The notes under the pieces: generated by a model | Told to the model about the DNA's origin: nothing | The model's input: the letters and a program-made list of their open reading frames with translations, nothing else | The model's database searches: none | Shown here: positions 1-45,835 of the stretch, one piece after another | How the letters are laid out: each line of letters opens with the position of its first letter | Position numbering within the stretch: the stretch's first letter is position 1 | Source: an uncultured Fimbriimonas sp. | GTDB taxonomy: Bacteria; Armatimonadota; Fimbriimonadia; Fimbriimonadales; Fimbriimonadaceae | DNA length: 45,835 nucleotides | Assembly: GCA_945952345.1 (NCBI GenBank) | Contig: CAMFIS010000009.1 | Location: forward strand, 1 to 45,835 | Reading direction: 5' to 3' | Program-made: the position numbers and the translations under genes

Positions 1-2
1 GA

Positions 3-836
3 TTAGTCCGGCAAGTCAAACTTCTTCAACTCGTCGACTCGCAGCACGATTGCCGTGGTGTTGTCGCTGCCACCACCCAACAGGGCGGCGCCGACCATCT
101 TCCACGCTGCGGCGGCGGGGCTGTTCGAAGAAAGAATCTGAGCGATCTGGTCGTCCTCGACGTGGTTAAGCACGCCATCGGAACACAAGAAGTATGTATC
201 GCCTTCTTGAATCTCGAACTCAAATACGTCGCAAACAACATTCTCTTCGACGCCAACGGCTCGGGTGAGAACGTGCTTCTGCGGATGTACGGCGGCTTGC
301 TCCGGAGTCAGCACTCCCATACGAACCATCTCGTTCATGTAGGTGTGATCTTCGGTGAGCTGGGTTAGGTCGCCTTTGCGTAACCGATAAGCCCGGGAAT
401 CGCCCACCTGCACGACATAACCCATGTTCTGCAGAAGCACCATGCCGGTAAATGTGGTGCCCATGCCACGCCGAGAAGGGACTGATTTGGCGACTAAGAA
501 AACGTATCGGTTGGCGGCTTGCAACGCCTCGACCAAAGCCTCCTTTACGTCCGCTGCCGGATGGTTAAGGTACACGTCGATGAAGGTTTTGCAGGCTAGC
601 TCGGAAGCGATTTGTCCAGCGGCGTGTCCGCCCATACCGTCGCAAACCACGAAGACTTGTCCTCGCGAGGCGAGGATTGTTTCGTCATCCGAAACATAGA
701 ACTCAAACTTGTCCTCGTTGTTCTCGCGAACGCGGCCGAGGTCGGTCTTCGCTCCAATGGATACTTTGGCCAGCGCCCGTAATTCTGCCGGGGGCAGAAG
801 GTCGGCGACAGCGTATTCAGCAGTAATTTCGTCCAT
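3..836 (-). CDS. PP2C-family Ser/Thr protein phosphatase
   Basis: Predicted cytosolic metal-dependent phosphatase that removes phosphate from Ser/Thr residues, the usual partner of Hanks-type kinases. The 277-residue protein shows the PP2C motifs in order: RxNNEDKF near residue 37, VCDGMGGH near 64-71 (metal-binding Asp and GG), GDSRAYRL in the middle, a CSDGV motif and GGGSDNTTAIVL near the C-terminus. There is no membrane segment, so it is the soluble bacterial (Stp/PrpC-like) type. It is the last gene of a five-gene minus run, starting 7 bp after the double-FHA protein, so the two probably act together: FHA domains bind phosphothreonine and this enzyme would erase it. No kinase gene lies in the window. 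The start is an ATG. Confidence 0.93.
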   Translation of the reverse strand: MDEITAEYAVADLLPPAELRALAKVSIGAKTDLGRVRENNEDKFEFYVSDDETILASRGQVFVVCDGMGGHAAGQIASELACKTFIDVYLNHPAADVKEALVEALQAANRYVFLVAKSVPSRRGMGTTFTGMVLLQNMGYVVQVGDSRAYRLRKGDLTQLTEDHTYMNEMVRMGVLTPEQAAVHPQKHVLTRAVGVEENVVCDVFEFEIQEGDTYFLCSDGVLNHVEDDQIAQILSSNSPAAAAWKMVGAALLGGGSDNTTAIVLRVDELKKFDLPD

Positions 837-843
837 GTCGGGC

Positions 844-1776
844 CTAAGCCGTCACCGCACGCTTGATATTCAGCTTGATCGCACCAATGTTAATGGTGTC
901 TTCTTCCGTCATCACAGTTCGCATGTTTACGGCAAGTCGGCTATCGTTCAGGTTCGTACCGTTTGTCGAGCCGGTATCCGTAATGTAAATGCCGTCCTCG
1001 GCGATTTCGATCACGCCATGTCGACCAGAAATGTAGGGGTCAGTTATGGCAACATCGTTGTCCGCCTTTCGGCCGAAAGTATTCACGCCGAGTTTGAGTG
1101 GGAATTCTTGGCCGTTCCACGTAAGAATTGCCGGAGCCGTCACCTTACTTGGAGCTGAAGTGATCGCCGCCGTCTTGTTACCGGCGAAGGCCTGAGTTGC
1201 ATTGCCGCTGGCCGCACCGGGAAGCGAGACCGCAACTTCCAAACCGGCAAATGAAATCTTCTCGCCACCAGCCAATGGCGCTTTTTCTCCCACGCTGAGC
1301 TTTCGCCCGTTCACGCTCGTGCCGTTCGAGGAACCGAGATCCTCAACCGTGAGCGCGCCGTCCGTACTCGTGATCTGGGCATGTCGTCGGCTGATTCGAG
1401 AATCCATGAGGGCGATATCGCCTTCTCGTCCGATGACCGTCGCGCCCGGTCGCAGGGGATGCTCGCGGCCGCTTTGCTCGACGAGCATGGGAAGCTGAAC
1501 TGCCGGGGCGCCGAATGCGTCGGCGGGCAATGCGCGATCAAAAATGAGGCCGCAGTCGACACAGAACATCACGCCAACGGGATTGAACGTTTTGCACACC
1601 GGGCATTGAACAGGCTTGATCGTCACGGTCGCGTTGATCGTCGGTGCCACGCCCATCATGGTCTTGTTCGGGTCCATGGACGGGGCGCCCGCCATCATGG
1701 TCCGATTTGGATCGGTGTTTAGCATCTGGGTTCGGTTTCCACCGCCCATCATTTGGGTTCGATTGGCATCACTCAT
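844..1776 (-). CDS. Double-FHA-domain protein with zinc ribbon and Thr-repeat N-terminus
   Basis: Predicted cytosolic phosphothreonine-binding adaptor of 310 residues. Residues 1-45 carry repeated N(R/K)T(Q/M)M units: NRTQMM, NRTQML, NRTMM and NKTMM. A CPVC..CVDC zinc ribbon follows (about residues 58-76). Two FHA domains come next. The first has GREGDIAL, SRRHAQI and GSSNGTSVNG (about 95-180). The second has GRKADNDVAI, SGRHGVIE and GSTNGTNLN (about 220-305). These are the conserved Arg, Ser-Arg-His and Asn-Gly phosphopeptide-binding positions. The Thr residues of the N-terminal repeats are candidate kinase targets that could bind the protein's own FHA domains (inference). It sits 7 bp upstream of the PP2C phosphatase gene. 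Confidence 0.92.
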   Translation of the reverse strand: MSDANRTQMMGGGNRTQMLNTDPNRTMMAGAPSMDPNKTMMGVAPTINATVTIKPVQCPVCKTFNPVGVMFCVDCGLIFDRALPADAFGAPAVQLPMLVEQSGREHPLRPGATVIGREGDIALMDSRISRRHAQITSTDGALTVEDLGSSNGTSVNGRKLSVGEKAPLAGGEKISFAGLEVAVSLPGAASGNATQAFAGNKTAAITSAPSKVTAPAILTWNGQEFPLKLGVNTFGRKADNDVAITDPYISGRHGVIEIAEDGIYITDTGSTNGTNLNDSRLAVNMRTVMTEEDTINIGAIKLNIKRAVTA

Positions 1777-1811
1777 GTTCGGTACTCGGCTGTATGGCGA
1801 TTCTACATATT

Positions 1812-2072
1812 TTAAGGCGTCGAAAGACGCTCATACATTTCTTTTTCGGTTATTCCATCAATTCTAAGAGTCTTTTCACGCGAAGACTCGCCCCTTATGA
1901 GACAGATTTTGCTCTTGGCGACCCCCACCTTCTTAGCGATCAGCTTCATAACCGCTGCGTTCGCAGCGCCCTCGACTGGGGGCGCGCTTACCCATACTCT
2001 TACTCCGACTTCGGAAACTTCGATTTTGTTCTGAGAAGATTTCGGCTGAACGTGAACGGTTATATCCGGCAA
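1812..2072 (-). CDS. DUF167 (YggU-like) protein
   Basis: Small 86-residue protein of the DUF167/YggU family, whose function is not established. The family hallmark runs through it: VQPKSSQNKI near the start, then the VSAPPVEGAANAA segment and the IRGESSREKTLRI segment. The start is a TTG five bases after the stop of the TPR gene; a GGGAAG stretch overlapping that stop can serve as ribosome binding site. It looks translationally coupled within the gatB run. Confidence 0.88.
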   Translation of the reverse strand: MPDITVHVQPKSSQNKIEVSEVGVRVWVSAPPVEGAANAAVMKLIAKKVGVAKSKICLIRGESSREKTLRIDGITEKEMYERLSTP

Positions 2073-2077
2073 GGCGA

Positions 2078-2704
2078 TTACTTCCCGCCAGCTTGAATCT
2101 TCGCTTTAACGCGCTTGATGTTCATTTCGGCTGCGCCATCGCCAGGATAGTTCTTGAGATACAACTCGTAGACTCGCAGCGAATCATGAAGCTTGCCCAT
2201 CTTTTCGTAGGCTTTGGCGAGGATGCGGTAGCTGTTGGGCTTTGGCTTGTTTTTGAGCGTTGGTTCGAGAACTCGAACCGCACCAGCGTAATCCTTGTTG
2301 GTGTTGAAGTACATGAAGGCCAGTGAGTACGATGCGTCGGCGTTGGCTGGGTGCTTGGCGATGTAATCCTTGTACGTCGCTTCGGCATCGGCCTTCTGGT
2401 CGATGTTCTCTTGCATCCACCCCAGGTTCGTCATCGTGTCTTCGTTATCCGGGTCATAGGCGTACTCCACCTTGAGGAACGACACGACGTTGGGGAAGTA
2501 CCCATCGTTGAACCAGAGATCGAGCTGTGCCGTCACGCGATTATCGACGTGATCCCAAATCTCATCGAGACGTGCCTTGGAAGGCGTTACGTTTTGGACC
2601 GGCTGCTCGACAACCGCGACTGAATCGTAAGCCCAATGAGTGTCCGCTACGTCAGGAAACTTGTCTTGAGTGGCGAGGATGGCAGCGACAACGATGAGAC
2701 TCAC
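2078..2704 (-). CDS. TPR-repeat protein with SLH-like N-terminus
   Basis: A 208-residue protein with a short hydrophobic start (MSLIVVAAILA) that looks like a signal peptide. It is followed by FPDVADTHWAYDSV, which resembles the opening of an S-layer homology motif (F-x-D-V-x4-HWA), though only one copy is visible. From about residue 80 to 200 it carries tetratricopeptide-type repeats: the SLAFMYFNTNKDYAGAVRVLE and LAKAYEKMGKLHDSLRVYE helices. An exported scaffolding role is likely but the partner is unknown. The GTG start lies four bases after gatB, and a GAGGTG ribosome site lies inside the end of gatB, suggesting coupled translation. Confidence 0.8.
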   Translation of the reverse strand: MSLIVVAAILATQDKFPDVADTHWAYDSVAVVEQPVQNVTPSKARLDEIWDHVDNRVTAQLDLWFNDGYFPNVVSFLKVEYAYDPDNEDTMTNLGWMQENIDQKADAEATYKDYIAKHPANADASYSLAFMYFNTNKDYAGAVRVLEPTLKNKPKPNSYRILAKAYEKMGKLHDSLRVYELYLKNYPGDGAAEMNIKRVKAKIQAGGK

Positions 2705-2708
2705 GAAT

Positions 2709-4157
2709 TTACACCTCTTGCAATAGCTCGTCGAGAAGCTTATTCACGATTCCCGGATTGGCTCGGCCCTGGCTTTGTTTCATGATTTGCCCGACCAAGA
2801 ATCCTTTGACGCTTTGCTGACCCGACTTGTACCGCTCCACCACTTCGGGGTTTGCGGCCAGTACTTCTACTATTATCGGCTTAATTGCCGAATCATCAGT
2901 AATTTGTGTTGCGCCACTTTCTTTCACCAGGTCGCCCGGCATCTTGCCCGTCTGGTAGGCATCGGCGAACACCTTTTTGGCGATCTTTCCGCTGATCGTT
3001 CCGTCGGCGATGAGCTTGGTCAACTCGACCAAGTGCTTCGGCGTGATCTTGCTGTCGGCGGCGGATTTGCCTTCCTCGTTCAGCATCTTAGCGAAGTCGG
3101 AACTCATCCAGTTACAGATGGATTTGGGATCGCCACCCTGATTCACGGCTTCTTCGAACCAGTTGGCCCATTTGACATCTGAGATGAGGAGGTTGGCGTC
3201 GTATTCGCTGAGTCCGTAATCGTCGGTGTAGCGTCGGAACTTTGCGAGAGGAAGTTCGGGCAAGTTTGCGCGGAGACTCTCGATGTACTCTTCGGTGAAC
3301 TGCATCGGCACGAGGTCCGGGCAAGGGAAGTATCGATAGTCGTTCTCCGCTTCCTTCAGACGCATGGCAAAGGAAGATTCACGCTGCTCGTTCCAGCCAC
3401 GCGTTTCCTGCAAAACCTTTTCACCGGCATCCAACACCGCGGCTTGTCGGCGAACCTCAAAGGCGATTCCCATCTGCACGGAGCGGAACGAGTTGAGGTT
3501 CTTTAGCTCGGTCTTGGTGCCAAGCTCATCGGTGCCGAAGGCGCGGATCGAGATGTTCGGTTCGCATCGCATGGAACCCTCTTCCATCTTTCCGTCGCAG
3601 ACGCCAAGGTAGATGAGGATTTGGCGGAGCTGGGTCATGTACTCCTTCGCCTCGTCGCCATTGCTGATGTCGGGCGGGAAGTCGGTGACGATCTCCATGA
3701 GCGGGGTTCCGGCGCGGTTGTAATCTACGCCGCTGCCGCCAGTGGGGAGGTGCATCAGCTTTCCGGTGTCTTCTTCCAGGTGGACACGGCGGATGCCGAT
3801 GCGCTTGGTGCCGCCGTCGGCGGTCGGAATATCGAGATAGCCGTGGTAGCCAAGCGGGTTTTCTTCACCGTACTGCGAGACCTGATAGCCCTTCGGCAAG
3901 TCGGGATAGAAGTAATTCTTTCGATGGAAGATGCTGTTCATCGCAATCTTGCAATTCAGCGCAAGCGCGGTCTTGAGCACCATTTCGATGGCGGCGCGAT
4001 TCGGCACCGGCAGCGCTCCGGGCAAGCCCAAACATACCGGACACGTTCTTGTGTTCGGCTCTCCGCCAAAGGCAACCTGGCATCGACAAAACATCTTTGA
4101 TTTCGTCGCCAGCTCGGCGTGGACTTCCATCCCCACGCTGCAGACATAGTTCGCCAT
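2709..4157 (-). CDS. gatB: Aspartyl/glutamyl-tRNA(Asn/Gln) amidotransferase subunit B
   Basis: Subunit B of the GatCAB complex, which converts Glu-tRNA(Gln) and Asp-tRNA(Asn) to the amidated forms and so supplies Gln- and Asn-tRNA where direct synthetases are missing. The protein has 482 residues, the usual length. It begins with the typical VGMEVHAEL segment and has the CRC and [12 protein letters not shown] cysteine segment. The signature [17 protein letters not shown] follows, and a GatB/YqeY helical tail ends in a [16 protein letters not shown]-type sequence. It is the first gene of the minus run; gatA and gatC are not in the window. The upstream spacer is shared with a divergent permease gene and contains an R-II repeat. 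Confidence 0.97.
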
Positions 4158-4621
4158 GAATCGAATTCAGTTTACCGATGTAAGCGAGAGAAGCGCAGAG
4201 AAGCAATTCGGATGTCTCGGGAATCTAAGGAGCTTGCGACGACTTTCCCGAGACTTGAAATTCTTAGTCTCGCCAAATACGGGTCAGTTAAGCGTCGATT
4301 ACCTTTAGCATCGACGGAGCCTCTATTGGCGAGACATCCGCGTCGTTGCTGCCTCCGTGGCGAGAATATGTACCCATATTCAATTGCCGAATCCGGGCTA
4401 TGAAGGATAAGCGAATCATTACTGTAGCCTCCATAGCTCTGCCTGGGAAGACCGCGCATGGTTCGGAATCCCTCGCCACGGAGGCAGCGGTTTGTCCAGA
4501 ACACTAGTCGCGCCCCCTAATCCCAGGCCAAATCCATCAGGTCTTTGCTGGCGGCTCGTGGCTAGTGGCTCGCGGCTGTCCCAAATGAGATATCCTTCAG
4601 GAACGGCTACGAGCCAACTAC
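4158..4621. other. Divergent spacer between gatB and the permease
   Basis: About 460 bp with no gene I can support; open frames here have no family resemblance. It contains the R-II palindromic element (4348-4488) and a short R-III-type GGCT-rich stretch (4548-4578). The promoters for both divergent genes must lie here, but I see no convincing -35/-10 pair. Confidence 0.7.
4348..4488. repeat. R-II nested palindromic element, copy 1
   Basis: A 141-bp element with perfect 17-bp terminal inverted repeats: GCTGCCTCCGTGGCGAG at 4348-4364 and its complement at 4472-4488. An inner inverted pair is also present, GCTATGAAGG (4397-4406) and CCTCCATAGC (4428-4437), with one mismatch. A second copy with the same architecture and nearly the same length lies at 34478-34616. 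It has no coding capacity. It resembles a MITE or complex REP element whose mobilising enzyme is not in the window. Confidence 0.85.
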
Positions 4622-6610
4622 ATGGAAATCAAACTTCCGTCGAAATTTAAGAGCACCAAGCACTCTCCATTTATGAAATGGCTGCTGGAGGGACACGCGG
4701 AAGAGCCGGTCGGGCCATACGAGCCTGAGGCCACGAAGGAACACAAGCATAAGCTCCACCCTTGGTGGCAGGTCATGTGCCTCACCGGCGTCGACTACTT
4801 CTCGACGCTTGGCTACCAACCCTTCATCGCCTTCGAAGCGGCCAAGTACCTGTCGCCGATTGCGACGATTATCCTCGTGCTTCTCACCATCTTCGGCGCT
4901 TACCCGGTGTACGCCAAGGTCTCGCAAGAAAGCCCTCATGGCGAAGGCTCGATCGCGATGCTGCAGAAGCTTCTCACCTGGTGGCAAGGCAACGCCTTTG
5001 TCCTCATGTGGTTAGGGTTTGCAGCCACAGACTTTATCATAACCCTCGCTCTATCGGCAGCAGACGCGGCGGTTCACTTCGTCGAAAACGACTTCGTGCG
5101 GCACAATCTTCACCTCCATCTCAAGGGGTACGAGATCTCGGTTACGCTCCTCCTGATCGTGGTTCTGGCTGCCGTCTTCCTGAAAGGATTTAAGGAAGCG
5201 GTAAGCATAGCCGTCGTCCTTGTGGCGACCTACTTAGGCCTGAACGCGGTGGTGATTTTAGTTGGCTTGCAACGGATTATTCAGCATCCTCACTACCTCG
5301 AGGCCTGGAAAAACCATCTAACGGAACCGCAATATCACGGCGGAAACCCGATCATGCTGATCGCGGTTGCAGCCCTCCTCTTCCCGAAATTGGCGCTTGG
5401 ATTGTCCGGATTCGAGACTGGCGTATCGGTCATGACGCTCGTGAAGGGTGCGAAAACCGACACCGAAGAACGTCCGGTTGGGCGCATCAAAAACACGCGA
5501 AAGCTGCTCTTTAGCGCGGCGCTGATCATGAGCGTGATGCTGATTTGTTCCAGCATCATCACAACGACTTTGATTCCTGCAGCGGCTTTCGAGAAGGGTG
5601 GACCCGCTTACGAACGAGCTCTCGCTTTCCTCGCCTACGACTTCTTTGGACCAACCTTCGGGACCATCTACGACGCGAGTACGATCCTCATCTTGTGGTT
5701 CGCTGGCGCCTCGGCCATGGCCGGTCTTTTGAACCTGGTGCCTCGTTACTTGCCGAAGTTCGGAATGGCACCCGAATGGACTCGCGCCAACCGTCCGTTG
5801 GTGCTGATCTTTACCACCATTTCCTTTCTTGTCACCATCATCTTTAAGGCGAGCGTCTCGGCCCAGGGCGGAGCGTATGCGACCGGCGTCTTGGTGCTCA
5901 TGACCTCGGCGGCTATCGCCGCAACCATCTCGACCCGGCGGAAAAAACGATGGACGAAGTGGGGCTACGGCGTCATCTCGACGATCTTCGTTTACACCAC
6001 GATCCTGAACATTTATGAGAAGCCGGACGGCATCCGCATCGCCGCATGTTTCATCCTCGGCATCGTGCTCGTGTCGTTCATCTCCCGCATTTGGCGAACG
6101 CTCGAGCTGCGGGTGAGCAGCGTGGAATTGGACCTGAAGGCGTTGGAATTTGTGCGTGAGTGTTCTGGTCAGAGCAACCATATTCGAGTGATTCCGAACC
6201 GCCCTGAGGCGCGTGATTTGGCCGAGTACCAGCGCAAGGAAATGGAGGCCCGTCGCGACCACGACATCGCTCCGAATGAGCCAATTTTGTTCGTCGAAGT
6301 CTCGATCAAAGACGCTTCGAACTTCTCGGGAATTCTTTCGGTACGAGGTCACGAAGTTGACGGATATAAGATTCTTCGCGCCACGGGCGTCGCGGTTCCC
6401 AACTCGTTGGCGGCGTTACTTTTGCACCTTGGACGCCTGAGCGGCAAACGTCCGCACGCTTACTTCAATTGGGGCGAGCGCGGACCAGGTGCGTACCTCA
6501 TGAAGTTCCTATTCTCGGGCGAAGGCGACATCGCCCCGTTGACACGAGAGATCCTGCGGCGATGCGAAAGCGATCCGGAGATGCGGCCGGTTATCCACGC
6601 GGCAAGCTAG
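4622..6610 (+). CDS. APC-superfamily permease (KimA/amino-acid-transporter-like)
   Basis: Inner-membrane transporter of 662 residues. A hydrophilic N-terminus of about 45 residues precedes roughly twelve hydrophobic segments between about residues 60 and 490. The first membrane segment has [19 protein letters not shown], in the position of the broken helix that binds substrate in APC permeases, and a later helix has [19 protein letters not shown] soluble tail of about 160 residues follows the membrane core, as in KimA-type potassium importers, so K+ or an amino acid are the likely substrates; sequence alone does not decide. The ATG follows a spacer with no clear ribosome site. Its 3' end meets the palindromic element R-IV, beyond which the convergent amidase ends. 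Confidence 0.82.
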
Positions 6611-6621
6611 ACAGGCAATAT

Positions 6622-6769
6622 GGAGTGCGCGGATTTATCCGCGCTTTGTCCTGCGAGATTCATCTCGCTGCTGACTTTTCTTCTTGTGGCGGTCGGAATC
6701 AATTCCGACTAGCGATCCGCCTTCGCTAAGGCTTCGGCGAACAAGAGCGCGGATGAATCCGCGCACTCC
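6622..6769. repeat. R-IV palindromic element between convergent genes
   Basis: A 148-bp structure bounded by 24-bp inverted arms at 6622-6645 and 6746-6769 with one mismatch. Each arm is itself a hairpin (GCGCGGAT-TT-ATCCGCGC and its variant). Inner hairpins occur at GCGAGATTCATCTCGC and GTCGGAATCAATTCCGAC. It lies exactly between two converging genes and could work as a bidirectional terminator or a cruciform-forming REP cluster. Confidence 0.85.
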
Positions 6770-6777
6770 CAAATAGT

Positions 6778-7704
6778 CTAAATCCTCTTTATTGAATCTG
6801 TCCCAAGAACCCCGTGCACGCCAACCACTTCATTCACGACTTGTGTTACTCGGAAGTCGACCGCCACGCTGCAGAGCCCGATCGCAGTGAGCCGGTCGTA
6901 TCCGTAGAGCCAATTCATCAGCTCGGCCATGACCTCGATCGCATCGAGCATCGCCTCGTCAAGTGTTGCTCCGATGCCCATGCCCACCCAACCAGCGGGA
7001 GTCTCAGCGACGGGTCGGCGGAAAGGAAAGTCGACGACGTCAAAGCTCAATGTGACGGCTTCCATCGGAGTCTCGATGGCGGTCGAGCACACCTCGCCAT
7101 CGCCTTGAGCGCCATGGCCGTCGCCGACGCTGAAGAGCGCGCCTTCGACCTCGATCGGTAAGTAGAGTGTCGTGCCTTGCACGAGTTCTTTGCAATCCAG
7201 ATTTCCACCCGTGAGTCGCGGCGGAATCGTCGATTGAATTCCCGGCTCGTTGACCGGCATTCCCATCACTCCCATGAACGGCGCGGTCCGCACCTGGTGT
7301 CCGAATTGGTTGGTGGCGATCCCGTTTTCGTACGTCCAGGTCATGAAGATGCCCTTCTCCTCGACGCACAATTTCTTGTTCCAATCGCTCGGCCACCCAC
7401 CCACGAATGTCGTGCCCCAATCTCCCAACTCCAAGGTCTCGATCTTGATCTTGAGGACCCGGCCAGGTTGTGCACCGCGAATGAACACGGGCCCCGTGAG
7501 TGCATGTCCGGAATCCAAACCGCCATCTCTTCGCTCCATGTGCTTGCGCTGATATTCCACGCCGTTATTAGGCTCCAGCGCCCAGTTACCCTCGAGACAT
7601 TGGAAGGTAACTATGTCGCCGGGATCAATGGTTAGCACCGCCGCGAGTTCACGGGAGAAATGCCCGTGGAGGTTCTCACGCGTCGCTGGCAAGTGGTGGT
7701 GCAT
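6778..7704 (-). CDS. Acetamidase/formamidase family protein
   Basis: Predicted cytosolic amide hydrolase (FmdA/AmdA family) releasing ammonia from short amides. The 308-residue protein shows the family hallmarks: VLTIDPGDIVTFQ near residue 25, the HALTGPVFIRGAQPG segment, the ETLELGDWG segment, and GDGHGAQGDGEVCSTAIET, which holds the acidic and His positions of the active site. The length is normal for the family. The ATG is preceded by a CT-rich stretch without a ribosome site, so the message may be nearly leaderless. No amide transporter is adjacent. Confidence 0.92.
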   Translation of the reverse strand: MHHHLPATRENLHGHFSRELAAVLTIDPGDIVTFQCLEGNWALEPNNGVEYQRKHMERRDGGLDSGHALTGPVFIRGAQPGRVLKIKIETLELGDWGTTFVGGWPSDWNKKLCVEEKGIFMTWTYENGIATNQFGHQVRTAPFMGVMGMPVNEPGIQSTIPPRLTGGNLDCKELVQGTTLYLPIEVEGALFSVGDGHGAQGDGEVCSTAIETPMEAVTLSFDVVDFPFRRPVAETPAGWVGMGIGATLDEAMLDAIEVMAELMNWLYGYDRLTAIGLCSVAVDFRVTQVVNEVVGVHGVLGTDSIKRI

Positions 7705-8179
7705 GGAGGTAGTTTAGCCGGGAGTCTGGAGTCAGGAGAAATGCTAACTGTCCGAGCTATCTCATGCCATCAGAATCTATCCTGTTCTCCATGCTACGCT
7801 TCCGTGATTTGCGGATATCCGGCGCCGAAGGTGCGCCCCCAGGTTAGCCCAGTCCAAACGGAGCGAGCCCAAGCGAGCGAACGTGCAGGGCTGGGTCTAG
7901 ATTCGTCATCGCCCAAGTCCGAGGAGCGGAGCGACCCCCGCGAACGCGGTTGAAAAACACCGATAAGCTCCCCTCGTCCCAGCCGGCGCTCGTTCCTTGC
8001 TATGGCGGGCAGGCCCTCGCTACGCGTATCAGTGCCACTTCTAACACCCTATCCCGATGATTCGCATCTTTCGCTAGACTTGCTTCAAGGAACACAGGCG
8101 GGACGTCTATGCCCCCAACGGGTATTGATTCATCTCGGGGCTGCCCATTCTCCAAATTTCTATTCATAGCTCCTTCGCC
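7705..8179. other. Spacer with GC-rich repeat debris
   Basis: About 475 bp without a supportable gene. Between about 7830 and 8000 there are repeated GGAGCGAGC / AAGTCCGAGGAGCGGAGCGACC-like words, related to a segment at about 42060-42160 before recF. TATCAGTGCCAC at 8027-8038 matches the end of the R-I repeat family. I see no promoter I would defend. Confidence 0.6.
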
Positions 8180-9517
8180 CTAGCCTTTGCCCTCGCCCGG
8201 GCGCCGCGCCGATTCGACCGCTATAGCTGGGCCCCACATTCCCCGGCGCGCCAACGCCCGCGCGAAGTCGACATGGATCAACAATCGTCCAATTCCGATC
8301 ACGATGACCGTGACCGCAAACACACGCAAGAACAGCCAAAAGATGGCTTCGCCTGGTAGGCCAGCGAACAAATAGGTCAGGGTTACTAAGACCAACGGCA
8401 GCCAAAACAACAGCTTGCGGCGACCCGAAGTGGCCTGCTCGAACCGCTCCGTTTGCGGCCCTTTCGTTTCCCATCGCCGCAGCGCGAGGCTCGAGAGTGC
8501 TACACAAACCAACCCATTCACTACTGCCAGAGCTGCAACGGCGACCCAGAGATTGGGGATTGAGATGTGAAAACTCCGTTGCAGATATCGAGCGCCCTGA
8601 CCCCAGGCGCGATCGAGCGAGCCTCCGAGCAGCACCAGTTGGATAAAGAACCCCTGCAACGCGGCCCAGAGTCCGACGAGGAAGGCGCCAAGATAGAAAC
8701 CAAAGCGCGACCATCGGCCGATCATGGCTCCGATCGTGAACAGCAATCCCTGCATCGCGATGGCGATCATCGGCCCGATGCGCGTTCCGTCCGGAGCAAA
8801 AGCTTTGAGGCCGGCCGAGATGATCGAGATCCAGGCGAGGAATTCCTTCCGTCCCAGGTTTCGTGAGGCAATCGAAAGTGTGGCGGCCTGCGCCGAGCCC
8901 ATCACCGTTCCGGTAAACGGAAATCGGGCAGCATGTAGATACGTGCCAAGCGAGCATTCGAGGGCTCCGCTCGCGGCACCCCACGATCCCACGATCTCCC
9001 AGTCCTTGAGTTCGGCAACCATCGAATCCAGCCGCTGTTCGGTATCCCACGACTCGGCATTCAGCACGACATGGAACCGCCGTCCCATCTGCTTTTCAAT
9101 CGCCTCTTGCACTCCCTCGCGGAGTGTGACCACGACCATTCGAGGCTTGGCCGCTTCGATAAGGGGCCAGCATGGCATGATGCCTTCGCCATTCGCTTCC
9201 CACTTGCCAAATTCATCGAGAACGATCAGGTCCTGTTTGGGGGGAATGTGCTCGGCCCACCCAATGAGGGCAGGAAGCGCAGCAGGCTGGATCTTGAACT
9301 GCCCCTCTTCGTATCTCTGAGCAAAAGTAAGGTCAGTGCCTGAGAGCAAAAAGTACCAGTGATAAGAATCGGCGCCTTGGTCGGTTTTCGGTCGACGTCC
9401 AGCCCGGGAGACGAAGCCGTCGACCATCATTCCACCTATGCGAACACGCTCAGCAAACCCGCGGAGAAGCGTGGTTTTGCCGCATCCAACCGGCCCGGTG
9501 ATGGCGACGAGGAGCAC
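8180..9517 (-). CDS. THEP1-like NTPase fused to a multi-spanning membrane domain
   Basis: A 445-residue fusion. Residues 1-175 form a P-loop NTPase of the THEP1/NTPase_1 type: Walker A GPVGCGKTT (8-16), the VDGFVSRAGRR segment near 32 and Walker B LIVLDEFGKWE near 97. Residues about 180-445 are an integral membrane domain with roughly six or more hydrophobic helices. It includes a GTYLHAARFPFTGT segment near 191 and IGPMIAIAMQGLLF near 247, which I cannot assign to a named family. The product would be a membrane-anchored NTPase; substrate unknown. The GTG start has a GGAG site and lies four bases after the MOSC gene, so the two are probably co-expressed. Confidence 0.75.
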   Translation of the reverse strand: MLLVAITGPVGCGKTTLLRGFAERVRIGGMMVDGFVSRAGRRPKTDQGADSYHWYFLLSGTDLTFAQRYEEGQFKIQPAALPALIGWAEHIPPKQDLIVLDEFGKWEANGEGIMPCWPLIEAAKPRMVVVTLREGVQEAIEKQMGRRFHVVLNAESWDTEQRLDSMVAELKDWEIVGSWGAASGALECSLGTYLHAARFPFTGTVMGSAQAATLSIASRNLGRKEFLAWISIISAGLKAFAPDGTRIGPMIAIAMQGLLFTIGAMIGRWSRFGFYLGAFLVGLWAALQGFFIQLVLLGGSLDRAWGQGARYLQRSFHISIPNLWVAVAALAVVNGLVCVALSSLALRRWETKGPQTERFEQATSGRRKLLFWLPLVLVTLTYLFAGLPGEAIFWLFLRVFAVTVIVIGIGRLLIHVDFARALARRGMWGPAIAVESARRPGEGKG

Positions 9518-9521
9518 TTCG

Positions 9522-10190
9522 CTACTCCACTCGCCCGAGTCTTTTGTTTAAGTTATCCTGCCACAACTGGCTCAATTCGGGAATATCGACCAATGCCTGT
9601 AAGACGGATGAATCTCGCTTTTCGTGGATGAAAACATCGAAAGCCCTATCGATCGTCCAGTCCGGATGCCTCCGCTCAAGCAGCTCTAATTTTTGGCCCT
9701 TCATCACGTTTCCGGTCCGGAGCGTCCGGGCATACCAACCGCCCTTGCGATTCTCCATCACCGTCACATTCAACCCGGGCTTGGACATCCGCCGAGCCAA
9801 CTTGAAGCAAGGCAGGCGTGGTTGGCTGATCTCGATTTCAATTTCGTCGCTCGCCCACCTGTCGCCAAGGCACACTGAATGTTCATCGATTCCAGTCACC
9901 GAAAGGTTTTCGCCAAACGATCCGAATTCGATGTCATGCCCGAATTGCTGGGTCCACCACGGGTAGTGGTCGGCCGAGTAAAGCAGCAGCGCCCGGTCCG
10001 AACCTCCATGGTGCACGAGATCGGCTTGCCCGTCGCCGGTCAAGTTTGTTTTGCCCAACCACACGGGACCCTCGACGACGCGTTTGAAGATGCCGCTCGA
10101 CCACGCCCGATCCTCGCCGTCGTCCCCCTCGACGACGTGTTGGTAAACCTTCGGCAAACCAATCTGGATCGAGACGATGGTTCCCTGCAT
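9522..10190 (-). CDS. MOSC-domain protein, YiiM-like
   Basis: Predicted cytosolic molybdenum-cofactor-type sulfur carrier/oxidoreductase of the YiiM group, 222 residues. MOSC features are the GDGQADLVHHGGSDRALLLY segment near residue 52, FGENLSVTG, and the LPCFKLARRM segment with the conserved Cys. A C-terminal helical region typical of YiiM proteins (about 165-220) follows. Relatives reduce N-hydroxylated compounds with the cofactor; the substrate here cannot be read from sequence. It directly precedes the NTPase-membrane fusion. Confidence 0.9.
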   Translation of the reverse strand: MQGTIVSIQIGLPKVYQHVVEGDDGEDRAWSSGIFKRVVEGPVWLGKTNLTGDGQADLVHHGGSDRALLLYSADHYPWWTQQFGHDIEFGSFGENLSVTGIDEHSVCLGDRWASDEIEIEISQPRLPCFKLARRMSKPGLNVTVMENRKGGWYARTLRTGNVMKGQKLELLERRHPDWTIDRAFDVFIHEKRDSSVLQALVDIPELSQLWQDNLNKRLGRVE

Positions 10191-10211
10191 AGAATAGAAG
10201 GTTACCTAGAA

Positions 10212-10242
10212 CCCCCTCTCCCAGCTTGTCTGGGAGAGGGGG
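10212..10242. terminator. Perfect 13-bp hairpin between beta-mannosidase and MOSC genes
   Basis: CCCCCTCTCCCAG at 10212-10224 pairs perfectly with 10230-10242 across a five-base loop. It lies between the stop of the minus-strand mannosidase and the start of the minus-strand MOSC gene. No T-run follows it on the minus strand, so it is either a factor-dependent or weak terminator, or one more dispersed palindrome. Confidence 0.45.
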
Positions 10243-10248
10243 AGCTTC

Positions 10249-12708
10249 CTAAAGTGGCGACCGGGTCATGCGCGTGGCGTGTTCGCCCGCCAGCGATCTC
10301 GCTTCGAAGTGCGTGATGTGCTGATTAACCGCAATCTCATAACATCCACCTTCGTCAAAAGTTAGGAAGTTATCGTCGAAGGGAGCCGTATCGCCGTCGA
10401 CCGAGAGCATGAGGTCGACTACTGGACCGTCGATTTCGATTTCGAACCGGAAGCCCGACAGCGCTTCGTGGCGCGATGAATAGAACTCCGGCCGATTGGA
10501 ACCTAAGATCTTGCTAGGCGGGGCAAAGTTCATTTCCTTTGGTTCGGCGAGAAGGTGCCATGTGTGACCGCCGCTTCCCCAAACATAGATCAGCGTGTCG
10601 GTAATCGAAAGGCCCGTCAGATCCAGTTCGGCGACGACTCCCCGATGGCCAGAAGGTGCATCGAAGTTTTGGTAATCCCAATCACGGACCACTTCGCCGG
10701 TTCCCAAATGAATAGCCGTTGCATGGTAGGAACGACTGGTACGAACCTCATCGAACCTATCGTTCACGTAATGAATCCGGATCTTCTCTTTCACCCGCTC
10801 CAGCGAAAGCAATTCGCTTCGGTATAGTCGACGAGAAATCTCGTGAGCCGCTGCCTTGTAACGTCCGCTGCTGTCGATGACAGCCCAGCTTTGCACCGGC
10901 CAGATATCGTTGAGTTGCCAGATGAGCGAGCCTCGGCAGAAGGCCGACCGGCGGAAGTGTTCGACGCCCATGCGCAGCGCATCGCGCTGGTTGAGCTGCG
11001 AATAGTACACCCAGTCCTCGAGCGTCTCCGACTTCGGATAGTGCAGTTCGGTGTACCCGACGAAGGTGTCGTAGCCCTTGCGAGTCTTGTCGTGCCAACG
11101 CACGGCTGGACTCCGGTAATCCCAATCTTCGTGGGCCAAGGTTTCTTCCCACAGGGCCAGCGAGCAGGACGACGCGAAGCCGTATTCGCTGCTGAAGCGG
11201 GCTTCAGAATCGAGGTAGTACTTCCAGTCGCCGCGGCCATGCCAGGCGTCCCAGTAGTGGCTGTCGCCCACTTTGCCCGCGTTGCAGTCGCCTTCGATGT
11301 CGCCGCACGGCGAGGTGTGGATGTAAGACCGCTCGGGGTCGAGTTCCTTCACGAGGTCGGCATAGACACCGTCGTACAGGTTCTGGCCATAGAATCTCGG
11401 CGGGTGCGGGTGACCCATCCAGTTCCACTTGCCCTGCCACATGGTGAGGTTCTCGTTGTTGCCGCACCACAGCGCAAGGCTGGCTCGGTGGCGGAGCCGC
11501 TTCAGGTGGTAGGTCGCTTCAGTCTTGGCGACGTTTTGCGACTCGTCGGTGTCGGGATAGTACGCACAGGCGTGCATGAAGTCCTGCCAGACCATGATGC
11601 CGAGTTCGTCGCAGATGTCGTAAAAGTCGTCGCTTTCGTACATGCCGCCGCCCCAGATGCGGAGCATGTTCGAGCCGAGGTCGTGGGCCTGGAGCAGGCG
11701 TTCTTCGTACCGGGCGCGGGTGATGGCGCTGGGGAAGCTGAAGTCGGGAATCCAGTTGAAGCCCTTGCAGTAGACCTTCTTGCCGTTGACTTCGAACTCG
11801 AAGGACTCGCCGATATCGTCCTTCTCGCGGAGGAGTTTGATTTGGCGAAGTCCGATCTTGATCGCTTTACTCCCTTCGTAATCAGGCAGGTTCGCCCAGA
11901 GTGTGTAGAGTTCTTGATCGCCACACCCGGCCGGCCACCAAAGTTCAGGATCTTCGATATGAAAAGCCCCAACCTCGGACTCCCATTCCTCACCGTCTTT
12001 TCTCAGCTTAAAGGTTGGAAAGGCGCTGCCTTCGACCTCGCAAGTGGCGTGCACCCAAACTGATCCATCTTCTTGCCACTCTTGGCGCGCCGAGAGATGG
12101 GTGATCATATTGCCATACTCGACCAGCTTGATCGGCCGCCAGATGCCGCATGAGATCAGACGCGGGCCCCAATCCCAGCCGTACATGCACTGAATCTTGC
12201 GCACGAACGATCGCTCCTCGAAGCGCTCTACTGCTTCCGGCAAACCCTGCGCTTTGAAGTACGCCGCCATCCTCTCTGCGCCGGTGTTGAGCGCGGATTT
12301 GAAGTCGATTCGCAGTTCGTTCTCTGCTCTTAGCTTGCCCGTGACATTGACCTCGAGAGGGACAAACATGTTGTCGTGCTCAGCGATTTTCTCGCCATTC
12401 AGCGAGACCGTGCAGATCGTATCCAGCCCTTCAAAAACTAGCTTCTGGTTCGGTTTGTCTTCCTCTTCGACCCACGTGAAGGTGCACCGATAGCTCCAAT
12501 CGGTCTGGTCCACCCACTGCACGCCCATCTCGTGCATCCGCTCGTGTGGATTGGGGATGATGCCGTGCTCCATCAGGTCGAGGTGGACGTGCCCGGGCAC
12601 CGTCGCCGATAGCCATTCGGCGTCTGAATAGCCGATCACCGCACCCGTCTTGTCCAGCCGGGTCTCGATGAACTCCCACCCGTCGTTGAGGTAGAACCAC
12701 GAACTCAT
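10249..12708 (-). CDS. GH2-family beta-mannosidase
   Basis: Retaining glycoside hydrolase of 819 residues that removes terminal beta-mannose from manno-oligosaccharides. The N-terminal jelly-roll domain (about 1-200) has the WxxxVPGHVHLDLM segment. The TIM barrel carries the LWCGNNEN motif, with the acid/base Glu near residue 419, and SSEYGFAS with the nucleophile Glu near 508. The barrel also shows LRIWGGGMYESDDFYDICDELG, typical of beta-mannosidases rather than beta-galactosidases. There is no signal peptide, so it should act in the cytosol on imported oligosaccharides. It stands alone; no mannan transporter or mannanase is adjacent. The MOSC gene follows at about 60 bp. Confidence 0.93.
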   Translation of the reverse strand: MSSWFYLNDGWEFIETRLDKTGAVIGYSDAEWLSATVPGHVHLDLMEHGIIPNPHERMHEMGVQWVDQTDWSYRCTFTWVEEEDKPNQKLVFEGLDTICTVSLNGEKIAEHDNMFVPLEVNVTGKLRAENELRIDFKSALNTGAERMAAYFKAQGLPEAVERFEERSFVRKIQCMYGWDWGPRLISCGIWRPIKLVEYGNMITHLSARQEWQEDGSVWVHATCEVEGSAFPTFKLRKDGEEWESEVGAFHIEDPELWWPAGCGDQELYTLWANLPDYEGSKAIKIGLRQIKLLREKDDIGESFEFEVNGKKVYCKGFNWIPDFSFPSAITRARYEERLLQAHDLGSNMLRIWGGGMYESDDFYDICDELGIMVWQDFMHACAYYPDTDESQNVAKTEATYHLKRLRHRASLALWCGNNENLTMWQGKWNWMGHPHPPRFYGQNLYDGVYADLVKELDPERSYIHTSPCGDIEGDCNAGKVGDSHYWDAWHGRGDWKYYLDSEARFSSEYGFASSCSLALWEETLAHEDWDYRSPAVRWHDKTRKGYDTFVGYTELHYPKSETLEDWVYYSQLNQRDALRMGVEHFRRSAFCRGSLIWQLNDIWPVQSWAVIDSSGRYKAAAHEISRRLYRSELLSLERVKEKIRIHYVNDRFDEVRTSRSYHATAIHLGTGEVVRDWDYQNFDAPSGHRGVVAELDLTGLSITDTLIYVWGSGGHTWHLLAEPKEMNFAPPSKILGSNRPEFYSSRHEALSGFRFEIEIDGPVVDLMLSVDGDTAPFDDNFLTFDEGGCYEIAVNQHITHFEARSLAGEHATRMTRSPL

Positions 12709-12799
12709 TTCGCTCGTGAGTTTACCGGTGTATCAAGAGGAAGCCGCTAGCCTCGAGCTGCGAGTCTTGAGCGAAAATGAGCGTGTCAACCGCTTCAAT

Positions 12800-12927
12800 G
12801 CAGGCAGGGATGCCTGCGCTCCATAACAACCCTCTCTGCGACCGAACGATCGATTGAGTGAAGTTTTGAAAACCTATTGTTCGGAAAATAATTGGGAGCC
12901 AGTGGGGAGCGCGGGCTTCCAGCCTGC
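12800..12927. repeat. REP/BIME unit 1 downstream of RAYT
   Basis: A 128-bp unit opening with the hairpin GCAGGCA-GGGA-TGCCTGC (12800-12817) and closing with an inverted relative of it (12911-12927). The interior includes the word TTTTGAAAACCTATTGTTCGG. It lies six bases after the stop of the minus-strand transposase gene. Units 2 and 3 on the other side of the gene share this sequence. Confidence 0.9.
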
Positions 12928-12933
12928 AAAAAA

Positions 12934-13500
12934 CTACCGCTCACGATAAGCACTACTCCATGGGAAATCATCCGAGGACTCGCAGTAATTTGCAATAACC
13001 GGATTGTTATGGATGTAGTTGACAACCCACTGATAGTGTTCTTCGCCTCGGATGTAGCGATCAAAGGATTCTTGCTGCCAAATGGGACGAACTTCTGGAT
13101 GGAGTTTTCCCAACTCATTAGAAGTGTAGGATTTCAGAGAGTGCATTCCCTTCGAAAGCGATTGTCCCTCGCCAAATCGAGCCAGGAAGTGGACGTGATT
13201 TGGTATGATAACCCAGGCGATGAGCTCAAACCTTTTGTCGTGAAGGAAAATTAACGCTTCTTGAACGATCATTGCACAACTTGGTTCGCGAAGGATGCAC
13301 GATCCGTGACCTTGATCGAAATAGTATTCCGCTCGTTCGATTCTTGCGACGTGCTCGCCACGCCGCCGTAAGTCTTCTAGTTCTTCGAGAACAGATTGCG
13401 GCAGGCTGTCGCCAAGTCGAAATGTGATGAATTGAGTGACTTCGCCGATATCGAGATGAGGCAGATATCCTCGGCTATGCCATCCTCGATGGTCCTCCAT
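12934..13500 (-). CDS. REP-associated tyrosine transposase (RAYT, Y1/HUH)
   Basis: A complete 188-residue single-strand DNA transposase of the IS200/IS605-like Y1 group. It has the HUH metal site as NHVHFL (His 102 and 104) and the catalytic Tyr in VVNYIHNNPVIA (Tyr 162). The ITFRLGDSLP segment and the C-terminal FPWSSAY are typical of REP-associated transposases. The gene is bracketed by its presumed substrates: one 128-bp REP unit immediately downstream and two more immediately upstream. This is the classic arrangement of a domesticated, REP-spreading RAYT. The frame is intact, so it may still be active. Confidence 0.93.
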   Translation of the reverse strand: MEDHRGWHSRGYLPHLDIGEVTQFITFRLGDSLPQSVLEELEDLRRRGEHVARIERAEYYFDQGHGSCILREPSCAMIVQEALIFLHDKRFELIAWVIIPNHVHFLARFGEGQSLSKGMHSLKSYTSNELGKLHPEVRPIWQQESFDRYIRGEEHYQWVVNYIHNNPVIANYCESSDDFPWSSAYRER

Positions 13501-13521
13501 TTCGCGATTCTACTTAAAGAT

Positions 13522-13636
13522 GCAGGCAGGGATGCCTGCGCTCCATAAAGGCCTTCACTTCGACCGAGCAATAAGTTGAAAGGGCTTTGAAAACCTATTG
13601 TTCGGATAGCGATTTAGAGCGAGAGTATCGAAAGAT
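13522..13636. repeat. REP/BIME unit 2, truncated
   Basis: Begins with GCAGGCA-GGGA-TGCCTGC (13522-13539) and shares the interior of units 1 and 3, but lacks the closing inverted REP. It runs directly into unit 3, giving a 115-bp tandem offset. It lies about 20 bp upstream of the RAYT start. Confidence 0.85.
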
Positions 13637-13764
13637 GCAGGCAGGGATGCCTGCGCTCCATAACGGCCTTCCCTGCGACCGAACGATAGATTGAGTGAAG
13701 TTTTGAAAACCTATTGCTCAAATAGAGATTGGGAGCCGATGGGGAGCGCAGGCATCTTGCCTGC
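13637..13764. repeat. REP/BIME unit 3
   Basis: A full 128-bp unit, the same length as unit 1: forward hairpin GCAGGCA-GGGA-TGCCTGC at 13637-13654, shared interior, inverted hairpin GCAGGCA-TCT-TGCCTGC at 13748-13764. It ends just before the stop of polA, so it sits in the polA 3' region and could shape its mRNA end. Confidence 0.9.
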
Positions 13765-13769
13765 ATAAC

Positions 13770-16361
13770 CTACCGACTGACGATCGTCATCTCGTTCCAA
13801 TTCGAACCGAGTTTTGCATCCACCTCGACCGGAACTTTCATCGGCAAAGAATTTTCCATCAGCGACCGAATCGGCTCAATGAGTCCGCTCTCGCCGTCCT
13901 TCAGTTCGAACACGAGTTCGTCGTGAACGTTCAGCAGCATCCGCGTACCCGAGCCTTCCAGCTTCGCCCGAACGTGCAGCATCGCCAGCTTCAACATATC
14001 CGCCGCGGTGCCCTGGATCGGAGCGTTCATCGCCTGCCGTTCGGCATATTGCCGCTCGGCGAATTTGGCGGCGTGGATATCCGGGAAGTAGCGGCGGCGA
14101 CCCGTTAAGGTCGTGGTAAATCCCTTCGATCTTGCCTCCTCAATGACGCTTTGCGTAAAGCCTTTCACCGTCGGGAAGCGCTCGTTATAGAGGTTGATCA
14201 GCTCCTTCGCCTCGGCGCGGCTAAACCCTCCGCCGAGCTGGTTGGCGAGGCCGAAGTCCGTCACGCCATACAAGACCGCATAGTTCAGCGTCTTGGCGTA
14301 ACCCCGTTGCTGCTTGGTCGGCTCCTCCACGTGGAACATCAGCTTCGCCGTCGCGGTGTGAACGTCCTCATGCTCGGCAAAAGCGTGGACCAACGCCGGT
14401 TCGCCACACATGTGGGCGAGAACACGGAGCTCGATCTGCGAATAGTCAAACGAGGCGAGGGTGTAGCCTTCGGCGGCGATGAAAGCCTTTCGGATCGAGC
14501 GGCCGAGTTCGGTTCGAATGGGAATGTTCTGAAGGTTCGGATCGTTCGACGAGATACGGCCCGTCGCCGCGATGGTTTGTGAATACGTGGTGTGAATGCG
14601 TCCATCCGAACCGATCTGAGCTTGCAGGGCTTCTGCGTAAGTGGATCGAAGTTTGGTCAACTCGCGCCAGGTCAGGACCTCGCCTGCAATTTCGTACGTC
14701 GGCGAAAGCTGCTGCAGAATCTCGGCGCCGGTCGCGTAACCCGTCTTGGTCTTGGTTGCACCCGGAATCTGCATTTTGTCGAACAGGATTTCGCCCAACT
14801 GCTTGGGCGAACCGATGGTGAATTCCTGCCCGGCGTACTCATAAATCTTCTTCGTCGAGACCTCGATCGCGACCGAAAGCTCTTTCGAGAACTCTCGAAG
14901 CTGTTCCTTGTCGGCGCGGATTCCGTCTGTTTCCATCTCGGCGAGGATCGGCGTGAGCGGAAGCTCGACCGTCTCCAGCACTCGCAGCTGGTCTTCCTTC
15001 TCCAGCCGAGCCTTCATCGCATCGCGAAGGGGAAGCAGAGCAGCAGCGGTTTCTTCCGGAGACTCGGGGGCGGAGTAGTCGGTGTAACCCTGCACGAGGT
15101 CGCCCAGGACATAGTTGGAACGGCCCGATTGAAGCACGTAACCCGCAATCAAGGAATCAAAACCGACCGACTTATCGAACACTCCCGCGGCTTTGTACAG
15201 CCCCTTGGCATCGTGGGCCACGGCCTGGGTGGGGAAGGTTTGGAAGAGTCGGATACCATCGGCCTTCGAGGTCACCAGCACTTCGCGACCTACCGAGATG
15301 AACGCCTTCTCGGCGTTCTCATCGAACAGATCGTCGGTCGGCAGGGTCGCCAAATGAATCCCGTACGCCTGGCTATTGATCGTGCTCTTGAGCATGAGGA
15401 ACGAGCCGACCTCACGAGAGGTAAAGGCGAGCTTCTCGGAAACGACTTCGACGTGGGCGTGGACGCCGTGCTCGAACCCATCGACGTAAGGCCCCAGGAC
15501 CCGGTCGCAAGCGCGCACGCTGGACTTAAGTTCGAAGGATTCAAGAAACTTCTTCGCGGCCTCGAGCTGATCGGTGGAGAGTTTAAACGGCTTAAAGTCG
15601 TACTCGATCGGAACGTTTCGATCGATGGTGGCAAGCCACTTCGAGAGCTTCATCTGCTCGACGGCAGGCTCGATCTTCTTGCGGTACTTCTCGGGAACTT
15701 CGGCGAATCGTTCGAGAATTCCTTCGACGCTGCCAAATGTCGTGATCAGCTCGGCGGCGCCCTTCTCGCCGATTCCAGGAACGCCGGGAATATTGTCACT
15801 TGTGTCGCCCTTAATCGCCTTGAAGTCGATGACTTGATGAGGCGGGACACCGAGCTTTTCGACCACTTCGGCGGGTCCGTAAGACATGATCTCGGTCACG
15901 CCCTGGCGAGGTGTGATGACTTGCACGCACTCGTCGACCAATTGCAGAGAGTCCAAGTCGCCGGTGATGATCGAGGTCAAGTAGCCATTCTCTTCGGCAC
16001 GCTTGCTGATGGTTCCCACGATGTCATCGGCTTCGTAGCCAATGAGTTCGATTTGGGGAATGCCAAGCGCGGAAAGCAATTGTCGAGACTCATCGAGCTG
16101 AGAAATGAGCTCGGGCGCGGTCTCTTTTCGGGTGCCTTTATAGGCGGCGTATTCAGTGTGTCGAAACGTCTTTGCCGGGTGGTCCAAGGCGACCACAATT
16201 GCATCGGGCCGCTGCTTTTCCAGCAAGGCGAACACCATCGTCGTGAATCCGTAAAGCGCATTAGTCGGCCGACCGTCGGCGGTGCTCAGGTACCTCGTCG
16301 CATAGAAAGCTCGGAAAAGGAGCGAGTATCCATCGATGATGATCAGGCGCTTGGTCGACAT
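13770..16361 (-). CDS. polA: DNA polymerase I
   Basis: Repair and Okazaki-maturation polymerase of 863 residues. The N-terminal 5'-3' exonuclease (about 1-290) has ALDHPAKTFRH, GYEADDIVGT, ITGDLDSLQLV and KGDTSDNIPGVPGIGEKGA. The central region (about 300-450) lacks the DxE motif of a working 3'-5' proofreading site, as in Taq polymerase. The polymerase domain has motif A (ASFDYSQIELRVLAH, about 636-650), motif B (KTLNYAVLYG, about 690-699) and motif C with VHDE. Motif B has Tyr 694 where most bacterial enzymes have Phe. It stands alone on the minus strand, followed by REP units. Confidence 0.97.
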   Translation of the reverse strand: MSTKRLIIIDGYSLLFRAFYATRYLSTADGRPTNALYGFTTMVFALLEKQRPDAIVVALDHPAKTFRHTEYAAYKGTRKETAPELISQLDESRQLLSALGIPQIELIGYEADDIVGTISKRAEENGYLTSIITGDLDSLQLVDECVQVITPRQGVTEIMSYGPAEVVEKLGVPPHQVIDFKAIKGDTSDNIPGVPGIGEKGAAELITTFGSVEGILERFAEVPEKYRKKIEPAVEQMKLSKWLATIDRNVPIEYDFKPFKLSTDQLEAAKKFLESFELKSSVRACDRVLGPYVDGFEHGVHAHVEVVSEKLAFTSREVGSFLMLKSTINSQAYGIHLATLPTDDLFDENAEKAFISVGREVLVTSKADGIRLFQTFPTQAVAHDAKGLYKAAGVFDKSVGFDSLIAGYVLQSGRSNYVLGDLVQGYTDYSAPESPEETAAALLPLRDAMKARLEKEDQLRVLETVELPLTPILAEMETDGIRADKEQLREFSKELSVAIEVSTKKIYEYAGQEFTIGSPKQLGEILFDKMQIPGATKTKTGYATGAEILQQLSPTYEIAGEVLTWRELTKLRSTYAEALQAQIGSDGRIHTTYSQTIAATGRISSNDPNLQNIPIRTELGRSIRKAFIAAEGYTLASFDYSQIELRVLAHMCGEPALVHAFAEHEDVHTATAKLMFHVEEPTKQQRGYAKTLNYAVLYGVTDFGLANQLGGGFSRAEAKELINLYNERFPTVKGFTQSVIEEARSKGFTTTLTGRRRYFPDIHAAKFAERQYAERQAMNAPIQGTAADMLKLAMLHVRAKLEGSGTRMLLNVHDELVFELKDGESGLIEPIRSLMENSLPMKVPVEVDAKLGSNWNEMTIVSR

Positions 16362-16524
16362 GGCAGTTCCGCTAGGTTACCGTCTGGCTAAAGGACCGGA
16401 GAGCTGATATACCGATGTACGAAAGTTTAGACCTGGTATCACGGATCGTAATGTTTAAAGGTAAAATAGCTAGATTCGGGTTCCGAGGCGCTTCAGCCTC
16501 AATCTCCGTTCGGATTCTGAAACG

Positions 16525-16863
16525 ATGGTGTACAGACCCCTTCGGTACGAACAGATCATGCAAGCTGGTGACGCTTACGAAGTGCGTGCCCGGCGCATGT
16601 TCGGGGGCATGGGCGTCTACACCGGCGAGCGAATGTTCGCATTCCTGATCGACAACGACGTAGCTCTTAAGCTCTGTCCGGACGATTTCAGCGAAGCGAT
16701 GAACATCCCCGGCGCAGGCGAGATGCGCCCCGAGGCCGGAGCCGACCCGCTACGGGAGTATGTCAAGCTCCCCAAAGCCATCCTTGACAACGCCGACGAA
16801 TTCATGAAATGGGTGGAGCGAAGTGCCGAATACGTCAGGAATCGCTCCGCAAGATTAGCCTAA
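16525..16863 (+). CDS. TfoX N-terminal-domain protein
   Basis: A 112-residue protein consisting of a single TfoX-N domain: the ARRMFGGMGVYTGERMFAFL segment near residue 20, then ALKLCPDDF and a C-terminal helix with FMKWVERSAEYVR. TfoX proteins of gamma-proteobacteria regulate competence, but isolated N-domains are widespread and not characterised. The DUF4127 gene begins 23 bp after its stop and is probably co-transcribed. Confidence 0.85.
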   Translation: MVYRPLRYEQIMQAGDAYEVRARRMFGGMGVYTGERMFAFLIDNDVALKLCPDDFSEAMNIPGAGEMRPEAGADPLREYVKLPKAILDNADEFMKWVERSAEYVRNRSARLA

Positions 16864-16886
16864 TCCCCTTCAAGAGTTCATCGATC

Positions 16887-18506
16887 GTGCGCAAGATTCT
16901 CCTGATAGCTATCCTCATTTCGCTAGCTATGGTTGCCGTTGCTGGGGGCCAGCATGGCAAGCGAATTCTGCTTATTCCACTCGATAGTCGACCCGCCGCC
17001 GGGCAATTTGCCCAGATGATCGGCGCGATGAACGACACCGAAGTAGACATGCCACCCGCCGACGACCTCGGAAAATTCACCACTCCGGCCGACGTCGAAA
17101 AAGTCTTCCAGTGGATCGAGAAGCAAGATCTCAAGGACGTCAGTACGATCATCGTAAGCTCGGACATGATCGCTTACGGCGGGCTCATCGCCTCGCGGGT
17201 CAACGAAGTCGACTCCGCCACGGCGATCCGACGTCTGCAGCGGCTGATCGACTATCGCAAAAAGGGTCCGGCCGGAATTCGGATGTACGTGTACGCATCG
17301 ACCATGCGCCTCACACCGACGGCGACCAAAGCCGCCAGTTCCTATCGCCTCAACCTCGCCAAGTACGAGGAGATGAAGGATCGATTCGAGCGAACCGGCG
17401 ACAAAACGTTGCCGCCGAAGCTGGCCAATCTGAAGAAGATGGTCCCGCAAGTCGAGATCATGAAGTATGAGCGCACCAGGCGGCGCAACTACGAAGTGCA
17501 GTCCGCCTTGCTTCGAATGGCAATCGGCAAAGAAATCGACTTCCTTATCATGGGCCAAGACGACGCTAAGCCCGATGGACCCCACATCCAGGAGAACATC
17601 AAACTCAAGCGGCTGAGCGAGCAGTTCCACATCCAAGACAAGGTTTATTTTTGCGAGGGCATCGATCAGCACTCGAACCTTCTTCTCTCGCGTGCCATCC
17701 TTGCCGACCACGGCTGGAAGCCGAAAGTAAGAATTGTGTATAGCGACGAAGAAGGCAAGGACCAGTTCGCGATGTACGAGTCCAAGCCGGTGAAGGAAAG
17801 CCTCCAAGACCAAATCTTTACCGCGGGCGCCGAGATTGCGACTGGCGATGAGTACGATTACGCGCTGTATGTGAATACCCCCAAGCGTCGAGAGAACCTG
17901 TTCGAAGGCTTCCTGGATAGCATGCGCGGCGAGATCGACCAGGGCTTCCCGGTCGCCGTCGCTGACATCAACTTTGGCCCCAATGGGTCTTCGGACGAAG
18001 AGCTGTTTAACTTCCTCATGCGCACGGGCAAGTCGTTCCGACTGCTGGCATTTGCGGGTTGGAACACAGCTGGAAACACGATTGGCACCGCGATTCCCGC
18101 CGCCAACGTGTACCTCTGCGCTCGCAAGTACGAAGTCGATCCGCTGAAGCGAGAGGTGGCACAGCGCGAATTCTTGCTGCACCGCATGATCGACGACTGG
18201 GCCTACCACCGCTTTACTCGTCCGGCGACGTACTCGATGATCGACTCACTGCAGGATCAACGGGACGAGATTTACGGATCGAACTTCGACGCGGTGAATA
18301 AATTCGCTGAAAACGATCTCAAGAAGTACATCAAGCAAATCTTCTTGACTCAGTTCCAATTCCGCAAATTCTATGTCGGCAGCAAGGAATATCAGATCAC
18401 GGACTTGGTCGATCTTTCCATTGGCCTGCCGTGGCCGCGGGCGTACGAGATTCGGGTGGACTTTAAGCTGAAGGCAGAAGAAGTCGGCTCGTCGGGCGGC
18501 TCGTAG
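16887..18506 (+). CDS. Exported DUF4127-family protein
   Basis: A protein of about 539 residues of the uncharacterised DUF4127 family. I place the start at the GTG at 16887, because it follows the TfoX-like stop and gives a good signal peptide (MRKILLIAILISLAMVAVAGG). A longer in-frame start at 16809 would overlap the upstream gene and spoil that signal. Family features include KRILLIPLDSRPAAGQF near the mature N-terminus, SSDMIAYGGLIASR, the MGQDDAKPDGPH segment and AGWNTAGNTIGTAIP. The conserved Asp/His/Asn residues suggest an enzyme, but no reaction is known. Confidence 0.85.
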   Translation: MRKILLIAILISLAMVAVAGGQHGKRILLIPLDSRPAAGQFAQMIGAMNDTEVDMPPADDLGKFTTPADVEKVFQWIEKQDLKDVSTIIVSSDMIAYGGLIASRVNEVDSATAIRRLQRLIDYRKKGPAGIRMYVYASTMRLTPTATKAASSYRLNLAKYEEMKDRFERTGDKTLPPKLANLKKMVPQVEIMKYERTRRRNYEVQSALLRMAIGKEIDFLIMGQDDAKPDGPHIQENIKLKRLSEQFHIQDKVYFCEGIDQHSNLLLSRAILADHGWKPKVRIVYSDEEGKDQFAMYESKPVKESLQDQIFTAGAEIATGDEYDYALYVNTPKRRENLFEGFLDSMRGEIDQGFPVAVADINFGPNGSSDEELFNFLMRTGKSFRLLAFAGWNTAGNTIGTAIPAANVYLCARKYEVDPLKREVAQREFLLHRMIDDWAYHRFTRPATYSMIDSLQDQRDEIYGSNFDAVNKFAENDLKKYIKQIFLTQFQFRKFYVGSKEYQITDLVDLSIGLPWPRAYEIRVDFKLKAEEVGSSGGS

Positions 18507-18552
18507 GGGCTATTAGCAATTGGAGGTTGTCCACTTCACTGGAGGACAAGGT

Positions 18553-18712
18553 GTGGCACTGGTAACGAGATCTGCCTTGGGTTCGTCCATTTTCACGAGG
18601 AACGAGTGAGGACGAAGCGAGACTGCGAGTTACCAGTGTTTAGTCGCTGAGAAATAACACTGGCTTCTCACAGGCTCACTTCGTTCAAGCCAGATGTCGG
18701 AGCCAGTGCCAC
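18553..18712. repeat. R-I element, copy A
   Basis: Outer inverted ends GTGGCACTGG (from 18553) and CCAGTGCCAC (to 18712). The left half is a long hairpin closing at TTACCAGTGTT (18630-18640). The right half runs from AACACTGGC (18657) to GCCAGTGCCAC, so its stem uses GGC/GCC where other copies have GGTAA/TTACC. It forms two hairpins back to back. Confidence 0.8.
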
Positions 18713-18823
18713 GTTTAAATCTCGCAGCCTCCAAGGCTGCAAGTTTTCTTTAGCGTCGGGACGGCGGCATGGGAATTCGAATGGCCTACCTCGCTCATTC
18801 GGCCCGAGGCAGCATTTTCAGAA

Positions 18824-18927
18824 GTGGCACTGATAACGACATCTGCGAAGCTGGGAGTTATCAGTGTTCGAGAGTCAACACTGGTAAATCCCAGTTCCTG
18901 CGTCACAGACGTGTTTACCAGTGCCAC
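18824..18927. repeat. R-I element, copy B (compensated stem)
   Basis: The most compact copy, 104 bp. The left hairpin has CACTGATAAC pairing with GTTATCAGTG, and the right hairpin has CACTGGTAA pairing with TTACCAGTG. The G-to-A change in one arm of the left stem is matched by C-to-T in the other, which keeps base pairing. Confidence 0.85.
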
Positions 18928-18962
18928 GTCTAAATCACCCAGAAGCTCATCAGCTTCCTCCG

Positions 18963-19247
18963 CTAAACCAGCGACTCAATCTGGCGCGCCAACTTGAAGT
19001 CCCATGTCGAGATTCCATTGAGGTCGTGCGTATTCAGCTTAACCGTCACCTTCTGGTAGCCGATGAAAAGGTCGGGATGATGGTCCATTCGATCGGCGAG
19101 ATGTCCTACCGCGACCGCAAAGACCAGCCCCGACTTGTAAGTGTCGAATGTATAGGTCTTATGAATTTGAGTCCCATCGAATCCCCAATACTTCAGCGAC
19201 GCGAGCTCCGTCTGAATATCGTAGGGCTCTACTTTCCGGCGTTCCAT
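18963..19247 (-). CDS. 4a-hydroxytetrahydrobiopterin dehydratase (PCD/DCoH family)
   Basis: A 94-residue protein, the normal length for pterin-4a-carbinolamine dehydratase, which recycles the oxidised pterin produced by aromatic amino acid hydroxylases. The active-site signature is clear: VGHLADRMDHHPDL with His 56-His 57-Pro 58, then VTVKLNTHDLNGIS with His 74. No hydroxylase gene is in the window. The gene stands alone between the R-I repeats and pckA. Confidence 0.92.
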   Translation of the reverse strand: MERRKVEPYDIQTELASLKYWGFDGTQIHKTYTFDTYKSGLVFAVAVGHLADRMDHHPDLFIGYQKVTVKLNTHDLNGISTWDFKLARQIESLV

Positions 19248-19326
19248 ATGGACTCATTCTAGTTCATTTTCCGTCCCAACTACCCACCACAAGCGACCGG
19301 AGCGGGACCCTTCGCCGGGTATTCTT

Positions 19327-20862
19327 ATGCCAATCAATCTTATGGGGAAACACCAACTCGATCTCAGCAGCGCCGCTCAGATCCATAGAAATCTCGACGT
19401 CGAGACCCTCATCCAGCACTGCATCGAACGCGATAACTGCAAGCTTCTCGATTCAGGCGCTGTGGTTGCCTACTCAGGCGCTTACACTGGTCGCACGCCA
19501 AAGGACAAATTCACCGTCGCAAGCGAAGCTCAAGCAGGTGACATTTGGTGGGAAAACAACAACCGCATGTCGGACGAGCAGTTCGACTCGATCTTCGCGA
19601 CGATGCAAGATTACGTTGGCGGCAAAGAGCTTTACATCATCGACACTTACGGAGGAGCGGACCCGAATCACCGCATCAAGACCCGCTTCATCGTCGAGCG
19701 ACCCTACCACGCGCTCTTCATCAAGCAGCTTTTGATTCGCCCCACGGCGGAAGAGCTGGAGACTTACGAACCCGATTGGCACGTTATCGACTTCGGAAAG
19801 CGATCGTTCGACCCAGCGGTCGATGGCACCCAGAGCGACGCCGTGATCGCGCTCAATATGACCTCGAATACCGTCCTCATCGGCGGCACGCAGTACGCCG
19901 GCGAGATGAAGAAGTCGGTGTTCACGATTATGAATTACCTTCTGCCTTTGAAGGGCGTGATGAGCATGCACTGCTCGGCGAACGTGGGGCAGAACGGCGA
20001 TACGGCCCTCTTCTTCGGCCTTAGCGGCACGGGCAAAACCACGCTATCCGCCGATTCGGATCGAATGCTGATTGGTGACGACGAGCATGGCTGGACGGAA
20101 GATGGCGTGTTCAACGTCGAGGGTGGCTGCTACGCCAAGTGCATCGGCCTCACCGAAGAAAAGGAGCCGGAAATTTTCCGAGCGATTTGCAAGGGAGCGA
20201 TCCTTGAGAACGTGATTCTCGACGGCGCGGGAGTGCCGGATTACAACGATCAAAGCATCACCGAGAACACGCGGGCGGCGTACCCGATCGAGCACATTCC
20301 GAACATCATGGTACCGTCGGTGGGTGGCCATCCCAAGAACATCGTGTTCCTCACCTGCGATGCCCTGGGCGTGCTCCCTCCGATCTCTCTGCTGACGAAA
20401 GAGCAGGCAATGTACTACTTCCTCAGCGGATATACGGCCAAGGTCGGCGGCACCGAGAAAGGTGTGACTGAACCTAAAGCCGTGTTTTCAGCTTGCTTTG
20501 GTCAGCCGTTCTTGCCGTTGCGCCCTAAGGTGTACGCCAAGCTTCTGGGTGAAAAGATTTCGGCCCATAACTCGCGGGTGTGGCTCCTCAATACGGGTTG
20601 GACGGGCGGACCTTACGGCGTTGGCAACCGCATGAAGTTGGGATACACGAGAGCGATGATCCACGCGGCCTTCCGAGGTGACCTCAACGAGGTCGAATAC
20701 GAAGTCGATCCGATCTTCGGACTACATATGCCAACTGTGTGCCCCGAGGTTCCGACCGAGGTTCTGAATCCGCGCAACACGTGGGCGGATAAGGACGCTT
20801 ACGACGCTCAGGCGACGAAGCTGCGGGGCATGTTCGAGGCGAACGCGAAGCAGTTCGAATAA
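19327..20862 (+). CDS. pckA: Phosphoenolpyruvate carboxykinase (ATP)
   Basis: Gluconeogenic enzyme converting oxaloacetate and ATP to phosphoenolpyruvate. The 511-residue protein has GAYTGRTPKDKF near residue 51, the substrate/metal segments VERPYHALFIKQLLIRP and MHCSANVGQNGD, the kinase P-loop GLSGTGKTT (231-239), the metal site DDEHGW (251-256) and NTGWTGGPYGVG near 423. The P-loop type and length mark the ATP-dependent class. The ATG at 19327 is used; the second Met (19342) is an alternative because neither has a strong ribosome site. The gene is monocistronic, with an R-I composite just after the stop. Confidence 0.97.
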   Translation: MPINLMGKHQLDLSSAAQIHRNLDVETLIQHCIERDNCKLLDSGAVVAYSGAYTGRTPKDKFTVASEAQAGDIWWENNNRMSDEQFDSIFATMQDYVGGKELYIIDTYGGADPNHRIKTRFIVERPYHALFIKQLLIRPTAEELETYEPDWHVIDFGKRSFDPAVDGTQSDAVIALNMTSNTVLIGGTQYAGEMKKSVFTIMNYLLPLKGVMSMHCSANVGQNGDTALFFGLSGTGKTTLSADSDRMLIGDDEHGWTEDGVFNVEGGCYAKCIGLTEEKEPEIFRAICKGAILENVILDGAGVPDYNDQSITENTRAAYPIEHIPNIMVPSVGGHPKNIVFLTCDALGVLPPISLLTKEQAMYYFLSGYTAKVGGTEKGVTEPKAVFSACFGQPFLPLRPKVYAKLLGEKISAHNSRVWLLNTGWTGGPYGVGNRMKLGYTRAMIHAAFRGDLNEVEYEVDPIFGLHMPTVCPEVPTEVLNPRNTWADKDAYDAQATKLRGMFEANAKQFE

Positions 20863-20870
20863 GTCTCGAT

Positions 20871-21053
20871 GTGGCACTGGTAAAGACGTCTGCGAATCTG
20901 GGATTTACCAGTGTTAAGACGCTGCCTCAAGGCCGCTGACGACTCCATTGAACATCAAACCTCCCGCCTTTGGACCTGAGGCAGCGGTTGGTCCAGAACA
21001 CTGCCAACTCGCAGCATCGCTTCGCTGGATGCAGGGGTCGTTGACAGTGCCAC
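20871..21053. repeat. R-I element, copy C, with an R-II-like core inserted
   Basis: Starts eight bases after the pckA stop. The left hairpin is GTGGCACTGGTAA (20871-20883) against TTACCAGTGTT (20905-20915). Between the halves lies GCTGCCTCA (20921-20929) with its partner TGAGGCAGC (20977-20985), the ends of an R-II-like element. The same trailing GTCCAGAACACT word that follows R-II copy 1 comes next. The right half ends in CAGTGCCAC (21045-21053). It is a composite of two repeat families. Confidence 0.8.
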
Positions 21054-21071
21054 ATCTAAGATTCTTTTTAC

Positions 21072-21416
21072 TTACATTGCCTCAGCCTTCCCATACAACG
21101 CCTTCGGAGCTTCTGGGAAGTACTTGAACAGTGCTGGGCAGAGCCAACCTTCCATGCCGAGTGACTCGCAAAAGTACACGTTGCCGCTCATTTCGGGCCG
21201 CACCCAATCGAACTTATGCTGATAGCCGGGGAAGGGCATGGGCGAGAAGATGAGCCGGAATCCAGATTCCGCATTCGGGATGTCCTTCGTCCACTCGTCG
21301 AGGATGGTATCTGCTCCGGCCACGAACGGTTCCTGCACCAAACCAACACGCTCATCGTCAAACACCCACATGCCGAGGGCCTTATACGGCGCAATTACAA
21401 AAAGGGAATTTGACAT
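21072..21416 (-). CDS. Small conserved protein, DUF6717-like
   Basis: About 114 residues, no signal or membrane segment. Recognisable segments are LGMWVFDDERVGLVQEPFVAGAD near the N-terminus and MEGWLCPALFKYFPEAPKALY at the C-terminus. These fit the uncharacterised family I know as DUF6717; I am only moderately sure of the label. The longer frame starts with TTG at 21422. I prefer the ATG at 21416, although neither has a clear ribosome site. Function unknown. Confidence 0.7.
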   Translation of the reverse strand: MSNSLFVIAPYKALGMWVFDDERVGLVQEPFVAGADTILDEWTKDIPNAESGFRLIFSPMPFPGYQHKFDWVRPEMSGNVYFCESLGMEGWLCPALFKYFPEAPKALYGKAEAM

Positions 21417-21561
21417 AAACAAAAGTTTACTAGCCCCGGGAACCCATTAGAAATCGTAGGCGTCTACTAGTCTCGAACCAAATATTCTGTCCTCAGAACA
21501 CGAATTCGAGTACTAAATTGTGCCGTTTTGCGTCACAATGTTCTTTTACCTTTCTAACGCG

Positions 21562-22815
21562 ATGATCCGCTCGAACGCCACCTCAATCCGATCTGAAGCC
21601 ACCGAACGCGCTGGCGGGTTGTACTGCGAGGTCGTCTCGTCGCTGATCGACCTGCAGATCCTGGTTCACGAGTGGGAAAGCTTGTTCTTGGAGATTCCCA
21701 ACGCGAGCATGTGCGCCCACCCGGAGTGGACCGTGTCGTGGTGGACGAGCTTTGGACACGAGCACATGGGCGCCGGCGAGGACACGCAACTCTACGTCCT
21801 AACCTTCCGCAACGTCGACCGCGAACTGGTCGGCGTGGTCCCGCTTTACGAGGATCAACCTAAGAATGCGATTCGCATTCGACGCCTCCGCTCGATTGGC
21901 TACCTCGGACGAGAGCGAGCATACGACATGACGGAAGAGCCGACCGTGTTGGTCCGCCCCGGATTCGAAGCGCTGGTCTCCAAGTGCCTGCAAAAGTTTC
22001 TGAAACAGGAATCCAAGAAGGGCAGATGGGATTTCATTGCCCTCATCAATGCCATCGAGATGCCCCTCAATGAGGATGGATCTTGGCAGAAGTGGGCGTT
22101 CGTCCGATCTGGACTTCGCAGTGGATCGGACTTTGTCGACCTTCCCGAGACTTGGTCCGAGTATCGCAAGCGACTCTCGAAGTCGATGCGTGAGAACTTG
22201 CCGTACTATCCTCGACTACTGAACCGCGATGGCCACAACTGGACTCTCCGGACGGTGGAGCATCCGACAGAGATTCGGGGGGCAGTTGAACGACTGGCAG
22301 GATTGCATCAGTCGCGAGCCGAGAGCTGCCGTGGACGCCAGCATTCGAACCATCTGCACACCGATATCCAGATCAAATTCCTCAGCGATTTGTTATCCAG
22401 CCTGGCCGAACAAGGCCGAGCCTTTGTTACCGAGTTAGTCGTCGACGACCGTGTTATTGCCTCGCAAGCGTTTTATGGCATGCCCGGCATGCTGACGGTG
22501 TCCTATTCGGGATTCGATGAAGCGTTCTACAAGTACAGCCCGATCTTCATTATCAGCGCGTCTGTCTTCCAAGACGCCCAAGTCAAGGGCGTCCGAAAAT
22601 TGAATCTGTTGCGCAACATCGCGCCATGGAAGACACGCTGGCTGGCGCACACCGGCGACTCGATGACCCGAACGTATTTGGTTCGCAAACGCCCAATCTC
22701 GATCTTGCGATATCTGTGGCACACGGGGTGCATCGGCTTCGAACGCGATGTGATTCGCCGCATTCCGGTGCTGGTTGGCCGACTGAAGCGGTCGATGAAG
22801 AAAGCAGGGAATTAG
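21562..22815 (+). CDS. CelD/BcsL-like GNAT acetyltransferase
   Basis: A protein of about 417 residues of the acetyltransferase-6 (CelD/BcsL-type) group, cytosolic, often linked to polysaccharide or cell-envelope modification. The N-terminal part has the WESLFLEIPNASMCAHPEWTVSWW segment and LVGVVPLYED. The C-terminal GNAT half has the RAFVTELVVDDRVIASQAFYG segment and YSGFDEAFYKYSPIFIISAS. I place the start at the ATG at 21562; an in-frame GTG at 21520 and ATG at 21538 are alternatives. No polysaccharide operon surrounds it, so the acceptor is unknown. Confidence 0.78.
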   Translation: MIRSNATSIRSEATERAGGLYCEVVSSLIDLQILVHEWESLFLEIPNASMCAHPEWTVSWWTSFGHEHMGAGEDTQLYVLTFRNVDRELVGVVPLYEDQPKNAIRIRRLRSIGYLGRERAYDMTEEPTVLVRPGFEALVSKCLQKFLKQESKKGRWDFIALINAIEMPLNEDGSWQKWAFVRSGLRSGSDFVDLPETWSEYRKRLSKSMRENLPYYPRLLNRDGHNWTLRTVEHPTEIRGAVERLAGLHQSRAESCRGRQHSNHLHTDIQIKFLSDLLSSLAEQGRAFVTELVVDDRVIASQAFYGMPGMLTVSYSGFDEAFYKYSPIFIISASVFQDAQVKGVRKLNLLRNIAPWKTRWLAHTGDSMTRTYLVRKRPISILRYLWHTGCIGFERDVIRRIPVLVGRLKRSMKKAGN

Positions 22816-22820
22816 CTTTG

Positions 22821-22930
22821 AGCCTCTAGCCACTGGCCGTGAGCCACTAGCGAAGTTAGGTGCCTTTGGAAGTTTCTCCTTGTCGCTTCCGCTCATCTTG
22901 CTAATGGCTAGCGGCTGGCGGCTAAAGGCT
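22821..22930. repeat. R-III GGCTAG-type inverted repeat
   Basis: AGCC/TAGCCACT-rich arm at 22821-22851 and its imperfect complement at 22900-22930, fold-back with a loop of about 48 bp. A related GGCTCGTGGCTAGTGGCT stretch lies at 4548-4578 before the permease gene. It occupies nearly the whole spacer between the acetyltransferase and GH127 genes. Confidence 0.7.
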
Positions 22931-22956
22931 GTTTCCCAGGTACCTTTAAAGAACCC

Positions 22957-25413
22957 ATGCTGACCTCCTTAGCGATCGCCATTACCTTCAGCCAGCAAGG
23001 CAAGATCGACGTCGTGGCAACTCCACCTCAGACATCGGCGAACAGCTACTACTGGGCCAATCGGGCTCCCCTCGCGCCGAATCCGCTGGTTAAGCTTCCC
23101 GTCGGGAGCGTCACCGCGAAGGGTTGGGTGCACGAGTACCTGGTGCGGCAGAAGAATGGCATGACTGGGCACCTTCCCGAGATCAGTGAGTGGCTGCGGA
23201 AGGAGGACAACGCGTGGACAAGCACGAGCGGCAAAGGCAACGGCGGTTGGGAAGAGGTTCCGTACTGGCTGCGCGGATACATCAGCCTCGCCTATCAGCT
23301 TAGGGATCCCAAGATGATCCAAACTGCGACGGATTGGATCGAGGCAGCCATCCGCTCGCAGCGGCCGAACGGCGACTTCGGGCCCGACCAGCGATTCCAA
23401 AACGGCGACCGAGATTTCTGGGGCAACATGCTGATGCTGAGCTGCCTTCGAACCTACTACGAGGCCACCAAAGACCAGCGCGTCATCGAATTGATGACCA
23501 ACTACTTCCACTTCCAATTGACTGTGCCGGACGACCACTTCCTCACCGGCTACTGGCAAAAGGCGCGCGGGGCGGACAACCTCGCGTCCATCTACTGGCT
23601 CTACAACATCACGAAGGATGGCAAGCTCCTGACCCTCGGTGAGAAGACTCATCGACGGACGATGAATTGGTCGCAGTCCGACACGTTGCCGGATTGGCAC
23701 AATGTGAACGTCGCCGAGTCGTTCGATGAACCCGGCATCTACTATCAACAGACGAAGGACGCCAAGAACCTTGAAGCCGCTTATGGAAACTTCGCAACCA
23801 TGCGAAGACTGTATGGCCAAGTTCCCGGCGGCATGTACGCGGCCGACGAGAACGCTCGCAAAGGACAGCGCGATCCGCGCCAAGCCATCGAGACATGCGG
23901 CATCGTCGAGCAGATGCTCTCCGATGAGGAGCTGCTGGCGATCTCCGGCGACGTGAAATGGGCTGACCACTGCGAGGATGTGGCATTCAATTCTTATCCC
24001 GCTGCCGTCATGCCCGATTTCTCTGCGCTGCGGTACCTCACCAGTCCGAACATGGTCACCGCGGATGGCTTCAACCACGCACCCGGGTTCCAAAACGAGG
24101 GTCCGATGTCGCTGTTTAACCCGCTCAGCCACCGATGCTGCCAACACAACCATTCGATGGGTTGGCCGTTTTTTGCCGAGCACATGTGGATGGCGACCAA
24201 CGACAACGGCCTCGCTGCCGTGCTGTACAGCGCCAACTCGGTGACGGCCAAAGCCGGCGACGGACGGAATGTCACGATTGAAGAGACGACCCATTATCCG
24301 TTCGATGAGTCGATCGAATTGAAGATCTCAACCGGCGCGCGAGCCAACCGATTCCCCTTGTATCTCCGGCTGCCCGAGTGGTGTTCGAGTCCAAGAATCT
24401 CGGTGAACGGTTCGGTCACCTCGCTCAAAGGCAAACGCGGCTACGCTGTGGTCGACCGTAACTGGAAGACTGGCGACCGCGTAAAGATCGACTTCCCGAT
24501 GACGATTGGCGTCACCACCTGGACCGAGAACATGAATTCGAAGAGCGTCTCGTACGGTCCGCTCACCTTCTCGCTAAAGATCAAGGAGTTGACGACGAAA
24601 GAAGATGCGACCAAGTCGACCGAGGGCGATTCGCATTGGCAAAAGACCACCGATTTCTCGAAATGGCCTGCTTATCAACTCATGCCGGGATCGACATGGA
24701 ACTATGCGCTGGCGAGTGATTCGTTCCAAGTCGTGAAGCGAGCATGGCCGAAGTCCGACTTCCCGTGGACGCAGAAAGAATCTCCGATCAGCATCGAGGC
24801 GAAGGGTAAAGTTCTTCCGCAGTGGGGTGTGGACCGCACCGGCTTGGTGGCCAAGCTGCAACCCAGTCCAACGGTGTCGAAATCGAAAACCGAGTCGATC
24901 GAATTGATCCCGATGGGCGCGGCCAGACTCCGCATCTCTTCGTTCCCATGGGTTAGCGCGAGCGGAAAGGCTTGGAAGGAAACTCCGAAGCCATTGCCGT
25001 GGCATCCGATGGCGTCGCACTGCTTCGGTGGCGACACGGTGGAGGCAATGGATGACCAGGTTCTGCCCTCGTCGTCGGCGGACGAGACCGTCCCTCGCAT
25101 GACCTTCTGGGATCATAAAGGAACTCAGGAATGGGCGCAATACACCTTCGACAAGCCGCGAACCGTGAACAGCGTAGGCGTGTATTGGTTCGACGACACA
25201 GGCAAGGGCATGTGCCGTGTGCCGAAGTTTTGGAAGGTTCTTGGCCGAGTTGGCGATCAGTGGCTTCCGATTCCGACGAGCGTCGAGCACGGCGTGGCCA
25301 AGGACCGATTCAATACCGTTTCGTTTGGTCCCGTGCAAGTGACGGGATTGCGATTGGTAATCCAATTGCAAGATGGATTTTCGGCGGGGATTTTGGAGTG
25401 GCGGGTTCGGTAG
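22957..25413 (+). CDS. GH127-family beta-L-arabinofuranosidase
   Basis: An 818-residue glycoside hydrolase (formerly DUF1680) that splits beta-L-arabinofuranosides with a cysteine nucleophile held by zinc. The zinc/catalytic residues are visible: ETCG (Glu 312, Cys 314) and HRCCQHN (Cys 394, Cys 395), which match the Glu-Cys-Cys-Cys set of the characterised bifidobacterial enzyme. The N-terminal (alpha/alpha)6 barrel covers about 40-430, beta-sandwich domains follow, and residues about 690-818 look like a discoidin-type carbohydrate-binding module. The first 13 residues are hydrophobic and may be a short signal. No ribosome site is evident before the ATG. Confidence 0.92.
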   Translation: MLTSLAIAITFSQQGKIDVVATPPQTSANSYYWANRAPLAPNPLVKLPVGSVTAKGWVHEYLVRQKNGMTGHLPEISEWLRKEDNAWTSTSGKGNGGWEEVPYWLRGYISLAYQLRDPKMIQTATDWIEAAIRSQRPNGDFGPDQRFQNGDRDFWGNMLMLSCLRTYYEATKDQRVIELMTNYFHFQLTVPDDHFLTGYWQKARGADNLASIYWLYNITKDGKLLTLGEKTHRRTMNWSQSDTLPDWHNVNVAESFDEPGIYYQQTKDAKNLEAAYGNFATMRRLYGQVPGGMYAADENARKGQRDPRQAIETCGIVEQMLSDEELLAISGDVKWADHCEDVAFNSYPAAVMPDFSALRYLTSPNMVTADGFNHAPGFQNEGPMSLFNPLSHRCCQHNHSMGWPFFAEHMWMATNDNGLAAVLYSANSVTAKAGDGRNVTIEETTHYPFDESIELKISTGARANRFPLYLRLPEWCSSPRISVNGSVTSLKGKRGYAVVDRNWKTGDRVKIDFPMTIGVTTWTENMNSKSVSYGPLTFSLKIKELTTKEDATKSTEGDSHWQKTTDFSKWPAYQLMPGSTWNYALASDSFQVVKRAWPKSDFPWTQKESPISIEAKGKVLPQWGVDRTGLVAKLQPSPTVSKSKTESIELIPMGAARLRISSFPWVSASGKAWKETPKPLPWHPMASHCFGGDTVEAMDDQVLPSSSADETVPRMTFWDHKGTQEWAQYTFDKPRTVNSVGVYWFDDTGKGMCRVPKFWKVLGRVGDQWLPIPTSVEHGVAKDRFNTVSFGPVQVTGLRLVIQLQDGFSAGILEWRVR

Positions 25414-25732
25414 CGAAAGAAGAGGCATAGCAGGCGAGATTCGAAATCGAGTCACCAACCCTTCGGTTCATACCTCACCCTCCACCTTCGTGGACCCTCC
25501 CTTCACCAAGGTGTACCGAGCCGGCGTAATTCGAGCCTGAGACTACCCCCTCCGCCTCTCGACAAAGTCTCCGCGAGGCACCTCCCCTAGGGGCGGAGCG
25601 TGGCTAATAGGCTCGATTGAAAGCTTCATCATCCTCAACTTCCTTCTCTTCCTCGCGCTGGCTTTGCCGCTTCATTGCGCTCCCCAATGGAACAATTCCC
25701 CTCTCCTCGCCGGTAACATCATCCAACTCACA
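25414..25732. other. Spacer before the M28 peptidase gene
   Basis: About 320 bp with no convincing gene. It has a CT-rich patch with CCTCCGCCTC...GAGGCACCTCCCCTAGGGGCGGAG words that can form imperfect hairpins, possibly the end of the GH127 transcript. An in-frame extension of the peptidase reading frame runs back to 25664 but has no family sequence. Confidence 0.6.
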
Positions 25733-27208
25733 ATGAAACGATTTGCCACCATCGCTTTGGCCACGACCGCCCTCTTTGGTTTCACGAACCAAGGTGGCAA
25801 TCTCAGCAACGAAGACGCGAAGAAAGCTGCCGGCGTCATCACTCAGGACCAGCTAAAGGAATTTCTGACCTACATCGCGTCCGACGAACTGCAGGGCCGC
25901 GATACGCCCTCACCGGGACTTACTAAAGCGGGCGACTACATCGCCGCTCACCTCAAAGAATGGGGGCTCAAACCCGCCGGCGATAACGGCACGTTCTTCC
26001 AAGACATTAAGCTTGAAAAGGTTGGCTACGACAAATCGACGACGAAGGTCACGGTTGGCGATGCCACCTATGATTACGAGAAAGACTTCATGGTGCGAAG
26101 CGGCTCCGGCAAGATGTCGGGCGAGATCGTCTTCGTGGCTCTGCTTGGCGAAAACCATGACTACAAAGGCAAAATTGTCCTGCTCGGGAAGGGTGCCCAA
26201 GGCGACTACAACGCCATCCAAGCCGCTCGCCCAATGGCGATCATTCTAGATTCCGGCACGGCCCAGGCCAACTGGTCGGCCTACGCCGATGGCTACCGAC
26301 AGTTCGGTGGCGGGTTCCGCCCCTCACAGGAAGGTACTTCCACAGCTGTGAGCCAAGGTCCGGCTCAAATGGCCTCGATCCTTATTCATTCGGAAGGCTT
26401 CCGCGCAATCGCCAAGAAAGCCGGCACTCGAGCCCAAGTCAACTTGGACGCGGCCAAGGAATATGCGATGACCCGCAACGTGTGCGCAACCCTGGAGGGC
26501 AGTGACCCGACGCTGAGCAAAGAGTATGTGGCCTTTGGCGCGCACTACGATCACGTTGGCATGAATCCGAATCTTCCCGGCCCGGACAAGATTTACAACG
26601 GGGCGGACGACGATGGCTCGGGCACGGTTTCGATCATGAACATCGCCGAGGCGTTCGCCAAGTCGGCGACAAAGCCAAAGCGGTCGCTGCTCTTTGTCTG
26701 GCACTGTGGCGAAGAGAAGGGCCTGTGGGGCTCAGACTACTACACCAAGCACATGACCGTTCCGAAGGGAAGCATCGTGGCCCAGCTCAACATCGACATG
26801 ATCGGTCGAAGCCGAAAGTCCGGCGACACTAACCCTCGCAATAATTCCCTCACTGGTCCGAATGCGATCTATGTTATTGGCACCACGATGATGTCCACCC
26901 GACTAGGTGAGATCGTCCACGGCGTGAACAACAAGTACCTCCAGATCGATTACGACAAGAGGTACGACGACCCGAAAGATCCGAACCGATTCTTCTACCG
27001 CAGCGACCACTACAACTACGCGCGAACGGGAATTCCGATCTGCTTCTGGTTCGACGGCGAACATGAGGACTATCACCAAGTCGGCGACGAAGTGTCGAAG
27101 ATCGACTTCCAGAAGATGGAGAAGATCGTGCGCACGGTCTTCGTCACCGGCGTGACCGTCGCCAACGAACCGGTTCGTCCGCCCGTCGACAAGCCACTCG
27201 ACCGCTGA
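25733..27208 (+). CDS. Exported M28-family zinc aminopeptidase with PA domain
   Basis: Predicted secreted or periplasmic aminopeptidase of about 491 residues. I use the ATG at 25733 because it opens a signal peptide (MKRFATIALATTALFGFTNQGG). A PA-type insert spans about 125-235. The di-zinc site is complete: GAHYDHVG (His 271, Asp 273), NGADDDGSG (Asp 293 region), CGEEKG (Glu 327-328), LNIDMIG (Asp 355) and EDYHQVGDE (His 448). It releases N-terminal residues from peptides, probably for nutrition. The gene is monocistronic and convergent with the DUF4142 gene. Confidence 0.93.
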   Translation: MKRFATIALATTALFGFTNQGGNLSNEDAKKAAGVITQDQLKEFLTYIASDELQGRDTPSPGLTKAGDYIAAHLKEWGLKPAGDNGTFFQDIKLEKVGYDKSTTKVTVGDATYDYEKDFMVRSGSGKMSGEIVFVALLGENHDYKGKIVLLGKGAQGDYNAIQAARPMAIILDSGTAQANWSAYADGYRQFGGGFRPSQEGTSTAVSQGPAQMASILIHSEGFRAIAKKAGTRAQVNLDAAKEYAMTRNVCATLEGSDPTLSKEYVAFGAHYDHVGMNPNLPGPDKIYNGADDDGSGTVSIMNIAEAFAKSATKPKRSLLFVWHCGEEKGLWGSDYYTKHMTVPKGSIVAQLNIDMIGRSRKSGDTNPRNNSLTGPNAIYVIGTTMMSTRLGEIVHGVNNKYLQIDYDKRYDDPKDPNRFFYRSDHYNYARTGIPICFWFDGEHEDYHQVGDEVSKIDFQKMEKIVRTVFVTGVTVANEPVRPPVDKPLDR

Positions 27209-27224
27209 CATTCCTTGGTTGGAG

Positions 27225-27262
27225 GGAGCTCAGTCCGGCATTCACGCCGCCCAATGAGCTCC
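27225..27262. terminator. Hairpin between convergent genes
   Basis: GGAGCTCA (27225-27232) and TGAGCTCC (27255-27262) form a perfect 8-bp inverted repeat across a 22-base loop. It is placed between the converging peptidase and DUF4142 genes. There is no T-run on either side, so a bidirectional terminator role is only suggested by position. Confidence 0.35.
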
Positions 27263-27297
27263 ACAAATCATGCGCCGATTAACTCACGTCGTAATTC

Positions 27298-27813
27298 TTA
27301 GTGCTTGGGCATCTTTCCCGATTTAATGGCGGCCAAGTGCTTTTGGATGACAGGGACGCACTTCTTCGCAAAAGCACGCACATCGGAATCCTTTGCGCCA
27401 CTTGCTTCCTTCTTGAATTCAGCCAGGTCTTCCGTGTGATCTTCCGCCATAGCTGCGCGGTAAGCCCGGTCAAAGGCGGCACCTTTGAGCTTCGACAACT
27501 TGCTGAAGGTCGCCTTTTGCTTCGAATTAAAGGTGAGCGACAGTGGCGGCATGTTTTTCTTTTGGCCAAGTCCCAATAAATCCTTAAGGGCGGCAGAATG
27601 GTCGTTTACCATCATCTGGCCAAATCCTTTGACAAAGTCGGAGGAGCCGTTCGTGATGGCGACTTTGCCGAGGGACACTTCGAATTGTTGACCTACGGCC
27701 GCCGCTTTGACAAACTTCGCGTCAACCGTACTGAGGTTCTGGGCACAAGCTCTTTCGATGAGGAGAGTGGCAAGAAGGCCGAGGACAACAAGGTGTTTTC
27801 CGGGTGCAAGCAT
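27298..27813 (-). CDS. Exported DUF4142-family protein
   Basis: About 171 residues from the ATG at 27813, chosen because it opens a signal peptide (MLAPGKHLVVLGLLATLLIERACAQ). A longer frame to 27876 adds a polar leader that would spoil it. The mature part is the ferritin-like helical DUF4142 domain: DAKFVKAAAVGQQFEVSLGK, then the MMVNDHSAALKDLL segment with its conserved Asp-His, and the FDRAYRAAMAEDH helix. Members are periplasmic or outer-surface proteins of unknown role, common in stress-responsive genomes. Confidence 0.88.
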   Translation of the reverse strand: MLAPGKHLVVLGLLATLLIERACAQNLSTVDAKFVKAAAVGQQFEVSLGKVAITNGSSDFVKGFGQMMVNDHSAALKDLLGLGQKKNMPPLSLTFNSKQKATFSKLSKLKGAAFDRAYRAAMAEDHTEDLAEFKKEASGAKDSDVRAFAKKCVPVIQKHLAAIKSGKMPKH

Positions 27814-27910
27814 AATCTTTCTCGGACGGCCCGTAGCCGTACAACATAGCCCACGTTTCTGGCTGGTACGAAACAAGGCTTCGGAGCGAAATTAGGACGA
27901 ATAGCGAATC

Positions 27911-28903
27911 CTAATCCGTCGTCTTCATCGAGTCGAGTGCTGTTCGAACCTGGGCTTCCACCTGGCGTCGATACTCCTCGATGGACTGCTTGAACTTGTT
28001 GTACCGATCGTCGTGTTCTACAACAAGCTTGTTGAACTGCTTGAGGTGATCGTCGGTCTGGAATAGAATATGTTCTCCTGACGGAAGCGGTTTGTCGCGA
28101 TCGGCAAGATCCACGAGCTGCTTTCTAATCGCGGTGTACTCGTTGTAGGTGGTTTGCATGGGAGCGACCAGGCTGCTAAGGGACATCGGAATGGGTTTGC
28201 CGCCCGGGCCCGTCATGTTATTGACGAAGGTATCCAGGTCGTGAAGTCGGTCGCGGATGGCATCGAAGTACCGCGCAAATGCTTTGTCGACGGTTTCTAG
28301 ATCTTTGCGAGATGTCACTCGGCCCGCCTCGGTACCAAGCTGGGCGGAAACGATCTTGTCGACGTTGGTCCCCTTCAGGTCGACATCGAGAGTTGCTTCA
28401 TCCTTCTGTAACGCGACGATGATGCCTTTGAACTTCTGCGAGAACGGACTCGTCGCAACCAAGTCTCCAACTTTCGTCGACGGGTTTTCCATAGCCACAT
28501 TGATCGCGTTCATCTCCCTGATACCCGTCTTGGCTTCCGAGCGAGAGATTTCCTTGCCATCGACGAAGATGCCAGAGTGGCTCTCGCGATAAGAGATGAG
28601 CCCAATACCGCCGCCACAACATACGAGAATCATGAGGCCGACAACTACGAGGATCGCGACGAGGGGCGATTTCTTCGCGGTTTGCGGAGCTGGTGACGAT
28701 GCGTAAGAGTAGGTTGGCTGAGTTGGTGGGGCACTCGCAGCGGACAGCGATTTTCCACATTGCGTGCAAACTCTGTTTCCGGCGAGCACGTTGGTTCCGC
28801 AATGTGGACATCTCACGGTCGCCTCGCCTAAGGCCTGACTACAGTTCGAACAGAACTTATTGCCTTCGGGATTGTCGCTCCCACACCCACTACATTTCAC
28901 CAT
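27911..28903 (-). CDS. Double zinc-ribbon protein with one membrane helix
   Basis: A 330-residue protein. Two zinc ribbons use Cys 4/7/18/21 and Cys 32/35/46/49. A Ser/Pro/Thr linker precedes a single membrane helix at about residues 80-105 (SPLVAILVVVGLMILVCCGGGI). The rest (about 110-330) is predicted extracytoplasmic and helical, with charged amphipathic stretches near 230-310. Zinc ribbons therefore face the cytosol. No family name for the distal domain is recognised. It is the last gene of the minus cluster with the STAND-like NTPase, about 70 bp downstream, so a membrane output for that system is conceivable. Confidence 0.75.
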   Translation of the reverse strand: MVKCSGCGSDNPEGNKFCSNCSQALGEATVRCPHCGTNVLAGNRVCTQCGKSLSAASAPPTQPTYSYASSPAPQTAKKSPLVAILVVVGLMILVCCGGGIGLISYRESHSGIFVDGKEISRSEAKTGIREMNAINVAMENPSTKVGDLVATSPFSQKFKGIIVALQKDEATLDVDLKGTNVDKIVSAQLGTEAGRVTSRKDLETVDKAFARYFDAIRDRLHDLDTFVNNMTGPGGKPIPMSLSSLVAPMQTTYNEYTAIRKQLVDLADRDKPLPSGEHILFQTDDHLKQFNKLVVEHDDRYNKFKQSIEEYRRQVEAQVRTALDSMKTTD

Positions 28904-28974
28904 TCGAATTCCTCGAGAGAACTTTGGTTATACATCACAGCCTCTCCGCAAACAATGAGTACAAAAGTGCCGGA

Positions 28975-31077
28975 TCAGCGAGCTTGTTCGAGGATCGAGC
29001 GAATGAGTTCGGCCACTGGAATCGATTCGACACGCGCGATTAGGTCTTCGCCAAACTGCGTACGGAATTCCTCGAGCCTGGCTCGGGCTCGAAGGAAGTG
29101 CTTCGATGAAGTTGCGCGGTAGACCTTGGTCGCCGCCACGAAGCATCTCGCGGCTTGTTCGGGTTGACCAGAATCGGTAAATCGTCGGCCAAGTTGTCCA
29201 AGGGACCAACCGGTAAGCACCGTACGTTCGGCGACGCTTGCCCGTTCGAGAAGATCGACCAGGACCGTTTGGGCTTGTTCCCGTTCACCCAGTTTGTCGT
29301 AACCTATCACCACGTTTTGGAAGACAAATGGCGCAAGATCCGGGTTTCGACATTCGGGCAGCATGCTCACAACTTCCTTCAGCAAGCCACGCCCGTCCTC
29401 GGACCGCCCCAACGCGATCGAGGCCTTGGCCCGCACCACCAATGCCGAAGCGCGCAGCTCGGTAAAACCATGCTCCGCCGCGACCGCCTCGGTTTCTTGG
29501 GTGATCCGTATGGAATCTTCGAACCGGCCAAGGTCATAAGCAAGGTCGTCGAGGTCGCTCAGCGTATCCGCAATGTAGAACGGATTTCCGAACTCGCGGC
29601 TGAGTTCCAACCGCCGATTCCATAGGCGCTCACAGGCTTCATTGTCATTCGCCATCGCCGCGCTTGCCCCTTCGAGGCCAAGGAGTTGAATCTCCAACTC
29701 GGGGTCGAGTTGGGGAGTCTTGCGAACGAGGCTCGCCAGCGTTTCGAATTCCGACAACAGGTTTGTATCGAAAGCAAAGCGGCCGATCGACCGGAAGAGT
29801 CGAGTAACGGCCATGTCGTCCGCCAACCGAGCCGTGGCCATGAGGTCGGCCAGATTGTCCAGAAGCATGCGAAGAGCCGACTTCCATTCGCCTCGCTGGG
29901 ATAGAACCCGGATGTTCTCACCCACTCCTACAAACGCCTCCACATAGCGGCTGGTCATAACTGTTGGCGCGCGGTCGAGCTGCCCGCGAACGGTATCCGG
30001 AATTTCAAATCGATCCGTATCCGCGGTCGCAACGATCTCCAGCAATCCCCTTTGAAGGTAGGTGTCGAGGGTGATTTCTGGCAGCAGCATTCCCGCCTGA
30101 TCGAGAGTGAACGAGCCCTGGAAGAGGCTGAGGCCCTGCAGGTATTCGTACTCAGCTGCGGTCAGGCCCCGAAGTGCGAATTGGGCCAGGCCATCGAGTG
30201 GCTGGGTGGAACTCGCGGACGCCGTATTGGCCACCCTGTTGGCAAACGCCTCGAATGAATTGTGCGGTGTTGCGGCGAAACAGCCCGCTGCAAGGGAAAG
30301 TCCGAGAGGAAGTCGAGCCAACTTCGTGCCAATCTTCCTCAATGGATCGAGCGACTGTCGAAGGTTTTGGATGTCACCTCGCAGAGACTGGATAGAGTTC
30401 ACCAATAGGTCGAACGCTGAGGCCTCCTCGACTGGATCGAGCGCAAGTTGCTCCGCCGGGACACCCCGAATGGCCACGTGCGATAGCGTGACGAATCGCC
30501 ACGCCGGCCTTTCCGTTAAGATTGATTCGTACCCCTTATCAACTTCGAAATCGTCGAGCACGACGAGGACTCGGTCTGTACTCTGACTCGCCTCACCAGC
30601 CCCTGCTAACCAATCGGCAGGGTCATCCGATAGGCTCACCATGATGAGTCTTGCCAGGTCACCCGCATTCGCCGCCGACCGACAATTCACCCACACCGAA
30701 CGATCCGCCCAGCGCTCCGGTGACGCACCGACGACTTCGGCGACGAGGCGGCTCTTGCCAACTCCGCTCGGTCCGACGACCGAGATGATTGTGTTGGCCG
30801 TTCGATCCAATAACCCTCGAAGCGATTGTCGTCGATTGTCAAAATCGAGGAACGCCCTGCCCGAGTTCAGTTGCCGGATATGCCGGGGCCGCTCGGCAGT
30901 AGGATTGAGTTCAACATTCCTATCCAACTCGGCCAAGAACTGGTCCATGAGTTGTGGAGATTCCAGAGCGATATCGAGCACGAATTCCTGCTTGTCCCCG
31001 ATAAGTTCCGACGGCAGGGGTGGCGTGATGGATTCCTCGCGAAGGATGCGCCGGAAAAGCTCCTGATCTTGCGACAT
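28975..31077 (-). CDS. STAND/NB-ARC-like NTPase with helical (TPR) repeats
   Basis: About 700 residues. I use the ATG at 31077 because an ideal GGAGGA site lies seven bases before it; a GTG at 31095 would give six extra residues. In the longer numbering, Walker A is GPSGVGKS (108-115), Walker B is RVLVVLDDF (175-183), and RLPLGLSLAAG near 261 corresponds to the GxPL motif of NB-ARC/AP-ATPases. A winged-helix-like part (about 300-390) and TPR-type helices (about 400-690) follow. Such proteins are signal-gated switches. The N-terminal 75 residues match no effector I know. It follows the sigma-like gene by 14 bp. Confidence 0.82.
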   Translation of the reverse strand: MSQDQELFRRILREESITPPLPSELIGDKQEFVLDIALESPQLMDQFLAELDRNVELNPTAERPRHIRQLNSGRAFLDFDNRRQSLRGLLDRTANTIISVVGPSGVGKSRLVAEVVGASPERWADRSVWVNCRSAANAGDLARLIMVSLSDDPADWLAGAGEASQSTDRVLVVLDDFEVDKGYESILTERPAWRFVTLSHVAIRGVPAEQLALDPVEEASAFDLLVNSIQSLRGDIQNLRQSLDPLRKIGTKLARLPLGLSLAAGCFAATPHNSFEAFANRVANTASASSTQPLDGLAQFALRGLTAAEYEYLQGLSLFQGSFTLDQAGMLLPEITLDTYLQRGLLEIVATADTDRFEIPDTVRGQLDRAPTVMTSRYVEAFVGVGENIRVLSQRGEWKSALRMLLDNLADLMATARLADDMAVTRLFRSIGRFAFDTNLLSEFETLASLVRKTPQLDPELEIQLLGLEGASAAMANDNEACERLWNRRLELSREFGNPFYIADTLSDLDDLAYDLGRFEDSIRITQETEAVAAEHGFTELRASALVVRAKASIALGRSEDGRGLLKEVVSMLPECRNPDLAPFVFQNVVIGYDKLGEREQAQTVLVDLLERASVAERTVLTGWSLGQLGRRFTDSGQPEQAARCFVAATKVYRATSSKHFLRARARLEEFRTQFGEDLIARVESIPVAELIRSILEQAR

Positions 31078-31091
31078 CGAATGTTCCTCCA

Positions 31092-32165
31092 TCACTCGTC
31101 ACCCATCTCCCCGTTTCGGTACGCTTCTCTCAACTCCTTGAGCAGGCGCTTGTTGTAAACCCAGCCGTGAGCTTTGGTCTGATCGAACTTGAAACCGACA
31201 GTTTGGCAAGGCGGACCAAACCATTCGACCATGTCGTTAAGGGGAAGCTCGTATTGGCTGTATTGGAAGATGAGGCGCTTCCAAAGGCCGGGCTCGCAAA
31301 GGACCTGCGTCTGATCATCGATCGACTTGATCGAGCGATAGATTCGTTCCACCGCATCTCGGAAGGGAAGACTTTCTTCGCATCGGCCAAGGAATTCCTC
31401 GGCGGCTGCCTGGCGACACGAATCGACGTTGTCAACAATCTTCTTGATCGAATGAAATAATCCGTATCGCTGGTACATCCAAGCTTTCTCATCATCGCAG
31501 GTCGGAGCAACTCTTTCTTCCATCGTCCTCAAGAGTTCCTCCCTCGAGTGATGGGTCACCAAGTAAGTTAAGCGACGAACAATCGTTGGATCTTTGATCC
31601 AATTCATGAACGTCACGGGATCTTCGCTAAATTTGGCGTGTTCAAACTGCTTGAGGTATTCGTACACCCGCTGCAATCGAACCTGGCGATGAAGCACCAG
31701 GTTTGCCGCCAGCATTCGGTATCGATAATCGGCTGGTTTCTCGCCCAGCCATAGGTCGTCGGCCAGATTCATCAGATCGGCGTACAAAGCAGCCCCTTCG
31801 AATTCTTCCGCCACATTCCTGGCGTGACTTTCCAGAGTTTCGTCCGAGTATTCGGCACCAGAGGCATGCCTCGACTCGGCCGACTTGCGCATGTCGGTAC
31901 AAGCGTTTCTGGCGATGCAATAGGCATATCCGATCCAGTGGCCAAGCGTCGGGAACTTTGCCGGATTGTTCCGAAGATTCCACATTCTCATGGTTACCAG
32001 ACTAATCACATCGCGGTGATCTTCTTTAACGCCTTCCTGGGAAGCCAAGTATCGAAGCAATTTGGGCCTTACTAACTCTAAAAGGATGTTGCATCCACGG
32101 TCGCGCGAATCGTGATTACGAAATAATTCGAATCCTTTTCGCCAAAGGTCGTCCGTCGATTCCAT
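31092..32165 (-). CDS. Sigma-70 region-2-like protein lacking region 4
   Basis: A 357-residue protein. Residues about 28-100 resemble region 2 of ECF sigma factors: LLRYLASQEG, DHRDVISLVTMRMWN, then GHWIGYAYCIARNACTDMRKSAESR, which matches the core-RNAP/-10 binding helices. The remaining 250 residues do not look like sigma region 4; they are helical, with a CDDEKAW segment and a C-terminal FDQTKAHGWVYNKRLLKELREAYR that might contact DNA. It could be a divergent sigma factor with a replaced -35 reader, or a sigma-derived regulator. The next gene, a STAND NTPase, is tightly coupled. Two tandem hairpins lie immediately before its ATG. Confidence 0.65.
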   Translation of the reverse strand: MESTDDLWRKGFELFRNHDSRDRGCNILLELVRPKLLRYLASQEGVKEDHRDVISLVTMRMWNLRNNPAKFPTLGHWIGYAYCIARNACTDMRKSAESRHASGAEYSDETLESHARNVAEEFEGAALYADLMNLADDLWLGEKPADYRYRMLAANLVLHRQVRLQRVYEYLKQFEHAKFSEDPVTFMNWIKDPTIVRRLTYLVTHHSREELLRTMEERVAPTCDDEKAWMYQRYGLFHSIKKIVDNVDSCRQAAAEEFLGRCEESLPFRDAVERIYRSIKSIDDQTQVLCEPGLWKRLIFQYSQYELPLNDMVEWFGPPCQTVGFKFDQTKAHGWVYNKRLLKELREAYRNGEMGDE

Positions 32166-32169
32166 CTGT

Positions 32170-32219
32170 CGAGAAGCCCAGGGGGACTTCTCGCGGAGTC
32201 TACCGCAGGGGCAGACTCC
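32170..32219 (-). promoter_or_regulatory. Tandem hairpins in front of the sigma-like gene
   Basis: GGAGTCT (32195-32201) pairs with AGACTCC (32213-32219), and CGAGAAG (32170-32176) pairs with CTTCTCG (32187-32193). The second hairpin ends four bases before the ATG at 32165, leaving no room for a normal exposed ribosome site. They may terminate the upstream gene, hide the translation start, or be operators. Confidence 0.5.
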
Positions 32220-32231
32220 TTAAACGGAACC

Positions 32232-33089
32232 TTAATACATCTTGACGGTGGTCGAATCTACGACGATATGGATCACCCCTTGATCGTCCACATAGTAGTT
32301 ACCCAGGTCGGAATTACAGCTTACGACAGGAGTATTTCCCCGGAGAGCCGTGTCCTGTGCCTCACAGGTTAAGTTTCGTGAATCGTCGTAATACACTTCG
32401 ATGCCTGTGGTCCGTACTGGACTTGAGACTTCATTTCCACCACTGTCGACGAACCTTACTTGCGTGAATCCCCGTGGATCGGAAAGTCGGCGGTTGTACT
32501 CATCGATAATTGTTTGGGGCGCCTCCAGAGACGTGAGGACATGATTTGCCAGTTCGAAGGGTTTGGTGGGAATCGTGGGACCAGTTGGACTAATTTCCCA
32601 ATGTAGATATGCCCGTCCCTTGTTGCTGGAGTTCATTGGCCCTAAGGTAACAAGAATCTTGCTTGTACCGGGAATTGTCGAGGGCGTGAATCCCGTTAGC
32701 ATGCTGACACTTTGTTCGCCTTCCTTTGAATCACTGTTCAGATCGATCGAGCCCATCGGCAAGAATCCAGCCGAACCGGTTATGTCTGGTCGAACGCAAA
32801 TCGAGGAAGTATTGTGGATACCGTCGACCGAGGTCGGTTCAAAGTCTGAATCTGCAACATCTTTGAACTCAACTGTGAACGGAGAGCGTACGACTGGAGG
32901 GGTCGTGACAACGACGCCTTTGTCATTCGTATAGGTCACCTTAATCCTGTATGCTTCAATAAACTTGCTGGGCGATTGTAGGAGTCCGGCAATGCTATTC
33001 CACAATGTTTCAGATGTCCATGGCACCCCGAACTGCGTCCAAAGTACGTCACCGCTGGCGAATTCAATTGTTTGTGTAAGATCTGACAT
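32232..33089 (-). CDS. Protein of unknown family, first gene of the sigma-like/STAND cluster
   Basis: About 285 residues from the ATG at 33089, preceded by a GAGAAAGAAA purine tract; a longer frame to 33236 starts in sequence without a ribosome site. No family is recognised. The composition is rich in Ser, Thr, Asn, Asp and Pro, with beta-strand-like segments (YRIKVTYTNDKG, FTVEFKDVADSDF, KILVTLGPMNSS, TTGIEVYYDDSRN, YYVDDQGVIHIVVD). This suggests a beta-sandwich surface or cargo protein. There is no signal peptide or membrane helix. The base composition looks lower in GC than flanking genes. It may be co-transcribed with the sigma-like gene 66 bp downstream. Confidence 0.6.
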   Translation of the reverse strand: MSDLTQTIEFASGDVLWTQFGVPWTSETLWNSIAGLLQSPSKFIEAYRIKVTYTNDKGVVVTTPPVVRSPFTVEFKDVADSDFEPTSVDGIHNTSSICVRPDITGSAGFLPMGSIDLNSDSKEGEQSVSMLTGFTPSTIPGTSKILVTLGPMNSSNKGRAYLHWEISPTGPTIPTKPFELANHVLTSLEAPQTIIDEYNRRLSDPRGFTQVRFVDSGGNEVSSPVRTTGIEVYYDDSRNLTCEAQDTALRGNTPVVSCNSDLGNYYVDDQGVIHIVVDSTTVKMY

Positions 33090-33283
33090 TTTCTTTCTCG
33101 CCTTTGGAATCTCGTAGCAACCTTCAGGTCCTGATATCGCTTCGTGGGCCATGCACCTTAAGGTCAAGTTTATGAGCATCGCTGCTCGATTCCGTAGATC
33201 AAGTGCCAAACGACGGACGAGATGGAAACCTAACAAATTGGCCTACATATGGCAGGTCTGGTTCAAGAAAGAGAAAAGCGTAG

Positions 33284-33359
33284 TGGCGCGCCCGAGAGGA
33301 CTCGAACCTCCGGCCAACCGCTTAGAAGGCGGTTGCTCTATCCGCTGAGCTACGGGCGC
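33284..33359 (-). tRNA. tRNA-Arg (anticodon TCT)
   Basis: On the minus strand it folds fully: acceptor GCGCCCG/CGGGCGC, D arm GCTC...GAGC, anticodon arm ACCGC-CTTCTAA-GCGGT giving anticodon TCT (reads AGA/AGG), T arm GGAGG-TTCGAGT-CCTCT. The discriminator is G and the 3' CCA is encoded (33284-33286). No copy of its 3' end was seen elsewhere in the window, so there is no sign of an island integrated here. Confidence 0.96.
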
Positions 33360-33426
33360 GTGAACCTAAAGTGTACCGAATGGGCATGAGGGAGTCGGAG
33401 TTGCAGCGAGGTCCGTGTGCGTTGAT

Positions 33427-33459
33427 GCCTCAACCACGAGCTACGCGAGGCGTTGAGGC
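33427..33459. repeat. R-VII palindrome, copy 1
   Basis: GCCTCAAC (33427-33434) and GTTGAGGC (33452-33459) enclose CACGAGCTACGCGAGGC. The reverse complement of nearly the same sequence is found at 35968-36000. Confidence 0.75.
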
Positions 33460-33466
33460 TCAGGGA

Positions 33467-34429
33467 TTAAGAGTCAGTTCTCAAAACCCTCATGGTGTCC
33501 TCCAACGCCAGGGTCTTGGCCACGATGTTCTCTATGTCCAAATCCGGTCGATGAATAGGCCATCCTTTCGCCGATCGGAGATTTGCTGCGGTCTGCTCGC
33601 GAAAGAACTCCCGCTCTTGTAGTGTGGGTTCTCGAAACGCTAATTCCTGCTCAAGAAACTCGTCGACTCCGACCACTTTGAATTGCGTTTTGAGGTCAGA
33701 CAAGAAACTTCCCAGTCGCTCTAGGCTTGCCTGGTAGACGGCTTCGTCCTGTTCGTCGGCTAACTGAGGGGTTGGAGGAGTGACTCCATTTGCGAATCCG
33801 TAATCCCAAAACTGTTGGTACCGAAACCGAGTAGGGTGGCCAACAAAGATTCCCAACCATGGACCTACGAAGTGAGCCGCGTAGTCCAGCACGGTTTCGG
33901 CCAGGTCGTACCCCGCCGCCCATTGATCTTCGCCAATGCTGATAGCCTGAGGGAGAGCTACGCAGCCGTTAAACTTGTGAACACCGGTTTCGGATGTCGC
34001 GGTAAGGGCGTAGGAGTATGCCTCAATTCCAAGTTGGGATAGGGCCCAGGGAATTTCGCACGACCAAGTGTTGCCGGCGCCTCCCCAGAATGATGGCTTT
34101 TTTTCGAAAGCCGCAACGAAGGCGTCGAATCCCTTCGTCTCGGTTGCGAGGGCACGTTGGCAACCTTCCTCGTAGTTGCAATCGGCCAACAGTTCCATCG
34201 TGGTCGGGTGGTATGAGTGGGTGTTAGTATGAAGACCCAAGCAATGCGGGAGGTAAGCGTCCAAAACATCTTGCCTACCTCGGGCGAGGAGGGTTCGGCA
34301 CTTCTCACCGGTCAGGCAAAACGAGCCCCTTACTCCGGATTTGGTGAACACCTCGGCAACGTCACGGGCCGCATCGTCCGCCAAGTCGTTGATCGGATCC
34401 TCCACGTCCATGAACACCGACACTTGCAT
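33467..34429 (-). CDS. Polysaccharide-deacetylase-like (NodB-fold) protein
   Basis: A 320-residue cytosolic-looking protein with a NodB-type barrel. It starts MQVSVFMDVEDP, where the Asp residues take the place of the metal/catalytic Asp pair, and GLHTNTHSYHPTT supplies the His-x3-His pair (near residue 66). A GGAGNTWSCEIPWALSQLGIEAYSY segment corresponds to the next NodB motif region, and GIFVGHPTRF has another conserved His. There is no signal peptide, so the substrate may be an intracellular glycan or lipid-linked sugar. The metal residues look intact, in contrast with the NodB-like protein at 38248-39039. Confidence 0.75.
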   Translation of the reverse strand: MQVSVFMDVEDPINDLADDAARDVAEVFTKSGVRGSFCLTGEKCRTLLARGRQDVLDAYLPHCLGLHTNTHSYHPTTMELLADCNYEEGCQRALATETKGFDAFVAAFEKKPSFWGGAGNTWSCEIPWALSQLGIEAYSYALTATSETGVHKFNGCVALPQAISIGEDQWAAGYDLAETVLDYAAHFVGPWLGIFVGHPTRFRYQQFWDYGFANGVTPPTPQLADEQDEAVYQASLERLGSFLSDLKTQFKVVGVDEFLEQELAFREPTLQEREFFREQTAANLRSAKGWPIHRPDLDIENIVAKTLALEDTMRVLRTDS

Positions 34430-34477
34430 GGCATGAGTTTAGTCGGAAATTCGACCCTAACTTCATCAACACTTTTG

Positions 34478-34616
34478 GCTGCCTCCGTGGCGAGGGATTG
34501 AATCGAACTTTCTACGTTCCACACGGAGCTATGAAGGCTGTTGATGATCTCCTATTAGCCTCCATAGCTCTGGGTCAGCTCCGAGTTGCTGCCACCTTCC
34601 TCGCCCCGGAGGCAGC
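34478..34616. repeat. R-II nested palindromic element, copy 2
   Basis: GCTGCCTCCGTGGCGAG (34478-34494) and CTCGCCCCGGAGGCAGC (34600-34616), one mismatch, with the same inner GCTATGAAGG / CCTCCATAGC pair as copy 1. The length is 139 bp against 141 bp. The inner loops differ freely while the arms are kept. Confidence 0.85.
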
Positions 34617-34643
34617 GTTAGTTCACTGAATTTGGAACTAGGT

Positions 34644-34795
34644 GTGGCACTGGTAACGAGATCTGCCTTGAGTTCGTTCATTTTCACGAAGGATGAGTGA
34701 GAACGGACTGAGGCTGCGAGTTACCAGTGTTCCTCGGTCAACAAAGGCTTACACTGGTAAAATCCCAGCTTCGCAGACGTCTTTACCGGTGCCAC
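34644..34795. repeat. R-I element, copy D
   Basis: Left end GTGGCACTGGTAACGAGATC, as in copy A, closing at TTACCAGTGTT (34721-34731). The right half is ACACTGGTAA (34751-34760) to TTACCGGTGCCAC (34783-34795), whose interior matches the reverse complement of the left hairpin of copy C. Confidence 0.85.
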
Positions 34796-34865
34796 GTCTG
34801 GTGTCAACGACTACGAAAATCGTCCCATTCTTTCGCTGGGCCGCGAATAGACACATGGACAGAGC

Positions 34866-35873
34866 GTGATCAAATCTATGCTCGGTCCGGTTGAACTTCC
34901 TCCAACGCTCCACTTCTCGAACGATAGTCAGCCGGGGTACACGCGGACGAAACGAGGGAAGGCATTTCGATATCTCGACACCAATGGCGAACCGGTCAAA
35001 GATCGCAAAATCCTTGAGAGAATCGAGTCGCTCGTCATCCCGCCGGCGTGGACCAATGTTTGGATTTGCAAGTCGCCAAGTGGGCATATGCAAGCCAGCG
35101 GACGCGACCAGAAGGGCCGAAAGCAGACCATTTACCATCCCGAATGGCACCGGGTGCGAAGCGAACAGAAGTTCGAGCAGCAACAAGAGATTGGCCAACT
35201 TCTGCCCAAAGTACGCAGAGCCGTCGAGGAACGCCTGCAACAGCGCGGGCTCTCGCGAGACCGAGTGCTCGCTGCAGTCGTGAGCCTGCTGGAGAGCACG
35301 ATGATCCGCGTGGGCAATGCTCGCTACGTGGTCGAGAACGAACATTACGGACTCACCACCTTGAAGAACGACCACGTCCATGTCATCTCGGATCGGGTTG
35401 AATTTCGTTTCGTCGGTAAGAGTGGAAAGGCGCACGAGATTACATTGAAAGACAAAACTCTGAGCCGCATCGTGAGGCAATGCCAGGAGCTGCCCGAGCA
35501 GCATCTGTTTGCGTATCTCGACGAGGAAGGCACGCCGCACACCGTGAGTTCGACCGATGTGAATTCATTTCTGCAAGCCGTCGCGGGTTGCGGATTAACG
35601 GCGAAAGAATTTCGAACCTGGGGAGGGACGATCGAGGCGATTCGCCTGATGCGCGAGATCCAACCGAAGACGCCCCGGGAGGTCACGAAAGTTGTCAAAG
35701 AAGTGGCGAAAGCGCTCGGGAATACCGCGGCAGTTTGTCGGCAGCACTACATCCACCCCAAGGTGCTGGAGGTCGAGAACGAACCGGCGTGGCTCACTCA
35801 GCCGTTGCCGAGGAAGCGGAGGTATCTGAATCCATACGAGGTGCTTTTTCTGGAGTCGATTTTGGGAGATTGA
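34866..35873 (+). CDS. DNA topoisomerase IB
   Basis: Poxvirus-type bacterial topoisomerase IB of 335 residues, relaxing supercoils through a 3'-phosphotyrosyl intermediate. The N-terminal domain has GYTRTKRGKAFRYLD and PPAWTNVWIC...GRDQKGRKQ. The catalytic domain shows MIRVGN (Arg 148), the FVGKSGK lysine loop (about 184), FRTWGGT (Arg 250) and CRQHYIHP with the nucleophile Tyr 295. All residues of the family active site are therefore present. The GTG at 34866 is the first in-frame start; the Met at codon 5 is an alternative. Confidence 0.95.
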   Translation: MIKSMLGPVELPPTLHFSNDSQPGYTRTKRGKAFRYLDTNGEPVKDRKILERIESLVIPPAWTNVWICKSPSGHMQASGRDQKGRKQTIYHPEWHRVRSEQKFEQQQEIGQLLPKVRRAVEERLQQRGLSRDRVLAAVVSLLESTMIRVGNARYVVENEHYGLTTLKNDHVHVISDRVEFRFVGKSGKAHEITLKDKTLSRIVRQCQELPEQHLFAYLDEEGTPHTVSSTDVNSFLQAVAGCGLTAKEFRTWGGTIEAIRLMREIQPKTPREVTKVVKEVAKALGNTAAVCRQHYIHPKVLEVENEPAWLTQPLPRKRRYLNPYEVLFLESILGD

Positions 35874-35967
35874 TTATGGGGCAAGGGCTTCCAGTCCTTG
35901 AAAGTTCCGTAGTCAAGGATGCCTCGACCCGAAGGGAGCCTGCGACCGCAGCGTCGAGGCTATAAAT

Positions 35968-36000
35968 CCTCAACGCCTCGCGGAGCTCGTGGTTGAGGCA
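35968..36000. repeat. R-VII palindrome, copy 2
   Basis: CCTCAAC (35968-35974) and GTTGAGG (35992-35998), the reverse complement of copy 1. An adjoining palindrome with GCCTCGAC / GTCGAGGC arms lies just upstream (about 35921-35960). Both sit between the topoisomerase stop and the stop of the convergent Fe-S oxidoreductase gene. Confidence 0.7.
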
Positions 36001-36044
36001 TCGGTTACCATCTATTCGCGGGCAAGATGCCCACGCCCCCAGAG

Positions 36045-37997
36045 CTACTTATTTGCTTCCTGGAGCATCTCCGCCAGGTCCAGCAGCCGAATCTCCTCGT
36101 CCGGCTTTGCGGCGTCCAGCATGATCTTGCAGAACGGGCAACCAAGCGCGATCGTCTTTGCACCGGTCGCCAGGAGTTGGTCGATTCGCGCATTCGCCGG
36201 ACGCTCGTTGGGCGGTTCTTCCATCCACATGCGTCCGCCGCCAGCGCCACAGCAACGAGTCTTGGCACCCGAAAATTCGGGATCGAGGATGCCGTCCACC
36301 AATGCACGCGGAGCGTCGGCTTCGTCGTTGACGCGTCCCAGGTAGCAAGGATCGTGGAGAACCACAGAACCTCGCTCGGGTTTGGCTGCCATCAGCGAAC
36401 CCTTGGAAACCAGCTGCTGTAAGAGCTGGGTGTGGTGGAACACTTCGATCGACGCGCCGAAGTCGCCGTATTCGTTCTTCAGCGAATTGAAGCAGTGCGG
36501 GCAAGCGGTGACGATCTTCTTCACCTTGTATCGCTCGAAGACGGAGACGTTCTCCATCGCCTTCTCTTGGAACAAGAACTCTTCACCCAGCCGCCTCGCC
36601 GGGTCGCCGGTGCACGCTTCCTCGCTGCCGAGACATGCGTACGAAACGCCCGCTTTCTTGAGCAATTCGGCAACCGCTTTGGTGGTCTTCACCGATCCAG
36701 GATCGGTCGCGCCTGCACATCCCACCCAGAACAAATACTCAAACTCTTTGCCGTCACGAGCGAGTGGGATATCGAGGTCCTTCATCCAATCCTCGCGGTT
36801 TCCGCTCGTGCCCCAAGCGTTCGATGTCGATGCAGTTTGACGCAGAACCAACGCGGCCGAGCCGCTGAGACCGCCCTCGGAAACGATATTTCGGCGAGCA
36901 TCGACGATGATGTCGACGTGGCGAATAAGCACCGGGCACGCCTCCACACAGGCATTACATGTGGTGCACTGCCACAAAGCCTCCGGGTTCAGCGAGGGAG
37001 CTACCTCGGCACCGGTCTCCATCGCGCCCTTGAGATCCTGCACGATTCGCTTCGGGTTGAGAATCTTGCCAACATTCCACGCGGGACAAACCTCGGTACA
37101 TCGGCCACATTCCATGCAGGCATCGAGCGACATGAGGTGCCATCGCGAGTAATCCTTGGCGAGCTTCACACCGATCTGCTCGGTCTGCTCGACCTCTTCC
37201 ATCGGGATCGTCCGAAGCTTGCCCATCGGTGTATCCGGAGAACCGGCTGCGGAGAAGATCGCCATCAAAATGTGTCGAATTCGAAGTTTCGGAATGATGC
37301 AGAAGAACGCGAGGACCAGCGCGACGTGGAACCACCACGAAAGCTTGTACGCCAGAACTCCAAAGTGTCCTAGCGGTTGAGCCAGGGCAAAGCCCACCCA
37401 CGACCAAGTGTCCCACGGCTTCGGGTCGGCAGCGATTCGAGCCGCTTCCAGGAAGTAGCCGTTGCAGGTAATCGCAAGCAGCAGGACCAGAATCCCGACG
37501 TCGGCTTTGTCTTGCGCGATCGGCTCCTTGGTCTTGAGTCGCCGAACCAACGCCCAGACCAGACCGAATAAGAGAAGCAGTCCGAGGGAGTCAAACGTGG
37601 TTTCGTACAGCAGGTAGTACGCGCCCTTGTGGAATTTGTAGGGAGAGTACGTGTTGATGCCGAGCAGGGTGGTCGCGATGAAGAGCGCGCCAAACCCATA
37701 AAACATCATGAGGTGCATCGGCGCGCCGCTCTTCGGTCGGCTGGAGCGAACCTTCTTTTGAAGCAGAATGAACGGTAGGACCTTGCCCCACCACTTCGCA
37801 ATGCCTTCTTTGGTGGGCATCCAATACTGCTTGCCCTCGCGCACCGGACCAGTCGGTCGGCCGCTCTGCCATAGCTTCACGCGCGCCCAAACCTGATGGC
37901 CCATATACGCCAAGCTCATCAGTGCGAGCATGTAGAAAATGAGCTTCTCGGGAAGAGAAAAGTAGAGATATTCTTCGCGGGTTGCCTGTGGGTTCAC
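36045..37997 (-). CDS. Membrane-anchored Fe-S oxidoreductase (heterodisulfide-reductase-like, CCG domains)
   Basis: About 650 residues. The N-terminal part (about 20-270) has several membrane helices resembling a nitrate-reductase-gamma-type haem b module. Two 4Fe-4S clusters follow (CMECGRCTEVCP and CTTCNACVEACP, about 300-370). Two cysteine-rich CCG-type domains end the protein (GCAGATD...CLGSEEACTGD and DPCYLGRVN...CCGAGGGRMWME). The set suggests electron transfer between a dehydrogenase or electron-transfer flavoprotein and membrane quinone. I prefer the GTG at 37997 because GGAGGGG lies about ten bases upstream; a TTG at 38006 would be too close to it. No partner flavoprotein is adjacent. 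Confidence 0.88.
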   Translation of the reverse strand: MNPQATREEYLYFSLPEKLIFYMLALMSLAYMGHQVWARVKLWQSGRPTGPVREGKQYWMPTKEGIAKWWGKVLPFILLQKKVRSSRPKSGAPMHLMMFYGFGALFIATTLLGINTYSPYKFHKGAYYLLYETTFDSLGLLLLFGLVWALVRRLKTKEPIAQDKADVGILVLLLAITCNGYFLEAARIAADPKPWDTWSWVGFALAQPLGHFGVLAYKLSWWFHVALVLAFFCIIPKLRIRHILMAIFSAAGSPDTPMGKLRTIPMEEVEQTEQIGVKLAKDYSRWHLMSLDACMECGRCTEVCPAWNVGKILNPKRIVQDLKGAMETGAEVAPSLNPEALWQCTTCNACVEACPVLIRHVDIIVDARRNIVSEGGLSGSAALVLRQTASTSNAWGTSGNREDWMKDLDIPLARDGKEFEYLFWVGCAGATDPGSVKTTKAVAELLKKAGVSYACLGSEEACTGDPARRLGEEFLFQEKAMENVSVFERYKVKKIVTACPHCFNSLKNEYGDFGASIEVFHHTQLLQQLVSKGSLMAAKPERGSVVLHDPCYLGRVNDEADAPRALVDGILDPEFSGAKTRCCGAGGGRMWMEEPPNERPANARIDQLLATGAKTIALGCPFCKIMLDAAKPDEEIRLLDLAEMLQEANK

Positions 37998-38006
37998 GAA
38001 CGCCAA

Positions 38007-38247
38007 GCCCCTCCGTTGGAGCTAGAAGTTATTATGCCATTCCAGTGCGAGCAAGCAGTGCAAGTGCGAGGAATAGCAAGATGCCCTCCACTACAACATA
38101 TTCGATCGAACTGGCCAATTGCTGCCTACCGGAAGCTTGGCCCTGAAGGGGCGGCCGTTGTTTAGCCCGGGGCGCTGCCCTGGGTAGGGAGTGAACTATT
38201 TTCTGCGGGCTGAAGGTCCGCGCTATTTTGAAATTACACCCGAATGC
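38007..38247. other. Spacer with an R-VI repeat
   Basis: About 240 bp. GGCCCTGAAGGGGC...TTTAGCCCGGGG...GCCCTGGGTAGGGAG at 38139-38190 (R-VI) is followed by a CTGCGGGCTGAAGGTCCGC hairpin. A longer relative of R-VI lies at 39311-39459. No gene seen. Confidence 0.65.
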
Positions 38248-39039
38248 CTATTCCAGCGACGCACGCATCCGAAGCAGCTCCGATGCCACCTCGCCAACCG
38301 GGGCAACCCAAAGGTCTTTGCGCTTTCGATTCACGCTCTCCAGGATCAGCCGGTGAAGCAAAATTGCCGAACTCGATTCGTTGAACAGTTGTCGGAACGG
38401 AATGATCACCCAGGATAGCCGCGAGCTTTTACCAAGGTCGTTCAGCCAGTTCGAAGAGTAGCTGATGAGCGGAGTTGTCACCAGCTTCTTGATGTCGGAT
38501 TCCATCCCATTGATACCTTCCGAACCGGTCACGACATATCGGAAGAGATTATTCGAGATCATGCTCGCATTGGTTCCGCTGATGGTTAACTGCGAACTGC
38601 GGTGGGCCAATCCTTTCGGCTCAACTTCGAAGAATTCTCGAACGAAGTCTTTCGCCAGATTCAGCTCCTCGATGAGCGCCGGAGCCGTCCAGCCGTAAAG
38701 ATTGCCGTCGAAGGTTTGCGACTCGAAGGGAGCACAGCCAAACTCGTGCTGGGATCCCGCGAGCTGCTTCCAGAGCCGGGCTTCTTCCAAAACGATGTCG
38801 GGATCGACATAGAACGACGCGCGAAATCCCATCTGCTGGAGAATGGTTGGCGCAAGGTCGATGTGCTCCGGCAAGCCGCCGATATAGGCAAAGCTCACGG
38901 CACACTTCGATTCATTGGGCCAGCGGATCATGGCATGGCGTCGAGCAACTTCCTGCTCGAGGAGAGGATACACGGATTGGAAGTCTCCAATCTCCGGACC
39001 ACTGATAGGTCCATCTCCAAATTTGCCGTCAATCCACAT
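38248..39039 (-). CDS. NodB-like protein with degenerate catalytic motifs
   Basis: About 263 residues from the ATG at 39039; the frame also opens with a TTG at 39078 and has a later ATG at 38934, so the start is uncertain. The layout follows polysaccharide deacetylases: KCAVSFAYIGG where active members have a TFDDG-type Asp pair, then LAPTILQQMGFRASFYVDPDIV, then HEFGCAPF where the His-x3-His metal site would be. The Asp and most metal His residues are absent, so I expect a non-catalytic glycan-binding or regulatory relative. No signal peptide is seen. Function unknown. Confidence 0.65.
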   Translation of the reverse strand: MWIDGKFGDGPISGPEIGDFQSVYPLLEQEVARRHAMIRWPNESKCAVSFAYIGGLPEHIDLAPTILQQMGFRASFYVDPDIVLEEARLWKQLAGSQHEFGCAPFESQTFDGNLYGWTAPALIEELNLAKDFVREFFEVEPKGLAHRSSQLTISGTNASMISNNLFRYVVTGSEGINGMESDIKKLVTTPLISYSSNWLNDLGKSSRLSWVIIPFRQLFNESSSAILLHRLILESVNRKRKDLWVAPVGEVASELLRMRASLE

Positions 39040-39149
39040 ACCGACAGAGAGGGATGCAAAGCGTGTGCCGAATACCAATCGGTTCCCGTTCCGGGGGAAA
39101 ACCCCTTGAAATGAAGTCTATTTACCAGGGTCGAAGGGGCGCTTTCGGA

Positions 39150-39246
39150 TTTTGCCGTCTTGGCGGCTTCCGGGAGCATTAAGCGAATCGCGACGGCTTT
39201 TGCCGTCTCTGCGGCATCCCGAGAGCGTCAGGCGAATCGGGACGGC
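39150..39246. repeat. Two-copy tandem repeat
   Basis: Copies of 48 bp (39150-39197) and 49 bp (39198-39246) share TTTTGCCGTCT, GCGGC, GCGAATCG and GACGGC. Each copy has GCCGTC and GACGGC in inverted orientation, so each could fold into a hairpin. Confidence 0.75.
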
Positions 39247-39310
39247 TTTCGGCTTTCACTCAAGTGCGAGCCAAACGAATTCCACCGACCAGATTCCAAT
39301 CACCGTAAAA

Positions 39311-39459
39311 CCAGCCCTGAAGGGGCGGAACTTTTTAAGCCCAGGGTAAGCAAGACTGAGCCTCTCCGTCCGCCGAAGCTCATGTCAGACGAAGCCTTGG
39401 CGAAGTCTGATGAGCGAAGGAGGATGCGAAGTCGATGCGCAGCCCTGGGTAGCAAGCCA
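39311..39459. repeat. R-VI element, long form
   Basis: CCAGCCCTGAAGGGGCGG, then AAGCCCAGGGTAAGCAAG, an interior with TCAGACGAAG...CTTGGCGAAGTCTGA, and AGCCCTGGGTAGCAAGCC at the right end. The short relative lies at 38139-38190. GCCCTGAAGGGGC and CCCAGGG...CCCTGGG are self-complementary. Confidence 0.7.
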
Positions 39460-39524
39460 TCACTGCCCAAGTTCGACTGCTTACCCGTGCCACACCTATT
39501 TCGCCTTCACCCGCTCGAGTCTAA

Positions 39525-40901
39525 TTACAGCTTCCCGCGCGCCTTGACATCCAGATAGAAGTTGACCAAATCGCCAGCCAAATCCTGCGGTTCCGAATCC
39601 AGCACATTGATATTCGCAGTCCGCAACGCGACTGCCGCCTGCCGACGCTCATCGGTCAAAAAGTGCGCCGCCGCAAACCGGAACAGCGACTCCGAATCTT
39701 CCGGCTCATTCCGCAGAATTTCGCGGAACTTGGGATCATTAATGTTCGCCAACAGTGCGATGTGATTGCGGGCAAACGTGCCGAACGACGAGATGACGTC
39801 GCGGGCCTGGTCGCGATCCTCCACCGCTGTGAAATTGATCATCAGCGATCGTCGCTTGTGTCGACCAGTGAGGTAGCCAAATGCCCGCACCGGATCCGAT
39901 TCAACCGGCTCAGCCACGAGATTGTAAGTCGCGTTCAGCAGCACGCCTAACTGGCGATGGCCCTTTTTGGGAGGGATGAACCGAATGATGTCCGCCCCAT
40001 ACGCTAGCAGCCCAACGTTGTCTCCAGCCGCCAACGCCGATTGGATGAGCATCAAAATCGAGTCGAGAACGAGGTCCAATTTCCGGACGCCATCGATCTC
40101 CGCCATCATGTGTCGTCCGCAGTCCACGCACAAAATCACGGCCTGGTTACGCTCGACTTCGAATTCACGCACGATGACCTTGCCCCGGCGGGCGGTCGCC
40201 TTCCAGTCGATCTTCCGGTAATCATCGCCTTCTGCATAGTCCCGCAAGGATTCGAACTCGGTGCCCATGCCCTTCATCCGCGATTTGCGAATGCCAGCTT
40301 CGCGAAGTCGGCCCTGCTGGTTCAAGAGTTGGAATTCACGCAGCGCCAAGATGTTCGGATAAACCTTCACATCCTGTTCGGTATTGAGTCGGATCTGCTT
40401 TTGGACGAGGCCAAACGGACAATCGAGCCGCAAGAACGTCGCTCGGAAGTGCTCCTCGCCACGCTCGGGCGGAACCGTGAAGTAGTCATGGGAGAACTTT
40501 TGGCCGAAGCCAATCTTAAATTTGGTGGCGGCTCCATCGGCTCGAAATGTGGCCGGAAATTCGTCGCGGATATACCCGCTGAGTTCCAAGTCGCCATCGT
40601 ATTCGAGTTCGATCCGGACTCGGTTGCGTGCGCGAACCGAGAGAACCGCGTCCATTCGGCGTCGGAAACGGAGGTCCTTGCTATTCGGCCCAAAGTAGAA
40701 CGTGACGGCGGCGGCAAACACCACCGCGAAGTTGTAGAACCAGGCAAACCACATCGCGCCGACGAAGGTTGCGAGGAAGATGAGAGGGATCCCCAGGAAC
40801 ACCAAAAGCCAAAGCCGCCGGGTGGGCACGAATTGGCTGCGAACCACTTGGGGTTCGAAGAACTTGTCGGTTTTGCCAAACTCGCTCAAATTCTCGGACA
40901 T
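39525..40901 (-). CDS. DUF58 membrane protein
   Basis: A 458-residue protein with two membrane helices near the N-terminus (about 30-72) and the DUF58 core GTEFESLRDYAEGDDYRKIDWKATARRGK (about 213-241), followed by a VWA-like fold. The VWA metal motif reads CVDCGRHM rather than DxSxS. DUF58 proteins usually go with MoxR AAA ATPases and act in envelope or metallo-centre maturation, but no MoxR gene is adjacent. An AAGGAG site lies upstream of the ATG. Only 22 bp separate it from the divergent RDD gene. Confidence 0.9.
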   Translation of the reverse strand: MSENLSEFGKTDKFFEPQVVRSQFVPTRRLWLLVFLGIPLIFLATFVGAMWFAWFYNFAVVFAAAVTFYFGPNSKDLRFRRRMDAVLSVRARNRVRIELEYDGDLELSGYIRDEFPATFRADGAATKFKIGFGQKFSHDYFTVPPERGEEHFRATFLRLDCPFGLVQKQIRLNTEQDVKVYPNILALREFQLLNQQGRLREAGIRKSRMKGMGTEFESLRDYAEGDDYRKIDWKATARRGKVIVREFEVERNQAVILCVDCGRHMMAEIDGVRKLDLVLDSILMLIQSALAAGDNVGLLAYGADIIRFIPPKKGHRQLGVLLNATYNLVAEPVESDPVRAFGYLTGRHKRRSLMINFTAVEDRDQARDVISSFGTFARNHIALLANINDPKFREILRNEPEDSESLFRFAAAHFLTDERRQAAVALRTANINVLDSEPQDLAGDLVNFYLDVKARGKL

Positions 40902-40923
40902 TGCCTAGTAAACTCCTTTTGCT

Positions 40924-41679
40924 GTGCCTCTGGATATCGCCGTCCTGAGCCCCGAGAAGACTGTTCTAACTTACCGCCTAGCCGGGTTGGGAAGTCGCGC
41001 CTTGGCGCATTTTCTCGATGTGCTTTTCATCGGCATGTTCTTGTATGCCCTTCTCACGCTGTTCGCCATCGTTGGATTCACGTTTGGTCGGCAGGGCGGA
41101 GAAGTCGTCATGGGCGTCCTGATATTCATCACCAGCCTCTTTCCATTCGCATACTTCATCTTCTTCGAAGGATTGTGGAACGGACAAACTCTCGGCAAAA
41201 AGATGGCAGGCATTCGGGTACGAATGGCCGATGGCACACCGGTGACCTTCGCGGCATCGACGGGCCGGAACCTTTTACGTGTTGCCGACTTCCTTCCGGC
41301 GATGTACTTCATCGGAACGATCTCGATGTTTGTGAACCCCAAGCTTCAGCGCGTAGGCGACCTTATCGCGGGAACCATCGTGACGCATGAGGTCCGCGCA
41401 ATTGCCAGCTTCAGCGTGGCCCCCCACCGCGTAGGCGTGCACCCACTCGAGCATCTGGTGGGCGAGCTGAGGAACATGACCGACGCCCAATACAATGTGC
41501 TGCGACGTTACTGCGACCGTTTTCCGGAACTACCCGGCGAGGTTCAACGCCACCTCACCGAAACCGTATGGCTGCCCATGGCCGAGTTCTTGGGCGTGAA
41601 GATGCAATCCGACATCCACCCGCTGTACCTGGCCGAGGCGACGGTCATGAAATATGGTCGTGTGCGAGGGTTGTTGTAA
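40924..41679 (+). CDS. RDD-family membrane protein
   Basis: A 251-residue protein with the RDD domain: YRLAGLGSRALAHFLDVLFIGMFLY (Arg-Asp of the family), a second helix about 55-80, the GQTLGKKMAGIRVRMADGTPVTF loop and a third helix, then LQRVGDLIAGTIV. The C-terminal 90 residues are soluble. RDD proteins are often found with DUF58 genes, as here, in a membrane-complex neighbourhood; transport or regulation has been proposed, nothing specific is shown. It starts with GTG and has no ribosome site in the 22-bp divergent spacer. Confidence 0.87.
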   Translation: MPLDIAVLSPEKTVLTYRLAGLGSRALAHFLDVLFIGMFLYALLTLFAIVGFTFGRQGGEVVMGVLIFITSLFPFAYFIFFEGLWNGQTLGKKMAGIRVRMADGTPVTFAASTGRNLLRVADFLPAMYFIGTISMFVNPKLQRVGDLIAGTIVTHEVRAIASFSVAPHRVGVHPLEHLVGELRNMTDAQYNVLRRYCDRFPELPGEVQRHLTETVWLPMAEFLGVKMQSDIHPLYLAEATVMKYGRVRGLL

Positions 41680-41880
41680 GTTTTGTGGATAGCGTGGGGA
41701 AAGGTGCGGAAAAGCCCGGAGGCATGGAAAACCTCACAAAATACTCGAAGTTTTCCACGGTTTCTTGAGCGGTTCGGGTTAGCATCACGACGGGTACAAA
41801 GACTGGGTCGATATCCCCAAATCCACACCCTTAATAAGAACAATAATCCTTTCATTCAGGAGAAGCAATTTAAAGAGAGG
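41680..41880. other. Candidate replication origin (oriC) segment
   Basis: Within about 150 bp after the RDD gene there are five words close to the DnaA box TTWTCCACA: TGTGGATAG (41684-41692), TGCGGAAAA (41705-41713), CATGGAAAA (41723-41731), TTTTCCACG (41751-41759) and AAATCCACA (41819-41827). An AT-rich stretch follows (41829-41875). recF and dciA lie just downstream, genes to the right are all plus and those to the left mostly minus, and parS half-sites lie at 45091-45119. No dnaA or dnaN is in the window and no box is a perfect match. Confidence 0.4.
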
Positions 41881-42272
41881 GGTGGGGAAAGCCTTTTGGG
41901 GGGCCGCCTCTTTGGAAGGGAAGATATCTCGATCACGGTGGGGTTTCTCCGGAACGGATTAGGTTTGCCGAATATACGCAGATTTGATTTGGTGAATTCG
42001 GCTCACTCCGAAGTAGATAGGCAGGCCGGGCAAGATGCTTGCACGATCCGGAGGATCACAGCTGGTAGCCAGGGTGTCGCAGCGAGGAACGAGCGGAGAC
42101 CCCTGGATAGAATCCGAACAAGTGAAAGTCCAAGGAGCGAAGCGACCCCGCCGATAGGCGGCAATATTCGCTTACTAGCCGTTCAGATCAAAGGATCATT
42201 GAGCCATATCCTAGAGAGTCGAACTCTACAATCTCCGACGGGTTCTGAACGTGCACTCTGGAGCCTTCACCC
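41881..42272. other. Spacer upstream of recF
   Basis: No supportable gene, although an open frame of 197 codons (41683-42276) crosses it. A segment at about 42060-42160 has CCAGGGTGTCGC...GCGGAGACCCCTGG and AAGGAGCGAAGCGACC words like those at 7830-7950, so it contains dispersed repeat sequence. The recF promoter is not recognisable. Confidence 0.6.
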
Positions 42273-43367
42273 ATGAGCTTCGCTGTTCGCCACCTGAAGC
42301 TGAACAACTTCCGGAATTTCGCCCATCTCGAACTCGACATCCCGCCTGGCTTCACCATCCTCACCGGTCAAAACGCGCAAGGCAAGACCTCCATCCTCGA
42401 ATCCCTCTACTGGCTCTCGACGACGCGAATGCTGCGTGGGGTGCGAGATGCCGAAGCGATCCGCCAAGGCGAGCACGCCTGCGTGGTGGAAGCGGAACTC
42501 GTAACCGGCACCCACATCTCGGCCACTTTGGAAGCCGGAGCGAGGAAGAAATTCTTTCTCAACGGAGCTTCGTTGCCTCGTGCCTCCGACGTCATCGGAC
42601 GCTTGCCCAGCGTCGTCATTTCCATCTTCGATCTGGAGATCGTTCGCGGTGACCCGTCGGATCGGCGAATGTTCCTCGACATCGAACTGTCCTCGTTATA
42701 TCCCGCCTATCTGCGCCACCTCTCGATTTACAAACGAGCCTTGGAGCAGCGCAACGCCTTATTGAAGATGGCTCAGGAGAGGCAAATCGACGGGTTCTCG
42801 TTCGATACGTGGGAAGAGCCGCTGGCCAAAGAGGGCGCCCAGATTCGTCGCATCCGAACTGAGTACATCGATTCGCTTGCGCCTCGGGTGACCAGTCTGC
42901 ATCAGCAACTCAGCAGTCAACCAGAATTCCTCGCCCTTCGATATTCGATGAAGGATGAAGCTTTGACCGAAGAGGCATTGCTTCAACGGTTGCAGACCAC
43001 ACGCGGAGCCGACATCCACCGTGGATCGACCCAAATCGGACCGCATCGCGACGATATCGAAATCCTCGTCGACGAGAAAGAAGCGAGGCTGTTTGGGTCG
43101 CAGGGTCAGCAGCGCACCGCCGTCATCGCCCTCAAGCTCGGAACCCTCGAAATGGCGAAGGAGCATTTGGGTGAAGCGCCACTGTTGCTTCTCGACGACA
43201 TGCTCAGCGACTTGGATGCCGAGCGTAGGGCCCGCCTTTGCCACGTAGTGGCTTCGGAAGCGGGTCAGGCCATTCTTACGTGCACCGAGGCCAGCGCCGC
43301 CGGAGAAGAGATTCTGGACCGTTCCAAGGTGTACTCTGTACAGCAAGGAGTCGTGACTGCGCCATGA
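42273..43367 (+). CDS. recF: DNA replication/repair protein RecF
   Basis: SMC-like ATPase of 364 residues that helps RecOR load RecA at gaps. It starts with RHLKLNNFRNFAHLELDIPPG, then Walker A GQNAQGKTS (about 30-38). It has the FLDIELSSLYPAYLRHLSIYKRAL segment, the signature GSQGQQRTAVIALKLG and Walker B LLLDDMLSDLD. These are all hallmarks and the length is normal. It overlaps dciA through ATGA, so the two are translationally coupled. dnaN, its usual neighbour, is not present here. Confidence 0.97.
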   Translation: MSFAVRHLKLNNFRNFAHLELDIPPGFTILTGQNAQGKTSILESLYWLSTTRMLRGVRDAEAIRQGEHACVVEAELVTGTHISATLEAGARKKFFLNGASLPRASDVIGRLPSVVISIFDLEIVRGDPSDRRMFLDIELSSLYPAYLRHLSIYKRALEQRNALLKMAQERQIDGFSFDTWEEPLAKEGAQIRRIRTEYIDSLAPRVTSLHQQLSSQPEFLALRYSMKDEALTEEALLQRLQTTRGADIHRGSTQIGPHRDDIEILVDEKEARLFGSQGQQRTAVIALKLGTLEMAKEHLGEAPLLLLDDMLSDLDAERRARLCHVVASEAGQAILTCTEASAAGEEILDRSKVYSVQQGVVTAP

Positions 43368-43774
43368 ACCCAATCCAGCATCTGCTGAATTCCACGGTGG
43401 TACCGCCGGAGGTTTTGCGCGCGTCGCGGGCGATCTCGACCATGAAAAAGTGGGAGATCGTGGTGGGGAAGGAAATGGCAAACCGAAGCTGGCCGGAGAA
43501 GTTTGACCATGGCACGGTTTGGGTGGCGGTGACCGGCTCGGCTTGGGCGCAGGAGCTGCGGCTGCAGAAGGACGAGATTTTGGCTCGCCTGAACGATATG
43601 GCGGGCGACACGAACCTCTTTGTGAACATCCGCTTTGGAGTTCGTCCGCTCAAGAAGGCAGTGATTCTTGGCGAATCTCTTGACGAGACCGCCGAAACCG
43701 AAGGACTTTCCATCCGCGAAATCGCCGAACGACGCCTGAAGGAATGGCATCGTGGCGAGGGAACTGAAAGCTAG
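43364..43774 (+). CDS. dciA: DciA-family (DUF721) helicase-loading protein
   Basis: A 136-residue DUF721/DciA protein, which in bacteria lacking DnaC helps load the replicative helicase DnaB. The core motif is MKKWEIVVGKEMANRSWPE, then GTVWVAVTGSAWAQELRLQKDEILARLN and NIRFGVRPL. The start is the ATG at 43364 overlapping the recF stop; the longer frame to 43238 is inside recF. Its place next to recF matches the common dnaN-recF-dciA-gyrB arrangement. comEC overlaps its end by 23 bp. Confidence 0.9.
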   Translation: MNPIQHLLNSTVVPPEVLRASRAISTMKKWEIVVGKEMANRSWPEKFDHGTVWVAVTGSAWAQELRLQKDEILARLNDMAGDTNLFVNIRFGVRPLKKAVILGESLDETAETEGLSIREIAERRLKEWHRGEGTES

Positions 43775-45077
43775 GCCGCTTTTTCTGATCCTCGCCGGAC
43801 TTCTGTTCGGGCTCACCTTTCCCTCCATCTCTTGGCTATTTTGCCTTGGCATTGGCGCGGCAATCATCTATCGCCAAACTTGGCTCGCGGTTGTCTGCTT
43901 CGGGGTTTTCATTGCGGGTTTCCTTTCGCTTTGGCGAACTCCGGCTTCCATCTTGGGGCCTGGAGACTTTTCGGGGCGAGTGGCTATCCACTCGTTCCCT
44001 AATTTTTACAAAGGAAAGAACCTTTACGCTTTCGAATCTTTGTCTGGTGAGCACACCACCGGCATCCTCCGCGTCGAGCCTTCGGTGTCCCTCTCGCCGG
44101 GAACCGTGGTGGAAGTCGCTGGCCACGCCAACGATACTCGCAGCGGGAGCCTGACCCCTTCCTCGCTTCGAGTCATTTCCAGCTATCGCTTGTTGGATTG
44201 GCTGGTGATCATTCAACGCCGTGCGATCGACCGCACCAACGAGCTCTTTGGTCGTGAGGATGGATCATGGGTGACGGCGCTCACGTTCAACTTTCCGTCC
44301 GATCTCAGCTCGGAAGAGAAGTCAGACTTAAGGTTTAACGGCACCTACCACATGGTCAGTGCGAGCGGCATGCATGTGTGGGTCATCGCCTTTGCCTTGC
44401 ATGGCTTGTTGAGGTCACTTGGGCTCGGGAGGCATTGGCAGTTGCTCGCCGTATTCTTGCTGCTGCTGGCATATTGCAGCATCACCGGCTTCCATGCGCC
44501 TACCCTTCGCGCCGCGATGATGTGGCTCATTGCATCCTCTGCCTACCTCTTTCGCCGCTCGCCCGACGGGCTTTCTGCGCTCAGTCTCTCCGCCCTCTTG
44601 TGGCTCTTCTTCGTGCCCTCGGACGCCTTCACCGCAGGTTTCCAGCTTTCGTACATCGTCTCGGGCAGCTTGCTGCTCTGGTTCGAGAGGCTCCGCTTCG
44701 AAGGGTACAAAAGTCGCCACTTGTTTGAGGCCTCGTTCATTGCCATGCTCGCCTCCGAACCGCTGGCTTCGTGGTGGTTTGGGCAGATGATCTTCATCGC
44801 TCCGGTGAGCAATCTGCTCATCGAGCTCCCTTCGCAGGCGGTGATGATTCTCGGCTTTCTTTGCCTGATTCCTTTGGTTGGCAATGTGCTGGTGTATGTG
44901 GCAAAGCCGCTGATCTGGTGGATGAAGTGGACAACCCAGTTGACGGCTGGCTTCCCGCTGCTACTGATGAATCGCTATGCCCTTCCGCCTTTCGTATTGG
45001 TGCTCTACTATGCCTTCTTGCTGTGGGTCTTCCTGGGGCAAACACCAACGCTGCGGAATCCGTTTAGAAAGGCTTGA
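43752..45077 (+). CDS. ComEC/Rec2 competence-domain membrane protein (short form)
   Basis: A 441-residue inner-membrane protein. After a hydrophobic N-terminus and an OB-like soluble part (about 70-150), the competence core starts with LTFNFPSDLSSEEKSDLRFNGTYHMVSASGMHVWVI, the equivalent of the HLLAISGLHV motif. Many membrane helices follow to the end. Full-length ComEC is about 700-800 residues and ends in a metallo-beta-lactamase domain; here that domain is missing and the protein ends in RNPFRKA. It may work with a separate nuclease in DNA uptake. The GTG start at 43752 overlaps dciA. Confidence 0.88.
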   Translation: MARELKARPLFLILAGLLFGLTFPSISWLFCLGIGAAIIYRQTWLAVVCFGVFIAGFLSLWRTPASILGPGDFSGRVAIHSFPNFYKGKNLYAFESLSGEHTTGILRVEPSVSLSPGTVVEVAGHANDTRSGSLTPSSLRVISSYRLLDWLVIIQRRAIDRTNELFGREDGSWVTALTFNFPSDLSSEEKSDLRFNGTYHMVSASGMHVWVIAFALHGLLRSLGLGRHWQLLAVFLLLLAYCSITGFHAPTLRAAMMWLIASSAYLFRRSPDGLSALSLSALLWLFFVPSDAFTAGFQLSYIVSGSLLLWFERLRFEGYKSRHLFEASFIAMLASEPLASWWFGQMIFIAPVSNLLIELPSQAVMILGFLCLIPLVGNVLVYVAKPLIWWMKWTTQLTAGFPLLLMNRYALPPFVLVLYYAFLLWVFLGQTPTLRNPFRKA

Positions 45078-45083
45078 AGACTC

Positions 45084-45120
45084 TACATTGTGTTTCACCA
45101 AACAATGTAACGTGAAACAC
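45084..45120. promoter_or_regulatory. Split parS-like site with interlocking inverted repeats
   Basis: TGTTTCAC (45091-45098) and GTGAAACA (45112-45119) are the exact two halves of the 16-bp ParB site TGTTTCACGTGAAACA, separated by 13 bp (45099-45111). A second perfect inverted pair, TACATTGT (45084-45091) and ACAATGTA (45102-45109), interlocks with it. In RNA this would be an H-type pseudoknot arrangement (stems 1-2-1'-2'). It lies in the valS leader, about 100 bp before the start codon. Confidence 0.55.
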
Positions 45121-45214
45121 TTCTTACGCTTCCGCCGCTTCTTTCGCTTCTTACGCAGGCAAAAGGTATCCTATATTCGGCTCCCCAAGACATGGAGGCG
45201 CCAGGAAAACACAC

Positions 45215-45835
45215 ATGGAAATGAAAGAGATTCCGTCTCGTTACGAGGCGACGAATGTTGAATCGAAATGGTATGCCGCTTGGGACCAAGCTGGCCTCTT
45301 CTCACCTTCGGCCGATACCAGCCGCGAACCATACTGCATCACGATCCCCCCACCCAACATCACGGGCTCGCTGCACATGGGCCACGCCCTCTGCTATCCC
45401 ATTCAAGATGTCCTTGGCCGATACCAACGACTGCTCGGCAAGCGCGTTTTGATCCTGCCTGGGCAAGATCACGCGGGCATTGCGACTCAGTCAGTGGTCG
45501 AAAAGCAGCTTCGAAAAGAGGGCTCCAGTGGCGCGCAACTCGGCCGTGAGAAGTTCACCGAGCGAGTTTGGGAGTGGCGAAAAGAGTCCGGCGATACAAT
45601 TCTCACCCAGCTGAAAGCGCTTGGCTGCGCGTTCGACTGGTCGCGTCTGCGCTTCACCCTCGACGACCATTACGCCACCACGGTTCTCAAAGTTTTCATC
45701 GATTGGTACAACAAAGGTTTCATTTACCGCGGCAAACGTGTTGTCAACTGGGATCCGAAGCTGAAGACTAGCGTCTCCGACATCGAAACCCTCCGCGACA
45801 TCCGAAAGGGACATCGCTATGACATCCGCTATGAC
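45215..45835 (+). CDS. valS: Valyl-tRNA synthetase, N-terminal part (cut by window end)
   Basis: The first 207 codons of the class I synthetase that charges tRNA-Val. After EIPSRYEATNVESKWYAAWD comes YCITIPPPNITGSLHMGHAL with the HIGH-type signature HMGH. GKRVLILPGQDHAGIATQ follows, and then the start of the connective region (FDWSRLRFTLDDHY, FIYRGKRVVNWDPK), where the GQDHAGIATQ segment is typical of ValS. The frame is open to the last base, so the gene continues outside. The ATG at 45215 has AGGA eight bases before it and GGAGG farther upstream. Confidence 0.95.
   Translation, partial: MEMKEIPSRYEATNVESKWYAAWDQAGLFSPSADTSREPYCITIPPPNITGSLHMGHALCYPIQDVLGRYQRLLGKRVLILPGQDHAGIATQSVVEKQLRKEGSSGAQLGREKFTERVWEWRKESGDTILTQLKALGCAFDWSRLRFTLDDHYATTVLKVFIDWYNKGFIYRGKRVVNWDPKLKTSVSDIETLRDIRKGHRYDIRYD

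Follow-up and report, generated by a model that had tools for sequence, protein, structure and literature searches.

A very probable chromosomal origin of replication upstream of recF, with dnaA and dnaN located elsewhere, in a Fimbriimonas bacterium

The genes dnaA, for the initiator, and dnaN, for the clamp, often sit at the bacterial origin of replication. The locus described here raises the question of whether a chromosomal origin (oriC) may lie beside recF while both of these genes are located elsewhere. The window, that is, the whole stretch of DNA analysed, is a contig of 45,835 bp (C9) from a 304-contig draft genome. The initial annotation had proposed an origin in its gap between an RDD-family gene and recF, and this placement was supported by a conserved array that is nearly unique to the region upstream of recF, by a nearby parS and by the displacement of dnaA and dnaN. 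We consider 41684-41891 to be very probably the chromosomal origin of this bacterium, with a probability of about 0.92 judged from sequence comparison. The kind of element is known, whereas its place is unusual, as are two of its details, namely the polarity of the DnaA trios and a split parS. The features of the region are as follows.

40924-41679, plus strand: RDD-family membrane protein gene (Pfam PF06271, E=1e-19), left border of the origin
41684-41692, minus strand: box 1, DnaA-box-like CTATCCACA, spaced 67 bp from the box at 41751 on the plus strand
41695-41703, minus strand: weak DnaA-box-like CTTTCCCCA, 2 mismatches
41705-41713, minus strand: DnaA-box-like TTTTCCGCA, from the box search
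41723-41731, minus strand: weak DnaA-box-like TTTTCCATG, 2 mismatches
41751-41759, plus strand: DnaA-box-like TTTTCCACG, from the box search, spacing conserved in relatives
41811-41819, plus strand: ATATCCCCA, counterpart of box 4 of the conserved array, 12 bp ahead of the triplets
41819-41827, plus strand: AAATCCACA, second of the tandem box pair, followed by CCCT (41828-41831)
41832-41846, plus strand: DnaA-trio-like run TAA TAA GAA CAA TAA, predicted strand-opening site from triplet conservation
41832-41875: AT-rich region, predicted unwinding element, 72.5% AT over 40 bp from 41835
41883-41891, minus strand: degenerate box 5 (plus-strand letters TGGGGAAAG), 36 bp past the triplets
41892-42272: extra stretch of about 380 bp that separates box 5 from recF, absent from close relatives in the alignment
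42273-43367, plus strand: recF (Pfam SMC_N), compared with recF of relatives
43238-43774, plus strand: dciA, helicase-loader-type gene (PF05258)
43752-45077, plus strand: ComEC-type competence protein gene (PF03772)
45091-45119: split parS, TGTTTCAC-13 nt-GTGAAACA, beside valS and 3.3 kb from the array
45215-45835, plus strand: valS, cut by the contig end; open frame, 85% identity to the G002 homologue

Between 41684 and 41891, the RDD-recF gap contained seven DnaA-box-like 9-mers, a CCCT spacer, five triplets and AT-rich DNA, hence a DnaA-box cluster in an intergenic region with a predicted unwinding element adjoining the boxes. Five near-matches to the DnaA box had been claimed within about 150 bp; our search of 41680-41830 found three matches to TTWTCCACA with at most one mismatch and seven with at most two. 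The AT-rich stretch said to follow them was also recovered, as the best 40-mer (start 41835) had an AT content reached by only 0.03% of the 40-mers of the window, and no part of the gap is richer in AT than the one with the triplet run. No perfect DnaA box was present in 41680-41830, and one-mismatch boxes over the whole window were fewer than in its shuffles. Since a perfect box is lacking, the window alone gives a modest signal and leaves the case open; it is conservation that makes the array convincing.

recF was present in 58 of 61 genomes, including that of the window, and we compared the DNA upstream of it in 29 genomes. Box spacing was kept in most of these 29 regions, in the order of one minus-strand box, two plus-strand boxes at a distance of 12 bp, a third plus-strand box about 88 bp further on, the triplets, and a degenerate minus-strand box. 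The spacing of 67 bp between box 1 and the box at 41751 was identical in G001, G002, G015 and G018, and in most relatives box 5 lay 34-39 bp from the triplets and the 3' end of the RDD gene adjoined the array. Across 27 sequences, A stood in the middle of the five triplets at frequencies of 0.96, 0.96, 1.00, 0.56 and 1.00, the third base was nearly always a purine, and the run was conserved with a period of 3. A strict box-and-trio pattern gave six matches in the 61 genomes, all six just upstream of recF and including two genomes of another family, with one match for the control pattern; the match in the window lies at 41822-41845. We also trained a sequence model on 20 genomes, leaving out the genome of the window and its close kin. 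Of its 35 top matches, 30 lay just upstream of recF, 10 of these in held-out genomes, and the window's own held-out match (41815-41849) was weak (E=0.07). Collectively, the array with its trio run was conserved in the family and occurred almost exclusively upstream of recF. A further contig scan with a RecF query returned mostly Firmicutes, with three useful armatimonad-like records. Record JADZEW010000015.1 (L189), deposited as a Methanoregulaceae archaeon, carries this bacterial recF region, on a contig of the same length (130881) as contig C15 of G030, and looks mislabelled or contaminated.

The Pfam matches confirmed the gene order RDD, recF, dciA and ComEC-type protein, and with it the earlier statement that recF and dciA follow the box cluster (SMC_N, PF05258). 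The switch in gene strand that had also been reported stood only in part: genes are mostly on the minus strand from 27.3 to 40.9 kb and on the plus strand after 40.9 kb, but switches of the same size occur elsewhere in the window, so that the switch is weak evidence. In close relatives recF comes directly after box 5, whereas in the window about 380 bp lie in between. A dispersed repeat of about 120 bp sits in this interval at about 42044-42167, and the same genome has tens of copies of it, full or partial, at 72-95% identity; the origin array is intact and lies upstream of it. A reading of the repeat in the gap as a structured RNA was rejected, as there was no Rfam match and the fold was ordinary (z=-1.37).

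A split parS had been noted 3.4 kb away, and its half-sites were indeed found beside valS, at the distance given above. We searched all genomes for TGTTNCAC-N(0-14)-GTGAAACA, with the reversed pattern as control. The pattern was present in 27 of 61 genomes, with 0 control matches, and in 20 of the 21 genomes with both features on one contig it lay within 2-18 kb of recF (median distance over the 21 genomes 5.3 kb; up to 12 kb in 19 genomes, 18 kb in one and 40 kb in G002), often between valS and an ABC-transporter ATPase gene. The complete genome G008 had a single match, 6.1 kb from recF. An origin-proximal parS is therefore present in canonical form in relatives and in split form in the window. 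The canonical site (TGTTNCACGTGAAACA) has the same half-sites, origin-proximal and in the same position beside valS, but it is contiguous, while the half-sites are exactly 13 nt apart beside valS in five genomes, that of the window included (G000, G002, G003, G006 and G035); here the split site holds the valS-side position at which many relatives carry a canonical parS. No exact canonical parS was found in these five genomes. In the genome of the window the contiguous 16-bp palindrome was likewise sought and set aside, as its near-matches were at chance level and no copy was exact. We found no precedent for a split parS in the titles and abstracts searched on parS variants.

Split sites were seen at 45091-45119 of the window and at loci L327 (on contig C78), L347, L348, L350 and L356. 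The genome of the window thus has two: the site at 45091 adjoins valS, and the site on C78 adjoins the genes that are the other neighbours of parS in G002 and G003. This sharing out of neighbours between two split sites suggests a rearrangement at the site. A gene for a small conserved protein lies beside the split parS at L327 (1032-1418), L347 (1526-1921), L348 (1514-1921) and L356 (1178-1504). The C78 copy gave a sub-threshold match to LAGLIDADG_3 (E=0.006), with no such match in its counterparts in G002, G003 and G035, and the idea of a homing endonuclease was dropped on both grounds.

In order to examine strand composition, we sampled skew in three relatives. In G008, once the gene-strand effect had been corrected for at four-fold sites, the T-A skew reached its minimum at 1.92 Mb, at recF (permutation p=0.037), and the T-A skew of G018 also fitted recF. 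The GC skew of G029 fitted recF (459 kb) and dnaA (298 kb) equally well, and the corrected GC skew of G008, taken alone, preferred a position at about 5.06 Mb but was noisy and not significant (permutation p=0.22). With T-A agreement in two genomes, a noisy GC signal and an ambiguous G029, skew is supportive but not decisive. A search of seven genomes for a dif site marking the terminus gave no convincing match. In other bacteria, some clusters of DnaA boxes serve in regulation or titrate DnaA. An array in the recF promoter region could in principle do the same, either mediating control of recF or of the RDD gene by DnaA or titrating DnaA, with the origin elsewhere. We regard this as improbable, since the trio run and the AT-rich region are kept in order, parS is only a few kb away in almost every genome that allowed the test, the T-A skew minimum of G008 falls at the same place, and no conserved cluster occurs beside dnaA.

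The displacement of dnaA and dnaN was confirmed by a location search, which gave one match for each in the genome of the window, on contigs C24 and C54. In relatives with long contigs both genes are far from recF, with dnaA 1.93 Mb off in G008. A better DnaA-box cluster next to dnaA, which had been named as an observation against the recF locus, was looked for, and none was found upstream of dnaA in the family: one-mismatch boxes amounted to 0.69 per 1500 bp there, compared with 3.1 per 340 bp upstream of recF. Outside the family, the DNA upstream of recF in G045 (family f2) had 11 box matches, of which nine were exact TTATCCACA and most lay within 400 bp of the gene; no Pfam match to dnaA was found in this genome, perhaps because the draft is incomplete. 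G037 and G038, from other families of the order, had four box matches each upstream of recF. Family f2 gave a mixed picture: in G051 (L051 / L320), twelve box matches, nine of them exact TTATCCACA, lie in about 310 bp downstream of dnaA, and no box cluster was seen at recF in genus g23. The position of the origin hence seems to differ within the order.

An origin near dnaA and dnaN is what has been published for Fimbriimonas ginsengisoli Gsoil 348, where GC skew and one DnaA box served to place it at 5.13 Mb, with a terminus near 4.39 Mb and a skew that was called jagged; the scattering of dnaA, dnaN, recF and gyrB was already noted (PMC4072686). We equated G008, a complete relative in the genus of the window (5,231,762 bp), with this chromosome. 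The corrected GC peak near 5.06 Mb and the cluster beside dnaA in G051 agree with such a placement, but the GC fit is not significant and the T-A skew is of opposite sign there. With the published terminus, an origin at 5.13 Mb would give arms of 0.74 and 4.49 Mb, compared with 2.46 and 2.77 Mb from recF; moreover, G008 has no exact parS away from recF, and dnaA of the family has no box cluster upstream. In G008 the array (1,929,664-1,929,706), parS (1,922,434) and the best-fitting origin by T-A skew (1.92 Mb) coincide. We therefore consider an origin near dnaA and dnaN highly improbable for these genomes, and the published position at 5.13 Mb probably wrong, with the origin instead at 1.92-1.93 Mb, upstream of recF (1.93 Mb). 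No placement of an origin at recF in Armatimonadota was found in the literature searched. A chance cluster of box-like words, to which the missing perfect box and the lack of one-mismatch enrichment over the window might point, is hardly credible given a background of 1.5e-5 for 150-bp stretches with at least seven boxes (2.4 Mb sampled from three relatives), the conservation across genera and the matches of the sequence model in held-out genomes.

The array at recF, which we take as the origin, resembles the basal unwinding system (BUS), defined by a DnaA box and three or more NAN triplets set off from it by a spacer no longer than 16 bp (PMC8287927, PMC10721633). The BUS-type oriC, as in Bacillus subtilis, likewise combines DnaA boxes, a spacer of 4-13 bp, a triplet run with a conserved middle adenine, AT-rich DNA and an origin-proximal parS (PMC8287927, PMC10721633). 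In the window, a box with at most two mismatches (AAATCCACA) is followed after 4 bp by TAA TAA GAA CAA TAA. Unlike the B. subtilis type, the array adjoins neither dnaA nor dnaN, and it has an extra minus-strand box 34-39 bp beyond the triplets. The polarity also differs: in Firmicutes (five loci) the triplets run 3'-GAT-5' outward from the neighbouring box and are carried by the strand opposite to that of TTATCCACA, whereas in the window the triplets and the TTATCCACA-type box closest to them share a strand. A standard BUS formed by the trios with box 4 was ruled out on this polarity, which fits the minus-strand box 5 at its distance of 34-39 bp.

From these features, DnaA would be expected to bind at this locus and open the strands, the helicase to be loaded, ParB to bind, and replication to proceed in both directions. 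DnaA from the distant dnaA gene would bind the box array and form an oligomer, which would open the AT-rich triplets, flanked by the last plus-strand boxes on one side and by box 5 on the other. Helicase loading would come next, probably aided by DciA, encoded 1.4 kb downstream, and forks would leave the origin both ways, while ParB on the parS beside valS, about 3 kb off, would mark the origin region for segregation. To account for the reversed polarity, the DnaA filament may grow from the far box 5, or DnaA at the near boxes may loop back to capture the strand. We propose only tentatively, as a possibility short of an even chance, that the origin is opened by reversed-polarity triplets in either of these ways and that some ParB proteins recognise half-sites split by 13 nt.

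In summary, our results provide the relatives of Fimbriimonas with a testable origin and probably correct the one published for F. ginsengisoli. They offer an example of a very probable origin that has stayed next to recF with dnaA and dnaN elsewhere, and the trio polarity and the split parS are natural variants on which the rules of DnaA and ParB action drawn from model bacteria may be tested.
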